64,000 nt of DNA from Spirochaetae bacterium HGW-Spirochaetae-1 (lineage in GTDB: Bacteria > Spirochaetota > UBA4802 > UBA5550): NCBI GenBank assembly GCA_002839375.1, contig PGXY01000002.1, positions 188,392 to 252,391 on the forward strand, given 5' to 3'. Both the position numbers and the translations under genes were made by a program. Each line of letters opens with the position of its first letter. The first letter of the stretch is position 1. Positions 1-64,000 of this stretch are shown here, in pieces. The notes below the pieces were generated by a model. The model ran no database searches. It was not told the origin of the DNA and was given only the letters and a program-made list of their open reading frames with translations.

Positions 1-160
1 CTCGATGACCGGTGGCGTATCGAAGCGACCGGGGAGGCCATAACAGAAAATTTATGCCAGAGAGCCCTCTCCACGGAGGCGTTAGCTCTCCCCACTATCA
101 ATTTACTTCTAAAGTCTTTCTAATACCAGTATACTATATAACGGATGGCGAGAGCAGACG

Positions 161-177
161 CGGAGCCGGGGTGAGGT
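161..177 (+). repeat. 17-bp repeat, copy 1
   Basis: The 17-mer cggagccggggtgaggt occurs here and again at 4143-4159, in the same orientation and just outside the duplicated lipoprotein module at each end. A nearby GC-rich stretch (62-90) looks like degenerate REP-type sequence. I read it as a remnant of a dispersed intergenic repeat, not a gene. Confidence 0.5.
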
Positions 178-199
178 CGAAGCACCAAAAATGTACATT

Positions 200-810
200 A
201 AAAAAATCCGGACGGACCACATGAAAAAAATCATATTCTTTCTCATCACCATCCTCGCCATCACGGGCTGCTCAAAAACCTCATCATTCGTCTATGAAAT
301 TAAATCCTCATCACCCACGGTAAAGTCCACCAGCCCGCGTTTCAGCTTCGACAAGAGTCACCTTATCGACGGCGATACAAAGACCTCGTGGCAGATCAGG
401 ACCGCTAAAGGCGGAGTAGGCGAGTGGCTGGAACTGAAGTTACGGGAACCCATGGATATCTCTGAGATAGTCATATCCAACGGTTTTCAGCTCATGGACC
501 CGGAATATGGCGATCTGTACTTTCTCAACAGCCGTCTGCGAAAAGTGTATATCTGCGGTGATGATATCAAATGTGCCGATTTCAACCTCATCGACACAAA
601 AGATAAGGTCCGTCTCAAGGTGAACTTCAGCAAGGTCATGAATATAAAGATCTACATCAAGGATGTCTATTCGGGATCACGCTGGCCCCAGGATCTGGCC
701 GTGGGCGAAATCAGGCTGGTGAAGAAAATATCTATGGCGGAAATACTTATTGTTGTGCTTGCCATTGCCGGTATAATGGGATTCTTGATAATCTTCATCA
801 AGTCATCCGT
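200..810 (+). repeat. Duplicated lipoprotein module, copy 1
   Basis: This stretch aligns without large gaps to 3449-4059. The match begins in the leader (the shared run aaaaaaatccggacggacca precedes both start codons) and ends in the membrane helix. By hand the two encoded segments are roughly 85 percent identical. Shared non-coding leader sequence shows DNA duplication, not convergent domain use. Confidence 0.85.
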
Positions 811-1387
811 TAGGAATGTCTTTTTTGAAAAACTCAACAGTCTTGTGTCCTCGAAGCATAAAGATGTAGCTTCAAAAGTTGAAATTATGGAATATGATTC
901 AACAACGACATTCAACCAGGAGGCCTACGATAAAGGAAAGGCTTTTGAAGAGCATATTGCCAGAATGTTCGGTTCGCAGAAAGATGATTGTACCATAGTG
1001 CATTGGACCAATGACATTCATACAAAGAAGAAAGATATTTATGTCGAAAGCGATCAGAATCCCGATTTTATTATTCGGCATAATCCAACAGGGAAGGAGT
1101 TTGCCGTTGAGTGCAAGTTCCGGTCTCATTTGTGGAAACGGAAGGGGACCAATCAAAAGGTTCTCAAATGGGCAAGTCATGAACAAATACTGCATTACGA
1201 TACCTTTTCAAAGCAGCGGAATATGCCTGTGTTTATCGTTATCGGTCTGGGAGGAAAGCCAGATCAGCCGATGTTCAAATTTTGTATTCCTCTTGAAAAA
1301 GCTCGGTATGTAGACCTCTTTATCTCTCTATTTTACCGGTATCCTCTGGGAGATAAATTCATCTGGGGAAATGGGATGTTGTCGTAG
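221..1387 (+). CDS. Lipoprotein with glycan-binding-type domain fused to a PD-(D/E)XK nuclease-like domain
   Basis: The protein has 388 residues. A lipoprotein signal peptide ends at Cys17 (motif ITGC). Residues 25-165 resemble the discoidin-like NADase-type glycan-binding domain (DGDTKTSW, GEWLELKL, SNGFQ, NSRLRKV). A membrane helix lies near 171-192. The C-terminal 160 residues look like a restriction-endonuclease fold: GKAFEEHIARMF supplies a helix-1 glutamate, then PDFII has Asp282 and FAVECKFR has Glu297 and Lys299, the PD-(D/E)XK triad. Lipidation outside plus one helix would place the nuclease in the cytoplasm; this topology is inferred. The paralogue at 3470 lacks the nuclease domain. 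The start at 221 was chosen because it gives a clean signal peptide, and an ATG 30 bases upstream does not. An HNH endonuclease gene follows after 21 bases. The substrate and role are unknown. Confidence 0.75.
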   Translation: MKKIIFFLITILAITGCSKTSSFVYEIKSSSPTVKSTSPRFSFDKSHLIDGDTKTSWQIRTAKGGVGEWLELKLREPMDISEIVISNGFQLMDPEYGDLYFLNSRLRKVYICGDDIKCADFNLIDTKDKVRLKVNFSKVMNIKIYIKDVYSGSRWPQDLAVGEIRLVKKISMAEILIVVLAIAGIMGFLIIFIKSSVRNVFFEKLNSLVSSKHKDVASKVEIMEYDSTTTFNQEAYDKGKAFEEHIARMFGSQKDDCTIVHWTNDIHTKKKDIYVESDQNPDFIIRHNPTGKEFAVECKFRSHLWKRKGTNQKVLKWASHEQILHYDTFSKQRNMPVFIVIGLGGKPDQPMFKFCIPLEKARYVDLFISLFYRYPLGDKFIWGNGMLS

Positions 1388-1408
1388 ATAATCGGATAAT
1401 GTGAGCAA

Positions 1409-2323
1409 ATGCCAACCCCCGACACCTACATCCGCCTCACCGCCTTCAAATGGCTCCATGAACAGGTTGCCCTCCAGGGCGATGTGTTGCCCCGTGATCT
1501 TCTCACCGAAGGCTTTTACCATAATGGCGAACGAATCACCTTCCTCGGCCCCCAGGGAATCTGGAAGCCGAAAATATTCGATGTACCATTGTCAATTACT
1601 ACAGTCATAACCGGCCCATACCGTGACAGCTTTTCTGATGATGGATATCTATTGTACAAATATCGCGGCACCGATCCCCATCATCGCGACAATGTGGGTC
1701 TCCGGAAAGCCGCGCAAAACCAGGTTCCCCTCATATATTTTAACAATGTCATAAAGGGCCGGTACCATGCAATCTTTCCCGTATACATCGTTGACGACGA
1801 TATGAAAAACCTCACCTTCAAAGTGGCAGCCGACGATGAAAAGTTCATGCATATCGAAAACGGCTTTGATTATGTAAAACTTCAGGACAACATCGTGGAA
1901 CAGACCCGTCGATCCTATATCACCACGGAAGTAAAGCAGCGCCTGCATCAGCGTTCTTTCAGGGAACGGGTGCTGAATGCCTACCGGGATCAGTGCTCCC
2001 TGTGCGCACTCAAACACCGGGAACTCCTCGACGCGGCCCATATCATTCCCGACAGCGATCCCGATGGAGAGCCCCTGGTAACGAACGGCCTGTCCCTGTG
2101 CAAACTGCATCATGCCGCCTTTGATAACAATATCATCGGTATATCCCCGGACTACATTGTACAGGGACGCGAAGACATCCTCCGTGAAAGCGACGGACCC
2201 ATGCTGAAGCACGGCCTCCAGGGAATGCATGAGCAGAAAATAATCCTGCCCGGCACCCGGCAGCACTATCCCGACAGGGAACTGCTGGAAAGGAGATTCG
2301 AGATGTTCCGGAAGGCTGTGTAA
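1409..2323 (+). CDS. HNH endonuclease (HNH_2 type)
   Basis: The protein has 304 residues. The C-terminal third carries an HNH_2 nuclease domain: a CSLCALKH zinc-type pair near residue 195, DAAHIIPDSD (first His), TNGLSLCKLHHAAFD (Asn and the final His pair), then IIGISPDY. The N-terminal 180 residues have no domain I can name, but the layout matches proteins annotated as putative restriction endonucleases, where the N-terminus recognises the target. The gene begins 21 bases after the nuclease-lipoprotein fusion on the same strand and is probably co-transcribed with it. No methyltransferase is nearby, so a classical restriction-modification pair is not supported. A role in defence or in mobile-element biology is inference. 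Confidence 0.8.
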   Translation: MPTPDTYIRLTAFKWLHEQVALQGDVLPRDLLTEGFYHNGERITFLGPQGIWKPKIFDVPLSITTVITGPYRDSFSDDGYLLYKYRGTDPHHRDNVGLRKAAQNQVPLIYFNNVIKGRYHAIFPVYIVDDDMKNLTFKVAADDEKFMHIENGFDYVKLQDNIVEQTRRSYITTEVKQRLHQRSFRERVLNAYRDQCSLCALKHRELLDAAHIIPDSDPDGEPLVTNGLSLCKLHHAAFDNNIIGISPDYIVQGREDILRESDGPMLKHGLQGMHEQKIILPGTRQHYPDRELLERRFEMFRKAV

Positions 2324-2422
2324 TTATATTTCCCGGGGTAGGATTGGCCTACCAACAGGGAGATTAATAAAAATTACCGGGTTTGTATTTTATTGCTGTA
2401 AAAAATCATATTTGCCTGAAAA

Positions 2423-2438
2423 TTACAATATATTGTAA
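2423..2438. promoter_or_regulatory. 16-bp perfect palindrome upstream of the PIN gene
   Basis: TTACAATATATTGTAA is a perfect inverted repeat whose end lies 22 bases before the ATG of the PIN reading frame, in an AT-rich intergenic region. Toxin-antitoxin operons are commonly autoregulated at such dyads. Operator function is inferred from position and symmetry only. Confidence 0.4.
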
Positions 2439-2460
2439 AAGGGACTTATTATTTATTAAA

Positions 2461-2895
2461 ATGAAAGTATATCTGGATAATTGCTGTTTTAACAGACCCT
2501 TCGATGATTAGGTGCAGATTAAAATCAGACTGGAATCTGAAGCAAAACTTTATATTCAGGAACAGGTGCTAAATAAATCACTGCAGCTTGTCTGGTCATA
2601 TATGCTCGATTTTGAAAATGAGCATAATCCATTTGAGGAAAGGGCTGGTGTCATCGGCAAGTGGAAAGGAAAAGCGGTTATTTGTATCGAGGAAAATGAA
2701 ACAATATTATCGACAGCCCGGATACTTTTTCAAAAGGGTCTGAAAAGCAAGGATGCTATTCATATCGCTTGCGCCATATATGCCGGATGTGATTATTTTA
2801 TAACAACAGATGAGAAAATACTTAAGAAATTGAAAAGCTCTAATGATATTAAAGTTATGAATCCCCTTGAATATATCAGGCAAAAGGATAATTAA
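2461..2895 (+). pseudogene. PIN-domain (VapC-like) toxin with in-frame amber codon
   Basis: Reading from the ATG at 2461 gives MKVYLDNCCFNRPFDD, the conserved start of a PIN ribonuclease family with the first catalytic Asp in LDN. A TAG codon at 2509-2511 then interrupts the frame. The same frame continues without further stops for 127 codons, through SKDAIHIACAIYAGC and FITTDEKILKK, both typical PIN motifs. Related proteins as I recall them have Gln at the interrupted position, so one CAG-to-TAG change explains the stop. Re-initiation at the GTG right after the stop would drop the first catalytic Asp. A small partner gene follows after one base. The gene is probably inactive unless the amber is read through. 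Confidence 0.8.
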
Positions 2896-2896
2896 C

Positions 2897-3091
2897 ATGC
2901 TTACAGATACGGAAATAAAAATAAATGGCTACAAGGCGCTGGTAAAGGCGCTTGGCGAAGTTCAGGCCGAAAAATTTATCGCCCTCATGTTGCGGGAGCC
3001 TTTTGATTATACGGAATGGCAGAAAGAGCTGTGGAAAGATATAAGCGTCGATGAATTGAGTCATGCTGCTATGATTAAAAGAAAAAGATAA
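2897..3091 (+). CDS. Small partner protein of the PIN toxin (possible antitoxin)
   Basis: This 64-residue protein starts MLTDTEIKINGYKALVKALG and contains LREPFDYTEWQKELW, with a basic end MIKRKR. It begins one base after the stop of the PIN gene, as in a two-gene toxin-antitoxin operon. I recall small proteins of this type (EIK..GY.AL, REPFDYT.W) paired with PIN proteins, but no DNA-binding fold can be assigned by eye. The ATG at 2897 was preferred over one 30 bases upstream inside the PIN gene. If the toxin is dead, this gene may be a relic. Confidence 0.65.
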   Translation: MLTDTEIKINGYKALVKALGEVQAEKFIALMLREPFDYTEWQKELWKDISVDELSHAAMIKRKR

Positions 3092-3147
3092 CACCCGCCG
3101 AAATCATCATTCCGCTAATAATAACAATATCAAATGATTGCTTCCTC

Positions 3148-3181
3148 TCCGTACGGACAGGTCGCGACCTGTCCGTACGGA
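3148..3181. repeat. REP-like palindrome 1 (34 bp, perfect)
   Basis: The sequence is a perfect inverted repeat centred between 3164 and 3165, with arms that read TCCGTACGGACAGGTCG toward the centre. A second copy with the same core lies at 4086-4131, and both are preceded by atgattgcttcct. The palindrome directly abuts the remnant of a REP-associated transposase, the expected companion of such repeats. Confidence 0.8.
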
Positions 3182-3423
3182 AGATACGGAAAATAAAGCC
3201 CATTCCGGAACTCATCGGAGCCTTCAAAACTACATCATCGAAGGAAATTCATCAAATTGGATTAAATGAGTTTAAATGGCACCGATCGTATTACGACCAC
3301 ATCATCCGCAATAATGATGAATTGAACCGTATCAGGTAGTATATAATAAATAATCCTGCTAAATGGGACAGTGGTATTTATGGAGAAGATGGTAAAGAAA
3401 AAGAATTTACAGCACTATCATAA
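3182..3423 (+). pseudogene. REP-associated tyrosine (Y1) transposase, 3' remnant
   Basis: The frame starting at 3190 reads PIPELIGAFKTTSSKEI, then FKWHRSYYDHIIRNNDELN, then RIR, a TAG stop at 3337-3339, and YIINNPAKWDSG. This is the characteristic C-terminus of RAYT/IS200-like Y1 transposases (GAFKS..., W.R.Y.DHIIR, L..I..YI..NP..W). The HUH and catalytic Tyr portions are missing: the 5' part ends abruptly at the palindrome. The internal TAG replaces what is normally Glu or a similar residue in RxYI. This is a dead fragment, and its position next to the palindrome ties the two together. Confidence 0.8.
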
Positions 3424-3448
3424 TGTTATAGTATTACCATAAAAATAT

Positions 3449-4059
3449 AAAAAAATCCGGACGGACCACATGAAAAAAATCATATTCTTTCTCATCGCCA
3501 TCCTTGCCATCACGGGCTGCTCAAGGACCTCGTCATACATCTATGAAATAAAATCCTCATCGCCCACGGTAAAGTCCACCAGCCCGCGTTTCAGCTTCGA
3601 CAAGAGCCATCTCGTTGACGGCGATACAAAGACCTCGTGGCAGATCAGGACCGCAAAGGGCGGCGTAGGCGAGTGGCTTGAGCTGAAATTAAAGGAGCCC
3701 ATGGATATTTCTGAAATAGTCATATCCAACGGTTTTCAGCTCAAGGACCCGGAATTCGGCGACTTGTACTTTCTCAACAGCCGTTTGCGGAAAGTGTCTA
3801 TATGCGGCGATGACACCAAATGCGCCGATTTCAACATCATCGACACAAAAGAGAATATCCATCTCGCGGTGAACTTCAAGAAGGTCATGGATATCAAGAT
3901 TGTTATAAAGGATATATATACCGGGTCGCGCTGGCCCCAGGACCTGGCCGTGGGCGAAATCAAGCTGGTCAAGGAAAAATCCGTGGTGGAAATACTTTTG
4001 TCCGTGCTCGCTATTGCCGGCGTCCTGGCGGGATTGGTGTTTTTTATCAAGTCATACAT
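3449..4059 (+). repeat. Duplicated lipoprotein module, copy 2
   Basis: This is the partner of 200-810. Homology includes about 20 bases of leader and runs to the membrane helix (IKSYMKKS here, IKSSVRN in copy 1), where the two genes diverge. Confidence 0.85.
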
Positions 4060-4072
4060 GAAAAAATCATAA
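3470..4072 (+). CDS. Lipoprotein with glycan-binding-type (discoidin-like) domain
   Basis: The protein has 200 residues: a lipoprotein signal with Cys17 in ITGC, a discoidin/NADase-type glycan-binding-like domain (DGDTKTSW, GVGEWLELKL, SNGFQL, NSRLRKV, SRWPQDLAVGEI), and a C-terminal membrane helix (VVEILLSVLAIAGVLAGL) ending in KSYMKKS. It is the short paralogue of the gene at 221 and simply stops where that gene continues into a nuclease. It may present a carbohydrate-binding module on the membrane surface; the ligand is unknown. It is followed at once by a REP-like palindrome. Confidence 0.75.
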   Translation: MKKIIFFLIAILAITGCSRTSSYIYEIKSSSPTVKSTSPRFSFDKSHLVDGDTKTSWQIRTAKGGVGEWLELKLKEPMDISEIVISNGFQLKDPEFGDLYFLNSRLRKVSICGDDTKCADFNIIDTKENIHLAVNFKKVMDIKIVIKDIYTGSRWPQDLAVGEIKLVKEKSVVEILLSVLAIAGVLAGLVFFIKSYMKKS

Positions 4073-4085
4073 AATAGATGATTGC

Positions 4086-4131
4086 TTCCTATACGTACGG
4101 ACAGGTCGCGACCTGTCCGTACGTATAGGAA
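4086..4131. repeat. REP-like palindrome 2 (46 bp, perfect)
   Basis: Perfect inverted repeat centred between 4108 and 4109. The left arm is TTCCTATACGTACGG followed by ACAGGTCG, and the right arm is its exact complement. The core GTACGGACAGGTCG is the same as in palindrome 1, and the flank atgattgcttcct is also shared. It sits 13 bases after a stop codon and could also act as a hairpin at the transcript end. Confidence 0.8.
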
Positions 4132-4142
4132 ACGACGTGCGG

Positions 4143-4159
4143 CGGAGCCGGGGTGAGGT
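4143..4159 (+). repeat. 17-bp repeat, copy 2
   Basis: Identical to 161-177 (cggagccggggtgaggt). It lies 11 bases after REP-like palindrome 2. Confidence 0.5.
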
Positions 4160-4268
4160 TAAAATTTTCTTCAACAACCCATCCCGCCAACCGTATTAAT
4201 ACCATGACGGAATTTATCCTTGTAAAATAGTAATTCCCGCGTTAATCTGTCAGGGAATAAAAATATTG

Positions 4269-6248
4269 ATGAGTGTACACATGGGTATAGCAGAAGATCT
4301 TATAATAATAATCATCGTGGGCCTGGTCACGGGCCTCATTGCCAACCGGCTGAAGATACCGCCCATTATCGGGTATATCATCGCCGGCATTATCATCGGG
4401 CCCTACACGGGCGGTGTGACCGTGTCCGATGTTCCCCGCATCGAGCTGCTGGCCGAGATCGGCGTCGCGCTCCTGCTCTTTTCCATCGGTCTGGATTTTT
4501 CCTTTCGGGAGCTCAGGGCCGTGAAGGGCATCGCCCTGGTTGGAACCCCCATACAGATAGTGCTTCTCATCGCCATGGGATACGGCTTCGGGCATTTCAT
4601 GAACATGCCCTGGAATGAATCCCTCATATTGGGCATGATAATATCCCTGTCCAGCACCATGGTGGTCATCAAGACCCTTATGAGCCGGGGCCTCATGGGT
4701 ACCCTTTCCAGCCGGGTTATGATCGGCATCCTCATCATACAGGATCTGGCAGCCATACCCCTCATGCTCATCATTCCCCGTGTTAAGGAATTGGGCGGTG
4801 ATTTAATGCCTCTCGTGCTCACCCTGGGCAAGGCGGGGCTGATACTTGCGGCTATTATTGTCGTGGGTATGCGCGTCATTCCCTGGATACTGAAGTTCGT
4901 GGCCCGAATCAATTCCCGCGAGCTCTTTCTAATCACCATAACGGCCATCGGCCTCGGTGTGGGATACCTGACCCATGCAGCCGGCCTGTCCCTGGCCTTC
5001 GGCGCCTTTGTGGCGGGCATGGTGGTCAGCGAGTCTGACTACAGTCACCAGGCCCTCAGCGACATTATTCCCCTGCGTGACATATTCGGCCTGGTCTTTT
5101 TTACCTCCATCGGCATGCTCCTCGATATGGGCTTTATCCTGGACAACCTGTCAATGGTGCTCGTACTGGCGCTCCTTATCGTGGCGGGGAAATTCCTGGT
5201 TTTCTTTTTACTCAGCCTGTCCTTCCGGTACTATAATATCATGCCCCTTGCCCTTGGACTGGGCCTTGCCCAGGTCGGTGAATTTTCCTTTGTCCTGGCG
5301 CGGACCGGCCTGCAGAGCGGCATCATCAGTTCCGGTTTCTTTTCCCTGGTGCTTGCCGTGTCGGTCATTACCATGATTATATCGCCCTTTCTCTCCATGC
5401 TGGCCGTACCCCTCTATTCCCTGAAGAAAAAGCTCTTCAGGCATGAAGAGATCAGCACCGTCAATATGCCTGAAAGGGGACTGAACGAACATATCGTCAT
5501 CGTCGGCGGGGGGCGCGTCGGTTTCCAGATAGCGTCAATCCTTTATCAGATTGAATTTCCCTTCATCGTCATCGAGCAGGATTTCCGGCGCTTCGAAAAA
5601 TGCAAGGATGCCGGGTTTCCCGTAATCTTCGGCGACGCCGCGCAGGAGGCGGTGCTCTCCGGGGCGAAGACGGCCAATGCCCGCCTGGTACTCATCACCA
5701 TCCCCCTCATGTCGGCGACCCGTGAAATAATACTGACGACGCGCCGGTACAATCCCGGGGTAAAAATAATCGTCCGTGCCGACGACGTGTCCCATGCCGA
5801 AGAGCTCTTCAAAATGGACATATTCGAGGTGGTGCAGCCCGAGTTCGAGGCCAGCCTGGAAATACTGAGAAAGTCCCTCATGATTCTCGATGTTCCTTTG
5901 ATGAAAATACAGGAATTCTGCGATACCCTGCGCAGCCAGAACCGGATGCATTCCAGGATCGACAGCATCAAGTCATCGCTCCTGGCCAATATCAAAAAAA
6001 CGCCGTTTCTCCTGGAGATGAACTGGTTCGAGGTCGATGAGAATTCCCCAGTTCCCGGGAAAACCATCAGGGATCTGGCCGTACGGTCCAGGACCGGCGC
6101 GTCAATCGTGGGCGTGATACGGGAAAGCGAATTTGTCGCCAATCCCGGGGCCGACTTTGAATTCCGCACCGGGGACTATATCGCAGTCATCGGCCTTTCC
6201 GGTAACAAAAAGGTCTTTAGCGACATGATGATGTGTCGCGAGTGTTAG
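4269..6248 (+). CDS. CPA2-family cation/proton antiporter with TrkA_N and TrkA_C domains
   Basis: The protein has 659 residues. Residues 1-380 form a Na_H_Exchanger membrane domain with about 12 helices, beginning with ANRLKIPPIIGYIIAGIIIGP and containing EIGVALLLFSIGLDFS and LSSTMVVIKTL. A Rossmann TrkA_N domain (IVIVGGGRVGFQIASIL, GDAAQEAVL) follows near 405-530, then a TrkA_C domain at the end (PGKTIRDLAVRSRTGASIVGV, GDYIAVIG). This is the KefB/RosB-like arrangement, in which nucleotide binding gates K+ or Na+ exchange for protons at the inner membrane. A TTG directly before the ATG could also start translation. The DUF3124 gene follows after 19 bases and is probably co-transcribed. Confidence 0.9.
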   Translation: MSVHMGIAEDLIIIIIVGLVTGLIANRLKIPPIIGYIIAGIIIGPYTGGVTVSDVPRIELLAEIGVALLLFSIGLDFSFRELRAVKGIALVGTPIQIVLLIAMGYGFGHFMNMPWNESLILGMIISLSSTMVVIKTLMSRGLMGTLSSRVMIGILIIQDLAAIPLMLIIPRVKELGGDLMPLVLTLGKAGLILAAIIVVGMRVIPWILKFVARINSRELFLITITAIGLGVGYLTHAAGLSLAFGAFVAGMVVSESDYSHQALSDIIPLRDIFGLVFFTSIGMLLDMGFILDNLSMVLVLALLIVAGKFLVFFLLSLSFRYYNIMPLALGLGLAQVGEFSFVLARTGLQSGIISSGFFSLVLAVSVITMIISPFLSMLAVPLYSLKKKLFRHEEISTVNMPERGLNEHIVIVGGGRVGFQIASILYQIEFPFIVIEQDFRRFEKCKDAGFPVIFGDAAQEAVLSGAKTANARLVLITIPLMSATREIILTTRRYNPGVKIIVRADDVSHAEELFKMDIFEVVQPEFEASLEILRKSLMILDVPLMKIQEFCDTLRSQNRMHSRIDSIKSSLLANIKKTPFLLEMNWFEVDENSPVPGKTIRDLAVRSRTGASIVGVIRESEFVANPGADFEFRTGDYIAVIGLSGNKKVFSDMMMCREC

Positions 6249-6267
6249 AACTGAGAGAGGTAATGTG

Positions 6268-6747
6268 ATGAAAAGAAGGAACTACTCCGTATTGTCGGCT
6301 GCCGTCCTGTGCGTGCTGTGTTTTGGCACCGTATCGGTTTCACCCCAGAGCAGCGGAAAGGCCTTAAGGGAAACAGTGTATGTTCCGGTCTATTCCTCTA
6401 TCATGCACAGCGACCTGAAATGGGAATTCATGCTCTCCGTAACCCTGAGTATCCATAACGTCGATATAAATAATGCCATAATCATCGAATCCATTGATTA
6501 TTACAATACGACGGGAAAGCTGATCCATAGCTACATCGGCCGGGAAAAAAAGGTGCTGCAGCCCCTGGAGACTTACAATATTGGCATAAAAGAAGCGGAC
6601 AACCGTGGAGGCGTCGGCGCCAATTTCATTGTCCGATGGCGTTCCCAGGTGAAAGTAAACAGGCCCATTGTGGAAACCATCATGATCGGGACCAAGGGCC
6701 AGCAGGGTCTTTCATTCACCTCGAGGGGAGTCGTAATAGAGGAATAG
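6268..6747 (+). CDS. DUF3124 family exported protein
   Basis: The protein has 159 residues: an N-terminal signal peptide (VLSAAVLCVLCFGTVSVS) and then the DUF3124 pattern, with VYVPVYSSIMH, LSVTLSIHNVD, IESIDYYNTTGKLI, GGVGANFIVRW, and MIGTKGQQGLSFTSRG at the end. The function of the family is unknown. A GAGAGG ribosome site seven bases upstream favours the ATG at 6268 over the GTG at 6265. Its position right behind the antiporter suggests an envelope role linked to it; that link is inferred. Confidence 0.8.
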   Translation: MKRRNYSVLSAAVLCVLCFGTVSVSPQSSGKALRETVYVPVYSSIMHSDLKWEFMLSVTLSIHNVDINNAIIIESIDYYNTTGKLIHSYIGREKKVLQPLETYNIGIKEADNRGGVGANFIVRWRSQVKVNRPIVETIMIGTKGQQGLSFTSRGVVIEE

Positions 6748-6755
6748 GGAACAGT

Positions 6756-7316
6756 TTATTTTTTCTTCGTGAGGAGCCTGCCATGGAAGTTATGGAAGGG
6801 CTTGCGCGCGAAAAAGCCCTCGCCTGACACGCGCACCTCTTCAATGGTTACGAAGGCCCTGGGTTCCAGTATGGTGACTATGTCGATGTATTTCTTCACG
6901 CTCTTCTTCGGCACCAGGGAATAGAGGATGCTGACAGGTCCCCGGAGTCCCGTGCCGTCCACAACAGTGACGCCGAAGCCCTCGCTCCTGAGCGTCAGGG
7001 GCAGGACCGAAACCTCCTTGCTCGTTATAACCCGCAAAGACTTGTATCCGAAGGGCATCATCTCCTCGAGCCACATTCCCATGTAATTGCCCGCGGCAAA
7101 ACCGGCGGCGTAGATGAAATAGCTGTAGATATTGTCCAGGCTCGCCAGGGCGCGGCTGATGGCCATGAGCCATATGAGCACCTCGAAGAAGCCGAAGATG
7201 GGCGCCACGGTGCGGTATCCCCGCGATATCATGACGATCCTGATGGTGCCTATGGACACGTCGCAGATCCGCGCGAAGAATATGAAGGCCAGGGTAAGTA
7301 TTTGATCCTGTGTCAT
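6756..7316 (-). CDS. DUF2179/DUF5698 (UPF0316-type) membrane protein
   Basis: The protein has 186 residues. The first 90 hold three membrane helices (LTLAFIFFARICDVSIGTIRI, FGFFEVLIWLMAISRAL, YFIYAAGFAAGNYMGMWLEE). The cytosolic C-terminus reads SLRVITSK, GFGVTVVDGTGLRGPVSILY and YIDIVTILEPRAFVTIEEVR, which is the DUF2179 fold found after a DUF5698 membrane part. Biochemical function is unknown. An AAGGA ribosome site eight bases upstream supports the ATG. It converges with the DUF3124 gene, with eight bases between stop codons. Confidence 0.85.
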   Translation of the reverse strand: MTQDQILTLAFIFFARICDVSIGTIRIVMISRGYRTVAPIFGFFEVLIWLMAISRALASLDNIYSYFIYAAGFAAGNYMGMWLEEMMPFGYKSLRVITSKEVSVLPLTLRSEGFGVTVVDGTGLRGPVSILYSLVPKKSVKKYIDIVTILEPRAFVTIEEVRVSGEGFFARKPFHNFHGRLLTKKK

Positions 7317-7554
7317 GGGTCACGTCCTTTCTGTTATTCCCGCAGGCCGGGTACGGTGGTATCTATTGTGCCGTATTTTTACTCTGACGTCAATTCCATT
7401 TCACCGGGATTTATAAAATGATGCATGCCATCGGGAAAAACGGACGGGATATGCGCAAAATATACGCATAGTGCAGCCTGTGTGGGGCAGCGGAATAAAA
7501 TCTGATGAGGGTCGAAGGAAAATTTATGCCGGAAAAATATAGTGACGCTATATA

Positions 7555-7725
7555 TCAGCGCGGTGCCGGGCCGTTCCGGTACAGGATGGTGTTGATGCTG
7601 TCGCCAGAGCCGTCGCCGCCTCCCACCTCGGAGAGACCCGTGAAGGTATCCGGTTTTGGTGAACACGCGGAGAAAAGAATTATCAGCATTCCTGAGATGA
7701 GTGCTATAATAGCTGTTTTCTGCAT
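7555..7725 (-). CDS. Small lipoprotein (56 aa)
   Basis: This short frame encodes a 56-residue protein beginning MQKTAIIALISGMLIILFSA and then Cys21, a strong lipobox (LFSAC). The short mature part includes TFTGLSEVGGGDGSG and ends NGPAPR. A GGGAG ribosome site lies about seven bases before the ATG. I do not recognise the mature part. It is short enough to be missed by automatic callers. It may share a transcript with the small gene at 7780-7941. Confidence 0.6.
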   Translation of the reverse strand: MQKTAIIALISGMLIILFSACSPKPDTFTGLSEVGGGDGSGDSINTILYRNGPAPR

Positions 7726-7779
7726 AAATAGTCTCCCTGGCAGTTTAATCGGTGTAAGAGCGGGTCTCTTCTCCGGAAC

Positions 7780-7941
7780 TCAGACATAGGTGTCGACAAA
7801 ACGTCCCTTGGACTGTTCGGGAATCTCTTCCCTGCGTACCTGCTCATCTCTGTCCCGGTCGGCATTTTCAGGGGGCATATCACTCCGCACCGCGAAACCC
7901 GACGGCATGGTATCTGGTCCGCTGATATTCTGTATTTCCAT
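7780..7941 (-). CDS. Small charged protein (53 aa), unknown
   Basis: The frame encodes 53 residues: MEIQNISGPDTMPSGFAVRS, then a very acidic and basic middle (ENADRDRDEQVRREEIPEQ) and the end GRFVDTYV. Small bacterial proteins that start MEIQ/MDI and end in ..G.xIDTYV/A are familiar to me as an uncharacterised type, but I cannot name a family. There is no strong ribosome site. It lies 54 bases upstream of the small lipoprotein on the same strand. Confidence 0.45.
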   Translation of the reverse strand: MEIQNISGPDTMPSGFAVRSDMPPENADRDRDEQVRREEIPEQSKGRFVDTYV

Positions 7942-8037
7942 ACTGGCACCCTTTATTTGAATATACCGTATTTTTTAGCTTTGAACAAGTAATTATTACG
8001 CCGGGTCGAACTGATTTTGCAGAAAAGAGCAGGAATT

Positions 8038-8085
8038 TCACCACCCGCTCACTGTCGTTCGCTGGAGACACGGAGTTCACGGAGG
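8038..8085 (+). repeat. Intergenic repeat of the tcaccac...cacggag type, copy 1
   Basis: This copy reads tcaccac, about 20 bases of insert (ccgctcactgtcgttcgctg), then gagacacggagttcacggag. The motif accac...agacacggag...cacggag recurs between genes of many environmental bacteria. Its inverted partner is at 8176-8203. Confidence 0.45.
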
Positions 8086-8175
8086 ATGGTTTAGGTTTTT
8101 TATACTTTATAACTTGATGCGGTGTTCAGCAATTGTGTTTGAATAAAGGGCAAATTCTGGATTTTTATCAGTTAT

Positions 8176-8203
8176 CTCCGTTTTCTCCGAGTCTTTGTGG
8201 TGA
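8176..8203 (-). repeat. Intergenic repeat, inverted copy 2
   Basis: Read on the minus strand it gives tcaccacaaagactcggaga followed by aaacggag, matching copy 1 without its 20-base insert. The two inverted copies enclose about 90 bases. Confidence 0.45.
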
Positions 8204-8319
8204 TATTCTTTAAGTTTTTCCCGGGATTTAATCCTCACCCCTGGTTGGGATATTCGTCTGGAATATTATTTCTTGACAGATTGTGCCTGTTGTGTTGAGT
8301 GTGATTCAATTTAAAAGCC

Positions 8320-8799
8320 ATGACCCCTGAATTTAAGCAGATTAACAATACCAGCCTCGATGAAGTATGGTCGCGGATTCTTTCCATTGAAGAGGAGTGT
8401 TTCCCCGAAGATCTTCGTTTCTCCGAAGAGGAATTGCTCGATAATTGCGGTAACAGCGAATCGGTTCTCATCACTGTTTCCGATAATGGCGATATTGCCG
8501 GATTCTGCAATGTGCGCCCGGCACATGCCCTGGATTATCTCGATTTTGAAACCATTGAAGAGCGGAAAGATACTCTCTATGTCGTTGATATCGCCGTGAT
8601 GAAAAAATATCAAAACCGCGGCCTGGGCACGCTCATGCTGAAATACCTCATGGAATCGACCACGGCAAAACGCTATTCCGCTCACGTGGTATCATCATCG
8701 TCAAAAAGCATGTTCCTGAAGGCCGGTTTTACGGAAGCAGGCACCTTTGAGAAATGGATGGGAGAGCACTCTTCCATATACATGACCTGCGTGAAATAG
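8320..8799 (+). CDS. GNAT family N-acetyltransferase
   Basis: The protein has 159 residues with the Gcn5-type fold. Motif A is YVVDIAVMKKYQNRGLGTLML at about residues 87-107, with QNRGLG as the acetyl-CoA pyrophosphate loop, followed by SSSSKSMFLKAGFTEAGTFE (motif B, final strand). The acceptor substrate cannot be predicted. It stands alone, with minus-strand small genes on both sides. Confidence 0.85.
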   Translation: MTPEFKQINNTSLDEVWSRILSIEEECFPEDLRFSEEELLDNCGNSESVLITVSDNGDIAGFCNVRPAHALDYLDFETIEERKDTLYVVDIAVMKKYQNRGLGTLMLKYLMESTTAKRYSAHVVSSSSKSMFLKAGFTEAGTFEKWMGEHSSIYMTCVK

Positions 8800-8837
8800 A
8801 CGCTCTCACCGCCGCTGTATGACCGGCATTATCCCCG

Positions 8838-9005
8838 TCAATATACTATGGCGTAATACACAACATATATCCATCCAAAAATGCCGTGAATAATGGCCCA
8901 GAAAATGGAGTGGTTGGCCGAATAGCTGATGGCAATGGCCATGGCCGTTCCGAAGGTTATCCCCGATGTTACTACCTGTCCTTTTACCGTATGTACAATA
9001 CTCAT
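8838..9005 (-). CDS. Small conserved membrane protein (55 aa)
   Basis: The frame encodes 55 residues: MSIVHTVKGQVVTSGITFGT, then AMAIAISYSANHSIFWAIIH and GIFGWIYVVYYAIVY. Two membrane segments flank an SxNHSIxWAIxHGIxGWxYVxYYAI signature, which I recall from a widespread family of small uncharacterised proteins. A perfect AGGAGG site lies six bases before the ATG. The length is too short for most gene callers. It is downstream of, and apart from, the radical SAM gene. Confidence 0.7.
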   Translation of the reverse strand: MSIVHTVKGQVVTSGITFGTAMAIAISYSANHSIFWAIIHGIFGWIYVVYYAIVY

Positions 9006-9094
9006 GTATCCTCCTGTAAATAAAAACCTGTTTTAAAGTTTGTAAATAACAGGAGGATATTGTTTCATCACGGAACGTCTCTTTTGCGTTATTT

Positions 9095-10855
9095 TCAGAC
9101 AGCCAGTGATTCACCGGTGCTGCGCGGCGTTATCAGGACAGGCTTCCGGTGCAGGTGCCTGATAGTCACGGCGCTCAGGGGATATTCTACGCGTCGCGAG
9201 GGAGGCTGCCGTACGATGCTTTCACCGCCCCTGATCCGCGCCATGGCCAGGCGCAGGGTTTCTACGAGGCCTGAAATGATGAGCAGACCGGAGAGAACGC
9301 GGTTTGCGAAGGGCAGCGGGCCCAGGGACTCCCGGTAGAGCTTTATGACGGAACGGGCTTTCCGGCGCGCCCTCATGTTGGGAGAGTACACCATGGATGC
9401 CGGCAGAATCATGCGTATGTTCATGGCCATTTTCTGCATCATCTTTATGCGCAGGAGCATGAATTCGTCGGGCACGGGATTATCGGTTTTTTCATAGCGC
9501 AACGTTTCGGGGTTCCATGCCAGTCCCTGGCTGCTGCGGTCGATGAAATCCTTCACGGCTTCCCTGTACCCGCTGATTATCGTCGAGGCCATGTTGAGAA
9601 TGCCGGGACCGTCGGTGGTGTACTTCTTCTTGAAGGCCTTTTTCAAAATGGTAAAATGGTCCCGGGGATTTTTATAATGAGGATGGTCAAAGGCAAGTTC
9701 GCCCTGGCCGTGAAAATGACGGTAATCCATATCTTTAAGCCTGCCTTCCCTGGCCAGGCGCTCCGAGAGCGTTGTCGTGGGAAGGGGAGTGTAGTTCATG
9801 AACTGGATCATATCGGAGCCCAGGCCGATGACCCAGTCGATGTCTTCGGGGAGTGAATCTTTGTCGTGATGTTCCATGAAGAGCATGGCCGAGGCGTTGA
9901 CGGAAATCCCCTTTGACTGGAGTTCCGCAATGAGGGCCTTCAGGTCGATGTCCTTTGTCTTCTCATGGGAATTGGCCTTGGATTCCACGCCGATCCAAAC
10001 CATGCGTACACCCAGGCGCACCAGGAAATCGACGCCCATCTGCTTTATGACCTCGGCCGAACTGAAAATGTCAAAGACAAAGGGCATGTTATTTCGTGCC
10101 ATTTCCTCCAGGAGCTGACGGGCCCGCAGGGGCGTCTTGAGGAAATTCTCGTCCATGATGGTGAAGCCGCTGGTGCCGATTTTAATCTTTGATTTCAGGC
10201 AGGCGTCGTAGATCTCCTTGCCGGTCTTAAGAAAAGGTACATAACACTTGTTGAACTGATGGGTGGTGATGCAGAAGTTGCAGCCGTTTTCACAGCCCAC
10301 GCCGGGAAGTATTATACCTCCCGAGGGCCTGCCTTTGACGCCGTAGATATATTCATACGCCGGGCCGAAGATTGCCGGGTGCTTTATGGGCGCCGCAGGA
10401 TTTTCATCGAAATAGTTTCGGAGCCATGAAATTCCCTCACCCTTACATATCTCATCGCAGGGAACGATGTCTTTCAGGTCCGGGATGATGGTGCCGTATC
10501 CACCCAGGATTATCTTTATTTCGGGATAATGTTCGCGGATGTATCTGGCCATGCGCCCGGCCTTGTATACGTTGGCCGGAATGAAATTGATGCCCACATG
10601 AGTGTATCCCTTCTTCAGTTCCGAGGTAAATTTCCGCCACGAGGGGAAGTCCAGCACGGTTGAGGGCACGGAAATGTTTTCGGCAAGCAGGTACAGGGGA
10701 AAGGTCCAGTAGGACTGCCGCGGTGAATGGATGCCCTGGCCGCGCGTGATCTGGTTGTTGAGCAGTTCCATCTGCATGCCCGTTCCCTCGGCATATTTAT
10801 TTTTAATCCCGAAAGGGCCGAAGACCCCCGTGAGCAGAATTCGGTGTGCGGTCAT
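9095..10855 (-). CDS. B12-binding domain radical SAM protein
   Basis: The protein has 586 residues. An N-terminal cobalamin-binding-like Rossmann region (HRILLTGVFGPFG, HVGINFIPANV, IKIILGGYGTIIPDL) is followed by a radical SAM core with the CxxxCxxC cluster motif in GVGCENGCNFCITTHQ near residue 190. GVRMVWIGVES and ISVNASAMLFMEHHD are typical later strands. The last 130 residues are an extra domain with basic helices. Members modify lipids, cofactors or small molecules; the substrate here is unknown. The GGGAGGA site upstream fixes the start. Confidence 0.85.
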   Translation of the reverse strand: MTAHRILLTGVFGPFGIKNKYAEGTGMQMELLNNQITRGQGIHSPRQSYWTFPLYLLAENISVPSTVLDFPSWRKFTSELKKGYTHVGINFIPANVYKAGRMARYIREHYPEIKIILGGYGTIIPDLKDIVPCDEICKGEGISWLRNYFDENPAAPIKHPAIFGPAYEYIYGVKGRPSGGIILPGVGCENGCNFCITTHQFNKCYVPFLKTGKEIYDACLKSKIKIGTSGFTIMDENFLKTPLRARQLLEEMARNNMPFVFDIFSSAEVIKQMGVDFLVRLGVRMVWIGVESKANSHEKTKDIDLKALIAELQSKGISVNASAMLFMEHHDKDSLPEDIDWVIGLGSDMIQFMNYTPLPTTTLSERLAREGRLKDMDYRHFHGQGELAFDHPHYKNPRDHFTILKKAFKKKYTTDGPGILNMASTIISGYREAVKDFIDRSSQGLAWNPETLRYEKTDNPVPDEFMLLRIKMMQKMAMNIRMILPASMVYSPNMRARRKARSVIKLYRESLGPLPFANRVLSGLLIISGLVETLRLAMARIRGGESIVRQPPSRRVEYPLSAVTIRHLHRKPVLITPRSTGESLAV

Positions 10856-11023
10856 AGATGTATCCTCCCTTGTGATAAAGGTCCTGTCTCGGATGATATC
10901 TGGGGATTCACCCGGAATTATTTCTGGAAAAATGCTGCGGCAGGTCGCCGATGATCTGTGCTTTATTTTATGTGAAGACAGAACTTTGACGCGGATGGTT
11001 GCAAAAAAATATTTTGTCGAAAC

Positions 11024-11075
11024 ATATAACGGCTAACGCATCGAAAGTTACAGGGTGCACGGCGGAGCGTTATGT
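11024..11075 (+). other. attC-like inverted element (candidate)
   Basis: The element runs from ATATAACGGCTAACGC to GGCGGAGCGTTATGT with about 20 bases between. The outer boxes ATAACG and CGTTAT are exact complements, and the end GCGTTATGT resembles the R' site of integron attC elements. No integrase or cassette array is present in the window, and the inner pairing is weak by eye. Confidence 0.25.
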
Positions 11076-11098
11076 GAATTGCTCCTTGAAGGCAACAG

Positions 11099-11128
11099 GA
11101 AAGCCCCTCTACGGAAAGAGGGGCTTTC
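11099..11128 (-). terminator. Terminator of the pectinacetylesterase-like gene
   Basis: A perfect 12-bp stem (GAAAGCCCCTCT and its complement) surrounds a 6-base loop, 41 bases after the stop codon of the minus-strand gene. The following T-run is short, so it may be a weak intrinsic terminator. Confidence 0.65.
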
Positions 11129-11168
11129 GTAAACAGGCATCCTGCTCATGCAGGGAGTTGACCATTGG

Positions 11169-12632
11169 TTACAGCAGCAAATTAACCAGGTCCATCCAGA
11201 AGTCCGTTACTTCGGCATCGGACGGATTATCGGGCTCCTCGTAGCTCGTGACGCTGCCGCCGTCCAGGAGATCGTTGATATACGTCCCCACGTCGATCCC
11301 CGTATCGAGATACTCGGTCCCGGTCCATTCCACAATGCACGTGCAGTGACTCTCGTTTATGATGCGCATGTAGGGAATGTAGTAGGAGAGGTTTCCATAC
11401 GAATCATAGATTTCAGTCAGGTCGTCTATGTCCGATGCCCAGTAGGTCATAATCTGCTCGGCGTCGACCGGGTCCGCTTCATCCAGGTCGTAAAATCGGG
11501 CATAGGAATAGCCGGAAAAGTTCCTGTCGCGCTTGAAGAGCGTCAGGCCTAGCTTGTCATTGGGATACTTGAAAGCCAGCGCCTCGTGTATTTCACTGAA
11601 GTCGCCGCTAAAGTCAAACTCAGGAATGTCCGCCATGAGTTTTGTGAGCAGGTAATCGGTGTTCCACAGATCCTGTATCTCCTCCTGCAGGTAGGACTGG
11701 TAGCCGCTGCTTGAGAAAATCGGTCCCGAATCGTCCAGCAGTATGGACAGTTTTTTCGGAGCCAGCGCCTTCCTGAAAAAGTGATAGTTCGTCAGGGAAC
11801 CGACACCGCCGGCGCTGCAGCCCGTAATCATGACCTTGTTCATGCCTGGAAATGTCGCTTTAAGATAGGCGATAACCTTTTCGATATTGACGGCCCCCTT
11901 GTGATTGATCGTCACGGGAGGGTTCTGTCCCGTTGGATCCGTATAGGTTGTCACCTGGTTTCCGCTGTGGACGTCTCCCGTGCAGTAGGGAACGAACACC
12001 TTGTTCCAGCTCGACGTCTCCACGTTATCACCCGTGGGATTATTCCGGAGAATGATTGGCGATATGGCCGCCATGGGACTTCCTCCTTCCTGGTTCTCGT
12101 CGATAAAGGCGCCCAGGTTCATGTAGTTGTCGGGAATACCGTTAAGGTTACTTGCTCCGCGGATTCCCGCCTGTCCTGTACAACTGGGGTAGTCCCAGCA
12201 GGCGCCGCCCGGCTCCAGGTAGACGACGAGGTTCTTGGTGTATCCCATGAGCCAGTTCCAGAACCCCGTAGATTTCATGACGAAGATCTTGTACGGGGAA
12301 CCGTCGGCACAGACAGCCCCGGGGATAGTGACGAGTTCATAAGAGCCCCAGATGACGCTGGTCAAATCATCGAGGATAGTACGGCTGTCGGAATTCTGTT
12401 CGATGGAGCCATATTTCTCGGTATAGACCTCGCCTGACATGGAACCCGTGAGCAGGTCCAGCCGGTCCGTATCTGCTTCGGACATATCGGCATAATTCAT
12501 AGCGAGAAGTTCCTGAAGGGATTTTGTGCTCTGGGCCGGATATTCCTGCTCTGAACCGGAAAATTCGCAGCCCGCTGAGAGGGTAAGCAGGAGCAATAAA
12601 AGACTGCATAACAAAGCAAAATTCTTTTTCAT
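11169..12632 (-). CDS. Pectinacetylesterase/Notum-family lipoprotein
   Basis: The protein has 487 residues. The lipoprotein signal peptide ends LTLSAGC. The alpha/beta-hydrolase pattern of the pectinacetylesterase/Notum family is clear: LVVYLEPGGACWDYPSC (oxyanion region), VFVPYCTGDVHSGN, GCSAGGVGS with the nucleophile Ser, a DDSG segment, and a late NESHCTC segment that may supply the His. Family members remove acetyl or acyl groups from polysaccharides or proteins. Lipid anchoring suggests an envelope or surface substrate. A GGAGGAGG site precedes the start, and a terminator follows the stop. Confidence 0.85.
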   Translation of the reverse strand: MKKNFALLCSLLLLLLTLSAGCEFSGSEQEYPAQSTKSLQELLAMNYADMSEADTDRLDLLTGSMSGEVYTEKYGSIEQNSDSRTILDDLTSVIWGSYELVTIPGAVCADGSPYKIFVMKSTGFWNWLMGYTKNLVVYLEPGGACWDYPSCTGQAGIRGASNLNGIPDNYMNLGAFIDENQEGGSPMAAISPIILRNNPTGDNVETSSWNKVFVPYCTGDVHSGNQVTTYTDPTGQNPPVTINHKGAVNIEKVIAYLKATFPGMNKVMITGCSAGGVGSLTNYHFFRKALAPKKLSILLDDSGPIFSSSGYQSYLQEEIQDLWNTDYLLTKLMADIPEFDFSGDFSEIHEALAFKYPNDKLGLTLFKRDRNFSGYSYARFYDLDEADPVDAEQIMTYWASDIDDLTEIYDSYGNLSYYIPYMRIINESHCTCIVEWTGTEYLDTGIDVGTYINDLLDGGSVTSYEEPDNPSDAEVTDFWMDLVNLLL

Positions 12633-12834
12633 ATTCCTCCTCCCGATTTTATGATTGGAAAGTAAAATAAATGGTGTGTATCACCTCCTATGGGTTAATT
12701 TTTAGGGTGGCCGTGATGGCCTGCGTGGAATGAGTATCGGCTCATGATATACGAGAGGTTGAAGACAGTCAAGTGAGAATAAGGGGGATAGCGAAAAAAG
12801 TGACGAATTAATGAAAATATACATATTTGTATGA

Positions 12835-12870
12835 CAAAAAAAAAGGAGTGCTCCGATAGAAACACTCCTT
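12835..12870 (-). terminator. Terminator of the acyl-CoA synthetase gene
   Basis: On the minus strand the stem AAGGAGTG...CACTCCTT (8 bp, 12-base loop) is followed by seven or more T residues. It lies 27 bases after the stop of the acyl-CoA synthetase gene. This is a textbook intrinsic terminator. Confidence 0.85.
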
Positions 12871-12896
12871 CCTGTTATTGCCATATGGCGCAATAT

Positions 12897-14732
12897 CTAT
12901 TCTTCCGAGTCTCCGGCGTACATTGATTCTATCTCTTTCGAATATTTTTCCGAGATGACCTTGCGCTTGACCTTCTGCGTGGGCGTGAGCTCTCCCGTGG
13001 GTTGGGTCCACTCGGCGTTGAGGAGCCGGAACTTCCGTATCTGCTCAACCCGTGCATACTGGGCAGTGTACTTGTCTATTTCGGCCCTGAAGAGCTTTAT
13101 TACCGGCTCTTTCGAAATCAGGTCATCATGGGAGGTGAAGGATATGCCGTTATCCTTTGCCCATTTCTCCAGTTCCGGAAAAGCCGGGACAACCAGCGCC
13201 GAGAGATACTTCTTCTTGTCGCCGATGACGCCGATCTGCTCGACAAATGCGGAAGCCTTGATGCTCCCTTCAATGTTTTGCGGGGAGATGTTTTTCCCGC
13301 CAGCCGTGACAATGATATCTTTTATGCGTCCCGTAATCTTCAGGAAGCCGTCACTGTCGATAATGCCGATGTCGCCGGTTCGGAAGAACCCGTCGTCGGT
13401 CATGACTTCCCGGGTAGCAGCCTCATTTTTATAATAGCCCGCCATGACCTGGGGCCCCTTGATGAGAATTTCTCCTTCATCGGATAGTTTCACCGTTGTT
13501 TCATTGATAGCCTGGCCAACCGTACCGGGTTTGATGAACCAGGGGCGGTTGAAATTGGTGACCGGTGTCGTTTCCGTAAGGCCGAAACCCTCGAGAATTT
13601 TGATTCCCATGCCAATGAAAAACTCGGCGTCGGACTGGGACAGGGGCGCGCCGCCGGAGATGGCGTACCGCAGCTTGTCCATGCCCAGGGCCGTCTTCAG
13701 GTTGGCCAGTACGAGCTTGTTGGCAAGATTAAATTTGAAGGCAAAGAATCCCTTTCTCGGGAGATCGCGGCAGACGAAGAGCAGGTTCTTTTGCGCCTGG
13801 CGCATGGCGAAGGCGAATATTTTCTTTTTCAGTCCCGGCGCCATGGAAACCTTGGCGATGATTCCCGCGTGGACCTTTTCATAAATACGGGGCACGCTGA
13901 TGATGATAGTGGGACGCACTTCCTGAAAATTATCAAGGAGCTTGCTGACGTCTTCTGCGAAGGCAGTTTTGGCTCCCACGGAAAGGGCGCCGTAAAAGCC
14001 GGCAGTTCTTTCCAGGGAGTGGGAAAGGGGCAGGAAGGAAAGGAATGTGTCGGAATCCCGCAGCAGCATCTCGCCGGTATTCTTGTCCTTCAATTCAAAA
14101 AGTATATTGCGTATATTGGAGCTGAAGTTGTTATGCGTCAGCATAACGCCCTTGGGGTTGCCCGTTGTTCCGGAAGTATAGATTATGGTCGACAGGTCAT
14201 TGGGCTGTATTTCCTGCAGGCGCCGGTTGAAAGTATTCTCGTTAGGTGAAGATTCTCCGGCTTTAAGAACTTCTGACAATGTCAGTACGTTTTCCTGTTT
14301 TTTAGCCACTTCATCAAAAACAAGTACCTGTTTCAATGCCGGCAGTTTGGGCCTTACCTGGAGGACCTTGTCCATGTGGTCTTTCGTTCCTACCATGCAG
14401 ATGATGGAATCGGAATCACCGAGAATGTATTCAGATTCCTCGGCGGAATTAGTGGCATAAATGGGAACATCCACTGCGCCGATAGAATTGATGGCCAGTG
14501 CCCCGAGATGCCATTCCCATCGGTTCGGCGAGAAAAGGCCGATCTTATCTCCCTTTTTAACGCCAATAGAGAGAAGGTAGTAAGCGAGGTTATGCACCAT
14601 GGCGTTCATGGACAGCCATGAAATTTCCGGCCATGCACCGTCCTTTTTATATGCGGCGTAGGACTTGTCCCCATATTTTGCGGCATTGTTCTGAAATACC
14701 GCAGCCATACTGGTTTCCTGAAATGTTCCCAT
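12897..14732 (-). CDS. Long-chain fatty-acid--CoA ligase (AMP-forming)
   Basis: The protein has 611 residues of the adenylate-forming superfamily, FadD15/Faa1-like. The P-loop-type motif is TIIYTSGTTGNPKGVMLTH near residue 180. EGFGLTETTPV and GYYKNEAATREVMTDDGFFRTGDIG are the A5 and A7 motifs, and GRIKDIIVTAGGKNISPQNIE is the C-terminal hinge and catalytic loop. It activates long-chain fatty acids to acyl-CoA for beta-oxidation or lipid synthesis. A perfect AAGGAGG lies before the ATG. Thiolase and FadN-type genes elsewhere in the window could use its product. Confidence 0.93.
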   Translation of the reverse strand: MGTFQETSMAAVFQNNAAKYGDKSYAAYKKDGAWPEISWLSMNAMVHNLAYYLLSIGVKKGDKIGLFSPNRWEWHLGALAINSIGAVDVPIYATNSAEESEYILGDSDSIICMVGTKDHMDKVLQVRPKLPALKQVLVFDEVAKKQENVLTLSEVLKAGESSPNENTFNRRLQEIQPNDLSTIIYTSGTTGNPKGVMLTHNNFSSNIRNILFELKDKNTGEMLLRDSDTFLSFLPLSHSLERTAGFYGALSVGAKTAFAEDVSKLLDNFQEVRPTIIISVPRIYEKVHAGIIAKVSMAPGLKKKIFAFAMRQAQKNLLFVCRDLPRKGFFAFKFNLANKLVLANLKTALGMDKLRYAISGGAPLSQSDAEFFIGMGIKILEGFGLTETTPVTNFNRPWFIKPGTVGQAINETTVKLSDEGEILIKGPQVMAGYYKNEAATREVMTDDGFFRTGDIGIIDSDGFLKITGRIKDIIVTAGGKNISPQNIEGSIKASAFVEQIGVIGDKKKYLSALVVPAFPELEKWAKDNGISFTSHDDLISKEPVIKLFRAEIDKYTAQYARVEQIRKFRLLNAEWTQPTGELTPTQKVKRKVISEKYSKEIESMYAGDSEE

Positions 14733-15084
14733 TAAGACCTCCTTTTATGTTGATGTAGTAATTTAAGGGCATAGTCGGCCAGTCATCCATATCTCTCATT
14801 AAACCGGAGTTTTTTACTGGATGATTCGCTTTTCGCAATACATTGGAACTTAGAACGTGCAGGGATTCGCGGATTTTTGTTGCGAATCCCCCCTGAAAAG
14901 CTGAATGAATAGCTTCTTCAGGTATATGTCGGATTCAGGGTTAGAACATGGCAATAATATGCACCTTTTCAACTTCCTGTCCAGTAAAAAAATTACATAA
15001 ATGTAACGCACAGATATTTTATGAAAAAACTTGACAAAAGGACTCATGGATCAACATCCTGTGATGAATTACAGGGGAAAAATC

Positions 15085-15429
15085 ATGGGACTTTTCAGAA
15101 GCAGGGAATATAAGGAATATATAAAACTGGCGGCCGTGAATAACGGTTCTGTTGCAATCATGCTGGAAACTCGCAAGGGTAAAAAAGAAAAAGCCGTCAG
15201 GGCAGCCTTCATTGTCGACACACCGAAGGGCTTTGCCATAAAGATGAATGAGCTTATGATGGTGAATATCAGCTTCAGGAAGAATTTTCCCGTCCAGGAC
15301 GAATATACCTATTTCCGATATGCCCCGGTCCAGGAAAAGTTCAATGCCGCGGATAACATGCTTTCCCTGGATTCCATGACTGGAAAGATTAAAATCCGCA
15401 CGGTTCCCTATTACGACTGCTTTTTATAA
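15085..15429 (+). CDS. Hypothetical protein (114 aa)
   Basis: I do not recognise this protein. It starts MGLFRSREYKEYIKLAAVNN and ends KIKIRTVPYYDCFL. It has no signal peptide or membrane helix and is basic in the middle. The ATG at 15085 has an AGGGGA site six bases upstream; earlier in-frame starts at 15031, 15046 and 15064 lack one. The last 14 codons recur in degenerate form at 18838-18888, behind the LuxR gene, so its 3' end appears duplicated around the 15.4-18.9 kb segment. Confidence 0.6.
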   Translation: MGLFRSREYKEYIKLAAVNNGSVAIMLETRKGKKEKAVRAAFIVDTPKGFAIKMNELMMVNISFRKNFPVQDEYTYFRYAPVQEKFNAADNMLSLDSMTGKIKIRTVPYYDCFL

Positions 15430-15825
15430 TTTCCTGTTTACCGGACGTCAGTCTCCTGCTGAGACTTTTTACGGACAAATAACTGTTTTTCTCTCCGGAT
15501 GCCTAACTGGCGAAACACCATACCACTGAACCGACGAGATGTCGGTTTAATTCATTTGCATCATGCCTTTGAGCGGGTTCCCTATGCCGTCATAAATGGA
15601 ATCTGTATGCTGCGCAGCCGTGTCCAGGAACCGCTCCTGTTCATTACATATCTCCCGGCATATTTCCCTTCTGAATAGTGATCTTAAAACTATCGGTGAA
15701 TTGAAAAAAATCAAAGGATTCCCGGGTAGTCACCCGTCTGGGTGATGTTCGAAGGGAGCCGGGTGAATATATTGGGTTTGTGAGTGAATTTTTTAACTGT
15801 GTTTTAAATGAAAGGAGGAAAAATC
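15430..15825. other. 396-base intergenic region before the FAD oxidoreductase
   Basis: No convincing gene. Short open frames exist on both strands (15499-15678 forward, and an ATG-less minus frame across the same bases), with no supporting ribosome site. A clear dyad lies at 15730-15745, about 80 bases before the oxidoreductase start. Confidence 0.5.
15730..15745. promoter_or_regulatory. Dyad TCACCC-N4-GGGTGA, candidate operator
   Basis: Perfect 6-bp arms separated by GTCT, 80 bases upstream of the oxidoreductase start codon. It could be bound by the LuxR-type regulator encoded in the same segment. That assignment is a guess from proximity. Confidence 0.35.
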
Positions 15826-17412
15826 ATGTCAAAAGAATTTGATGTAATTATCGTGGGAGGCGGCCATAATGGTCTTACAGCGGGATGTTACCTTCAGAAG
15901 GCGGGCGAGAATGTTCTTGTTCTGGAACGTCTGGAAAAAGCCGGCGGCGGTGTATGGACTGAAGAGGTGACGCTACCGGGGTTTAAGCATAATCTTGCGT
16001 CAGTGTTTCACGGAATACTCCACATGGGGCCGGTCTACAAGGACCTTGAACTTAAAAAATATGGCGCTGAATATGTCTGGCCTGATGCGCAGGTAGCGGG
16101 AGTTTTTTCTGACGGACGCTGTCTGATACTCTATCGTGACCTTGAGAAGACATGCCGTGAAATCGCACGTTTTTCAGAAAAGGACGCGAATACATATCGG
16201 CAGCTTGCAAAATATTTCCAGGTCATCGTTGACAATATGATAGCTCCCTGGTTCTTTAATCCACCGCAGCCTACATCAATCGCAGCAATGGCAATGGAGG
16301 GAAGCGTTGAAGGATTGAATATGCTTCGAATGCAGCTTTCCAGTACAAAGAATATTATTGAAGAGCTCTTTGAATCGAATGAGTTGAAATCCACTCTCAT
16401 GGCTTTTATTAAAGAATTCGGCGGTTCACCGGATACTTACGGGTTCGGTGTATTTGTTCCCATGATGCTGGGTGAGACACATGAGCCCCATGGATGGGCA
16501 ATTTGCAAGGGCGGTTCGGGAAATCTCGCGAAAGCCTTTGTTAAATGTTTTCAGGATCACGGTGGAACTGTTAAAACCGGTGCTCATGTGAAGCGGATTA
16601 TTGTTGAAGGTGATCGTGCGACAGGTGTTGAACTTGAAGACGGTACTGTTTTTAATGCTAAAAAACTGGTGATTACGAACCTTGATCCGCAGCAGACATT
16701 CATCGACCTGATCGGTGAAGACCGACTTGATGCGTCATTTGTCAGCTCGGTAAAAAGGTGCAGGCCCGAAGGGACTATTCTTTTCCATACACACCTGGCT
16801 CTGGATGAACCACTTGACTGGAAGTGTGCAAAATTCAACCCTGATATTAATAAATGCCTGGGAGTACTTCTGGTGGATAATCCTCAGGAACTCTATGATG
16901 ATTTTGCCGATATCAACAAGGGACACCTTCCGGAATATCCCAGGATGTTTACGGCATACCCTTCCAATATTGATCCGACCCAGGCGCCTGAAGGAAAGGC
17001 TACTGCGGTTGCATGGCAGTATGTTCCCTATAGTCTGCGGGAAGGCGGAGCAGAGGCATGGGATAATGTAAAAGAAAAATTTGCTGATCGCTGCATCGAA
17101 GTATGGAGCAAATATGTGAATAATTTTGGCAAGGCGCTGTTGAAGCGATATGTGATGTCTCCCCGTGACACGGAAAGACTGTGGATATCAATGGTCAATG
17201 GAGGATTCAATCATATTGAAATGAGCCAGGATCAGCTTACGGTTATGCGCCCTTTTGTTGAATATAAACCGTATAAGACCCCTTTTAAGAATCTGTATAT
17301 GTGCGGAGCGAGCACACACCCAAGCGGAAGCGTTGGAGGCGCCTGTGGATATAACGCTGTGCAGGTTATTGCCGAGGATCTTAAAATGAAGAAAAAATGG
17401 TGGGATAAATAA
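15826..17412 (+). CDS. FAD-dependent oxidoreductase, phytoene desaturase-like
   Basis: The protein has 528 residues. The N-terminal dinucleotide-binding motif is FDVIIVGGGHNGLTAGCYLQ, followed by VLVLERLEKAGGGVWTEE; a C-terminal FAD motif reads NLYMCGASTHPSGSVGGACG. This matches the COG1233 CrtI/phytoene-desaturase-like group, also found with steroid, lipid or carotenoid pathways, and the substrate cannot be told from the sequence. AAGGAGG sits eight bases before the ATG at 15826, ruling out the ATG at 15808. Codons end in A or T more often than in the flanking genes. A small membrane protein and a LuxR regulator follow on the same strand. Confidence 0.85.
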   Translation: MSKEFDVIIVGGGHNGLTAGCYLQKAGENVLVLERLEKAGGGVWTEEVTLPGFKHNLASVFHGILHMGPVYKDLELKKYGAEYVWPDAQVAGVFSDGRCLILYRDLEKTCREIARFSEKDANTYRQLAKYFQVIVDNMIAPWFFNPPQPTSIAAMAMEGSVEGLNMLRMQLSSTKNIIEELFESNELKSTLMAFIKEFGGSPDTYGFGVFVPMMLGETHEPHGWAICKGGSGNLAKAFVKCFQDHGGTVKTGAHVKRIIVEGDRATGVELEDGTVFNAKKLVITNLDPQQTFIDLIGEDRLDASFVSSVKRCRPEGTILFHTHLALDEPLDWKCAKFNPDINKCLGVLLVDNPQELYDDFADINKGHLPEYPRMFTAYPSNIDPTQAPEGKATAVAWQYVPYSLREGGAEAWDNVKEKFADRCIEVWSKYVNNFGKALLKRYVMSPRDTERLWISMVNGGFNHIEMSQDQLTVMRPFVEYKPYKTPFKNLYMCGASTHPSGSVGGACGYNAVQVIAEDLKMKKKWWDK

Positions 17413-17440
17413 GATATTTATTCCTTGACAAGAGGCAGTT

Positions 17441-17692
17441 ATGAAAACGAACATTGTATCAGACAAGGGTCAGCCTATGATGGTAATTTCCAGAGTAGGA
17501 AGAAAGGGCAGGTCAATTGAAATAACCGGACAGTTAATGGGAGCATGGCCTTCAAAAATGTACATAACACCGAAGGAATTTGCCAAAATGGTTTCGATGT
17601 CTGTGAGACCCGGTGTAATGGTGTTTATCCTGTTATATCCATTTTTATTGATAGTGGATATAATTAAAAATTACGGCAAAAGCCGGACATAA
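17441..17692 (+). CDS. Small membrane-anchored protein (83 aa)
   Basis: The first 55 residues form a soluble part (MVISRVGRKGRSIEITGQLM, then GAWPSKMYITPKEFAKM). One membrane helix follows (VMVFILLYPFLLIVDII), with the basic tail KNYGKSRT. The ISRVxRxGxxIxIxGxLMGAxPxxxYxxPxE pattern is familiar from small uncharacterised proteins. It starts 28 bases after the oxidoreductase with GAGG upstream, so it is probably in the same operon. Confidence 0.65.
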   Translation: MKTNIVSDKGQPMMVISRVGRKGRSIEITGQLMGAWPSKMYITPKEFAKMVSMSVRPGVMVFILLYPFLLIVDIIKNYGKSRT

Positions 17693-17700
17693 TGAGCATA

Positions 17701-17745
17701 ATAACAGAGTTCCGGCGGAATTTTTTTCAACCGGAACTCTGTTAT
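17701..17745 (+). terminator. Long hairpin between the small membrane gene and the LuxR gene
   Basis: A perfect 15-bp stem (ATAACAGAGTTCCGG and complement) encloses a 15-base loop containing seven T residues. It lies right after the small membrane gene. No T-run follows the stem, so it may be an attenuator or transcript-end structure and not a standard terminator. Confidence 0.5.
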
Positions 17746-17765
17746 CAATATAGCATTTATTGTAG

Positions 17766-18833
17766 ATGCGTTCTATGAAAGAGAATAGCAATACAAATAA
17801 AACATTTGAAACCCTGACTTTGCTTGAAGAGGTTATTCTCTCAATTTCAAGTATTAATAATTTTGAAGAACTCGAATTTGAATATCTGAATTCCATTTCC
17901 CATCTGATTCCAGCTCACGCAACAGCTCTCTATCTCATGAAACCTGAAAAAAAAGAACCGCGGCGCATTGGGGCCCGGGGTGTTGATGTCGATTTTCTTA
18001 CCTATTATGAAAAAAGAGGTCGAGATGTTGATCCACTCATGAGATGGATTACACAAAAAATGACTCCAAATCAATCGCAGCTTCTTCTGGGACTTGAAGG
18101 CTGGCAGCATCATCCCGTTTATAATATAGTCGGGACCGCCTCCATTGATTTCGCGATGCAGTCTCCCCTTGTATCGGGGCGGAAAATAATCGGGACTCTC
18201 AATTTCGGACGTGATATAAGAGAGGGGCCCTTTACGGCATCTGATCTTAAAGTTGTATCAATAATAAGCAAGTTTCTTAGTATGGCAATTTCAAAATCAG
18301 TCGGATATGGAGAAAGTCCGGATCAGAGTAAATCACTTTACGATTCCATTGAGCATATCCCTCAGGGTGTCATATTAACCGATTCCGAGTATTCTATACA
18401 ATATTCAAACTCTGCTGCAAAAATTTTATCTGAACGAAATTTTGATAGCTGCGATCCCGGAAAGGATTTATCGTCTCTCCTGAGACATGAAGCGAATATC
18501 CGTGGAAAATATGGATTATTGCATAGCAACAATCTCAATGCGAAATTTTGTCCTCTTCCGGGTTCCAATAAACAGCAATCCATCATTTTTCTGGAAGAAG
18601 ATTCATGTCTTTCTGAATTTTTGCCTGCTTCTCAATTATTGACAAGCCGTGAAATTGATGTGATTAATCTTGTTGATAAGGGAATGCGGAATAAAGAGAT
18701 TGCTGAGGAGCTCAGGATATCAATTAATACCGTTAAGAGACATCTTGACAACATTTACTGCAAATTAAATGTAAACTGTCGTACTGAACTTATATCAAAA
18801 ATGTATAAGTTAATGAATAGCCGGAATAATTGA
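17766..18833 (+). CDS. GAF/PAS-type sensor with LuxR-family DNA-binding domain
   Basis: The protein has 355 residues. Residues 20-175 resemble a GAF sensor (LEEVILSISSINNFEELEFE, IGTLNFGR). A short PAS-like segment is near 200-230 (IEHIPQGVILTDSEYSIQYS). The LuxR/FixJ helix-turn-helix ends the protein: LTSREIDVINLVDKGMRNKE, then IAEELRISINTVKRHLDNIY. It is a single-component transcription factor, not a phosphorylated response regulator, as no receiver domain is present. It likely controls the preceding oxidoreductase operon. A second ATG lies at 17775; neither start has a clear ribosome site. Confidence 0.85.
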   Translation: MRSMKENSNTNKTFETLTLLEEVILSISSINNFEELEFEYLNSISHLIPAHATALYLMKPEKKEPRRIGARGVDVDFLTYYEKRGRDVDPLMRWITQKMTPNQSQLLLGLEGWQHHPVYNIVGTASIDFAMQSPLVSGRKIIGTLNFGRDIREGPFTASDLKVVSIISKFLSMAISKSVGYGESPDQSKSLYDSIEHIPQGVILTDSEYSIQYSNSAAKILSERNFDSCDPGKDLSSLLRHEANIRGKYGLLHSNNLNAKFCPLPGSNKQQSIIFLEEDSCLSEFLPASQLLTSREIDVINLVDKGMRNKEIAEELRISINTVKRHLDNIYCKLNVNCRTELISKMYKLMNSRNN

Positions 18834-18837
18834 TGAG

Positions 18838-18888
18838 ACCGGCAGAATGAAAATCCGCACGGTTGCCTATTACGATTGCTATTTATAG
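18838..18888 (+). pseudogene. Remnant of the 3' end of the 15085-15429 gene family
   Basis: The frame reads ETGRMKIRTVAYYDCYL and then a stop, against MTGKIKIRTVPYYDCFL and stop at 15379-15429. DNA identity is high (a run of 16 exact bases, then single mismatches). It begins four bases after the LuxR stop and overlaps the end of the convergent plsC gene by six bases. No upstream part of the gene remains. Confidence 0.6.
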
Positions 18889-19629
18889 AACAGACTGTTG
18901 TGAAAAACCTGTCGTTTTTTCCAGGCCGCTCATCCTATCCCGCAGGTCTCCCATGATGACATCGATGGAATCTTCGCCGTATCCCTGTGTGTCAAGGGGC
19001 TTTCCTATGGTCACATGCACCGGGGCCCGGTGAATGAGGAAAGAACCGGGACGAAGTATGGGGCCGGTACCGGATATATAAATCGGAACGATGGGAATCG
19101 AGGTCTTCAGGCAGAGATGAAAGAGCCCCTTTTTAAAGGGCCGCATTTTGCCGTCAAGACTCCTGGTACCTTCGGGAAAAATCATTATCCGCTTGCCTTC
19201 CCGTATCTGGCGTGCCGCCTCTTCCATGCCGGCCCGGGCCTGATCACTGTTTCCGCGGTCAAGGGAGATATAGCCGTTTATCCGCATGTGCATGCCCAGG
19301 AAAGGGATGCGTCCGATTTCTTTTTTGATGACCCAGCCGTAACGCACGGGAATAATTTTATTCAGGACCCATACATCAAAAAAACTCTGATGGTTGGCGG
19401 CAAAAATCTGAATTGCCTCCGTGTCGATGTTTTCCCGGCCGTCAACGGAAACCCTGATTCGGCAGAACCACAGGATGGTGATGGACCACCACCTCATGCA
19501 CTGGTGTGATAGATTCCCCGATGGGCTGACTATGATGGAAAGAAGGGAGAGCGTTCCCCAGAAAGCCGTATCGGCAATAATAAATATCCAGTCAAGCAGT
19601 GACTCAGTCGCATTGATGAAAGTTCTCAT
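18883..19629 (-). CDS. plsC: 1-acyl-sn-glycerol-3-phosphate acyltransferase (PlsC family)
   Basis: The protein has 248 residues with an N-terminal membrane segment (FWGTLSLLSIIVSP) and the four PlsC blocks: NHQSFFD (HX4D catalytic motif), a GYISLDRG block, FPEGTRS, and VPIYISGTG. It transfers an acyl group to lysophosphatidic acid to make phosphatidic acid at the inner membrane. The exact acceptor could be another lysophospholipid. The C-terminal six bases overlap a gene remnant on the other strand. Confidence 0.85.
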   Translation of the reverse strand: MRTFINATESLLDWIFIIADTAFWGTLSLLSIIVSPSGNLSHQCMRWWSITILWFCRIRVSVDGRENIDTEAIQIFAANHQSFFDVWVLNKIIPVRYGWVIKKEIGRIPFLGMHMRINGYISLDRGNSDQARAGMEEAARQIREGKRIMIFPEGTRSLDGKMRPFKKGLFHLCLKTSIPIVPIYISGTGPILRPGSFLIHRAPVHVTIGKPLDTQGYGEDSIDVIMGDLRDRMSGLEKTTGFSQQSVL

Positions 19630-19897
19630 GTATGGAATCCCCCCTGTTTTGTTTGAGCATGATATGTGTGTGCCGGCATTTCTATGTGAAGCCGAAAAAA
19701 TAATTGAATGAATTATTGTACGTTATGCGAAATAAAAAAAATTGTTTACCGGCATGAACGCGGTTCTCGTTTTTACGGCTGTATGAACAGGCACTTTTCT
19801 GAAAGACAAAATAATGGGGATACGGTTGCAAAAAAATATTAAATATTTAATTATATTCACGCATTACCGCGATGCAGCAATGCGTGAATGTAATGCC

Positions 19898-21382
19898 TTA
19901 TATTCCCCGCGTGTTTTTCGGCACGAAATATTCCTGTGTGTTGTACGGGTCTTTAAATTCCTGTTCGGGTCGGAAATTCAGCTTTTTCTTTCCTCGATTG
20001 TTGAGATATTTCGCGAGCTCCAGATTTATATTGACGGGAACCCGTATGCCCGCTTCAGCCAGAACCTGACGCAACAGCGCCTCGGCCCGACTGCTGAAGG
20101 CAAGGGAATCGCCCAGGATACGGGCCGTTTCCGTGGGATTATGAAAGCCTATGGAATTCTCGGCACTGATGAAATTGAACCGTATGAAGGCCTGCATGTA
20201 GAAGTCCTTCGCCTTTTTATACAGGTCCTGGTTGATCGCCTTGCCGGACTGCTGTGCCGTGTGGACCATCTCCAGGAGTTTTGCAGCGACAGCGGCCTGG
20301 AAACCTGCCCGGGAATTGAGGGAAATGGTACGGTCCTGGATGGCGAAGACCTGTGTCTTCAGCCACGTAGCCGACTCGGTGTGACACTGGGCGCAGGCCT
20401 TCATGTCGGTTTTCAGGGGACTGGTTACATCGTGATCGGATATTTTGTAAGCGCCAACGCGTTTGTAGGCCATGTGACAGTCGGCGCAGGCCAGCCCGGC
20501 GTTAAAGTGCGTGCTGCCCTTGGTGAATAATTCAAATTCGGGATGGCGGATGAAGGGCATTCTGAATCCCGTCACCTTTTGAGTCCATTCCTGGCGTTTA
20601 TAGTCAGTAAGAAGGTCTTTGGCAATTGCTTCAATTGAGATATTCGCCCAGGTGCCGCCTGTCCAGGGAGGCGTGACATCACCGGCAACTTTTCCTTCCT
20701 GAGTCCGGGGAACATAATAGGTCATGTGACACTGTCCGCAGGCCATGATGCGCTTCTCCTGGTGGGTCAGCCCGGTTTTGCCTATCATGGCCAGGCCTTT
20801 TTCAATGTGAAGCTTGTTCGTGTGGAGGTCCATGGTCTTGTTATCGTGACAGTCGATGCAGGCCGGGCCCAGTTCCCGCATTTTTTTCGGAAGCATATCC
20901 AGCGCGTCATTGAATTTCGCCGTGAGATACTTCATCTGATGCTTCTCTGTAAAGGATTTGTGAAAAGGCGTTTTGCAGGCAAGACATACGCCGCCGGGGC
21001 CTGTCCTGGATGGATCAATTTCTATCTGGTCAATGATGGCATAATAATGCCCCCTGGGCTCGTTGTATTCAATACCGAATCCCCAGCCGCTGAAGAGGAG
21101 TCCGAGAAAGGGGAATTCGCTGAGTTTATCGTAAGTTATTTTATCGGTATCCCAGCCTCTTTTGTACCTGCTTTTATTGACCGGTTTGGGCTCCTTAGTT
21201 TTCAGCCATGATTCATATTCCAGTGGATATACCTTGCCCCATTCTTCCGGGTCGAATTCATTGTCGGCGATGCCGCCTACCTTCAGTGGCTGTACGTCCG
21301 AGGGGCCGCACCCGGCAAAAAAGCCATACATGGCAAGGGATAAAAACAGGCTGAGTAAAAAAAAGAACGTGTTTTTTTTCAT
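19898..21382 (-). CDS. nrfA: Ammonia-forming cytochrome c nitrite reductase, catalytic subunit
   Basis: The protein has 494 residues. A lipoprotein-type signal ends FFAGC. The active-site heme motif CxxCK is CLACK at residues 133-137. Four CxxCH motifs follow: CIDCH, CGQCH, CADCH and CAQCH. The conserved CGQCHMTYYVPR supplies the active-site Tyr, and STHFNAGLACADCH supplies the active-site His. It reduces nitrite to ammonium with six electrons in the periplasm. nrfH lies upstream with a 30-base gap. AAGGAGG precedes the start codon. Confidence 0.96.
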   Translation of the reverse strand: MKKNTFFFLLSLFLSLAMYGFFAGCGPSDVQPLKVGGIADNEFDPEEWGKVYPLEYESWLKTKEPKPVNKSRYKRGWDTDKITYDKLSEFPFLGLLFSGWGFGIEYNEPRGHYYAIIDQIEIDPSRTGPGGVCLACKTPFHKSFTEKHQMKYLTAKFNDALDMLPKKMRELGPACIDCHDNKTMDLHTNKLHIEKGLAMIGKTGLTHQEKRIMACGQCHMTYYVPRTQEGKVAGDVTPPWTGGTWANISIEAIAKDLLTDYKRQEWTQKVTGFRMPFIRHPEFELFTKGSTHFNAGLACADCHMAYKRVGAYKISDHDVTSPLKTDMKACAQCHTESATWLKTQVFAIQDRTISLNSRAGFQAAVAAKLLEMVHTAQQSGKAINQDLYKKAKDFYMQAFIRFNFISAENSIGFHNPTETARILGDSLAFSSRAEALLRQVLAEAGIRVPVNINLELAKYLNNRGKKKLNFRPEQEFKDPYNTQEYFVPKNTRGI

Positions 21383-21412
21383 GGATTCCTCCTTGTTGAA
21401 AGGCCTTGATAT

Positions 21413-21871
21413 TTATTCGATAATGGCCAGGGGAGTGATGCGGTGATTGACCCTCCTGTGACACTCCCAGCAGTTTTTCGCGTCTATATTGATGCGTGAT
21501 ACCATATCTCCATGGCACCTGACACAGTTGGCCTGGAGTGTCGTCTTGCCATGAGAAGTGATTTCGATGGGGTCTGAAAAGAGCATAAAGTGAAAGTACA
21601 GTAAGTCCTTCATGCCGTCGATGCCTTTCCATATAACGTGGTTAACCAGGTTGTTGTTGGGGAGATGGCAGTCAACGCATTTGATGGATCGGTGCAGGCC
21701 CGAGAGGAACCAGTGGTCGTGCATATCATACATGACATGACAGCTGCCGCAGTAGTCCGGCGAGGATGTTTTTTTAAAGAGGCCCGGCGGGCCGAATACG
21801 ATAAAAATAAAAAGAAGGGCGGCTATGGAAGTTCCTATGACCAGGTGTTTCTTTTCCAGATTTATGAACAT
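21413..21871 (-). CDS. nrfH: Cytochrome c nitrite reductase, membrane tetraheme subunit
   Basis: The protein has 152 residues: one N-terminal membrane anchor (LVIGTSIAALLFIFIVFG) and four c-heme motifs, CGSCHVM (with the unusual Met-ligated first heme of NrfH), CVDCH, CVRCH and CWECH. It belongs to the NapC/NirT family and passes electrons from menaquinol to NrfA. It is the first gene of a two-gene nrfHA operon, with a GAGGG site ahead of the start codon. I saw no clear FNR-type box upstream. Confidence 0.95.
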   Translation of the reverse strand: MFINLEKKHLVIGTSIAALLFIFIVFGPPGLFKKTSSPDYCGSCHVMYDMHDHWFLSGLHRSIKCVDCHLPNNNLVNHVIWKGIDGMKDLLYFHFMLFSDPIEITSHGKTTLQANCVRCHGDMVSRINIDAKNCWECHRRVNHRITPLAIIE

Positions 21872-22023
21872 GGCTTACCCTCTGAATGCTTATACTTGAA
21901 TCAAAAAAAGTCATACCGGGAATAATGCGCATGTGAGTATTGAAAAGATATATTGGATGCTGTAAAAATAGTAACATGAATGATGGAGAAGTCAAGGAAA
22001 AAACAAATTTGTGAAATCGGTTG

Positions 22024-23202
22024 TCATGGTTTGATAAATCCGCGGTCTCTATAGATATATACCCTGGTGCCCAGGCCCCGGGATTGAATCTGGATGGCCT
22101 TCAGATGAGTCACGGCCTCGGGGCCTTCGAGAATTCGGGGTTGGAAGTGGATAGTCTGGTTTTTCCCGGCCACGGGGATAACTTCAATTTTCACGAGCCG
22201 TTCCCTGTCATAGCGAAGGGATACAAAAATATTATCTTTTTCATTCTCTTCCTTGTTGTAAAATCCATTGACGAAATTGCCCAGTGAATAAATGACGGGC
22301 TTCTTTTTGTACATCTCGATCCCCTGGGGCCAGTGAGGGTGGTGCCCGATGATGCCGTCGGCGCCGGCATCAATTATCTTCCAGGCCAGGTTTCTCTGGT
22401 AGGCCCGTGGATAGTTCGTGAGCTCGATTCCCCAGTGCAGCGATACGAGTACGATGGTGTTGCCGTCCTTGTATTGCTTTATATCTTCTTTTACTTGCTC
22501 CAGGACCAGGGGTGCGGTTCCTGGCTTTTCCGGTCCGGCATAGAAGTCTTCGGGAGGTCTTTCGCAGTAGGCCAGAATGCACAGATCCATGGACCCGAAA
22601 TGAAATATAGCGGGCCGCCGCGCCTCGTCAAGGTTTCGTCCGGCTCCGGTATACTTGATTCCCATGTCGCTGAGACAGAGGATCGTATCAAGCATACCTT
22701 CCGTGCCGTGGTCCATGATGTGGTTATTGGCAATGGAAACGATATCGAGCTTTATATCCGTGAGGCTTGCGGCGAACAGTGGGTTCAGGCGGAAGACATA
22801 GGGCTTGTTGCCGGCTGGGTCGTGATTGGTTGTAATAGGCGTTTCCAGGTTGGCGAATACCAGGTCATATTCCTCCATAAAGGACGCGATTTGGTGGAAA
22901 GGGTAGTCAGTTCCCTGTTTTTTCATGGCATCATTCGCCCCGTTTGCCAGAAGTATGTCGCCCGTGAGGAGAAGGGAAAAGCTTTTTTTGGAAAGAAAGG
23001 TCATCTCCTTTTCCAGACGGGCAATCCGCTGATTCAGGATAGCGACTTCCCCGGATAATTTCTTGTTTTCCTGAAGGAGCATTCTTGTATCGCTGCTGCC
23101 CCGGGAAAAAAATGGCAGGGAACCGCACTGCAGAATCGGGACGATCATCAGGAGAATAAGTATGCGTTGAATGATCAGTTTTCCTGTCATGAAGCCGGTC
23201 AC
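22024..23202 (-). CDS. CapA-like (PGA_cap) metallophosphoesterase-type lipoprotein
   Basis: The protein has 392 residues if the GTG start is used; an ATG lies four codons in. A hydrophobic signal (LILLMIVPILQC) is followed by a coiled coil (LLQENKKLSGEVAILNQRIARLE) and the CapA fold: LLLTGDILLANG, FANLETPITT, SIANNHIMDHG, SLHWGIEL, GADGIIGHHPHWPQG, PVIYSLGNFV. CapA proteins are needed for poly-gamma-glutamate capsule synthesis in Bacillus, but distant members have unknown roles. The start codon overlaps the znuB stop (GTGA), so the gene is translationally coupled to the zinc transporter. That context is unusual. Confidence 0.8.
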   Translation of the reverse strand: MTGFMTGKLIIQRILILLMIVPILQCGSLPFFSRGSSDTRMLLQENKKLSGEVAILNQRIARLEKEMTFLSKKSFSLLLTGDILLANGANDAMKKQGTDYPFHQIASFMEEYDLVFANLETPITTNHDPAGNKPYVFRLNPLFAASLTDIKLDIVSIANNHIMDHGTEGMLDTILCLSDMGIKYTGAGRNLDEARRPAIFHFGSMDLCILAYCERPPEDFYAGPEKPGTAPLVLEQVKEDIKQYKDGNTIVLVSLHWGIELTNYPRAYQRNLAWKIIDAGADGIIGHHPHWPQGIEMYKKKPVIYSLGNFVNGFYNKEENEKDNIFVSLRYDRERLVKIEVIPVAGKNQTIHFQPRILEGPEAVTHLKAIQIQSRGLGTRVYIYRDRGFIKP

Positions 23203-24032
23203 CGGTCTATCTTCAGCGCCAGTCTCTGCCGCACCGTAAGGGCGTGCCAGGTTTTCACTATGAGGAAGAGGATGACCGCGGAAAAAATAATAGATGCTCC
23301 CGAAGGTATTTTCAGCCAGTGGGCCGCCATGAGACCGGCAAATGACGAGGTAAAACCGAATACGATGGAGAGTCCTATGATTTTTTTAAAATCGCCGGTC
23401 AGGAGCCCGGCCGTAACCTGCGGTATGGTAAGGAGCGATATGACCAGAATGATGCCCACGACGCGGATGGTGATCACTATAGTGAGTGCTACCAGCGCCA
23501 GGATGAGGTAGTTAAGGGCGCGTACGGGCATGCCGCGTGTTGTTGCGAATTCTTCATCGAAGGCTATGTACAGGATTTCGCTGAAGAATAAGGTGAAAAT
23601 TAATACGGTGACTGCCCCGATTGCGGCCATGATGCCTATATCAACCCAGGAAACGGTAAGGATACTGCCGAAAAGATAGCTCATGAGATTGGGAGCATAT
23701 CCCGGTGTTATGAAGACGAAGATGATTCCAACGGCCATGCCCAGGGACCAGAGGACGCCGATCAGTGAATCGGTACGCATGTTGGTGCGCCTGGAAAGAA
23801 ATTCGATACTGAAGGCCGAGAATACGGCGAATACGGCGGCACCGATTATGGGATTGAACCCGTAATAGTATCCCATGCCAATACCGCCGAAGGAAGAATG
23901 GGAAATACTTCCTCCGATGAATACGATGCGGCGGGAAACTATATAGGTGCCGATGATCCCGCAGGTGAGGCTGGCAAGAAGGGCAGCCAGAATGGCCCGC
24001 TGAAAAAACGGGTATGATAAAAGCTCGAACAT
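23199..24032 (-). CDS. znuB: Zinc/manganese ABC transporter permease
   Basis: The protein has 277 residues of the ABC-3 permease family with about eight helices. It begins LLSYPFFQRAILAALLASLT and includes GGSISHSSFGGIGMGYYYG and VGIILVISLLTIPQVTAGLL. It forms the channel for the metal delivered by the binding protein encoded upstream. Its start lies one base after the znuC stop, and its stop overlaps the CapA-like gene. Confidence 0.88.
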   Translation of the reverse strand: MFELLSYPFFQRAILAALLASLTCGIIGTYIVSRRIVFIGGSISHSSFGGIGMGYYYGFNPIIGAAVFAVFSAFSIEFLSRRTNMRTDSLIGVLWSLGMAVGIIFVFITPGYAPNLMSYLFGSILTVSWVDIGIMAAIGAVTVLIFTLFFSEILYIAFDEEFATTRGMPVRALNYLILALVALTIVITIRVVGIILVISLLTIPQVTAGLLTGDFKKIIGLSIVFGFTSSFAGLMAAHWLKIPSGASIIFSAVILFLIVKTWHALTVRQRLALKIDR

Positions 24033-24033
24033 G

Positions 24034-24789
24034 TTATTCTCCGTGCTTCTTCAGTATGGTGTGAGGCATGTCACCGTGTCCCACTATCCTGACGGGGCAG
24101 TTGTATGTCTCCATGAGTTCCTGCGAAAATTCACTTGAACCGTGATAATGCAGGGTTCCGTTGATACAGGCGATGTTTTTCACCGATGATATGATAGTGC
24201 CGATGTCATGCGATACGAGGACGATGGCCATACGGTCGTTCAGCTCGACGAGAATTTCGTTCAGGTCCTGGGAAAAGCTGCTGTCTACGAAAGTATCGGG
24301 TTCATCGAGGATCAGTATCCGGGGAGATGAGACCAGTGCCCTGGAAAGAAAGACACGCTGCATCTGTCCGCCCGAAAGCTCGCCAATAGGCCGGTCCTTC
24401 AGATGAAATATGCCGAACCTGTCGAGAATTGCCGAGGACTGCTCTTTTTGTTCCCGGGAATATCTTCTGAACAGGCCGACGGAATTCATATGACCCGAGA
24501 GCACCACATCCATGACCCGAATGGGAAACTGCTTGTCGATTATTCTGAACTGGGGCAGGTAGCCTATGGCCTTACGTGTGCCCTGCAGATCCTTGTCATA
24601 GAAGGAAACGGTTCCGCGCAGGGGCTTCAGGAGGCCCAGGATGATGCGCAGCAGGGTGGTTTTCCCGCCGCCGTTAGGCCCGATTATTCCGATAAAATCC
24701 CTGTCCAGAATACTGAGATTTATATCCTCCAGCACCAGGGAGTCGGCGTATCCCGCCGATATGGATTTGAGTTCCATGATTTTATTCAT
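24034..24789 (-). CDS. znuC: Zinc/manganese ABC transporter ATP-binding protein
   Basis: The protein has 251 residues. Walker A is GPNGGGKTTLLR, the Q-loop region is IGYLPQFR, the signature is LSGGQMQRVFLSRAL, Walker B is ILILDEPDTFVD, and the switch His is in VLVSHDIGT. It powers the ZnuB permease. It sits 14 bases after znuA on the same strand. Confidence 0.9.
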   Translation of the reverse strand: MNKIMELKSISAGYADSLVLEDINLSILDRDFIGIIGPNGGGKTTLLRIILGLLKPLRGTVSFYDKDLQGTRKAIGYLPQFRIIDKQFPIRVMDVVLSGHMNSVGLFRRYSREQKEQSSAILDRFGIFHLKDRPIGELSGGQMQRVFLSRALVSSPRILILDEPDTFVDSSFSQDLNEILVELNDRMAIVLVSHDIGTIISSVKNIACINGTLHYHGSSEFSQELMETYNCPVRIVGHGDMPHTILKKHGE

Positions 24790-24803
24790 AGTGGTTTAAC
24801 GGT

Positions 24804-25679
24804 TCACTCCAGTTCCGTTTTAAATGTCTTTGCGGTGGTGCGCATATTTGCAATCCAGTCGCCCTCGAGAGGATCGAGATGGACCACCTTTCCATGTATG
24901 TCGCCGGCCAGGGACCTGGCGTAATCCAGGGGCTCCTGTTTCTGGACGAATATCACCCTGATTTTTTCCCGGCGTGCCATGTCCACGATGTCTTTTATAT
25001 GCGTAGGGTCAGGTTCTTTACCCTCGATTTCCATGGGGATCTGGGTAAGCCCGTAATCCCGGGCGAAATAGGACCAGACGGGATGATAGACCAGGAATTT
25101 TTTTTCTTTTACCTGTTTCAGTTCGCCTTTGATATAGATATCAAGTGCATCAATATCGCTCATGAAGGCCTGAAAGTTATTTCTGTAGAGAGTCGAACCG
25201 GCCGGGTCTATGGCGATAAATCCTGCCAGGATATTTTTAGCCATTATTCTCACTGCCGCCGGTGAAAGCCATATATGGGGATCGATGCCGCTGTCATGGC
25301 CATACCCGGTGTGGTCGTGATGATGGGCGCTGATGAGGTTTACTCCCTCGGAGGAATCGATAATCATCATACCGCTTCCCGTCGATGTCATGCTTCTCAG
25401 GAATGCATCCTCAAGAGGGAAGAGGCCTGTTTTGAAAAAGGCCCTGGACCTGCTCATTTCGATCATTTGCTGTGATGTCGGCTCGTAGGTGTGGGGGCTC
25501 TGACCCGGCGGTATAAGCACGTTGACCTTGAAGCCCGGTCCGCCGATACGCTGGACAAAATACTGAAGAGGAATAATGGAGACGGAAACGATATTCCCCT
25601 GTTCCTCCATTTTTTTACAGCCCTGGGCCGCTATAACCAGGACTGCAATGATAAGAATAATAAAGGTGGTTTTTTTCAT
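24804..25679 (-). CDS. znuA: Zinc-binding lipoprotein of the ABC transporter
   Basis: The protein has 291 residues counted from the ATG that gives a clean lipoprotein signal (VLVIAAQGC). This cluster A-I solute-binding protein keeps the metal His ligands in GQSPHTYEP, DPHIWLSP and VYHPVWSYFA, plus the late Asp in LDPLEGDW. A His-rich loop (SAHHHDHTGYGHDSG) between the first and second His favours zinc over manganese. It is the first gene of znuA-znuC-znuB-capA. An upstream ATG at 25736 would extend it by 19 residues but spoil the signal peptide. Confidence 0.88.
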   Translation of the reverse strand: MKKTTFIILIIAVLVIAAQGCKKMEEQGNIVSVSIIPLQYFVQRIGGPGFKVNVLIPPGQSPHTYEPTSQQMIEMSRSRAFFKTGLFPLEDAFLRSMTSTGSGMMIIDSSEGVNLISAHHHDHTGYGHDSGIDPHIWLSPAAVRIMAKNILAGFIAIDPAGSTLYRNNFQAFMSDIDALDIYIKGELKQVKEKKFLVYHPVWSYFARDYGLTQIPMEIEGKEPDPTHIKDIVDMARREKIRVIFVQKQEPLDYARSLAGDIHGKVVHLDPLEGDWIANMRTTAKTFKTELE

Positions 25680-25792
25680 GGATTTGGTTCCTGAACGAAT
25701 GAATGCCACGGCAGATTCCCCTCCCGGGGCATTCATCTGTGGATTGCCGCATAATATTGTATCCGACAGGTTGTATAGTCGAAAATGTCAGG

Positions 25793-26299
25793 CTATTCCG
25801 GTACTACTGCGAAAGTTACACGCCGCTGTCCAGCCGATTTGGGATCAATGCCTGCTTTCAGTTCCGATGAGCCCACACCTTTATAAGTCAGTTTCGGTGA
25901 GGATATGCCCTGTCGTCTCAGGGACTCCTGAACCGCCTTTGCCCGGTCAGTGGATATTTTGATGTTTCCCGGTTTGTCCCCTTCAGGATCTTCCGGTCCG
26001 CGGGCGTCGGTATGTCCTTTCACCTGGAGCACATATCCCTCGGGCAATTCGCTGATGATTTTTTTCACAACAGGGGCGCTCATTTTAGCCCACTTGTCCC
26101 ATTTTTGAGCGGGAACCTCTGTTCCTTTGTACTGAAAGCCTTCCACGGGTATTTTTTCCAGTTGTTTGTTGGAGGCCTTGACCCACAGGGAGTGATCGAC
26201 CGATGTGGTCTGCACAACGGGTTCCTTTTTTTCCGTTGATTTGCAGGAAATACCGAAAACGAGAGAGAGAACAGCCATTGATACGATGATTTTGTTCAT
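25793..26299 (-). CDS. OmpA-family lipoprotein
   Basis: The protein has 168 residues. The lipoprotein signal ends FGISC. The C-terminal half is an OmpA-like peptidoglycan-binding domain: VLQVKGHTDARGPEDP, STDRAKAVQESLRRQGIS, YKGVGSSEL, QRRVTFAVV. It would tether the outer membrane to peptidoglycan (Pal-like). It lies 113 bases upstream of znuA on the same strand and may or may not share the transcript. Confidence 0.87.
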   Translation of the reverse strand: MNKIIVSMAVLSLVFGISCKSTEKKEPVVQTTSVDHSLWVKASNKQLEKIPVEGFQYKGTEVPAQKWDKWAKMSAPVVKKIISELPEGYVLQVKGHTDARGPEDPEGDKPGNIKISTDRAKAVQESLRRQGISSPKLTYKGVGSSELKAGIDPKSAGQRRVTFAVVPE

Positions 26300-26326
26300 G
26301 TTTTGCTCCTTTATTTAGGTTTATTC

Positions 26327-26346
26327 ACATTATAATAATATAATGT
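26327..26346 (-). promoter_or_regulatory. Dyad ACATTATA-N4-TATAATGT upstream of the OmpA-type gene
   Basis: Perfect 8-bp arms around ATAA, 28 bases before the start codon of the OmpA-like gene. On the minus strand it contains TATAAT, so it may be a promoter -10 region, an overlapping operator, or both. Confidence 0.4.
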
Positions 26347-26358
26347 ATATGAAAACGT

Positions 26359-27558
26359 CTACAATGTAAAGAGTTTTCTTAAAGCCGGCAGGGCCACGAA
26401 GGTTCCGATTGATGATCCTATCGACGAAAGAATGAACACCAGGAATATTTTCGTGATCCGGTTGGTCCACCAGTTCCGAAATCGAAGGGTTTTTTCCTGT
26501 ATCTCCTCAAAATCCCGGACACGGGGTTTCACGAGAAAAGTCTGTACAATGGCCGTAACGAAACCGGCACCGATGGTGGGATTGAGGCTGGTTATGGGGG
26601 CGGCGATGAATCCAGCCAGCATGGTCAGTGGATGGGCAAAGGCCAGGAGACATCCCAGGGCAGTCAGGGTTCCGTTGACCGCAATCCAGTAGATTATCAC
26701 ATCCTGGGCCACATCCTTTCTCCCGCTCATGAATCCCCAGGCGATCAGGGCGATAAAAATGAAGGGAATTATCCAGGGGATTATTTTCCCTGCCGATGAC
26801 GGGGGCGGGATGATGTTGAGTTCAAACTTTTTCTCTTCACCGATCCGGTTTTCGAATTCCTTGAGCATGCCGGGAACATGGCCGGCTCCTACCACAGCCA
26901 CGGTAACAGTGCCGAGATTCGCCTGTATTTCCGCAGTCAGGTACTGGTCTCTTTCATCGATGAGGACCTTTTTGGCCGTGGGCAGCTCGTCCTCGAAGGT
27001 CCTGACAATGTTTATGATGGCATCCTGGGTCTTCAGCTCTTCAATGTCTATATCATCAAAGTCCGAGTCGTCGGCCGTAAACAGGCTGGCGAGAAACCTG
27101 ATTTTATGCCAGAAAGGAGTCATCCGGTAGGCTCTTTTCAGGGTTGTGCCGATATTCCGGTCTGCCAGGATGAGACGGGTGCCGGTTATTTCAGCCATTT
27201 CAATGGCCTTCTTGAATTCCATGCCCGGTTTGCTGCCGGTTTTTTCCGAGATTTTTCTCTGATATGAAGCCATTATAAACTGACCGATGAAAAAAAAGAG
27301 CTGCTTCTTCCTGATGATCTCAATTATATCCAGATCTTCGTAGAGCTTTTTCTTTGTCATGGCCTTATGGCGTTGTTCATCCAGCTCAACACATATGGTA
27401 TCGGGTTGTACTTTCCGTATAGTTTCTTCTACAAGATCAATCGATGATGAGGAGACATGGGCAGTTCCTATAAGATACAGCTTTTTACCATCGGGAAAAG
27501 TGAGAAGGTTTACATTCTGTTTTTCTTCTGTAATGACGGGCTTCAGGTACATATTCAT
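26359..27558 (-). CDS. TraB/PrgY family membrane protein
   Basis: The protein has 399 residues from the ATG at 27558; a TTG at 27624 in the same frame would add 22. The TraB domain opens with KLYLIGTAHVSSSSID and contains TICVELDEQRH, IMASYQRKISEK, TRLILADRNIGTTL and VAVVGAGHVPGM. About four membrane helices close the protein (IIPWIIPFIFIALIAWGFM, LTALGCLLAFAHPLTML, TIGAGFVTAIVQTFLV, IFLVFILSSIGSSIG). The family includes the enterococcal pheromone-shutdown protein PrgY and is thought to be protease-like; its role in this organism is unknown. Confidence 0.85.
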   Translation of the reverse strand: MNMYLKPVITEEKQNVNLLTFPDGKKLYLIGTAHVSSSSIDLVEETIRKVQPDTICVELDEQRHKAMTKKKLYEDLDIIEIIRKKQLFFFIGQFIMASYQRKISEKTGSKPGMEFKKAIEMAEITGTRLILADRNIGTTLKRAYRMTPFWHKIRFLASLFTADDSDFDDIDIEELKTQDAIINIVRTFEDELPTAKKVLIDERDQYLTAEIQANLGTVTVAVVGAGHVPGMLKEFENRIGEEKKFELNIIPPPSSAGKIIPWIIPFIFIALIAWGFMSGRKDVAQDVIIYWIAVNGTLTALGCLLAFAHPLTMLAGFIAAPITSLNPTIGAGFVTAIVQTFLVKPRVRDFEEIQEKTLRFRNWWTNRITKIFLVFILSSIGSSIGTFVALPALRKLFTL

Positions 27559-27686
27559 CAGGCGGTTCCATTCCTTGTAATGACGTGAATTATGGACAAT
27601 ATGAGTGGTTTCGGTTTTTGGCAAGTCAAATTTTATTAATCAGGCAGCGATGGAGTGAATTTTCAGGTCCGTGGTGAGGCGGAAAA

Positions 27687-29900
27687 TCACCTTGGCAGTT
27701 CGCTGAAGTATTTAATAAGCATGACCTGGTTCCCCTTTTCATTATACTGAACCCGGTCAAAGGCATTCATGGTCATGGCAATTCCACGCCCATGAGAGAG
27801 CATTTCTTCATTAGCGGTGTTTATAGCGTTCTTGAGGAAATGGTTGTGATCGAAACCCGCTCCGTCATCGGTAATGATATAGACAACACGATGGGTGTCG
27901 ACTGAATATTCTATGGCGATTTTTTTTCCCGTTGCTTCGGGGGCAAGCTGTCTTCTTGCTATGAATTCGAAATAATGGTCCTCGTTCATGGCCTTTGATT
28001 TTTCCTCGAAGGTTATGCCCAGGTTGCCGTGCTCGATGGCGTTGATGATTATCTCCCGGAGGGCGAGGCGGAGATAATTGACGTCCCGGGTAGGCACGTA
28101 CTTCTTCAGATTCCTGGTGAGCCGGTGTGTAATATCCTCGGCCGTGATAAGGAGATTCCCGATGACATATTTCTGGCGTTCTGCGTCAAAGTATTTTAAC
28201 AGGGAATCGTCCAGTATCCGGGAGGCTTTGCCCAGTATCTCATTTTTGCCCTCAATGTCCAGGAACTCGAGGCGGACCTGCATCTCCTTTGGTTCTGAGA
28301 TGATGGGCGAGATGAAATGTGTCCTGAACTGGATCGGCTTTTTTGTGCGGGAGAATTCATCGAGCTTCTCCAGAACCAGCTGCTTCGTCACGTAATGCTC
28401 GGCCTGGTCGCTGTATATGAGGTCAAGGAAATTGCGCGAGGAAACCGTGCCCGGATCTATCTTGAACTCCGTGAGGATGGCCCTGTTGGAAGTAATGAAA
28501 TTCCAGTTCTCATCCAGGGAAAAAACTATGTCGCTGGTGCCTTCAACGAGAAGCCGGTACTTACTCTCGGAAACGCTGAGAAGGCGGTGTGCCTCCTCGA
28601 TTTCATCCCTGGATCTCATGATGTCCTCCATGTTCCGCTGCTGGGAGGTTATGAGTTCCTGCTGGGCTTCATCCTTTTCTTTCTTCATTATATTGATTCT
28701 GTCGGCCAGCGCAAGAGACAGAAGTACCATCTCAAATCCTGAACCGATCTGCAGGCCGTGTTCCGTCAGAAAATTATGGGGGATCATGCCCATGACTCGC
28801 AGGGTTGAGAGAATGATTCCCACGAGGAAGGTGGACCAGGCGATGAGGTAGAAACGCGCCGACCGGTTGCCTTTTTTGAGAATGATCACAGCCGTGGGAA
28901 TGGCGATGAGGATGCAGGCCAGGGGAAGAATTTGTCCTGCAACTATGGTGATGGAATAGCTTATTGCCAGGGCAAGAACAGCCAGGATGCCGCTGAGTCC
29001 CATGAGAATTTTCAGCAGCTTGTCGGCCACGGGCGTGTAATATGCCGTATCAAGAAAGTGCATGGTGAAGAAGGTGGCCATGACGATGCTCATCCCTATA
29101 AAGAAAGGATTGGCATGTATGGCCCACCAGGGGAATTCCGGCCACAGGTATTGAACGGCAAGTCCGTTCATGGCCATCTGGAACATGCCGAAGAAGAAAA
29201 TGTACAGCACGTAATAGAGATAGTTTCTGTCCCTGGTGGAGAAGAATATGAACAGGTTGTATAATATCATGATCAAAATAATACCGTAGTAGATGCCAAA
29301 GGCGAACTGCTCCCTCTGTGTCTTTTTCATGAAGGATGGGGGTGTCCACAGGGTCATGGGAAATATCATCCCGTCGGCTGTTTTAAAGCGCAGGTAAAGG
29401 GTTCGGCCGGTGTCGGCGGGCATGTGGATGGAGAAAACGAAATTGCGGTGTTTGATATCTCTCCGGGTAAAAGGAAAGTCGCGCCCCGTTGTTTCCTTTT
29501 TCAGGAGCTCGAACCCCGTTTTTTTGCCCTTTTCGAGGATATAAAATTCAACGTTATCCAGGAGGGGAAATCCCACCTCCAGGAGCATTTCCCGAGCCGT
29601 GTCGGTATTGTTCGCTATGGATATGCGGGCCCAGTAAACTGATTTGGTGAAACCATAATTGGGGATTGTCCCCGGTGATGGAACAAACAGGGGGGCATGC
29701 GCTTCATCTGCTGCTTCAGTAATGGACAGGGTTCCATCAGGATCTTCCAGGGTTTCGCAGTCTTTTCCCAGGTCAAGCTTTTCCATTGTCGGTGATATGT
29801 TTACGATCCCGAGAGAAAATAAGGGCATGGGAAGCACCAGGCAGAGGAGCATTGCCGCAAGGGCTGTTTTTGGATTGGATAAAATTTTTTGTACGGTCAT
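27687..29900 (-). CDS. 7TM-DISM receptor with PAS-like and anti-sigma-type ATPase domains
   Basis: The protein has 737 residues. The order is a signal peptide (to about residue 30), a periplasmic 7TMR-DISMED2 sensor (30-185), seven helices of 7TMR-DISM_7TM (200-400), a coiled coil (400-450), a PAS-like domain (SESKYRLLVEGTSDIVFSLD, then ENWNFITSNRAI), and a HATPase with REIIINAIEHGN (N box), TDDGAGFDHN (G1) and SHGRGIAMT (G2). No HisKA dimerisation helix with a phosphoacceptor His is visible. The ATPase resembles RsbW-type serine kinases, so it could act on an anti-anti-sigma factor. No such partner is adjacent. Confidence 0.85.
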   Translation of the reverse strand: MTVQKILSNPKTALAAMLLCLVLPMPLFSLGIVNISPTMEKLDLGKDCETLEDPDGTLSITEAADEAHAPLFVPSPGTIPNYGFTKSVYWARISIANNTDTAREMLLEVGFPLLDNVEFYILEKGKKTGFELLKKETTGRDFPFTRRDIKHRNFVFSIHMPADTGRTLYLRFKTADGMIFPMTLWTPPSFMKKTQREQFAFGIYYGIILIMILYNLFIFFSTRDRNYLYYVLYIFFFGMFQMAMNGLAVQYLWPEFPWWAIHANPFFIGMSIVMATFFTMHFLDTAYYTPVADKLLKILMGLSGILAVLALAISYSITIVAGQILPLACILIAIPTAVIILKKGNRSARFYLIAWSTFLVGIILSTLRVMGMIPHNFLTEHGLQIGSGFEMVLLSLALADRINIMKKEKDEAQQELITSQQRNMEDIMRSRDEIEEAHRLLSVSESKYRLLVEGTSDIVFSLDENWNFITSNRAILTEFKIDPGTVSSRNFLDLIYSDQAEHYVTKQLVLEKLDEFSRTKKPIQFRTHFISPIISEPKEMQVRLEFLDIEGKNEILGKASRILDDSLLKYFDAERQKYVIGNLLITAEDITHRLTRNLKKYVPTRDVNYLRLALREIIINAIEHGNLGITFEEKSKAMNEDHYFEFIARRQLAPEATGKKIAIEYSVDTHRVVYIITDDGAGFDHNHFLKNAINTANEEMLSHGRGIAMTMNAFDRVQYNEKGNQVMLIKYFSELPR

Positions 29901-30238
29901 GGACTAGTACTGATTGTATATCTAATAATGTCATCAAGAAACAAGCAGTTTTAGCAATTAATACAGACATGGACGGGGAACTCAAGCAATTTTAATGGAA
30001 AATCGAATTTAATGAGCCGGGGAAGCGCAATAGAAATGAAATATTATTCATTTTAATAACATTTGATGAAAAAAAGGTATAATTCTAAATCGTTTTAATC
30101 GTAAATTAATACAGAAAGGGAAAAAGGAGATTCTGCCATATGTTAATAATAATGAAGATGATACTGCCGCTGCTGATTGTTTACATCCTCGATTTATCAG
30201 GCACCGACCACAGCATGGAAAAAAGGTAACGATACAGC
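29901..30238. other. 338-base divergent intergenic region
   Basis: An AT-rich region between the minus-strand receptor and forward dprA. The only candidate is a 29-codon frame at 30140-30229. Nothing else is seen. Confidence 0.5.
30140..30229 (+). CDS. Possible 29-residue hydrophobic peptide upstream of dprA
   Basis: ATG at 30140 with AAGGAGA nine bases upstream opens a frame MLIIMKMILPLLIVYILDLS followed by GTDHSMEKR. It ends nine bases before the dprA start. It may be a leader peptide, a small membrane peptide, or chance. The good ribosome site is the only support. Confidence 0.3.
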   Translation: MLIIMKMILPLLIVYILDLSGTDHSMEKR

Positions 30239-31393
30239 ATGTATAATTCCCATCTTCTCTATTCCGTGGCATTGTCCGTTCTCTCTTCTCCTGCCGGTAC
30301 AGGTCTTTATGACCTCATGGAGCGGTCTGTCACACCGGAATTCCTTTACAAAAGCCTCACGGAAAACAGCAGGGCAGTCACGCAGCCTTTTGTGGCGGTA
30401 CGGTATTCTCCCGATCCCCTTATGGCGGCCCGGGAAATTCTCGCGGAGGCCGAAAAGGGACAAATCGGCGTTACGGGATACTGGGGCAGTGACTATCCGC
30501 CTCTCCTCCGTGAGATATCCCATCCGCCTGTGGTGCTGTATCATCATGGTGCCCTGGACCTGGAGCCTGCCATAGCAGTAGTGGGAACTCGTAAACCCGA
30601 TCATGCATCGCTGAAAGTAACTGAAAGGATTGTATCGGACCTGGTGTCCTGGGGCTTTTCCATCGTGAGCGGTATGGCCCTGGGCATAGACCGGGCCGCC
30701 CATACGAGCGCCCTCTCGGGAAAGGGAAGGACCGCGGGGATTCTGGCCAACGGCATTGATATTCTCTATCCCCTGGGGAACCGTGATCTCTACGACAGAA
30801 TACGGAGTACCGCTGGATCGGTGCTGGTTTCCGAGTATCCCCCGGGAATTCATGCCGGAAAATGGACCTTTGTCCGGCGGAACCGCATAATAAGCGGCCT
30901 GTGCCCGGCTACGGTTGTAATCCAGGCCGGTGAACGGAGCGGTGCTCTCATAACGGCACGTTATGCGACTGAGCAGAACCGCGAAGTCTTCGCATGTTCG
31001 GGACACAGCTTTGATGAATCATACGGCGGGTGTCACCGGCTCATTCGGAACGGGGCTCACCTTCTCGCAAAAACCGCCGACATTCTCGTGGAGCTGCCTC
31101 CCCGTACGGAGGCGAAGGGCAAGGAAGAAAAAGCAGGCAGGGGGGATATTTCCGAGCCTGAACCGTCCCTTCCTCTTACCGGGACCGATTGCGGGGAAGG
31201 GGCATATCCTCCCGATTCACCTCCTTACCGGATACTGAAATACCTGGGAAATGCCGAAGTTGATATTGATACGGTGATCCGGAATATTGGTCTGACCACG
31301 GAAAGCATCCATGAATCCCTGGTACTCCTTGAACTGGAGGGCAGGGTAAGCCGGAAGGGAAATGTCGTTTCCAGATCAGGGGGCGGGAAATAA
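30239..31393 (+). CDS. dprA: DNA-processing protein DprA
   Basis: The protein has 384 residues. The Rossmann-like DprA core is clear: AVVGTRKPDHASL, GFSIVSGMALGIDRAAHTSA, TAGILANGIDILYP, SEYPPGIHAGKWTFVRRNRI, SGLCPATVVIQAGERSGALI and HRLIRNGAHL. A C-terminal winged-helix-type segment (YRILKYLGNAEVDIDTVIRN) follows a low-complexity linker near residues 285-320. DprA loads RecA on incoming single-stranded DNA during transformation. It heads a forward run with topA and a Xer recombinase. Confidence 0.92.
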   Translation: MYNSHLLYSVALSVLSSPAGTGLYDLMERSVTPEFLYKSLTENSRAVTQPFVAVRYSPDPLMAAREILAEAEKGQIGVTGYWGSDYPPLLREISHPPVVLYHHGALDLEPAIAVVGTRKPDHASLKVTERIVSDLVSWGFSIVSGMALGIDRAAHTSALSGKGRTAGILANGIDILYPLGNRDLYDRIRSTAGSVLVSEYPPGIHAGKWTFVRRNRIISGLCPATVVIQAGERSGALITARYATEQNREVFACSGHSFDESYGGCHRLIRNGAHLLAKTADILVELPPRTEAKGKEEKAGRGDISEPEPSLPLTGTDCGEGAYPPDSPPYRILKYLGNAEVDIDTVIRNIGLTTESIHESLVLLELEGRVSRKGNVVSRSGGGK

Positions 31394-31438
31394 TACCATA
31401 TCATTGATGTATTGACTGTATTTAATAAGGAAGAAACC

Positions 31439-32053
31439 ATGAAAGTTAAGTATCTTTTTGTTGCCATCATCTCACTATTGATGATTATATCCATAAGCCA
31501 GATATTCTCTATTTACCCTTACGCCGAGGATATTCTGCCGTCGTATAAATCGGGATATTTCCGTGAACTGGACAGGAAGTGCGCTGTTATCAGGGACTCT
31601 TTTATCAGCATTAAAAGCATGAGCAAGCCCGTATACGGCTGGATTTTTCTCGATGATATCAAAACTGCCCACGCCATATCGGTCAATATCTATGACAGGG
31701 CTGGATTTCATATTCCCTTACCGGGGGAAAAATCTCCGGTGCCCGGCAATGATATCGTAAAGTTTTTGTCGGAAAATGGTTCAGATCTGTCTTCGCGCAT
31801 TCATGATGGGAAATATTATACAATTATGGCAGTCAAGTTTGAAAAAAAATGTTATTATTGTCATGATCATGGCAAAAACACGGAAATTGCCGGTGTGATG
31901 ACTTTTGAGCAGGATTTTGATGCCCATATCTATTATTCCCTTGAGAGGATTATCATCTTTCTTGTTATTTCCATTATTTTAGCCGGCGTGCTCTTCCTGC
32001 TTGTCCGATGGGAGCCGGTTCGGAATATAAAAGAAATGTTTGACAAATCCTGA
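31439..32053 (+). CDS. Membrane protein with one c-type heme motif (sensor-like)
   Basis: The protein has 204 residues: an N-terminal helix (YLFVAIISLLMIISISQIF), a periplasmic region of about 140 residues with KKCYYCHDHGK (one CxxCH), and a C-terminal helix (IIIFLVISIILAGVLFLLV) ending RNIKEMFDKS. The layout resembles Tll0287/DUF3365-like heme sensor domains, but the cytoplasmic tail carries no output domain. AAGGAAG upstream of 31439 supports that start. It lies between dprA and topA on the same strand, an unexpected place for a heme protein. Confidence 0.6.
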   Translation: MKVKYLFVAIISLLMIISISQIFSIYPYAEDILPSYKSGYFRELDRKCAVIRDSFISIKSMSKPVYGWIFLDDIKTAHAISVNIYDRAGFHIPLPGEKSPVPGNDIVKFLSENGSDLSSRIHDGKYYTIMAVKFEKKCYYCHDHGKNTEIAGVMTFEQDFDAHIYYSLERIIIFLVISIILAGVLFLLVRWEPVRNIKEMFDKS

Positions 32054-32124
32054 CAATTTGTAGTGCTGACGTGAACCCCATGCTGAATGGGGAAGAAGAA
32101 ACCTGCAAAACAGGACTTTTAATT

Positions 32125-34236
32125 ATGAAAAACAAACCGAGTACGCTGGTGATTGTGGAATCACCCTCGAAAGCGAAAACGATCAATAAATACCTGGGAA
32201 AGGATTACATAATCCTGTCCTCGGTGGGCCATATCATTGACCTTCCCAAATCCCGTCTTGCCATTGATGTGGATAACAATTTCAAACCTGAATATATCAC
32301 TATTCGCGGTAAGGCCAAGATACTGAATGAGTTGAAGAAACAGGCCTCCAATGTATCGCTGGTCCTTCTGGCCACTGACCCTGACCGCGAAGGCGAGGCC
32401 ATATCCTGGCATCTCTCCAATGCTCTTTCACCGAAAAATAGCAATATCAAGAGAATCGAGTTCAATGAGATAACCGAGAGCGCAATAAAGGAAGCTATCA
32501 AGCATCCCCGTGAAATTGATATAGACATGGTGAATGCCCAGCAGACAAGAAGGATACTGGACCGCATTGTGGGATATAATATAAGCCCCGTGCTCTGGAA
32601 AAAGGTCAAGCGGGGCCTTTCTGCTGGAAGGGTCCAGTCCGTGGCGCTCAAGGTCATTTGTGACCGTGAAAGTGAAATCGACGGTTTCATCCCCACCGAA
32701 TACTGGACACTGGATATTTCCTGTAAATTTAAAAATAAAAAATTCCTCGCATCGCTTTTTGGCTATCAGGACGAAAAATTTGAAGCGAAAAACAACGATG
32801 AGATGGATAGCGTTCTGGAAAAAATCCGTGGCCGCGAACTGACCGTAAAGGACCGGAAGGTAAAGGAAAGGAGAAGAAAACCGCAGGCCCCCTATATAAC
32901 GTCGAAGCTGCAGCAGGACGCCGCCAACAGGCTCGGTTTCACCTCACAGAAGACCATGATGATAGCCCAGCAGCTCTACCAGGGCGTGGAAGTAACCGGA
33001 GAAGGCCCCCTGGGTCTTATCACCTACATGAGAACTGATTCCACCAGGATATCGGAAATCGCCCTGAAGGCCGTGCGGGAATACATCGAAAATAATTTTG
33101 AGGAGGGATCGCTTCCCCCGTCTCCCAATTATTATAAAAACAAGAAGGGAGCCCAGGATGCCCACGAGGCCATACGTCCCACCGATTTAAACCGAACGCC
33201 CCAGTCACTGAAAAACGACCTGAGCAAAGATCAGTATAAACTGTATGACCTCATATGGAAGCGCTTTGTTGCTTCACAGATGACTCCAGAGGTTTCAGAG
33301 GTCACCACCGTTATTCTTGAAGCCGACAAATATCTCTTCAGGGCCACGGGGAGCACTATTCTCTTCCGGGGCTTCTCAATCGTCGAGAAGGATGATAAAA
33401 GCGAAAAAAACCAGCTCCCGGAACTGAATCCCGGCGACAGGGTGGAAATACTTGAGTACCTGCCGGAACAGCATTTTACAACACCGCCCCCGCGTTTTAA
33501 TGACGCGTCGCTGGTGAAATTTCTCGAAGAATCAGGTGTAGGACGTCCCTCGACGTATGCCCCGACCATCGACACTCTGCTGAAAAGATACTATGTTACA
33601 CGTTCGGGACGACAGCTTGTACCCACGGTCCTTGGCAAGCTGGTGAACAATATCATGAGTGAACACTTCCCGGAATTTGTCGCCGTTGATTTTACCGCCA
33701 GTCTGGAGGAAAAACTGGACCTTATCGAAGAATCGAAGGCAAGCTGGGTTCAAATGCTGAGCGAATTTTACCAGCCCTTTATAGAGACAGTCAATCAGGC
33801 TGATATCAATATTGTTGATATGAAGGGCATCCTCAATGAAGAGACGGACATGGTTTGTGAATTGTGCGGCAGCAAAATGATGAAAAAGCTCGGTAAGTTC
33901 GGATTCTTTCTTGCCTGCTCCGGCTTTCCCCAATGCAGAAATGCCAAACCTCTGCCCCTGGGCAAGTGCCCGCACTGCGGTGACGGAGATGTGGTAAAAC
34001 GATCATCGAAAAAGGGAAAAGGGGCCTTTTATTCATGCACCAGGTATCCCGAATGTGAATTTTTGACAAGGGAAAGTCCTTCTGAACATAAATGTCCCCA
34101 GTGCGGCAGCCTTCTCTTCGAAAAAAGGCTGAAAGGTAAGGGTGAGGAACTCCATTGTCTCAACAAGACCTGCCATTACCGGGTTGAACTTCTCGATGAA
34201 GAGGTTACAAGAAATAATACAAATACTACGGACTAA
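32125..34236 (+). CDS. topA: DNA topoisomerase I
   Basis: The protein has 703 residues. The Toprim domain runs from TLVIVESPSKAKTINKYLG to ATDPDREGEAISWHL. The catalytic Tyr lies in GLITYMRTDSTRIS. RIVGYNISPVLW and GLSAGRVQSVAL are typical. Three C-terminal four-cysteine zinc modules start at about residue 575 (CELCGSKM, CPHCGDGD, CPQCGSLL). It relaxes negative supercoils. AGGA before the ATG at 32125 favours it over a GTG at 32071. The Xer gene follows after eight bases. Confidence 0.95.
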   Translation: MKNKPSTLVIVESPSKAKTINKYLGKDYIILSSVGHIIDLPKSRLAIDVDNNFKPEYITIRGKAKILNELKKQASNVSLVLLATDPDREGEAISWHLSNALSPKNSNIKRIEFNEITESAIKEAIKHPREIDIDMVNAQQTRRILDRIVGYNISPVLWKKVKRGLSAGRVQSVALKVICDRESEIDGFIPTEYWTLDISCKFKNKKFLASLFGYQDEKFEAKNNDEMDSVLEKIRGRELTVKDRKVKERRRKPQAPYITSKLQQDAANRLGFTSQKTMMIAQQLYQGVEVTGEGPLGLITYMRTDSTRISEIALKAVREYIENNFEEGSLPPSPNYYKNKKGAQDAHEAIRPTDLNRTPQSLKNDLSKDQYKLYDLIWKRFVASQMTPEVSEVTTVILEADKYLFRATGSTILFRGFSIVEKDDKSEKNQLPELNPGDRVEILEYLPEQHFTTPPPRFNDASLVKFLEESGVGRPSTYAPTIDTLLKRYYVTRSGRQLVPTVLGKLVNNIMSEHFPEFVAVDFTASLEEKLDLIEESKASWVQMLSEFYQPFIETVNQADINIVDMKGILNEETDMVCELCGSKMMKKLGKFGFFLACSGFPQCRNAKPLPLGKCPHCGDGDVVKRSSKKGKGAFYSCTRYPECEFLTRESPSEHKCPQCGSLLFEKRLKGKGEELHCLNKTCHYRVELLDEEVTRNNTNTTD

Positions 34237-34244
34237 GAGTTCTT

Positions 34245-35204
34245 ATGCTCAATGAGATTGATCAATTCATGTCCTATCTTCAATATGAGCGGAACGTCTC
34301 GGACAATACCATCGAGGCATACAATCGTGATCTGATCGGATTATATAAATTTTTATGCGGTGATTACGAGCGTCATGCGACCTGGCAGTACGAGGTGAAG
34401 GTAACGGTTCATGATGATGATATTCTCATTGAGACAATCAGCAAGGATGATTTGACCAGCTACCTGGAATTTATTTTTGACAGCGGATTGAAGCGTTCCA
34501 GTATCGAAAGGAAAATTGCCGCAGTAAAAACCTTCTTTAAATTTCTTTATAACCGTGATATAATTGCCAGGAATCCCGCCGGAAGGATTATTTATCCCAA
34601 AAAGGGGAAGCGGCTTCCCCGCTTCCTGCATCTGAAGGAAGTCAACAATATCCTCAAATTTGAGGATGTAACCTTTATTGATTTCAGGGACAGGGCGCTG
34701 CTGGAAACCTTTTATTCCACCGGCTCGAGGGTCGCTGAACTGGCCGCGGCCCGAATCACCGATATTGATATGGAGTCGGGCCGGCTCAAGGTTTACGGCA
34801 AGGGGAGGGAGGAACGATTCGTTTTCATTACGGAAGAAACACTGCAGACCATTGATAGATATTTAAAGGAAAGAATTAAAAAATTTCGGGTCCTCTCGGA
34901 ACCACTTTTTGTCAATAACCGGGGAGGAGGGATTACGGAGAGAGGAATTTTCGGCATTGTCGTCAAAAGGGCCCGGGCGGCCGGGATGCTGGAACGCGTT
35001 ACGCCCCACACCTACCGGCACAGCTTTGCCACGGAAATGCTCAACCAGGGCGCTGATTTGCGGGCTGTACAGGAGATGCTGGGACATCGAAGCCTTTCCT
35101 CAACCCAGGTATATACTCATACAACGAAAGAACGGCTGAAAAGGGTATATGATCAAACACATCCCCACGCCCTGCTGCATAAAAATAAAAAGAAAAGTGA
35201 CTAG
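34245..35204 (+). CDS. Tyrosine recombinase of the XerC/XerD type
   Basis: The protein has 319 residues. The N-terminal SAM-like domain starts QFMSYLQYERNVSDNTIEAY. The catalytic domain shows Arg in STGSRVAELAAARI, the HxxR box in TPHTYRHSFATEML, the second His in LGHRSLSSTQVYTH and the nucleophile Tyr in VYTH. A stretch of about 25 residues near position 45-70 (WQYEVKVTVHDDDILIETIS) looks like an insertion relative to XerC/XerD. Following topA is a common setting for a chromosomal dimer-resolution recombinase. I cannot tell XerC from XerD. Confidence 0.88.
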   Translation: MLNEIDQFMSYLQYERNVSDNTIEAYNRDLIGLYKFLCGDYERHATWQYEVKVTVHDDDILIETISKDDLTSYLEFIFDSGLKRSSIERKIAAVKTFFKFLYNRDIIARNPAGRIIYPKKGKRLPRFLHLKEVNNILKFEDVTFIDFRDRALLETFYSTGSRVAELAAARITDIDMESGRLKVYGKGREERFVFITEETLQTIDRYLKERIKKFRVLSEPLFVNNRGGGITERGIFGIVVKRARAAGMLERVTPHTYRHSFATEMLNQGADLRAVQEMLGHRSLSSTQVYTHTTKERLKRVYDQTHPHALLHKNKKKSD

Positions 35205-35245
35205 CTATATGGGAAGTGTGGCTTTATCAAAGGTTAAGGTGCAAT

Positions 35246-36709
35246 TTGGATAAGAAGATAATTTCAGGGAGAAAACCGTCTCTGGTCGTATCGCTCATTC
35301 CCGTCATTTTTCTCATCGCAACGCTGACAATAACGGTTATAATATTCGGGGATAAAGCCACCTCGGGACCTGTTCAGTCCGTACTGATGCTTGCCGCTGC
35401 TTTCGCTGCCGTATTCGCCCTGACTCACGGTATCAAATGGCATGATTTGGAGGAACACGTACTCGGGACCATGGCCGATGTCATGCAGCCCATTCTGATA
35501 CTGCTGCTTATCGGTGCCCTGATCGGAGTCTGGATTCTTTCCGGAATTGTTCCTGCCATAATAGTCTGGGGTCTAAAGCTGCTCAGCCCATCTATTTTCC
35601 TTTTTACGGCCTGTATTATATCCTCGGTTGTTTCCATGGCCACAGGCAGCTCCTGGTCTACGGCCGGAACCATTGGCGTGGCCCTTGTCGGTATTGGTCA
35701 GGCCATGGATATGAATCTGGGCATGACGGCCGGGGCAATTGTTTCCGGGGCTTACTTCGGGGATAAGCTTTCTCCTTTTTCCGAGACCACAAACCTGGCG
35801 GCTTCCATGGCGGAAACGCCGCTCTTTGTTCATATCCGCCATATGATCTGGACCACGACCCCGGCACTTATTATTGCTCTGATTCTGTACCTTATACTGG
35901 GTTTTACCCAGTCTCATGCCTCCTATACACCGGAAAAAATTAAAATAATCACCGATATTATTAATTCAAAATTTGATACTTCCGTTTACATGCTGCTTCC
36001 GCCCGTTATAACAATCGGTATAATGGTGAAACGATTCCCCGCCATACCATCAATTATTATCGGTATAGCTCTGGGGATTATTTTCGCCCTTATATTTCAG
36101 CCCCAGGTAGTATCCGAGATGGCTGGAAAATCAGATCTTCCCATTGGCATGGCTTCCCTGAAGACATGCCTCGATACGGCAGCCACGGGCTTCAGGTCTT
36201 CCACGGGAATGGAAATCGTGGATAATCTTCTCAACAAGGGCGGCATGGCGGCCATGCTTAATACAATATGGCTCATCCTTTCGGCAATGTTTTTTGCCGG
36301 AGTCATGGATGGCAGCGGCATGATGGGGAGTATCGCCGATGGTATACTTAAAGGTATCAGGGGTTCAGGAAACCTGGTAGCTGCCACCCTGGGCACAGCC
36401 GTTCTCGTTAACATTCTTGCGGCGGAACAGTATCTTTCCATCGTCATCACGGGAAGGATGTACAAGGAGGCTTACGATAAACAGGGCCTGCACCGGAAGA
36501 ACCTGTCGCGCGCACTGGAGGATGCCGGTACGCTCACATCTCCCCTGGTTCCCTGGAATACCTGCGGCGCTTTCATGGCCACTACCCTGGGAGTGGCCAC
36601 CTACCTCTATCTGCCTTTTGCCTTTCTCAATATCATAACGCCCCTGGTTTCCCTCGTCTATGCCTACACGGGATTTACTATTGAGCATGTGAAGAAAGCC
36701 GGAGAATAA
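35246..36709 (+). CDS. nhaC: NhaC family Na+/H+ antiporter
   Basis: The protein has 487 residues and about 12 helices. It starts KKIISGRKPSLVVSLIPVIF, with TGSSWSTAGTIGVALVGIGQ and SGAYFGDKLSPFSETTNLAA as the NhaC signature stretches, and LTSPLVPWNTCGAFMATTLG late. It exports Na+ in exchange for protons at the inner membrane; some relatives exchange organic acids such as malate and lactate. The TTG at 35246 has AAGG seven bases upstream; a GTG at 35216 is the alternative. It converges with mnmA. Confidence 0.88.
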   Translation: MDKKIISGRKPSLVVSLIPVIFLIATLTITVIIFGDKATSGPVQSVLMLAAAFAAVFALTHGIKWHDLEEHVLGTMADVMQPILILLLIGALIGVWILSGIVPAIIVWGLKLLSPSIFLFTACIISSVVSMATGSSWSTAGTIGVALVGIGQAMDMNLGMTAGAIVSGAYFGDKLSPFSETTNLAASMAETPLFVHIRHMIWTTTPALIIALILYLILGFTQSHASYTPEKIKIITDIINSKFDTSVYMLLPPVITIGIMVKRFPAIPSIIIGIALGIIFALIFQPQVVSEMAGKSDLPIGMASLKTCLDTAATGFRSSTGMEIVDNLLNKGGMAAMLNTIWLILSAMFFAGVMDGSGMMGSIADGILKGIRGSGNLVAATLGTAVLVNILAAEQYLSIVITGRMYKEAYDKQGLHRKNLSRALEDAGTLTSPLVPWNTCGAFMATTLGVATYLYLPFAFLNIITPLVSLVYAYTGFTIEHVKKAGE

Positions 36710-36721
36710 TTTCGAGGATAC

Positions 36722-37795
36722 CTATCCCGCATTAAATCCCTTTTCAATGATACCGCCACCCAAAACGCCGCCGTCGTTATCATAAAAAACGGCGGCCTGT
36801 CCCGGGGATATTCCCTTCTGTTTTTCCACGAAAGTTGCTCTTACACGTTCACCGTCCTGAATCAGATGAGCAGGGACGGGCTGCTGCGTTGAGCGTGTTT
36901 TAACCAGGATATCAATGTCGTCCATGCTTGTTGCTTTCATGTAATTGATATCGCCGGCCACAAGGCCCTCTGTTTCCAGTTCTTCGCTGAAACCCGCAGT
37001 GATTGTGTTGTCGCCGGCATTTATCCTGATAACATAGAGGGGGTGTGGCGCTGCTATTCCCAGGCCGCGACGCTGGCCAATGGTATAGTTGTGAATTCCT
37101 TTATGCCTTCCCAGGATATTTCCCTCTCTGTCTACGATATTTCCCGGAGGAGGCTCTGTCCCCATCATCTTGCCGATGAATTCAGAATAGTTGTTGTCGG
37201 GGATGAAACATATCTCCTGGCTTTCAGGGCCGTGGGCAATGGAGAGGTTGCGCTTGAGTGCCATATCACGGACTTCGCTTTTAAGAAAATCACCCAGGGG
37301 AAAGAGGACGCGCTCCAGCGTGTACTGTGAAAGCCGGTATAGAAAATAAGACTGGTCCTTCACCGGGTCCTTCCCCCGTGAGATGAAATATCTTCCCTTG
37401 CCGGATATCTTTATCTGAGAATAGTGGCCCGTGGCGATTTTTTCACATCCCAGGGTCAGAGCATACTCCAGGAGGTTTTTGAATTTAATAAGGGGATTGC
37501 AGTGTGTGCAGGGATTGGGAGTCCTGCCGTTCATGTACTCACGGCAAAAGGGATCAATGACCAGGTGATAAAAATCATCGCTTATCTCTTTAACAAAATG
37601 GGGAAAATCGAACTGTTTCGCTATTGCACGGGAATCCTCGATGCTTTTTTCTGAAAAAAAAGGATTGTTCCTGTCGGCGGGAATTCCTGTTTTAAAGTTC
37701 GCCGTTATGCCGATGATATCATGGCCCATTTCCCGGAGCAGAATGGCGGCGATGGTTGAATCAATACCACCGCTCATGGCGACTGCGATTTTCAT
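36722..37795 (-). CDS. mnmA: tRNA-specific 2-thiouridylase
   Basis: The protein has 357 residues. The PP-loop is MKIAVAMSGGIDSTIAAILL. The first catalytic Cys lies in GRTPNPCTHCNPLIKF and the second in SQEICFIPDNNYSEF. YTIGQRRGLGIAAPHPLYV is typical of MnmA. It inserts the 2-thio group at the wobble U34 of Lys, Glu and Gln tRNAs. The ATG at 37795 was chosen over one five codons upstream because GGAG lies at proper spacing. Confidence 0.88.
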   Translation of the reverse strand: MKIAVAMSGGIDSTIAAILLREMGHDIIGITANFKTGIPADRNNPFFSEKSIEDSRAIAKQFDFPHFVKEISDDFYHLVIDPFCREYMNGRTPNPCTHCNPLIKFKNLLEYALTLGCEKIATGHYSQIKISGKGRYFISRGKDPVKDQSYFLYRLSQYTLERVLFPLGDFLKSEVRDMALKRNLSIAHGPESQEICFIPDNNYSEFIGKMMGTEPPPGNIVDREGNILGRHKGIHNYTIGQRRGLGIAAPHPLYVIRINAGDNTITAGFSEELETEGLVAGDINYMKATSMDDIDILVKTRSTQQPVPAHLIQDGERVRATFVEKQKGISPGQAAVFYDNDGGVLGGGIIEKGFNAG

Positions 37796-37866
37796 AAAGT
37801 GGCTCCTCAATCGTATTTATTGACATGGAAAATACTCGCTGAAATATGTCCACAGAAATTTGTCAC

Positions 37867-38835
37867 CTAATCGAGGGAAAGGTCTTCATGAAGAAATCCC
37901 TGGTATGTTCCCCTCCGGGAAAATTCATCGAGAATCGTTTTCTGAACCGTACCTTTATGCAGCCCCCACAGCGGAGCCACAAGAGATTCTTCATTTCTGT
38001 CGCCTGCCAGGCGGTGGATGAGGATATCGGGCCTAAGCCGTTCTATGAAATCACAGAGCGTAGATGTATATTCTTTGATGGTGAGCATGGGGACTTCTCC
38101 CCGGTTATACAGAAGCTCCAATGCTGAGCCCTTGATCACATGGAGGTGATGAAATTTTACTCCACATACGGGAAGTGATGCCATCTCCCGGGCTGTTTCC
38201 ATCATATCATTCCAGGATTCACCGGGAATGCCCAGGATAATATGCGCGCAGACAGGAATATCACTCCTTGCTGCTCTCGTGACTGCATCTCTAGTTCTTT
38301 CATGGTCATGTCCCCTGTTGAGAAAGATAAGACTCCTGTCGTGCATGGTCTGCATGCCGATCTCTACCCATAGCTCGAACTGCGGTTTTCGGTACGACGC
38401 GATGAGCTCTATGACCTGGTCATCAAGAACATCGGGCCTGGTCCCTATCATGAGGCCCGTAACCCCTGGGAATGCAATTGCCGTATCATATAATTTTCTG
38501 AGTGTGGCTGTTTCCGCATAGGTGTTGGTAAAAGCCTGGAAATAGGCCAGATACCTGGTGGCGCTGTCGGAGCGTCTGAAGTTGTCCCGTGCAAAGGTCA
38601 TTTGTCGCTCGATATCGGTAGTTCCACTGGTTGTGGGTGAAGCGGACCCGTCGTCGGAGCAGAAAATACATCCTTCGCTGCTCAGGGTGCCGTCCCGGTT
38701 GGGGCAGGAGAGCCCGGCATTTATGGGGAGTTTAAGTATCCTGCACTTGTATTTATTCCACAGGTAATCGCCGAAAAAATTATAGGGTTTTCCGGACCAG
38801 GAACCGGGGTTAAAGGTCTTTGATTTTGTTTTCAC
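37867..38835 (-). CDS. Radical SAM protein, TIGR01212/YhcC type
   Basis: The protein has 322 residues. The cluster motif is stretched: LSCPNRDGTLSSEGCIFCSD, with Cys, then 11 residues, then CxxC, as in the TIGR01212 family. FTNTYAETATLRKLYDTAI, MIGTRPDVLDDQVIELI and WVEIGMQTMHDRSL follow. Function is unknown; it has been proposed to act on tRNA or as a coproporphyrinogen-oxidase relative. Its start lies inside the last 26 bases of the upstream amidase gene on the same strand, so the two are probably co-expressed. Confidence 0.85.
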   Translation of the reverse strand: MKTKSKTFNPGSWSGKPYNFFGDYLWNKYKCRILKLPINAGLSCPNRDGTLSSEGCIFCSDDGSASPTTSGTTDIERQMTFARDNFRRSDSATRYLAYFQAFTNTYAETATLRKLYDTAIAFPGVTGLMIGTRPDVLDDQVIELIASYRKPQFELWVEIGMQTMHDRSLIFLNRGHDHERTRDAVTRAARSDIPVCAHIILGIPGESWNDMMETAREMASLPVCGVKFHHLHVIKGSALELLYNRGEVPMLTIKEYTSTLCDFIERLRPDILIHRLAGDRNEESLVAPLWGLHKGTVQKTILDEFSRRGTYQGFLHEDLSLD

Positions 38836-40558
38836 TGGCGAAAAACGAGTTTTTCAAAAATTGCTGATTCTGGTATTTCCCGGAATTTAAATGAACACTG
38901 GATATTTTTTTCGCGTCGCGGATATTCAGGTTTTTATCCAGGTAAACGATATATATACCTGTATAAAAATTAATCTTTTTCGTATATCTTTCCCACTTCG
39001 TTTTATATTTTTTATCTTTTTTGGAATAATATTTTACTTTTTTGTGACCGACTCCATGGGCATTGTTGAAGGAGTTCATAAGACGGTTCATTGTTTTCTC
39101 GTCGGGCTCAAGGGCGTTGTATACGGCATCCCGGAGGCTCTGGTTGTCATCAACGGCCAGAATTATCGGAGTCCATCGCGATGCCCGATGTACAGGTACG
39201 GAAACCGACGCAGGAGTCTCTTCAAGCCGGGCTTCGTAATCTTCCCGGAAAGCCCTTCGTCTTCCCAGGTAAGCTGAATATTTTTCCTGGTAGGCGGAAT
39301 AGATGGGTGCATAGCTTATGCATCTTCTGGCATTTCGAAAATATTTTCTTGCTGTCTTCCTGCGTTTTTTATTACTGTTGATCAGTCCCCTGTTGAAATT
39401 ATATTCAGCATTCTGTATGCGCTTTCGTATGGTGCTGAAATAGGCAATGTGGCCGCTGAAAGGGCTGTTTCTGAACTTTTTTTCCATAGTTGTGATGGTA
39501 TTGACGACATTACGGGTCTCGCCCTTTTTGGTGTAGTATACAGCTATGCGGGACAGCTTCAGCAGTTCCACTCTGCTGTCAGTTTTTCCCTCTTTCTTTT
39601 TAGGTTCCCTGCCGGAAATATCCACGGCGAAGACGTCTTCGATGGTTTCCAGAAGCATTTCGTACTGGGCCTTTGTGAGTATATCCTGATGTGCGGGATC
39701 CGCCAATTTTATTTCTTCCTTGGGATTGGAAATAAAACCTGACTCGTAAATAATGGATACGGGGAAATCGACAAAATAACTGAAGCGGTCATCGCCGACG
39801 GCTCCGAAATCCCAGCTGTTGGGAGTAAGGCCTTCTTCCTCGAGTCGATGCTTTAGCTTTACCGCATATTGCCGTGAAAATCCGCTGGAATCCAGCGGAT
39901 TATACAGCGTGAGAAATCCAGAGTAGGTGTCATCGACGTATCGCAAAATTTTGCGGCCGCGGCCGTCAAGGGTTATATGTATGCCCGGGATATTGGATTT
40001 GCCGCTGGCCTTATAGCTCATGGACACGTTGTTGAGATGTTCCGAAAGTATGATAAAGGCATTGGATTCCTTTGCCATGGCAACGGATTTGGAAAAGGGA
40101 ATATTGTTATAGACTTCACTGTCTTCTTCGAGCACTTTCATATAATCGGTAGTGCTTTTTATAGTGACGTGCGGGTTGTCCTTGAGGAGCTTATATAATT
40201 TCCTTGAGAGTTGGATGGAGTAATACTCTTCTGGCTTACCTGAACAGCTCAGGCGATGCGTTATTTTACCGCCCTGCCATTCTCCGTTTGAGAGCTTCCC
40301 GTGGGCCGGGTCGAAGAATATAACCAGCTGTTTTTTCTCTTTCAGGTTCTCATATAGATTGCCGTAAATAGAATCAATCCGGTTCACTATGTCCAATATT
40401 TCGCGTGTTTCCTGGACGCGTTTTTCAGCTTTCAGGATGGCTTGAATGGATTGCGGTTGTTCGATGCTGATATTTTCTTCGGCATATGATACCGGATGTA
40501 TAATAAGTAAAGAAGTCAAGAGAAGAAGTGAGGATAGGGCAGATACTTTTCCGATCAT
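38810..40558 (-). CDS. Exported N-acetylmuramoyl-L-alanine amidase-like protein
   Basis: The protein has 582 residues from the ATG that gives a good signal peptide (ALSSLLLLTSLLIIHPVSYA). The Amidase_3 core has the zinc ligands in VIFFDPAHGKLSNG and ILSEHLNNVSM and the catalytic Glu in SIIYESGFISNPKE. The C-terminal 260 residues hold helical, repeat-like segments (GHIAYFSTIRKRIQNAEYNF) with no named domain. It would cleave between MurNAc and the stem peptide in the periplasm. Upstream in-frame ATGs exist at 40606. Confidence 0.78.
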   Translation of the reverse strand: MIGKVSALSSLLLLTSLLIIHPVSYAEENISIEQPQSIQAILKAEKRVQETREILDIVNRIDSIYGNLYENLKEKKQLVIFFDPAHGKLSNGEWQGGKITHRLSCSGKPEEYYSIQLSRKLYKLLKDNPHVTIKSTTDYMKVLEEDSEVYNNIPFSKSVAMAKESNAFIILSEHLNNVSMSYKASGKSNIPGIHITLDGRGRKILRYVDDTYSGFLTLYNPLDSSGFSRQYAVKLKHRLEEEGLTPNSWDFGAVGDDRFSYFVDFPVSIIYESGFISNPKEEIKLADPAHQDILTKAQYEMLLETIEDVFAVDISGREPKKKEGKTDSRVELLKLSRIAVYYTKKGETRNVVNTITTMEKKFRNSPFSGHIAYFSTIRKRIQNAEYNFNRGLINSNKKRRKTARKYFRNARRCISYAPIYSAYQEKYSAYLGRRRAFREDYEARLEETPASVSVPVHRASRWTPIILAVDDNQSLRDAVYNALEPDEKTMNRLMNSFNNAHGVGHKKVKYYSKKDKKYKTKWERYTKKINFYTGIYIVYLDKNLNIRDAKKISSVHLNSGKYQNQQFLKNSFFASENKIKDL

Positions 40559-40761
40559 AGTTATTATCACATTCAATAAATTTAGGTTATTGCCATAGAG
40601 AACCATTCAGCGTAATATATGGTTATAATAAAAATATCGATTATTATCAAGAAAATATTTGCAATTTTATTGAATTAATTGAAAATAAATCCATATAATC
40701 GGAATTTATAGGTTATTGTTGTACATATTGGAGAATCGTCATTTAAAAGACGGAGAGGATC

Positions 40762-41322
40762 ATGAAAAAAGAATATATTAAATATGAGAAACTGTCCCTG
40801 GAAATCAAAAAAGACATCGAAAGGCTCCATAATGAAAAGATGAAGCAGAACAGCTCCCTCTCCATAGAAGATACCATGATTGACTGGTTCACGGACAATT
40901 TTGACAAATGGCTTAATGAGAATTATGCCGGCAGTGATGATGCCGGTAATAAGCGTCGTCATTTCAGGCTTGATATTGAAATCCCCATAACAATTATAGA
41001 TACACTCATTGAAAGTGCCGGCGATGATGAAGATGCCTTGACCCTGGTGGGGAATGTTATAAATATCAGCCGCGGCGGACTTTATTTCAAATATAACCGC
41101 GCTATTGAAGTTTCTTCCATCATAAAAGTCATGATTGACCTGAGCCGCGTTGACAAAGACCTTGAGGACGTGGAGGCTCTGGCGATGGTTGTCCGCTGCG
41201 ATAACCTTGAAGATGAGTACGGCATCGGCATTATGTTCAGCAGTATCTACGACTCCGACAAGGAAAATCTGGAAACGTTTATTTTTAAAAGCCTGGCTTA
41301 TTATATCTATACAAACAGGTGA
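40762..41322 (+). CDS. PilZ domain protein
   Basis: The protein has 186 residues. The N-terminal 60 are helical (KLSLEIKKDIERLHNEKMKQ). The PilZ domain has the two c-di-GMP motifs: RRHFR near residue 67 (RxxxR) and NISRGGLYF near residue 105 (D/NxSxxG). It probably binds cyclic di-GMP and passes the signal to an unknown partner. GGAGAGG ends four bases before the start. It is the only forward gene in a long reverse region. Confidence 0.87.
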   Translation: MKKEYIKYEKLSLEIKKDIERLHNEKMKQNSSLSIEDTMIDWFTDNFDKWLNENYAGSDDAGNKRRHFRLDIEIPITIIDTLIESAGDDEDALTLVGNVINISRGGLYFKYNRAIEVSSIIKVMIDLSRVDKDLEDVEALAMVVRCDNLEDEYGIGIMFSSIYDSDKENLETFIFKSLAYYIYTNR

Positions 41323-41397
41323 GACGGCTGGAGATATTATTTTCTCAAGATGCAGCCGGTGGGCGGGGTTTATTGTCCTGGAAGCGTATTACGTTTA

Positions 41398-41874
41398 TTA
41401 TTCCCTCGGTTTTGATATGGTATTTACATGTCTCTGCAGATTGTCGCGTTCGATATCATAAAAGAAAACATAATTGTTCTGGCACCGGATGTCCTTCTTG
41501 ATGAGCATGCCGTAGGTATTGACGATATTGATTATTTCCGCCGTTGATTTCTGATTAACAATTCTGTTTTCCGATATGAGATATTTTTGAAGTGTGGATA
41601 TGGCCCTTTTTCTTGCCTTTTCCTGGACAGCGTCTATATCGGACTCACATTCTTCCACGGGAGCCAGAATGATTATGCGGAATGTGCGGTCAGAAATAAA
41701 TCCTTCCTTCATATATCTTTTTTCAAATTCTTCGGGGCTGAGATTCTCTATGCTGCATGATGTGCTTTTATTATCAGCATTCTCCTTTACCTTCTTACCG
41801 GAGCATGAAAGGCCGGGTATGAGCAGTACTAATGATAATAAGAATAAAAGGAGTCCATTGATATTTTTGTTCAT
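41398..41874 (-). CDS. Lipoprotein of a duplicated family (copy A)
   Basis: The protein has 158 residues. The signal peptide ends LIPGLSC. The mature part contains RYMKEGFISDRTFRIIILAP, QEKARKRAISTLQKYLISEN and YVFFYDIERDNLQ. The same order (GFxxDxxF..., A..KA..., Y...Y.I....LRR) appears in the neighbouring lipoprotein at 41918, so the two are old paralogues. Function is unknown; the general form resembles LPP20/FlgP-like lipoproteins. The start was set at 41874 to fit the signal peptide. Confidence 0.65.
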   Translation of the reverse strand: MNKNINGLLLFLLSLVLLIPGLSCSGKKVKENADNKSTSCSIENLSPEEFEKRYMKEGFISDRTFRIIILAPVEECESDIDAVQEKARKRAISTLQKYLISENRIVNQKSTAEIINIVNTYGMLIKKDIRCQNNYVFFYDIERDNLQRHVNTISKPRE

Positions 41875-41917
41875 TGAGTGCCCCCTGAAAATGTGATATG
41901 TATCATCTGGTTTGCGA

Positions 41918-42397
41918 CTATTTGCATTCGATAGAATCAATGTCACGTCTCAGGCCCGATTTCCTGATGCGGTATACGAGGACAACGGAATAGTCTTCCC
42001 TGTAGTATTCCTCGGCTATATATCCGTATTGGATATATCTGCGGACCGAGGCCTCGATTTTTTGCCGTGCAGGCACCGGGTTTATCGCCGGCTGATTTTC
42101 TCCCGGTTTATCCGCATGAATATTTTTTGCGCAGATATATTCCACCAGATCGTTTATGGCCGTTTCCGGACATCCGACCTTTGCCTTGAGGAAGGCGCTC
42201 TCCCTTTGTTCAACCAGCCCGCCTGTATCCTTGTCGGGCGATTCGGTTATCACTGTCTGAAAACAGTCATCATTGATGAATCCCCTGTGGGTAAAATTAT
42301 TCATTGATTCATCATTTATCGGCGCCGATGAGCAGGAGATAAATGCCACAGCTGCCCATATGGCCAGCTGTGTTATAATGGTAATTCCTTTTTTCAT
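41918..42397 (-). CDS. Lipoprotein of a duplicated family (copy B)
   Basis: The protein has 159 residues. The signal peptide ends AAVAFISC. It contains FTHRGFINDDCFQTVI, ESAFLKAKVGCPETAINDLV and YSVVLVYRIRKSGLRRDIDS, aligned with copy A. Its ATG overlaps the stop of the 798-residue TPR gene (ATGA), so it is translationally coupled to that gene. It is probably an outer-membrane lipoprotein working with the TPR proteins. Confidence 0.68.
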   Translation of the reverse strand: MKKGITIITQLAIWAAVAFISCSSAPINDESMNNFTHRGFINDDCFQTVITESPDKDTGGLVEQRESAFLKAKVGCPETAINDLVEYICAKNIHADKPGENQPAINPVPARQKIEASVRRYIQYGYIAEEYYREDYSVVLVYRIRKSGLRRDIDSIECK

Positions 42398-44790
42398 TGT
42401 TTTCCCTTCATCAGATTGATGATATTCTGAATCTGGTCAGCTTTGGGATGATTGGGCTGCATTGTGAGAAGTTTTTCGAAGTGAAAAATGGCTTTCTGAT
42501 TATCCTTCAGTTGTCGGTAATATATCATACCCATCTCTTCATGAGCTTCATAGAGGTTTTTGTTGAGCTGTACCGATTTCTCTAAGGATTTAACGGCTTC
42601 CTGGTAATTACCCTTATCCCTGTAGGCAAGGCCGAGGAAAAAGTGCGACTTGGAATCCGTGGGCTGTATACTCAGGCATGTTTTGTATTCCTCTATTGCA
42701 TCTTCATACATTTTTGATTCACGATACGCGTTGGCCAGGTTGAAATGAGCCTCGAACGAACGGGGATTGTTCGACGTCGCGTTACGGTACTGTTCAATGG
42801 CTTTGTCAAAGAGCTTGTTTTTCGCATACAGTTCTCCCAGGTTGATGTATGCCATGGTGTAAGAGGGATTGATTGAGATTGCCTTGGAATAATTCTGTAT
42901 GGCGCTGTCATCATTGTCCAGGGCTTCGTAGGCTTTCCCGATCTGGTAATATGAGGCGTAATCATTGGGTTTTATTTCGGCCGAGCGGTTAAAGAGGGCT
43001 ATAGCCTCGTTGTATTCCTTCTTGGCGTTAAGGATAAGTCCGCTGTTGAAAACGGCCTGGTAGTACTGGGGATCCAGGGTGAGGGTTTTATTGTAAAATT
43101 GCTGGGCGTTGTTGTATGACTTCATTTCATGATACGTCTCGGCCAGCTTGAAGTTCGTATCAGGGTTGTCAGGCCGCAATTCCAGGTCCTTGGTGAAGTA
43201 CTGTAAAGCGGTAGGATAATTTTTCGCCTCCAGGTAGATGTTGCCCAGGTTGAAATAGGCCCGATCCATCTTCGGGTCCTGTTCAATGGCTTTTTTGTTG
43301 TCCTTGATGGCGCTGGTATTATCCTTAACTGCCATATAAGAAAGGCCCCGTGAATAATATGCTTTCGGAAAATTGGGCTGATTGTAGATGGCCTGCGTGA
43401 ATGATTTGATCGCGGGATCGTATTTTTTTTCCATGTAATAAATAAGACCAAGGCGGTAGTGTGACTCGGCATTTTTGGGATTAGCCAGAAGCGAATCATG
43501 GAAAGATTTTTTAGCATCATCATACATCTTGTTATGCTGGTAAATCCTTCCCAGCCAGTGGTGTGAGTAATCATCGTTTTTATCGACATCTACGGCCTTC
43601 CGGTAAGCCTTGACAGCGTCATCAAATTTTCTTTCCTCCCGCAGTTTGTCGCCCAGCTCCCTCCATTTGATTGCCGACTCTTTGACATTGTTACCTTTTT
43701 GGAGCGGTTTTTTAGATGTATCGGAGATATCCGACGATTGATCCGGTATGCCTTGATTGTCGAGGTTGTCGCCGGAAGATGTATCGGAAACATCCGTGCG
43801 GTCAGCCGAGGTGTCGGTTCCGCCTTTGCCGGAATCAATCACTGCTACAGCACGGTCTTTTTTGAGTTTGGACAGGGCATCGGCATATTTTCTTTTCAGC
43901 TCCTTGTCTCTGCTGTTGTATTGCAGGGCAGCCCGGTAATATTTTGCCGCATTTTCGTAATCTTTATCTTTGGCGTAAATATCGCCGATGCGCTCCGCCG
44001 CACCTGCATCAGCCTCATTGATACTGAAGGCTTTTTTGAAAGCATTCAGGGCTTCGTCTGTTTTTTCCTGCCTCAGGAGGGATTCTCCTTTTCCGCGGTA
44101 GAACTTGGATTTTGAGGGATCAAGGGCGATAGCTTTATCGAAATTATCAATGGCTTGATCGTATTTTTTTATCTGATGATAGAGATTGCCAAGGTTGTAA
44201 AAATTTTCTGCTTCCCGGGGATTTGCCTTGACCCCCTTTTCCATGGTGGAAATGGCGCCTTTCATGTCACCTTTACGCATTTGATGCTGGGCAATGTTCC
44301 AGTAGCTGTCAGGATCGGCAGGGTCTATTTTTTGAGCCTGTTTATATTCTTTAAGAGCCTTTGTATGTTCGAGCTGTTTATCGTAAACATTCCCGAGCTT
44401 GTTGTATGCCCTGGGATAACGCGGTTTAACCGATTTTGCATATTGAAAAGTTTTAATGGCATTATCGTAATCGCCCTTGAGGGCATAGGCATGGCCAAGT
44501 TCATTAAGGGCGTAATAATCCCTGGGATTGAGCTTCAGGGCTTTTTTGAAATAATCTATTGCTTCATCAAAATCTCCGGCATCCTTGTAAAGGGTTCCGA
44601 TTTTTGTCAGGTATTCCGGGTTCGTGGGATCGGTTTTAAGAAGCTGCATGTAGAGCTCAATCTGTTTGTAGCGCTGGTCTTCAACTTCGGGGATACCGTT
44701 CGATTTGAAAAGGAAATATCCTCCCGTCAAGAGGAGAAGAAGGAGTATCCCTCCAGCTACAATTTTTTTTGAATCAATATTGTTCAACAT
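42394..44790 (-). CDS. Large membrane-anchored TPR protein
   Basis: The protein has 798 residues. An N-terminal membrane helix (IVAGGILLLLLLTGGYFLF) is followed by two TPR arrays of about 7 and 12 repeats (units such as AIDYFKKALKLNPRDYYALN and AINYYKKA-type). They are separated by a Ser/Asp-rich linker near residues 315-370. The TPR arrays would sit in the periplasm, as a scaffold for protein complexes. It starts 11 bases after the smaller TPR gene and overlaps the following lipoprotein gene. AGGAGG is at ideal spacing. Confidence 0.85.
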   Translation of the reverse strand: MLNNIDSKKIVAGGILLLLLLTGGYFLFKSNGIPEVEDQRYKQIELYMQLLKTDPTNPEYLTKIGTLYKDAGDFDEAIDYFKKALKLNPRDYYALNELGHAYALKGDYDNAIKTFQYAKSVKPRYPRAYNKLGNVYDKQLEHTKALKEYKQAQKIDPADPDSYWNIAQHQMRKGDMKGAISTMEKGVKANPREAENFYNLGNLYHQIKKYDQAIDNFDKAIALDPSKSKFYRGKGESLLRQEKTDEALNAFKKAFSINEADAGAAERIGDIYAKDKDYENAAKYYRAALQYNSRDKELKRKYADALSKLKKDRAVAVIDSGKGGTDTSADRTDVSDTSSGDNLDNQGIPDQSSDISDTSKKPLQKGNNVKESAIKWRELGDKLREERKFDDAVKAYRKAVDVDKNDDYSHHWLGRIYQHNKMYDDAKKSFHDSLLANPKNAESHYRLGLIYYMEKKYDPAIKSFTQAIYNQPNFPKAYYSRGLSYMAVKDNTSAIKDNKKAIEQDPKMDRAYFNLGNIYLEAKNYPTALQYFTKDLELRPDNPDTNFKLAETYHEMKSYNNAQQFYNKTLTLDPQYYQAVFNSGLILNAKKEYNEAIALFNRSAEIKPNDYASYYQIGKAYEALDNDDSAIQNYSKAISINPSYTMAYINLGELYAKNKLFDKAIEQYRNATSNNPRSFEAHFNLANAYRESKMYEDAIEEYKTCLSIQPTDSKSHFFLGLAYRDKGNYQEAVKSLEKSVQLNKNLYEAHEEMGMIYYRQLKDNQKAIFHFEKLLTMQPNHPKADQIQNIINLMKGKQ

Positions 44791-44801
44791 AATTCCTCCT
44801 T

Positions 44802-45524
44802 CTATAATTCATCATCGAGGTACAGTCCCTCAACTTTTTTCTTGGTTTTTTTCGATTCATTCCCGGCCTTTTTGTCACTGGCTTTGTGCTCTGCCGTGGT
44901 CAGTGTCGCGCCGCCCAGCAGGAGAGCTTCTTCAATGGTTACTTCGCTGCCCGGCGGAGGCAAAATAAAATTTGGATCTTTAAGGAGCTGAATGACCCTT
45001 CGTATGTTTTCATACTGGGGGTCCTCAGGTGCAGCGCGGAGATAGGTTTCCCAGCTGCGTATTGTATTTTCCTTGTCGCGGACAATCATGAGATAGGTGA
45101 GGCCAATATGATAATGGGAAAATTTCAGCGTGCTGTCCACGTCAAGGGCTTTCTGAAAATTTTCAATGGCCATGTTCCCGAGTTTCTTGTAATAATATAT
45201 CTGGCCGATTCGGAAATAATTTTCCGCTATATCGGGTTTGAGGTCAAGAGCCTTTTTATAGAGATTCAGTGCTCCGTCATAATTTTTTTTGTTGAGTAGA
45301 ATATCGCCCAGGTACGAATAGGTCAGAACATTTTCAGGATCCTGTTTCAGGCTCTCCTGGAAAAGGACTTCAGCCATTTCAAACTTTTTCTGGTAGAAAT
45401 ATTTCACCGCTTTCTTGTAAGTATCATTCTTTTTCGCTTCTACCTGGGAAAAGGCGGTATGTGAGGGCGCGGCACATAAAGCCAGGGTGATCAGAAATAT
45501 TTTTCCCACTATTATATTTTTCAT
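44802..45524 (-). CDS. Exported TPR protein
   Basis: The protein has 240 residues: a signal peptide (VGKIFLITLALCAAPSHTAF) and then five or so TPR units (AEVLFQESLKQDPENVLTYS, ALNLYKKALDLKPDIAENYF, AIENFQKALDVDSTLKFSHY). The C-terminal tail is Lys-rich (KASDKKAGNESKKTKKKVEG). It is the first gene of a four-gene reverse operon with the large TPR protein and two lipoproteins. The start at 45524 fits the signal peptide; an earlier ATG at 45575 does not. Confidence 0.78.
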   Translation of the reverse strand: MKNIIVGKIFLITLALCAAPSHTAFSQVEAKKNDTYKKAVKYFYQKKFEMAEVLFQESLKQDPENVLTYSYLGDILLNKKNYDGALNLYKKALDLKPDIAENYFRIGQIYYYKKLGNMAIENFQKALDVDSTLKFSHYHIGLTYLMIVRDKENTIRSWETYLRAAPEDPQYENIRRVIQLLKDPNFILPPPGSEVTIEEALLLGGATLTTAEHKASDKKAGNESKKTKKKVEGLYLDDEL

Positions 45525-45653
45525 TTGTCTTCCCAGCCTTGCATATAATTTACATGATGTATTCCCGATGTACATTTATCTATTAGACAGAAAAGATATA
45601 AAATTGTTCTGCAAATATTTCCGGTTTTATTTAAATGATTTATTGTGCTTGCC

Positions 45654-46112
45654 TTATGAAGGTTTTTTTTGAAAGACAATCATTTCAATACCGGCTTCTT
45701 TTACCATTTCATCGGCCAGCGGATCAACATAGGGTGAATTGAATATAAATTTTGTGATGCCACTATTAATGAGCATCTTCGTGCAAATGGAGCATGGCTG
45801 ATGGGTAACATATATGATTCCGTTCCTGATCTGAACGCCATGATACGCGGCCTGGATTATGGCGTTCTGTTCCGCATGGAGCCCGCGGCAAAGCTCGTGT
45901 CTTTCTCCTGAAGGGACATTAAATTTGGTTCTCAGACAGGTTTCAGGTGTGCAGTGAGATATGCCGCTGGGCGGGCCGTTATAACCGGTAGTAAGTATTC
46001 TTTTATCCTTGACAACGACCGCGCCTACGTTGCGGCGTATGCAAGTGGAGCGAGTTGCCACATCTTCGGCAATTTTCATAAAATAATCATCCCATGAAGG
46101 GCGGTCTCTCAT
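45654..46112 (-). CDS. Deoxycytidylate (dCMP) deaminase family protein
   Basis: The protein has 152 residues with the zinc-dependent cytidine-deaminase fold: [12 protein letters not shown] (HAE zinc and proton-shuttle motif) and [16 protein letters not shown] (PCxxC). [20 protein letters not shown] and [10 protein letters not shown] match the ComEB/dCMP deaminase subgroup. It converts dCMP to dUMP for thymidylate synthesis. GAGG eight bases before the ATG supports the start. Its first 26 bases overlap the end of the upstream hypothetical gene. Confidence 0.9.
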
Positions 46113-46503
46113 TGTGATACCTCATGCATAAATTTGATTTCGGTTGATACAGGCACGGAGAGATTGAGTGAATACCGGCTTCCAATACTATTCCAGAGAT
46201 TCCAGGTATCATTTCATCTCTTAATTTCCTGCTGTCAGATTTAAGGATCAAAACGCTTTGACGCGATTGTTTTTTATTTATATTGGAAAAACGAAGGGAG
46301 ATATAGTCATACTTCATAGCGGATGAATGATATTTGTCACCCGATTCTTTGTAATAGAAAAAAACCAGGATCATCACAATAAATATAGCGTCTATAACCA
46401 GTACCATGCGCAATATTTTTTGCGTTCCGGCTCCTGCTGTCGATTGGTTGTCAGAACGTATTTGCTTCAGTGTTTTCTCTGAAAAAGTTTCCTTGTCTCC
46501 CAT
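46087..46503 (-). CDS. Hypothetical single-pass membrane protein
   Basis: The protein has 138 residues: a polar N-terminus ([20 protein letters not shown]), one membrane helix ([19 protein letters not shown]) and an exported tail with [21 protein letters not shown] recognise no domain. It lies between a 47-residue gene and the dCMP deaminase gene, overlapping the latter. There is no clear ribosome site. Confidence 0.5.
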
Positions 46504-46510
46504 GGATCAA

Positions 46511-46654
46511 TTACAATGATCTTTCAAGCTGCTCAATTCCTGTTTTTATGAGATCATATTCCCTGGTATCGACCTGAAAAGTCACCAAGTATTTTTTGAA
46601 ATAGTTCAGCTGATCAATTTTCCATCTGTTTAATTCTTTCTTATTGTGGATCAT
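46511..46654 (-). CDS. Small protein (47 aa), unknown
   Basis: The frame encodes MIHNKKELNRWKIDQLNYFK, then KYLVTFQVDTREYDLIKTGI and EQLERSL. It has AAAGGAGAT eight or so bases before the ATG and ends seven bases before the next start codon, so it looks like the first gene of a short operon. It is too short for common length cut-offs. No family recognised. Confidence 0.5.
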   Translation of the reverse strand: MIHNKKELNRWKIDQLNYFKKYLVTFQVDTREYDLIKTGIEQLERSL

Positions 46655-46781
46655 GGCCCATCTCCTTTAATTTGCAAGTCTTTTATTAATAATGGGAGCT
46701 GCATATGCTGTATTATATTATCGGCTGAAAATATGTTTATATTTAGAGGATTGTTGTTAATACCGGGAATAACCTGTAGAT

Positions 46782-46816
46782 AAAAAAAAAGGGCGCCCTT
46801 TCGGACACCCTTTTTT
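46782..46816 (-). terminator. Terminator of the fadN-thiolase operon
   Basis: On the minus strand, GGGTGTCC GAAA GGGCGCCC forms an 8-bp stem with two G-U pairs and a GNRA-type tetraloop, followed by nine T residues. It starts about 18 bases after the thiolase stop codon. A run of A residues before the stem makes it potentially bidirectional. Confidence 0.88.
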
Positions 46817-46834
46817 ATATAGTGAAATGGTCAA

Positions 46835-48070
46835 TTAGTCAACAAGTTCAAAAAGACCAGCTGCGCCCATTCCGCCGCCTATACACATGGACTCGATACC
46901 ATATTTCTTACCAAGTCTCTTCATGTTGGCAATGAGAGTAGCAGCAAGTTTTGCGCCGGTGCATCCCAGAGGGTGACCGAGAGCAATAGCTCCACCATTG
47001 ACGTTTATGATTCTTTCTTTGCTGTCGGACAGGAAGTATTTTTTGTCTCCAATGCCGATTTCCTGTGCGCAATAAAGTGCCTGTGATGCAAAAGCTTCGT
47101 TAAGCTCGAAGATGCCGTTTTTAATCATATCATTGATGTCCAAACCGGCCATTTTCAGAAGCTTGGGAATGGCATATTTCGGGCCAACACCCATTTCGTC
47201 AGCTTTACATCCGGCAACTGCATAGAGTTTGAATTTGGCTACGGGTTTTACGCCGTATTTTTTCAGGCCATCTTCGCTCATAAGCAGGGTAGCGGCTGCG
47301 CCGTCAGTGGTCTGTGAGCTGTTACCGGCTGTTACAGTTCCGCTGTTAGCAATAGTTGGGTTGGCAGTAGAAAAAGCGCCTCTCAGCTTGCCAAGTCCTT
47401 CAACTGTTGTTTCGGCTCTTACACCGTCATCAAAATTCTGCATGAAGGTTTCTTTTTTTACAGAACCGTCTTTCTGTGTCACATACTTGACGGCAGGTGT
47501 TTCAACGATCTCTGTAAAATAGCCGTTCTTCTGAGCTTCGGCAGCTTTCATGTTTGAATGAAATGCGAATTCATCCTGCATTTCACGGGTGATATTGTAG
47601 CGGCGTGCAACATTTTCCGCCGTGATACCCATTGAAATGTAAACATCGGGATTTTCCTTTGCCCACTCGGGGTGAGGACGAGGCATGTTGCCGCCCATAG
47701 GTACTATGGACATGGACTCACAGCCCGCTCCGATGCAAACATCTGCCATTCCCGTCATGATCCTCATCGCTGAAAGAGCTATGGCTTCCAGACCGGAAGA
47801 GCAAAAACGGTTTACTATTGCTCCTGTTGTTTCATCGGGGAATCCCGCCATCTGGGCGGCGATCCGACCGAGGTTAAGCCCCTGTTCGGCCTCGGGGAAT
47901 GCGCATCCGAGCATGATGTCTTCAACGGCGGCTTTTTCAACTTTGGCGCGAACCATAAGCTGCTGCAGCGCGTGAACAATTAAAGACTCAGGCCTGGTCT
48001 GTGCAAGAGCACCCTTGTTACGTCGACAACCGGGGGTTCTTACTGATTCAACAATATATACGTCTCTCAT
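46835..48070 (-). CDS. Acetyl-CoA acyltransferase (3-ketoacyl-CoA thiolase)
   Basis: The protein has 411 residues. The N-terminus is RDVYIVESVRTPGCRRNKGA. The nucleophile Cys lies in VNRFCSSGLEAIALSAMRI; NVNGGAIALGHPLGCTGAKL carries the catalytic His; CIGGGMGAAGLFE holds the last Cys region. It cleaves 3-ketoacyl-CoA to acetyl-CoA and a shortened acyl-CoA. The FadN-type gene lies 34 bases upstream and supplies its substrate. The operon ends in a strong terminator. Confidence 0.94.
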   Translation of the reverse strand: MRDVYIVESVRTPGCRRNKGALAQTRPESLIVHALQQLMVRAKVEKAAVEDIMLGCAFPEAEQGLNLGRIAAQMAGFPDETTGAIVNRFCSSGLEAIALSAMRIMTGMADVCIGAGCESMSIVPMGGNMPRPHPEWAKENPDVYISMGITAENVARRYNITREMQDEFAFHSNMKAAEAQKNGYFTEIVETPAVKYVTQKDGSVKKETFMQNFDDGVRAETTVEGLGKLRGAFSTANPTIANSGTVTAGNSSQTTDGAAATLLMSEDGLKKYGVKPVAKFKLYAVAGCKADEMGVGPKYAIPKLLKMAGLDINDMIKNGIFELNEAFASQALYCAQEIGIGDKKYFLSDSKERIINVNGGAIALGHPLGCTGAKLAATLIANMKRLGKKYGIESMCIGGGMGAAGLFELVD

Positions 48071-48104
48071 TGATATTCCTCCTGAAATCGTTATTAAAGA
48101 TAAG

Positions 48105-50525
48105 TTATATCATCAACGGCTTTCCTGTTGCCAGGATATGTGCTGCCATTTTCTGAGTATTTTCAGTCTTCCACAGCTCAACGAAGGCTTCTCTTTCGAG
48201 TTTCAGCATGTAGTCTTCCGATACATAGCTGCCGGGCTGTGCATCACCACCGGAAACAACGTATGCGATTTTTTTCGCAATCGTCATCATATGGGGAGTG
48301 ATATATCCACCGCTCTTCATGTTAAGCATTTCTGCGTCGACCATACCCTGGGCCGCACCACCCATAACTCTGATGGGAGTTTTTGCCGGAGGAACGTATC
48401 CGTCTTCAACCATTCTGAGAACTTCCTTTTTGGCTTCGCCAATGAGGTAGTCCTTGTTCATGATGATTCTGTCTTTGGGGCCCAGGAAGCCGTTATTGCG
48501 GGCTTCCATGGCTGACATTGAAACCTTTGCCATGGCTATGCTCTGGAAGCAGGGCAGGAAGAAGTCCGCCATATCCGTGATGGTTACGCATCCCGGTTTG
48601 CTTTCAGTCATTTTGCGCCACAGGTTTGTACATCCGCCGCCTGCGGGAAGGAGACCGGCTCCGATTTCAACAAGACCCATGAAGAGTTCAACGTGGGCAA
48701 CGATTTTGTCCGCTGCCAGACATGTTTCAGCACCGCCGCCCAGCGTCATGCCGTAAGGAGCGGCAACTACCGGGAACGGAGCATATTTCTGACCAAAGAT
48801 GGCTTTGTGAACGTTGGCAATAAAAGCGTCAATTTCAGCGAATTTTCCTGCCTTGGCAAGTTCACCCATATAGCCAAGGTCGCCGCCGGCTGAGAATGCA
48901 CCGGGCATACCAGGAGCCTGGTTGCCTATGACAAGACCAATACCTTCTTTGGTGACGATTTCGCCGACTTCGGGAATGAAATCAACGATGCCGCCGTTGA
49001 TGGCATTCATCTTGGTGGTGAATTCCATGCAGAATACGCCGTCGCCAAGGTCGATGAGTGAAACTGAAGGAGTTGATTTAACAACCTTGCCTGCTTCCTT
49101 CAGGGTTGAAAGGAAAATCATGTTGTCGCTCAGTATCACATCTTTATACTGTGATGAAGCGAAATCAAAGTACTGACGTTTACCGTTTTGTACTCTGTAG
49201 AAGGTTTTTGCACCGGAAGCCAGCATCTTTTCGATGTTTGCCGGTACAGCAATTTTATCGGCCTTCATTCTCTTAACAGTATCTTCCAGGCCGACGTTGT
49301 CCCACATTTCAAAGGGGCCAACTTCCCATGCATATCCCCATTTCATCGCGTTGTCAATCTCAACGATGGTGTCAGCGATTTCAGGAATACGGTTTGCGGC
49401 ATAGCATACTGAACTGGAGATGAGTTTCCATGCGAATTGAGCCTGGGGGCTGTCTCCAGCAAGGACGGCTTTTTGTTTTTCTGCCAGAGTTGTTTTGGTT
49501 TTAGCCTCTGCAACGTTGGCGGGAATGGCTTTCCTGTCAAACTCTGCCTGTTCGCCTGTTTTAGGGTTGAGTACGAGTTTGGATTTTTTCCAAGTCTTGG
49601 GATCCAGTACTGATTTGTAGAATCCACCGACGTCTTTGGTTTTGTTACCGAACATTTTCTTTGCGATCATATCGTTGATGAACTGGGGAACTTTATACAG
49701 ATCCCTTCTTTCATCATTTTTCAGCAGTTCGTATGAGTTTTCGCAGAGGTGGTGAATCGTGTCAAGACCGACCATGTCGGCAAGAGCGAAAACACCTGTT
49801 TTTGGAAGTCCGAAAGCAGGTCCGAACATCGCATCAACCTCAGGAACTGTTACGTCGGAATCTTTAATGAGACTCCATGCTTCAGCAATGAGTTGAACGC
49901 CGATTCGGTTTCCGATGAAGTTCGGGGTATCTTTGCCCCATACAATCCCTTTACCAAGGACTTTTTCTCCCCATTTGGAGATGAATTCACATACATCTTT
50001 TTTTGTATCGGGTCCGGCAACGAGCTCAAGGAGCTTCATGTATCGAACGGGATTAAAGAAGTGCATTATAAGAAAGTTTTCTTTGAAGCCTTTGCTTCTT
50101 CCTTCCGACATTGCTGCAAGGGGAAGACCTGAGGTGTTTGATGCTACGATTGCGGTAGGTTTGCGAATCTTGTCGATCCTTCCGAAGAGTTCCTGTTTGA
50201 TCTTCAGGTTTTCAACAACCACTTCAAAGATCAGATCACATTCAGCAAGTTTGTCGAAATCGTCAGTCAGGTTGCCTAACTTGATAAGCTCAAGGTCGGC
50301 CTTTTTGTCGAATATAAGACCGGGTTTGGCCTTTTTTACTCCTTCGAGACCTGCTGTGACGATCCGGTTTCTTGCTTTCGGATCATTTTTTTCTTCGTCT
50401 TTTAGATCAAATGGAACAATGTCCAAGAGTAAAGTAGGGATCCCAGCACCAGCACAGAGAGCGGCAATACCACCCCCCATGATACCAGAGCCTATAACGG
50501 CTACTTTTTCGATCCTTCTTGTCAT
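48105..50525 (-). CDS. 3-hydroxyacyl-CoA dehydrogenase/enoyl-CoA hydratase, FadN type
   Basis: The protein has 806 residues. The NAD-binding domain comes first (VAVIGSGIMGGGIAALCAGA), as in Bacillus FadN and unlike proteobacterial FadB. The dehydrogenase motif MHFFNPVRYMKLLELV carries the catalytic His. The C-terminal crotonase domain has PGAFSAGGDLGYMGE, GMTLGGGAETCLAAD and LVEIGAGLLPAGGG. It performs the hydration and oxidation steps of beta-oxidation. AGGAGG precedes the ATG. A promoter candidate lies at 50709-50736, giving a leader of about 175 bases. Confidence 0.93.
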   Translation of the reverse strand: MTRRIEKVAVIGSGIMGGGIAALCAGAGIPTLLLDIVPFDLKDEEKNDPKARNRIVTAGLEGVKKAKPGLIFDKKADLELIKLGNLTDDFDKLAECDLIFEVVVENLKIKQELFGRIDKIRKPTAIVASNTSGLPLAAMSEGRSKGFKENFLIMHFFNPVRYMKLLELVAGPDTKKDVCEFISKWGEKVLGKGIVWGKDTPNFIGNRIGVQLIAEAWSLIKDSDVTVPEVDAMFGPAFGLPKTGVFALADMVGLDTIHHLCENSYELLKNDERRDLYKVPQFINDMIAKKMFGNKTKDVGGFYKSVLDPKTWKKSKLVLNPKTGEQAEFDRKAIPANVAEAKTKTTLAEKQKAVLAGDSPQAQFAWKLISSSVCYAANRIPEIADTIVEIDNAMKWGYAWEVGPFEMWDNVGLEDTVKRMKADKIAVPANIEKMLASGAKTFYRVQNGKRQYFDFASSQYKDVILSDNMIFLSTLKEAGKVVKSTPSVSLIDLGDGVFCMEFTTKMNAINGGIVDFIPEVGEIVTKEGIGLVIGNQAPGMPGAFSAGGDLGYMGELAKAGKFAEIDAFIANVHKAIFGQKYAPFPVVAAPYGMTLGGGAETCLAADKIVAHVELFMGLVEIGAGLLPAGGGCTNLWRKMTESKPGCVTITDMADFFLPCFQSIAMAKVSMSAMEARNNGFLGPKDRIIMNKDYLIGEAKKEVLRMVEDGYVPPAKTPIRVMGGAAQGMVDAEMLNMKSGGYITPHMMTIAKKIAYVVSGGDAQPGSYVSEDYMLKLEREAFVELWKTENTQKMAAHILATGKPLMI

Positions 50526-50708
50526 AAAAACCTCCTATGAAAGTCTTTCTTTGTAGAGAAAGTTGAAGATTGTTTAAGCCATTACCGGTTATGAAGTTGC
50601 TTGTCTCTTTTCTCCCCTTTTTTCCCCAAGAAAAGATAAATGGAAAAAGCATATGTGATGCTTAATGCAATTTATACAAACTCACAGTAACGGCATTAAG
50701 TAGGTTCA

Positions 50709-50736
50709 ATTATTAATTGGCAATATAATATGTCAA
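50709..50736 (-). promoter_or_regulatory. Promoter candidate of the fadN-thiolase operon with overlapping palindrome
   Basis: On the minus strand TTGACA (50736-50731), a 16-base spacer and AATAAT (50714-50709) form a near-consensus sigma-70-type promoter. The palindrome CAATTA-T-TAATTG (50707-50719) covers the -10 box, as expected for a repressor site. Both calls are by eye. Confidence 0.45.
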
Positions 50737-50869
50737 TATTTATAAGCATTTCTGAAAAATTAATTTTAAAAATGAAACGGTACTGATATATCCTGCGGCG
50801 GGTGTATGAGAGATACCAGTGTATGCTGAGGGCATAGGAGGAAAATTCAGATACCGTGAATATTTTAAG

Positions 50870-50898
50870 TTGACAATAGCATATTGGTTCAATATATG
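50870..50898 (+). promoter_or_regulatory. Promoter candidate of tRNA-Cys
   Basis: TTGACA at 50870-50875, a 17-base spacer and TATATG at 50893-50898, about 22 bases before the tRNA. The -35 box is perfect, the -10 box moderate. Confidence 0.5.
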
Positions 50899-50919
50899 GT
50901 TGATTCTACACAGTTATAC

Positions 50920-50992
50920 GGCGCCGTACCCAAGTGGCTAAGGGAGAGGTCTGCAAAACCTTTATGCAGCGGTTCGAATCCGCTCGGCGCCT
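50920..50992 (+). tRNA. tRNA-Cys (GCA)
   Basis: The acceptor stem GGCGCCG pairs with CGGCGCC, the anticodon stem GAGGT/ACCTT encloses loop CTGCAAA with anticodon GCA, and the T arm is GCGGTTCGAATCCGC. The discriminator is U73, as expected for tRNA-Cys. CCA is not encoded. Confidence 0.95.
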
Positions 50993-51091
50993 CATTTTAT
51001 CTTTCAATAAATAAATCCGTTTTAGAAGACACCCCGTATTCATAGAGTGACACTATATTCGATGAAGGTTTCGGGAAGCAGGCAAATACCT

Positions 51092-51176
51092 GCCCAGGTG
51101 GTGGAAATGGTAGACACAAGGGACTTAAAATCCCTTGGACCTTGCGTCCGTGCGGGTTCAAGTCCCGCCCTGGGCA
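51092..51176 (+). tRNA. tRNA-Leu (UAA)
   Basis: The acceptor stem GCCCAGG pairs with CCTGGGC, discriminator A. Anticodon stem AGGGA/TCCCT with loop CTTAAAA gives anticodon TAA. A long variable arm (GGACCTTGCGTCC) marks a class II tRNA. CCA is not encoded. Confidence 0.95.
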
Positions 51177-51178
51177 CA

Positions 51179-51219
51179 TAAAAAAAGGTGAGGATATGAG
51201 CCCCGCCTTTTTTTTTATC
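51179..51219. terminator. Probable bidirectional terminator after tRNA-Leu
   Basis: A-run, stem GGTGAGG/CCCCGCC with one mismatch and one G-U pair around loop atatgag, then nine T residues. It can serve the tRNAs going forward and the minus-strand gene at 51265 going backward. Confidence 0.65.
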
Positions 51220-51264
51220 TGTAATGCTGAAGGTGTATAAATAATTCTGCCGGGTATAGAGTGG

Positions 51265-51996
51265 CTATTTTCCTGTTTCCTGAGAAGTATCATCGGTAAA
51301 CTCTTCTTCTATTTCTTCTTCCTCTTCTTCATCTTCTTTTTTTACTTTATCGTTGCTTTCGGTCCTGGTTTCTTCTTTTTTGTTTACAGGCTCTACTTCT
51401 TTTTGCTTTTCAGGAATCACGACTTTTTCAACTGTTTCTTTTTTTTCAACCGCCTCCGGGACAGAAGGGGCGGAGAATATGAGACTTCCCATTACCGTAT
51501 TGAAAACTTCACTATATCGGTAGAACTGATCAACGGTGCCGCTGCACTCAATGGTGAGCAGTATATTTTTATGGCGGACAATAAGGACTCTCTGGATAAT
51601 TTTTCTGCCCCGGGATGAATATTCGAGAAGCAGAAGTTTGCCTTTGGTTTCCCGGTCTATGGCGACTTCTCCGGTCTCAATAATTTCAAAGGCTCTTGCA
51701 CCGATTCCCTTGGTATACCAGTCAACCCATTTTATCTGCTGTTGCAGCAGTTCATCACCGGCTTTGATCGCGCTTATCTTTATCTCCGTGTATGTCCCTT
51801 TCTGGAACAGAAGAATATATTTGTAGGAAAGATCGGCCTCGGTTTTTTTCCAGCACTGGGGGATCATGATACTGAAGCCGAACGTTGGATTTCCATGCCT
51901 GGTGAAGTTTTCGCCGCTGTTATTCCTGTCGCGGCGGGCCGCCGCCGGAAGGGAGATGAAAAGGATTGCGAGAACGGTGAGGATTTTTTTTTGCAT
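51265..51996 (-). CDS. Exported protein with acidic C-terminal tail
   Basis: The protein has 243 residues. The signal peptide is KILTVLAILFISLPAAA. Residues 30-165 resemble a DcrB/PsbP-like (DUF1795-type) fold: NPTFGFSIMIPQCWKKTEAD, IKISAIKAGDELL, KGKLLLLEYSSRGRKIIQRV, YRYSEVFNTVMGSLIF. The last 60 residues are charged and of low complexity, with a run of Glu. Function is unknown. The ATG at 51996 has AAGGA five bases ahead; the one at 52008 is poorly spaced. It follows the LOG gene closely and is probably co-transcribed. Confidence 0.6.
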   Translation of the reverse strand: MQKKILTVLAILFISLPAAARRDRNNSGENFTRHGNPTFGFSIMIPQCWKKTEADLSYKYILLFQKGTYTEIKISAIKAGDELLQQQIKWVDWYTKGIGARAFEIIETGEVAIDRETKGKLLLLEYSSRGRKIIQRVLIVRHKNILLTIECSGTVDQFYRYSEVFNTVMGSLIFSAPSVPEAVEKKETVEKVVIPEKQKEVEPVNKKEETRTESNDKVKKEDEEEEEEIEEEFTDDTSQETGK

Positions 51997-52014
51997 AGTA
52001 TCCTTCATGCCTTA

Positions 52015-52755
52015 TCAGACTTCGTGGTAAATCTCGATATACTCCATGAGATTGATCATCCGCGGTTTTAATATATTTATAGCCTCGGCCGGGGTTGAAA
52101 AAAAGTGAATGAGCTTCATGTCTTCCGGTGATATCAGTTCCATTTCCACGAGCTTGGGGAAATTGATCAGATCATTCCAGTAATCCCTGTCATATAATAG
52201 AATAGGAAGATCGAACTTCTCAATTTTTTTCGTTTGTACCAGGGTTAGAGATTCAAAAAGTTCATCCAGGGTACCGAATCCGCCGGGGAAAACAATTATA
52301 GCTTTTGCGTGATAGAGGAACCAGAATTTTCTCATAAAGAAATAATTAAATTCAAAATTAAGCTCCGGCGTGATGAAGGGATTGCATCCTTGTTCGTTGG
52401 GGAGTTCGATGTTAAGGCCGATGGTCTTTTCCCCGGCGCGGTGAGCGCCCCTGTTGGCTGCTTCCATTATGCCGGGCCCGCCGCCGGTACAGATATAAAA
52501 ACCGTTGCCAATTTTCTCCTCAAGCTCGCGTCCCATAAGGACCATTTCGTAAGCCAGCTCTTCGGCGGCAATATAGTATTTATTTTCCGGAGTAAATCGT
52601 GCTGAACCAAAAAATACCACGGTGTGGAGAATGTTTTTTTCCTGGAATCTTTTTTCAGGTTCCAAATATTCGCTCAGGATTCTGATGGCCCGCGCTTCGC
52701 GGGATCGAAGGAATTCCGGGTTGTCAAAGGCCAGTATGGTTTTTTTTGCGTTCAT
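52015..52755 (-). CDS. LOG family protein
   Basis: The protein has 246 residues with a lysine-decarboxylase-like Rossmann fold: HTVVFFGSARFTPEN, YICTGGGPGIMEAANRGAH, and the family motif IIVFPGGFGTLDELFESLTL (PGGxGTxxE). LOG proteins release cytokinin bases from nucleoside monophosphates in plants and some bacteria; many bacterial members hydrolyse AMP-like substrates. No cytokinin genes are nearby, so a nucleotide-salvage role is as likely. Confidence 0.88.
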   Translation of the reverse strand: MNAKKTILAFDNPEFLRSREARAIRILSEYLEPEKRFQEKNILHTVVFFGSARFTPENKYYIAAEELAYEMVLMGRELEEKIGNGFYICTGGGPGIMEAANRGAHRAGEKTIGLNIELPNEQGCNPFITPELNFEFNYFFMRKFWFLYHAKAIIVFPGGFGTLDELFESLTLVQTKKIEKFDLPILLYDRDYWNDLINFPKLVEMELISPEDMKLIHFFSTPAEAINILKPRMINLMEYIEIYHEV

Positions 52756-52806
52756 CTGTTTGCAGTAACCCTGATTTCTGTATTTTATTGAAGACAGTAA
52801 TAAATG

Positions 52807-53385
52807 TCAGCCGTATCTTTTTTTTCGTTTCATGTTCAGGATGGTGCCGTCGGTATGTTTTGAAACAGAGCTGGACAGCACTTTTTCTTTGTCAATGAGA
52901 TCAATGGTAACAGCGTCCATAAAATGAAGGATTATTTTTAGTCCGGCCCCGATTCCACGCAGTGGAACTTCTTCGCCGTTGATTCTGACTTTAATTTTGC
53001 TTTTTTCTGATTCCGTGGCGTAGATGATTACCTGGTCATGGTAGGAGTCGGACATGTTGTCCGGTACGGCATGAAGGACGTGGAAGATATCAAGTCCCTT
53101 GCCGTGGTCGATGATGGTGGCATCAAATTCCTTGTCGTTGATGGTGTAGCGGATGGTGATATCGCGCGTATCATTGTTTTGATTGCGATGCCGGTATTTA
53201 TTCAATGTCTCCTGCACGGCATTGGTGATGGATTCATCCATGGACAGCACTATCTCATCTATATCGTCCTGGGCGTAACCGAGCTTTTGAAGATCTTTTA
53301 TCAATCTATCAATTACACTGGGAACTATGGAAGTGTTTGCCGTATAGCTGTCCAGAAAACCTATTTCGCGTTCGTTCTTAACCAT
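52807..53385 (-). CDS. RsbW-like ATPase (anti-sigma-factor kinase type), orphan
   Basis: The protein has 192 residues from the ATG at 53385; a TTG at 53427 would add 14. The HATPase_c_2 fold shows EIVLSMDESITNAVQETLNK (N box), ATIIDHGKGLDI (G1) and RGIGAGLKIILHFMDAV (G2). Such proteins are serine kinases for STAS proteins or bind sigma factors. No sigma factor or STAS partner lies nearby. Neither start has a clear ribosome site. Confidence 0.75.
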   Translation of the reverse strand: MVKNEREIGFLDSYTANTSIVPSVIDRLIKDLQKLGYAQDDIDEIVLSMDESITNAVQETLNKYRHRNQNNDTRDITIRYTINDKEFDATIIDHGKGLDIFHVLHAVPDNMSDSYHDQVIIYATESEKSKIKVRINGEEVPLRGIGAGLKIILHFMDAVTIDLIDKEKVLSSSVSKHTDGTILNMKRKKRYG

Positions 53386-53846
53386 AAGATAGTGACACGT
53401 AGCTGTCGTGATTGTCGCCTTTATCAATTTTGATATTTATGAGCCTGTTAATCGATTTTACAATTTAAATTTTTTAGTACGAGTTTCTTACTCTAATAAT
53501 TTACACCAAAAAATCAATAACTAAATTAAAATTTATATGAAAAGATCGGAATGTATTGCCGTTATAATTTTAATATTGAATTTCAATTCATTAACTCATA
53601 AGTGCCGCCGAACACGTTCCCGTTGTCAAGTTATTATCCGGATGATTGAGTAAAAATTGAATAATATTATATTTTTGTCTTTATGTCAACATTGTCTGTC
53701 CGCCCGTTCGGGTTTTGTGGGACCGGCCGGTCAGAATTCATTTTTATTACAGTATTCGGATTATTGATTGCTGAAATTAACACGATTACTATTATTGCAT
53801 GCAAATTCTTTTTCTACATACTAACTAACTCTCAGGAATTATACAG
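53386..53846. other. 461-base divergent intergenic region
   Basis: Very AT-rich, with no gene seen apart from the possible N-terminal extension of the ATPase. It includes one forward promoter candidate (53764-53792) for the GH3 gene. Confidence 0.5.
53764..53792 (+). promoter_or_regulatory. Promoter candidate of the GH3-hemW operon
   Basis: TTGATT at 53764-53769, a 17-base spacer and TACTAT at 53787-53792, about 55 bases before the start codon. Found by eye. Confidence 0.35.
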
Positions 53847-55514
53847 ATGAAAAAAACAAAAGTAAAAATATTTTTCCATACTCCAATAATACTGTTGTTA
53901 TGTTTGATAGTCACGACATGCGGGAAGAAGAGAATGTTTGAAAAGGCCGATGCCCTGATCAGTACACTGTCTATGGAACAGAAGATCGGGCAGATGCTCA
54001 TGGTGGCCCTTCCAGGAAAAGCCATGAATTCCGATATGGAGAAAATACTGGAAAAATTTCTTCCCGGAGGTGTTATTTATTTTGGATACAATCTCACCGA
54101 CGATAAGGGCATCGCGGCGCTCACCGGGGAGATACAGATTAAGTCCATGCAAAACAGCGGTATTCCCGTATTCGTTTCCGTTGATCAGGAGGGTGGCAGG
54201 GTCGTCAGGATAACATCGGGAGTTACACAGTTCCCCGGGAACATGGCCGCCGGTGTCGGTGGAGACCGGGATCTGGTTTTTCAGTGGGCACGTATACTCG
54301 GCATGGAAATGAGAGCGCTGGGTATAAATATGAACCTGGCTCCTGTATTGGATGTAAACAATAATCCGGAAAATCCCGTCATCAATACACGTTCCTTCGG
54401 TTCTGATCCGGAACTGGTGGCGGGAATGGGGCGGGCCTACATTAAGGGGCTCCAGGAATCGCGATGCATCGCCGTGGGGAAACATTTTCCCGGCCATGGA
54501 GATACCAATAAGGACTCGCATCTCACCCTGCCGGTGATCCATTATGGAATGGACAGGCTGAAAAGAATTGAGCTTCCCCCCTTCGCCGAAGCCATAGATG
54601 CCGGCCTGGAATGTGTCATGACAGCGCATATCGCCTTTCCTGAAATTGTCGGTAATACCGATTCGGCTACTATTTCACCATTTTTTCTCACCGATGTTTT
54701 GCGGCGGGACATGAAATTTGAGGGAGTTGTCATGACCGACGATATGGAGATGAATGCCATCTCAGGAAAATACGATCTGGGTGAGGCCGCGGTAAAATCA
54801 GTACAGGCCGGTTCGGATATAATCCTGATCAGTTCTTATGGCGTCAATACGGAAAAAATTTTCAGCGCACTCATGGAAGCCGTCCGGAAAGGTGCCATCG
54901 ACGAAAAGAGGATAAATGATTCGGTGAGGAGAATCATCGAGTTAAAATTACGATATAATATAATGGACTTTAAAGAGAACAGGGTAGTGTCGGGCCATGT
55001 TGAATATTCCGAAAAGGAAAAAAAACTGGAAGGGAAGGCCGGTGAAGTAAACGAGATGCTGTCGCGCAACGCCCTTTATTATTACGGCAGGGACGATCTT
55101 CTGAAGCCGGGACAGGAAACGGTAAGGGTGTTTGTTTCGGGAAGCGATGTTTTACGCCGGTCCCTGAAAAAGGATAACAACGATTTCATCGTGGAAAACA
55201 TTTCCGGGTTGCAGGGAATTCTGAGGAAAATAGGCAAATCATCAAAACCCGTCATTGTCTATTATCATATTTATAAACCTGATTTTGCCGAGCTGGCCAT
55301 GGTGAAGGATATGACCGGAGGGAAATACATGGAATGTGTTCTTGTCAGCAGCGGCGATCCCTTCCCGGTGACCAGGACCGGCATGTTTAAATCGTATCTT
55401 CTGTCTTTTTCGAATACGGATATCTCTCTTGAGCTTCTGGCAGAATGTCTGAACGGGGCGGTGACTCCACTAAAAAATAATTCCGTCTACCTGGGGATGC
55501 CCGGTGTGAAATGA
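53847..55514 (+). CDS. Glycoside hydrolase family 3 lipoprotein (beta-N-acetylhexosaminidase type)
   Basis: The protein has 555 residues. The lipoprotein signal ends LLCLIVTTC. The GH3 N-terminal domain is NagZ-like: MEQKIGQMLMVALPG, VSVDQEGGRVVRI, NLAPVLDVN, CIAVGKHFPGHGDTNKDSH (the His-Asp catalytic dyad of NagZ) and GVVMTDDMEM (nucleophile Asp). A second domain follows from about residue 375. It would release N-acetylglucosamine from peptidoglycan or chitin fragments. NagZ is usually cytosolic, so a lipid-anchored form points to envelope recycling or external chitin. Its stop overlaps the hemW start. Confidence 0.88.
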   Translation: MKKTKVKIFFHTPIILLLCLIVTTCGKKRMFEKADALISTLSMEQKIGQMLMVALPGKAMNSDMEKILEKFLPGGVIYFGYNLTDDKGIAALTGEIQIKSMQNSGIPVFVSVDQEGGRVVRITSGVTQFPGNMAAGVGGDRDLVFQWARILGMEMRALGINMNLAPVLDVNNNPENPVINTRSFGSDPELVAGMGRAYIKGLQESRCIAVGKHFPGHGDTNKDSHLTLPVIHYGMDRLKRIELPPFAEAIDAGLECVMTAHIAFPEIVGNTDSATISPFFLTDVLRRDMKFEGVVMTDDMEMNAISGKYDLGEAAVKSVQAGSDIILISSYGVNTEKIFSALMEAVRKGAIDEKRINDSVRRIIELKLRYNIMDFKENRVVSGHVEYSEKEKKLEGKAGEVNEMLSRNALYYYGRDDLLKPGQETVRVFVSGSDVLRRSLKKDNNDFIVENISGLQGILRKIGKSSKPVIVYYHIYKPDFAELAMVKDMTGGKYMECVLVSSGDPFPVTRTGMFKSYLLSFSNTDISLELLAECLNGAVTPLKNNSVYLGMPGVK

Positions 55515-56662
55515 ATTATGGCCTTTATATTCATGTCCCTTTTTGCAGAAGGAAATGCGATTACTGCGGTTTTTATTCCGTAGCGGCCGATGCGGGAAGC
55601 GATGGCAGCTATCCTGCTATACGCCGTTATGTTCCCGCCCTTGTGAATGAGATAGAGAGCCGCCTGGAAGCGGCACCGGGCATCACGGTCGATACAATTT
55701 ATTTCGGCGGCGGAACGCCCTCCCTGCTGTATCCCGATGAAATATCCCGTATCATCGAAACTATTGGACGACATACCGTTATTGCACCGGGTACCGAGGT
55801 ATCCATTGAGGTCAATCCCCACGATCTTTCACGCGACTACCTGGAATGTGTCCGGGATGCGGGCGTAAACCGGGTAACCCTGGGCGTCCAGACCATAAAT
55901 TCACGCTGGCACGACATACTGGGGAGGTCGGGAAGGGTCTGCAGCGTGGATCTTCTCGATATGTTTTTCGGCATCAGCGGTTTTTCCCATTGCCTTGATA
56001 TCATGACGGGCATACCGGGACAGACCGTTGACGGGTTCCTGGAAGAGCTTGATATACTGGTGGGCTATGGCCCGGTTCATATCTCGGCCTATCTGCTTTC
56101 CGTCGAAAAAAATACTGCCCTGGCACGGCGCATGACCGCCGGCGAGGAGATGGAGAATCTTCAATATGACATCTACCGGGCCGCCATGTCCCGTCTTGTG
56201 GCGGCGGGTTATGAACATTATGAAATATCGAACTACTGCAAACCGGCATTTTATTCACGGCATAATATGAAGTACTGGAGATTCGAACCATACATGGGAT
56301 TCGGGCCCGGATCCCATTCCTTCGTCGGGGGGGAGCGGTATTGCAATGAAACACCGCTGGATGACTACGTGGAAAAGAAAAATTTTACGTTAAAGATGGA
56401 TGTGAGGAATCGAAGCGATGCCATGGTGGAATTCATCATGACCGGGCTTCGCATGATCCGCGGATTTACCTTCAGCATGTTCCAGGATTATTTTCACGAA
56501 GAAATTCCTCATGTCATTGTCGAAAATTTAAAAAAGATTGAAGAGAAAGGGATGGTCGCAATAAGCCGGGAGGGGGAGGACGCGCGTGTTTGTCTTACAA
56601 AGGACGGGATCATGATGGCCGATGCAGTAATATATGAAGCGGTAGAGGATATGCTGCGGTGA
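55511..56662 (+). CDS. hemW: HemW-like radical SAM protein
   Basis: The protein has 383 residues. The cluster motif is YIHVPFCRRKCDYCGFYS (CxxxCxxC followed by Gly-Phe, as in HemW and not HemN). IYFGGGTPSLL, EVNPHDLSRDYL, VNRVTLGVQTIN and YMGFGPGSHSF are family motifs. HemW proteins bind heme and are thought to deliver it to target enzymes; they are not true coproporphyrinogen dehydrogenases. The ATG overlaps the GH3 stop (ATGA). Confidence 0.85.
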   Translation: MNYGLYIHVPFCRRKCDYCGFYSVAADAGSDGSYPAIRRYVPALVNEIESRLEAAPGITVDTIYFGGGTPSLLYPDEISRIIETIGRHTVIAPGTEVSIEVNPHDLSRDYLECVRDAGVNRVTLGVQTINSRWHDILGRSGRVCSVDLLDMFFGISGFSHCLDIMTGIPGQTVDGFLEELDILVGYGPVHISAYLLSVEKNTALARRMTAGEEMENLQYDIYRAAMSRLVAAGYEHYEISNYCKPAFYSRHNMKYWRFEPYMGFGPGSHSFVGGERYCNETPLDDYVEKKNFTLKMDVRNRSDAMVEFIMTGLRMIRGFTFSMFQDYFHEEIPHVIVENLKKIEEKGMVAISREGEDARVCLTKDGIMMADAVIYEAVEDMLR

Positions 56663-56665
56663 CGG

Positions 56666-56693
56666 AATGCCTGCCTGCGGCGAAACAGGCATT
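56666..56693 (+). terminator. Hairpin after hemW
   Basis: An 8-bp perfect stem AATGCCTG/CAGGCATT with a 12-base loop, four bases after the hemW stop. A short T-run (CTTTCG) follows. A weak terminator candidate between convergent genes. Confidence 0.35.
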
Positions 56694-56720
56694 GCTTTCG
56701 TCTGACGTGTATCCGCTTCG

Positions 56721-57611
56721 CTAATCCCTGATGACGAAGTATTTACTGTATGTGGTATGGAGTCTCTTGTAATAATCGGCGGTCTGTGTTCTTCCCGTCT
56801 GCGTGTAGTAATACTGAAGCAGTTCACTCGATCTGATGATGAACATGTTCATTTCCCTGCCTTTCATTCCACCGGATATTTCGGCGTTTCCATGTTTGAG
56901 CATCTCCAGGGCGAGATTGGTGTGCTGGCTGATTCTCGCCACATCGGATTTAAGGGTGATATCTTCGTTTTGAATGAGGCTGTTTATTTTTTCAGTATCG
57001 GTACCGCCAGAGAGGAGAAAATATTTTTTAATTCCTGCCATTGTCTGGCTTATCAGGGATTTGAAATAAGCGATCTTCAGCCGGTCCCTGAAAAGTTCAT
57101 AGGCTCTGAGTTTATGGTCGTCCGTTTGCGGTGCCTCGTTGTATTTTGCCTTGTATATGCTGAAGGCCAGACGCTCCACCTCGCGGCAGTCAATATCCTG
57201 CACTATCATTTTTGACAGTTTATGATAGTTATTGGGGTTTCTTTCCAATATTTTAATATACAGATCAATTCCCTTGATGGCCTCCGTATAGATGGGCAGG
57301 GCCTTATGGGAGTATAATTTCTGCCCCATGTACTTTGTGCCCTCTATTATCATGGATGATTGCGCGGTGAGGAGCAGCGCATCCATATCGGGCTCAAAGT
57401 CCAGGGATGACCGTCTTTTTTTCTCTATGGGTTCGATTGGCTTCCGGGGGTGCGGAGTCTCGCTGACAGGAACCGGATCATCACCGTGAGAGACAAAATC
57501 GTCTTCAAATGTAAAAAGTTCATTGTCGGGGACGGTGGTCTCCTCGTGTTCTTTTGAGGACCCGGGTTCATCGTCGAATAAGGATCCAAAATCTAAATTG
57601 TCATCGGGCAT
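56721..57611 (-). CDS. Hypothetical cytoplasmic protein (296 aa)
   Basis: I do not recognise a family. The N-terminal 75 residues are acidic and disordered-looking (DNLDFGSLFDDEPGSSKEHE). The remainder is helical, with ALPIYTEAIKGIDLYIKILE (TPR-like), KMIVQDIDCREVERLAFSIY and ISQHTNLALEMLKHGNAEIS. No signal peptide or membrane helix. It stands alone between hemW and a small gene. Confidence 0.6.
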   Translation of the reverse strand: MPDDNLDFGSLFDDEPGSSKEHEETTVPDNELFTFEDDFVSHGDDPVPVSETPHPRKPIEPIEKKRRSSLDFEPDMDALLLTAQSSMIIEGTKYMGQKLYSHKALPIYTEAIKGIDLYIKILERNPNNYHKLSKMIVQDIDCREVERLAFSIYKAKYNEAPQTDDHKLRAYELFRDRLKIAYFKSLISQTMAGIKKYFLLSGGTDTEKINSLIQNEDITLKSDVARISQHTNLALEMLKHGNAEISGGMKGREMNMFIIRSSELLQYYYTQTGRTQTADYYKRLHTTYSKYFVIRD

Positions 57612-57757
57612 TATGGGACACCTGGCTTTTATTAATGATATCGTGAATATAGTCCGTATAGTTTATATTTTCAATATAAAAATTTTTCTGTAGCTATTTA
57701 AAAACAGGCTGCGGAATATTAATACCGGGGATACTTAAATTGGAAACCGTACCCTGG

Positions 57758-57946
57758 TCAGCCTTCCAATATGTCATATACGAAATTGAACATGATCAGG
57801 TTGGAAAGCACGGCTTTCAGGGGCATCCCTTTAGTGACGGATATGAGGTGTTCATGGTCAACATCCCGGTACTCCCAGTCACCCCCATTAACCAGTATGG
57901 ACCCGGCATACTCCATTGTATCCGCATCGTAAAGTTTGATCTCCAT
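57758..57946 (-). CDS. Small protein (62 aa), unknown
   Basis: The frame gives MEIKLYDADTMEYAGSILVN, then GGDWEYRDVDHEHLISVTKG and MPLKAVLSNLIMFNFVYDIL. It has balanced, protein-like composition. GGAG six bases before the ATG at 57946 favours it over the ATG at 57958. No family recognised. It lies upstream of and apart from the 296-residue gene. Confidence 0.55.
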   Translation of the reverse strand: MEIKLYDADTMEYAGSILVNGGDWEYRDVDHEHLISVTKGMPLKAVLSNLIMFNFVYDILEG

Positions 57947-58050
57947 TGCTTTCTCCATAATTATGCAATCCGGTGAAATTATCTCGAATGTATCTATTGT
58001 CTATATTAACGCTGAATGTAGTGAAAATCTGTCAAGTTTAATATGGAATC

Positions 58051-59199
58051 TCATGGAATATAAATTCTGGGAACCCGTGAGCTTATATTGCAGAGAAACT
58101 CATAGGTAATGGTGGGGATCTTCTCGCATAATGATTCCAGGGGGATGCTGTCGGAACCATCGCTGCCAAAAAGGAGCACATCATCGCCATTATAGGCGGT
58201 CCCATCGCTGCCGATATCCACCGTGGTCTGATCCATGCAGATGGTTCCTGCCACGGGATAGTGTTTGTGCCGGATCACCACTTCGCCCCGGTTGGAGAGC
58301 AGCCGGTTGTATCCATCACCGTAACCGATGGGAAGGGTGATGATACGGGTCTGGGATTTTGTCCGGTAAGAATGATTGTAGCTGATGCCCGTATCGGCGG
58401 GACACACCTTGAAATATGATACTTTTGTCTTCAGGGTCATGACAGGGAGAAGCCTGCGCGACCCGAATTCCCGTTGGGGAAGGTAGCCGTGAGGATCATA
58501 CCCGTAGAGCATGATGCCGGGCCTCACCATGGTATAATGGGACGCCGCATTGTTTATGATTCCGGCCGAATTGGCCAGGTGGACCAGTTCCGGCAGCATA
58601 TCCTTTTTATCCAGGATTTCCAGGGTGTTGTCGAAACGGGCAATCTGCTCGCCGGTGAAAACCGGGTCCGATTCAGCCTTGGCGAGATGGGAAAATATTC
58701 CTTTTATGTCAATACCGGGCAGGTCATGGGAGTTCATGATGAATGATTCGGCATTATACCAGTGGACCCCGATACGCTCCATGCCCGTATCAATCTTCAG
58801 ATGTACGGAAGCCCTTTTTCCCAGTTTCAGGGCCTCCTTTGATATGGCCAGGGATTTATCCATGGATGAACTGGTTATTTCAATATCATTGACAAGAAAA
58901 TCGGCAATCTGGTCAGTATTAATGGCGCCCAGGACCAGTATCGGTGCAGTGATTCCGCATTTTCTCAGGTATACCGCCTCCTCGAGATAGGCCACACCCA
59001 GGTAATCGGCTCCCAGTGCGAGCAGTTCTTCCGCTACCTTGAGTATGCCATGTCCATAGGCATTGGCCTTGATCATGGCCATTATTCGTACCTGCGGTCC
59101 AATAAGGGACCTGACGATGAGAAAATTGTTTTTCAGCCGGGAAAGGGATATCTCCGCCCTGGTGGGACGATTTTTGTAGGTTTCAATGGTAGTTGGCAT
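58051..59199 (-). CDS. alr: Alanine racemase
   Basis: The protein has 382 residues. The PLP lysine is in RIMAMIKANAYGHGILKVAE. HLKIDTGMERIGVHW and VRPGIMLYGYDPHG follow; the second catalytic Tyr is in SYNHSYRTKSQTRI, and LPIGYGDGYNRLLSN and AGTICMDQTTVDIG are family blocks. It makes D-alanine for peptidoglycan. It starts 60 bases after the stop of the upstream hypothetical gene on the same strand. Confidence 0.94.
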   Translation of the reverse strand: MPTTIETYKNRPTRAEISLSRLKNNFLIVRSLIGPQVRIMAMIKANAYGHGILKVAEELLALGADYLGVAYLEEAVYLRKCGITAPILVLGAINTDQIADFLVNDIEITSSSMDKSLAISKEALKLGKRASVHLKIDTGMERIGVHWYNAESFIMNSHDLPGIDIKGIFSHLAKAESDPVFTGEQIARFDNTLEILDKKDMLPELVHLANSAGIINNAASHYTMVRPGIMLYGYDPHGYLPQREFGSRRLLPVMTLKTKVSYFKVCPADTGISYNHSYRTKSQTRIITLPIGYGDGYNRLLSNRGEVVIRHKHYPVAGTICMDQTTVDIGSDGTAYNGDDVLLFGSDGSDSIPLESLCEKIPTITYEFLCNISSRVPRIYIP

Positions 59200-59259
59200 G
59201 GGAATACTGTATTAATTGATACGTAATTCACTGTCAAATGGAAAACATGCAAATGAAGT

Positions 59260-59772
59260 TCAGAAATTCTGTGAAAAATAGAAATAAACACCATACTGGA
59301 GATGGTCATACTGTTCTTCTTCAGGTGAGAGGAAGCTCCTTCCATTGGGACCATCAACTAATTTTGGGAATACGGGGATGATGGCCAGCATATCATTATC
59401 AAAGCCGAACCGGTAGTTGACCAGTGAGGTCCCCAGTGCGCCCAGAAACATGAACATCCCGGCAGAATCGATGCTGGAATCCTGCTGTTGATAGCTGCGA
59501 TATTTGTACCCCATGTCCTGTTCCAGTTCAGTCTGTGAATATCCGGTTATATGGAGCAGACTCGTGGTAAACAGGGTCAGGCTGGTGCTTATCTGCGAAA
59601 TACGGGCTGTTATGGTATCTATGGTGCTGTTTATCCTGCTGAAACGATCCGATGATGATTTTTCGTAATCGATCTTTATAGTACCATTGAAGGCGTCATC
59701 GAGGGTCAGAGCCTGTACGTTCAGAGACAGAAAAAGTAAAAACAAAATAGACATAAAACGAAATTTACACAT
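59260..59772 (-). CDS. Hypothetical exported protein (170 aa)
   Basis: A signal peptide (FMSILFLLFLSLNVQA) precedes a Ser/Thr-rich helical part (RINSTIDTITARISQISTSL). The end is DHLQYGVYFYFSQNF, whose terminal Phe and alternating aromatic residues resemble the last strand of an outer-membrane barrel or associated protein. The family is unknown. AGGA about ten bases ahead of the ATG supports the start. Confidence 0.55.
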   Translation of the reverse strand: MCKFRFMSILFLLFLSLNVQALTLDDAFNGTIKIDYEKSSSDRFSRINSTIDTITARISQISTSLTLFTTSLLHITGYSQTELEQDMGYKYRSYQQQDSSIDSAGMFMFLGALGTSLVNYRFGFDNDMLAIIPVFPKLVDGPNGRSFLSPEEEQYDHLQYGVYFYFSQNF

Positions 59773-59809
59773 TAAAATTAAATCCTGGTTGAAGAATTAT
59801 TTTCTATAT

Positions 59810-60562
59810 TTATGAATCTGTATAAGCGCTGTACTTTGCAGCCTCATTCTGAATCGTGTCAATAATTATTTTTTCTATTTCGGGGGTAATATTTAATTTT
59901 TCATGGAACATTGAGGGGATTTCGGCAATAAATTCGCAAAATTCATCTTTTGTCGGATGTTTTATCCTTAAAAAATATGAATGCAGGAAAATGGCATCAT
60001 TCATTTTTTCCCGGGAACCATACAGTCCGTCGCCCACAATAGGTGAACCCGATTCAGACAGCTGGAGGCGTATCTGGTGTTTTTTCCCCGTAATCAGATG
60101 AATGCAAAGCAGGGCATAGGTGCTGTCCCGGACAAGGGTGATATACCTGAGTGATATTTTTTTCCCTTTAGTGTCATTTTCTTTGGTAATGACGGACCTG
60201 CCATCGTCGGTTCGAATGGTATGCTCCAGATTTACCCATTCTTCGGGCAATGCAGGACCTGTAGGTACCAGGGCAAGATACATTTTTATGGTTCTTTTAT
60301 GAAGGAGCTGATCATGCAGTCGCCGGGCCGCCTTGGATGTCCGGGCAAAGACGATAACACCGGAAACCACCCTGTCGAGGCGGTGTACAATCCCCAGGAA
60401 AACCTCGCCGGGTTTCCCGCATGTCACCCGTATATAGTCTTTTACCAGATCATAGAGGGAAGTTTTGCCGGAGCTGTCGCCCTGGGTGAGGACACCGGCT
60501 TTCTTGTCCACGACGATAATATGATTGTCTTCGTAGATAACTTCAATCATGACATTCTTCAT
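59810..60562 (-). CDS. RluA-family pseudouridine synthase
   Basis: The protein has 250 residues from the ATG at 60562; starts at 60601 and 60550 are alternatives. It reads EVIYEDNHIIVVDKKAGVLT, then FLGIVHRLDRVVSGVIVFAR with the catalytic Asp of HRLDR, and ITGKKHQIRLQLSESGSPIV with the RluA GxxHQIR motif. No S4 domain is present, as in short RluA-type enzymes. The target RNA site cannot be predicted. Confidence 0.88.
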   Translation of the reverse strand: MKNVMIEVIYEDNHIIVVDKKAGVLTQGDSSGKTSLYDLVKDYIRVTCGKPGEVFLGIVHRLDRVVSGVIVFARTSKAARRLHDQLLHKRTIKMYLALVPTGPALPEEWVNLEHTIRTDDGRSVITKENDTKGKKISLRYITLVRDSTYALLCIHLITGKKHQIRLQLSESGSPIVGDGLYGSREKMNDAIFLHSYFLRIKHPTKDEFCEFIAEIPSMFHEKLNITPEIEKIIIDTIQNEAAKYSAYTDS

Positions 60563-60619
60563 GAGAGGAATTACAATTCTGTTTGACTTTATCCATAACA
60601 ATCATGGAGTATTGTCATC

Positions 60620-61120
60620 ATGATATCTGTAAAGAAATATTTAACTTCAACCGGAATATGGACCTGGGTTTTGGCCGCCGCATTGGTGCTTTTTGCGGCA
60701 GGATGTATCAATGATCCGGTTGGCGAGGATTTCTTTAATGATCCCAGTAAGGTTATGGGCGGGTTTTATAAACCCTGTGCCCCCCATTTCGATGAAATTT
60801 CATATGCAATTTCAGGGGAGTTTTATAAACTTACATTGTCCTATAGTGACCCTTTTGAGGAGGACCACCTGATTCAGGAGTGTGCTGATGAAGCTGAAGA
60901 TGATTTAGAGTACTTAATTTATGCCTCAACAGAGGACCCATCCACTCTTGATGATGATATTTTCCATAATAAGTATTATCTTTTTGCTTACACATATCTT
61001 TTGGGGCCGCAAACTCTTCCGGATCATTTTACTGATGGAACATATTATTTCTGGATGACCATCTGGGACGGAGGATGGGAGAGTGATCATAGTAACTACC
61101 TTCCTATAACTGTCCCATAG
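60620..61120 (+). CDS. Hypothetical lipoprotein (166 aa)
   Basis: The signal peptide is WVLAAALVLFAAGC with the lipidated Cys at about residue 29. The mature part is acidic with many Tyr and Asp (QECADEAEDDLEYLIYASTE, YYFWMTIWDGGWESDH) and looks like a small beta-sandwich or pilus-like fold, which I cannot assign. It is divergent from the pseudouridine synthase gene, 57 bases away. Confidence 0.6.
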   Translation: MISVKKYLTSTGIWTWVLAAALVLFAAGCINDPVGEDFFNDPSKVMGGFYKPCAPHFDEISYAISGEFYKLTLSYSDPFEEDHLIQECADEAEDDLEYLIYASTEDPSTLDDDIFHNKYYLFAYTYLLGPQTLPDHFTDGTYYFWMTIWDGGWESDHSNYLPITVP

Positions 61121-61157
61121 CATTCAAATTTTTACGGAAAAATATTTTAAAAAATAC

Positions 61158-61186
61158 TTGCATATTTACCATACAAACTGTTATTG
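61158..61186 (+). promoter_or_regulatory. Promoter candidate of the tRNA-Leu/tRNA-Gly pair
   Basis: TTGCAT at 61158-61163, a 17-base spacer and TTATTG at 61181-61186, 12 bases before tRNA-Leu. The -10 box is weak. Confidence 0.3.
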
Positions 61187-61197
61187 GTTTTCTGTCA

Positions 61198-61279
61198 GCG
61201 AGCGTGGTGGAATTGGCAGACACGCTAGACTTAGGATCTAGTGCCGAAAGGCGTGGGGGTTCAAGTCCCTTCGCTCGCA
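61198..61279 (+). tRNA. tRNA-Leu (UAG)
   Basis: Acceptor GCGAGCG pairs with CGCTCGC, discriminator A. Anticodon stem CTAGA/TCTAG with loop CTTAGGA gives anticodon TAG. A long variable arm (TGCCGAAAGGCGT) identifies a class II tRNA. CCA is not encoded. Confidence 0.95.
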
Positions 61280-61293
61280 AAGGGAACACATTT

Positions 61294-61365
<72 letters not shown>

Positions 61366-61376
61366 CAGAAAGAATA

Positions 61377-61416
61377 AAAATGCCGTCTTCGGTTATCGAG
61401 GACGGCATTTTTTTTA
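61377..61416 (+). terminator. Terminator of the tRNA-Leu/tRNA-Gly transcript
   Basis: Stem TGCCGTCTTCG/CGAGGACGGCA around loop GTTAT, preceded by A residues and followed by about nine T residues. A strong intrinsic terminator, potentially bidirectional. Confidence 0.88.
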
Positions 61417-61513
61417 TCCCCCCCTGCAGCTCAAACAAATCTGGAAAATAAAATTATTTACATCCTGGTTTTTTCTGTTATAGTAAGGCCATCCAGACGG
61501 AGAGAAACAGAAA

Positions 61514-64000
61514 ATGATGTCATCGTTGTCCGAAAGATTACTGGTCCACTATGATAAGAATAATTATATAATCATCCAGAAAGTAAAGGTGATTTATGGA
61601 GTATGCTTTGCCCTGCTTTTTGTGACCATTATTTATTTTTTCTATCTTCTCTATGAATACCCTGAAAATACGGCCATACTGATCCCCCTTGTTTTTATGC
61701 ACCTGCTCATGTATCTCTTCATATATCTGCTGTACAGGGGACATTTTTCTTTTGTGGCTCATTTTGTCCTTATCTCAATACTAACGGGTATCTGGATGGC
61801 CATTTTTCTGGATAAGGGTGAAGTATTATCACGCATGGATTCAGTACTTCTGGTCATGGGAATCCTGGCTCTTTCGCCTCTTGTAATCGTGCGCAGAGGA
61901 AAAGTAATAATTCTCTATTATGGGGTCAACGTCCTGGTCCTGTATGTGATAGTATTTTCAATGATGAAGCAGGGACAACTATTACCGGCGGAATCCGTCG
62001 AGTTTCTTCTCGACGCCACAATAGGTTTTCTTTTTTCCGGCATCGTGTCCTTTCATGTGCATAAGATCAGCATCAACGCTCTGGAAAGATATATTGAAAA
62101 CGCCAATGAGATAATGCGTCAGAAAAATGAAATGGAGCAGGTGAATGAACAGCTGCAGGCATCAATGGAGGAACTGGAAGCTACCAATGAAGCCTTCGAG
62201 CGACAGAATCAGGAGCTCCTGGAAGCGCAGCACGAACTGAAAGACAGCGAATATCGCTTCAAAGTTTTGCATGAGGCATCATCGGGCGGTATAGGCATTC
62301 ATGACAAGGGAATGCTGATAGACTGCAACCAGGGACTATGCGACCTCACGGGATATACTTATGATGAACTCATAGGTATGAACGGCTTATTGCTCATCGC
62401 CGAGGATTTCCGCGACATGGTTATGAAGAACATCATGAGCGGGTACGAGGAGTCCTATGATGCCATGGGAGTGCGAAAGGATGGGACGCGATACTATCTG
62501 GAAATTCTGGGAAAGCAGATTCCTTATCATGGGGCCGTTGTCAGGGTAACGGAGTTCAGGGATATTACCGCCAGGAAAGAAGCAGAAATCGCTCTCCAAA
62601 AGGAAAAAGAGCAACTGGCCGTTACGCTACGCAGCATAGGCGACGGAGTCATTACCACTGACCTGGATGGAAGGGTTGCCCTGATAAACGGGGTTGCCGA
62701 GGTTCTGACAGGCTTTTCTCAGGAAGAGGCGGTGGGAACGCATTTTATAGAAATATTCAGGATACAGCCACGGGGAGGCGCAGGACTCACGATTAATCCC
62801 GTTGAACTGGTGATAAAGTCGGGCAACACGGTAAACCTCGAGAGGGATATAGAACTGATCGGCAGGGACGGTATCGCCAGGATCATTGAAGACAGTGCAG
62901 CGCCCATTAAAAATATCGACGGTGAAATCATCGGCGTGGTCCTGGTGTTTCGTGATGTTACCAGGCGTGATTTTATAGAAAAGGAACTGAACAAGATGCA
63001 GCAGCTTGAATCTCTTGGTGTTCTTGCCGGCGGCATAGCCCATGATTTCAACAATATTCTCTCTTCGATCCTGGGCAATGTAAGCCTGGCAAAACTGGAG
63101 ACGATGACACAGGAAGAGAGAATGCAGTGCATAAATGATGCGGAAAAAGCGGCAATTCAGGCGCGTCATCTCACCTCCCAGCTGTTGACATTCTCCAGGG
63201 GGGGGGTGCCCGTCCGTGAAACAGCTGAGATAAAAGATATCATCACTGACTCGGTAATCTTCAGTCTGAGCGGTTCCAATGTGAAATGCCAGTATGAATT
63301 CAGTGACGATCTCTGGCACGGTGTCGTGGACAAGGCGCAGATAAGCCAGGTTATACAGAATCTCGTGATCAATGCGAAGCAATCCATGCCGGGAGGCGGG
63401 CTTCTGCAGATACGGGCTGAAAATGTATCGCTGCCGGAACAGAATGAGTTCCATCTCTATGCCGGTGATTATTTGAAAATTTCAATCCGGGACCAGGGCG
63501 GGGGGATTCCCCGGGACCTGCAGGCGAGAATATTCGATCCCTATTTTTCCACGAAGAAGAAGGGGCACGGACTTGGTCTTTCCGTCGTATATTCAGTAAT
63601 CACGAAACATGACGGATACGTGACCGTGGATTCCGAACCGGGCAAGGGGACGATGTTCACCATTTATCTTCCTGCCACTAAAGACAGACTTGCCGAAAAA
63701 AAACAGGAAGACGAAGCCGCCTGTTTCCAGAGCGGGAAAATTCTCTTCATGGATGATGAAGAGGGAGTCCGCCGGGTGGCTGAGAAGATGCTTCGGAGTC
63801 TGGGCTGTGAGGTGAAGACTGCTGCGGACGGGGGTGAGGTTTTACGGGAATACTCTGAAGCCATGAAAAATATGGTACCGTATGACCTGGTTATAATGGA
63901 TGTGACCGTTCCGGGAGGCATGGGTGGTAAAGAGGCAATAGGTAAACTGAAAGAAATCAATCCTCATGTGAAGGCCATTGTTTCCAGCGGATATTCCAAT
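61514..64000 (+). CDS. Hybrid sensor histidine kinase (partial, cut by window end)
   Basis: The frame is open for 829 codons and runs off the window. Residues 20-190 hold about six membrane helices (VIYGVCFALLFVTIIYFFYL and following). A coiled coil follows (about 195-255), then two PAS domains (HEASSGGIGIHDKGMLIDCN; TLRSIGDGVITTDLDGRVAL). HisKA has His510 in GGIAHDFNNILSSILGNVSL, and the HATPase has QVIQNLVINAKQSM (N box) and RDQGGGIPRDL (G1) and GHGLGLSVV (G2). A receiver domain begins ILFMDDEEGVRRVAEKMLRS with phospho-Asp796 in VIMDVTVPGGMGG. The stimulus is unknown. Confidence 0.92.
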   Translation, partial: MMSSLSERLLVHYDKNNYIIIQKVKVIYGVCFALLFVTIIYFFYLLYEYPENTAILIPLVFMHLLMYLFIYLLYRGHFSFVAHFVLISILTGIWMAIFLDKGEVLSRMDSVLLVMGILALSPLVIVRRGKVIILYYGVNVLVLYVIVFSMMKQGQLLPAESVEFLLDATIGFLFSGIVSFHVHKISINALERYIENANEIMRQKNEMEQVNEQLQASMEELEATNEAFERQNQELLEAQHELKDSEYRFKVLHEASSGGIGIHDKGMLIDCNQGLCDLTGYTYDELIGMNGLLLIAEDFRDMVMKNIMSGYEESYDAMGVRKDGTRYYLEILGKQIPYHGAVVRVTEFRDITARKEAEIALQKEKEQLAVTLRSIGDGVITTDLDGRVALINGVAEVLTGFSQEEAVGTHFIEIFRIQPRGGAGLTINPVELVIKSGNTVNLERDIELIGRDGIARIIEDSAAPIKNIDGEIIGVVLVFRDVTRRDFIEKELNKMQQLESLGVLAGGIAHDFNNILSSILGNVSLAKLETMTQEERMQCINDAEKAAIQARHLTSQLLTFSRGGVPVRETAEIKDIITDSVIFSLSGSNVKCQYEFSDDLWHGVVDKAQISQVIQNLVINAKQSMPGGGLLQIRAENVSLPEQNEFHLYAGDYLKISIRDQGGGIPRDLQARIFDPYFSTKKKGHGLGLSVVYSVITKHDGYVTVDSEPGKGTMFTIYLPATKDRLAEKKQEDEAACFQSGKILFMDDEEGVRRVAEKMLRSLGCEVKTAADGGEVLREYSEAMKNMVPYDLVIMDVTVPGGMGGKEAIGKLKEINPHVKAIVSSGYSN

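Follow-up and report, generated by a model that had tools for sequence, protein, structure and literature searches.

A putative membrane-anchored nuclease with a discoidin-like periplasmic domain in a Spirochaetota genome

The sequence analyzed here, referred to as the window, is a 64,000-nucleotide stretch of contig PGXY01000002.1 from the genome assembly of Spirochaetae bacterium HGW-Spirochaetae-1 (GCA_002839375.1). At positions 221–1387 of the forward strand, the ORF listing gives a 388-amino-acid open reading frame with an unusual combination of parts. The gene, its features and two of its neighbors are listed below.

221–1387, forward strand: whole gene, encoding a lipoprotein signal, a discoidin/NADase_transloc domain, a membrane helix and a PD-(D/E)XK nuclease domain, in that order (profiles, model and a second full-length copy at L008:883-1980).
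221–271, forward strand: signal peptide with lipobox ITGC and predicted lipidated Cys17 (sequence; LPAM_1 match with E 0.006, below the cut-off).
290–721, forward strand: predicted periplasmic ectodomain, residues 24–167, with the NADase_transloc/F5-8C fold (PF25302, NF047619 and CBM32-type structural matches).
734–808, forward strand: single membrane helix, residues ~172–196, with positive charge on its C-terminal side (hydropathy, model and charge count).
917–1384, forward strand: PD-(D/E)XK domain, residues 233–388 (alignments, AF2 model and Can2 profile match).
947–949, 1064–1066, 1109–1111, 1115–1117 and 1184–1186, forward strand: codons of the nuclease residues E243, D282, E297, K299 and Q322, respectively.
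1409–2323, forward strand: HNH_2 restriction-type endonuclease gene, with its start 21 nt past the nuclease gene's stop codon (PF13391, E 1.4e-8; PADLOC HNH, E 4e-22).
3470–4072, forward strand: short paralogue with the same signal, ectodomain and helix, and with no nuclease domain (profiles, alignment and tree).

An in-frame ATG at 191, upstream of the 221 start, would add 10 amino acids if used. The placement of the lipobox and the DNA similarity to the paralogue, which begins ~24 nt before the 221 ATG, favor the start at 221. Cys17 is retained in the short paralogue and in the second full-length copy. A sequence-only reading of this DNA had described a lipoprotein signal, a discoidin/NADase-type domain, one helix and a PD-(D/E)XK domain in a single protein, and the ORF, the profiles, the hydropathy and the AF2 model all bear this out. 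A match of residues 191–297 to TIGR00342 (ThiI) was dismissed, as its score of 20 bits is far below the cut-off of 264.

The ectodomain is a clear member of the NADase_transloc and NADase-type glycan-binding families. Residues 24–165 match PF25302 (NADase_transloc; E 5.9e-16, 59.4 bits, curated cut-off 27) and NF047619 (NADase_discoid; E 2.4e-23, 83 bits, cut-off 38), each well above its cut-off; “glycan-binding” is here a family name only. The nearest solved sequence in a PDB search is 7ji1 (E 3.5e-6), and gasdermin matches in that search were dismissed (E ≥0.17). The AF2 model of the ectodomain, which is partly confident, with pLDDT below 50 for residues 36–56, resembles CBM32/F5-8C folds in Foldseek comparisons (E ~2e-5). 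Related domains are common in the same order, where NADase_transloc occurs in different architectures; among those found, only the window protein and the second full-length copy fuse it to the present nuclease.

In the C-terminal part, the translation contains the triad D282/E297/K299 that the sequence-only reading had named, within a complete PD-(D/E)XK motif set (the helix glutamate E243, P281-D282 and E297-x-K299) that is conserved in 24 relatives. In the alignment of these relatives, F242, E243 and K299 are invariant, D282, E297 and R301 are at least 90% conserved, and G239, P281 and Y326 are nearly invariant. The AF2 model, with pLDDT mostly above 90, predicts a core whose order matches helix, three strands, helix and strand (helix 233–251, strands 257–262, 283–287 and 293–301, helix 320–333, strand 337–343). 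D282 comes before one strand, the next strand contains E297 and K299, and the helix after that contains Q322, in the standard PD-(D/E)XK arrangement. Pfam matches to PD-(D/E)XK families are weak and below the cut-off (PDDEXK_11, E 0.003–0.013), and the best PDB profile match, to Can2 (7bdv), is also weak (E 0.041), spanning the G..FE and ECKxR motifs. The viral structural matches include RecU (E 3.4e-4). On whether this part adopts a restriction-endonuclease fold, which the sequence-only reading had proposed as a check, the predicted order of helices and strands agrees with such a fold, but no direct PDB match to the nuclease occurs among the 50 Foldseek matches listed, a list that ectodomain matches fill. 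The conserved motif, the predicted helices and strands around the catalytic residues and the weak Can2 profile match give good, if not formal, support for a PD-(D/E)XK domain with predicted nuclease activity. Catalytic residues are altered in two of the five members found in the phylum, where the second full-length copy (L008, genome G134) has Thr for the Glu of the ExK motif (VTCK) and L009 (G190) has Ser for the Asp of the PD motif (PS); these changes suggest that activity may be lost or altered in some members.

Between the two domains lies a single very hydrophobic segment, with a Kyte-Doolittle maximum of 3.24 at residues 175–193. The AF2 model places residues 172–208 in one long helix, followed by the well-ordered C-terminal domain from residue 233. 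Each of the five ectodomain-helix proteins examined has 3–7 basic and 0–3 acidic residues in the 20 positions that follow the helix; the resulting charge bias is weak in the window protein, in which three basic residues also precede the helix, and clear in two Bacteroidota proteins (L070 and L081). Since the protein has an export signal and one helix, its C terminus is predicted to be inside, and we infer a single-pass inner-membrane protein with a periplasmic ectodomain and a nuclease domain facing the cytoplasm. The earlier proposal of a sensing module outside and a nuclease inside is thus retained in part. An extracytoplasmic domain and a cytoplasmic nuclease are what the export signal, the single helix and the charge on its C-terminal side predict, but the ectodomain should be periplasmic rather than on the cell surface, since the helix would hold it at the inner membrane.

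As had been noted, the paralogue at 3470 shares the ectodomain and helix but lacks the nuclease; it is 81% identical to the fused protein over residues 1–199. Comparison of the two gives dN 0.11 and dS 0.56, indicating purifying constraint. In the ectodomain tree, the fused and short copies of the window and the fused G134 copy form one clade (support 100/99). The two window copies group together, with the G134 copy outside them, so nuclease loss after duplication is the simplest account of the short copy, which is probably a nuclease-less duplicate. The genome holds one copy of the nuclease and one short paralogue. The sequence-only reading had taken the paralogue to show that the fusion is real and modular. 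The second fusion establishes the architecture as a real, heritable unit, but the ectodomain tree led us to drop the paralogue as proof of modularity, for which the evidence instead comes from the G134 fusion and the Bacteroidota proteins L070 and L081. A perfect 28-nt palindrome, GTACGGACAGGTCGCGACCTGTCCGTAC, occurs in identical form at window positions 3151–3178 and 4095–4122, on both sides of the short paralogue; there is no further copy in the window, and none is expected by chance.

How widespread is this architecture? The nuclease domain was found in 5 of 393 sampled genomes of the phylum, as well as in 11 of 378 genomes of one Bacteroidota order and 19 of 358 of another, to which G589 belongs. 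None of the 20 genomes of the same family is a further member of the genus. The G134 fusion, from another family of the same order, is 38–41% identical to the window protein from signal peptide to C terminus. As this second fusion is complete, the architecture is no assembly accident, and the possibility raised earlier that it exists only in this assembly can be set aside. The nuclease tree does not resolve a clade of the two discoidin fusions, and a single origin is neither supported nor rejected (p-AU 0.295).

L070 and L081 have the same nuclease after a single helix, but the exported domain between this helix and the signal peptide is a different one. No Pfam family matched this exported domain; on the structural model of L070, which resembles NTF2-like/ketosteroid-isomerase folds (E 3e-6 to 4e-5, with most TM-scores by target at 0.55–0.77), it may be NTF2-like. 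In the order of G589, nearly all nuclease proteins with a readable start carry a single N-terminal helix. Some helix-only relatives (L071, L073, L080, L098 and related loci) have a helical linker of the “ADGVLTPKEE” type between the helix and the nuclease, which may resemble TerB-like segments. Other relatives are soluble or nearly so (L007, L009, L010, L084, L085 and L087). In five Bacteroidales loci (L028–L032), the nuclease of proteins of ~350–430 amino acids follows a soluble domain that matches no Pfam family and a segment that, by eye, resembles a Myb/SANT-like HTH, an uncharacterized architecture. As the majority of the relatives sampled from one Bacteroidota order have only a single N-terminal helix ahead of the nuclease, membrane anchoring is, judged from these sequences, a frequent trait to which the periplasmic domain is an added, exchangeable part. 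The window protein appears to belong to an uncharacterized family of membrane-anchored nucleases.

The HNH_2 gene that follows the nuclease gene is the only one found in this genome. Its product matches NF045808 (phosphorothioate-dependent HNH restriction) below the cut-off, at 59.6 bits versus 180 and over the C-terminal HNH half only, and the same half is all that aligns with the HNH protein beside L070. It is a possible partner of the nuclease protein; the idea of an obligatory partner was dropped, as the gene is absent beside most relatives. Further along, a PIN-domain toxin-like gene (2461–2895) has an in-frame TAG at ~codon 17, close to its start, and is followed by a small ORF (2897–3091); together they look like a damaged toxin-antitoxin pair. 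The ~5 kb upstream of the window is rich in toxin-antitoxin genes, with HEPN/nucleotidyltransferase, Fic and HepT-type pairs (L004 11742–14219). A run of N at L004 ~15950–16000, just before the window start and between two repeat copies, is an assembly gap or a masked stretch.

Restriction-type genes lie beside three of the four ectodomain fusions. L081 adjoins HsdS, PrrC-like and HsdR genes of a type I restriction operon and a FokI/Mrr nuclease, and L070 adjoins HNH_2 and is near HsdM. Among other relatives, L071 is near a type IIG RM gene and PD-Lambda-2, L033 directly follows a type III restriction gene, and L101, L104 and L105 are near PADLOC families. In 16 genomes, N6_Mtase occurs within 10 kb of 3 of 17 nuclease loci versus 0.24 expected (P ~0.001), and HNH_2, present at most once per genome, is adjacent to the nuclease in two of them (G000 and G545) versus 0.035 expected (P ~5e-4); both P values are optimistic and overstate the case, since the families were picked after the neighborhoods had been viewed. 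Many helix-only relatives occupy housekeeping contexts, beside Ppx-like (L099, L103), purN-like (L094, L112) or ilvE/prfB-like (L107) genes. The exopolyphosphatase-like neighbor shared by L099 and L103 suggests a conserved core position. The G134 fusion sits among pst/pho (phosphate) genes, and no defense gene was recognized on its contig. PADLOC gave no convincing family for the window nuclease protein.

The sequence-only reading knew of no characterized system with this order of domains. The exact order of discoidin domain, helix and PD-(D/E)XK nuclease indeed had no match in the literature searched, but its outline has precedents. SNIPE crosses the inner membrane once, with a periplasmic N terminus, a helix and a cytoplasmic nuclease that cuts phage DNA as it is injected, and its N-terminal regions vary widely; the form without the membrane segment is toxic (PMC13190303). 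The window protein is predicted to share this anchoring and orientation, and its family likewise has variable N-terminal regions. SNIPE, however, uses DUF4041 and GIY-YIG domains, and its helix is preceded by no more than a short N-terminal stretch, whereas the window protein has a folded discoidin ectodomain and a nuclease of the PD-(D/E)XK type. As it matches neither DUF4041 (Pfam and NCBIfam scans, E up to 1) nor GIY-YIG (Pfam scan), it is not a SNIPE. Zorya and Kiwa couple envelope sensing to DNA cleavage and DNA binding, respectively (PMC12904381). The window protein may similarly link a membrane event to action on DNA inside the cell, although sensing and DNA action reside in separate proteins in Zorya and Kiwa and in one chain here. 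Can2 and the CARF-PD-(D/E)XK(-TM) effectors of type III CRISPR systems have a weakly related PD-(D/E)XK domain, and one of the Bacteroidales proteins (L028) matches PADLOC CARF_PDDEXK_TM with E 5e-4. Unlike these effectors, the window protein has no CARF match (Pfam, NCBIfam and PADLOC), and its sensor side is predicted to be periplasmic. A membrane-located defense that targets DNA is a reasonable idea for the window protein.

We therefore consider, with about an even chance of its being right, that the protein is an inner-membrane-tethered cytoplasmic nuclease with a periplasmic sensing or localizing domain, serving in defense against incoming foreign DNA. As a family of membrane-anchored nucleases that often lies beside antiviral genes, these proteins may cut viral DNA on entry. 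The N terminus would be exported and probably lipidated, leaving the discoidin-like domain in the periplasm, and one helix would span the membrane and hold the nuclease at its cytoplasmic face. Tethering would keep the nuclease off the chromosome or inactive, such that incoming DNA would meet the nuclease before the chromosome does. The ectodomain would either place the protein at entry or envelope sites or sense an envelope event, and the target, phage or other foreign DNA, would be cut at the membrane. The nuclease protein and its short paralogue may assemble into mixed complexes. A bolder version, which we regard as somewhat unlikely, is that these are receptor nucleases in one chain, in which swappable periplasmic domains, one helix and a PD-(D/E)XK domain allow an envelope event of phage attachment or DNA entry to trigger cutting at the membrane, with the nuclease-less paralogue as partner or brake.

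Could the protein have a housekeeping role instead? The nuclease might take part near the membrane in the uptake, repair or processing of DNA, with the ectodomain merely anchoring it to the wall or envelope. The repeated core-gene contexts of helix-only relatives and the phosphate genes beside the G134 fusion are consistent with such a role, but the patchy distribution described above and the frequent restriction-gene neighbors are untypical of a core function, and we consider it unlikely. It is also conceivable that an envelope signal received by the ectodomain activates the nuclease to cut the cell's own DNA and so stop phage spread. The layout of signal, ectodomain, helix and effector resembles a receptor, the ectodomains are swappable, and a conserved nuclease-less paralogue could damp activation. 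However, membrane-anchored SNIPE spares host DNA (PMC13190303), and the ectodomain is all but missing from many relatives, so that activation cannot in general depend on a periplasmic ligand; we judge such an abortive system quite unlikely.

Two further readings concern the nuclease domain itself. The changed catalytic residues in two of the five phylum members raise the question of whether the domain is no longer catalytic and the protein instead serves at the membrane in binding or as a scaffold, but this is very unlikely given the full motif in the window protein and its conservation in the 24 relatives. The topology might also be the opposite, or the protein might reside in the outer membrane, with the nuclease facing outward and degrading extracellular DNA. 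A Ser after the lipidated Cys and some basic residues on the N-terminal side of the helix would fit this arrangement. As an export signal and one helix place the C terminus inside, and all five ectodomain-helix proteins have a basic flank C-terminal to the helix, L070 and L081 most clearly, outward orientation seems extremely unlikely.

The idea that incoming DNA can be distinguished from the chromosome by where it is, and not by its sequence or modification, is recent, and only a few cases have been worked out (SNIPE, Zorya and Kiwa). If the proposed defense against incoming DNA is correct, a tethered family unrelated to SNIPE, some of its members with folded, interchangeable periplasmic domains, would suggest that membrane tethering evolved more than once to aim a nuclease, and the role of the outside part would be directly testable by domain swaps. 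Clear answers can be expected from ectodomain swaps and catalytic mutants, which makes the proposal worth testing.

Finally, we note the relatives of the nuclease in viruses. A scan of viral contigs gave no confirmed relative. In Riemerella phage RAP44, gp10 (L065 3989–4441) is a stand-alone nuclease domain encoded between a repressor-like gene and an integrase, as in many Riemerella phages, and is possibly a superinfection or lysogeny gene.
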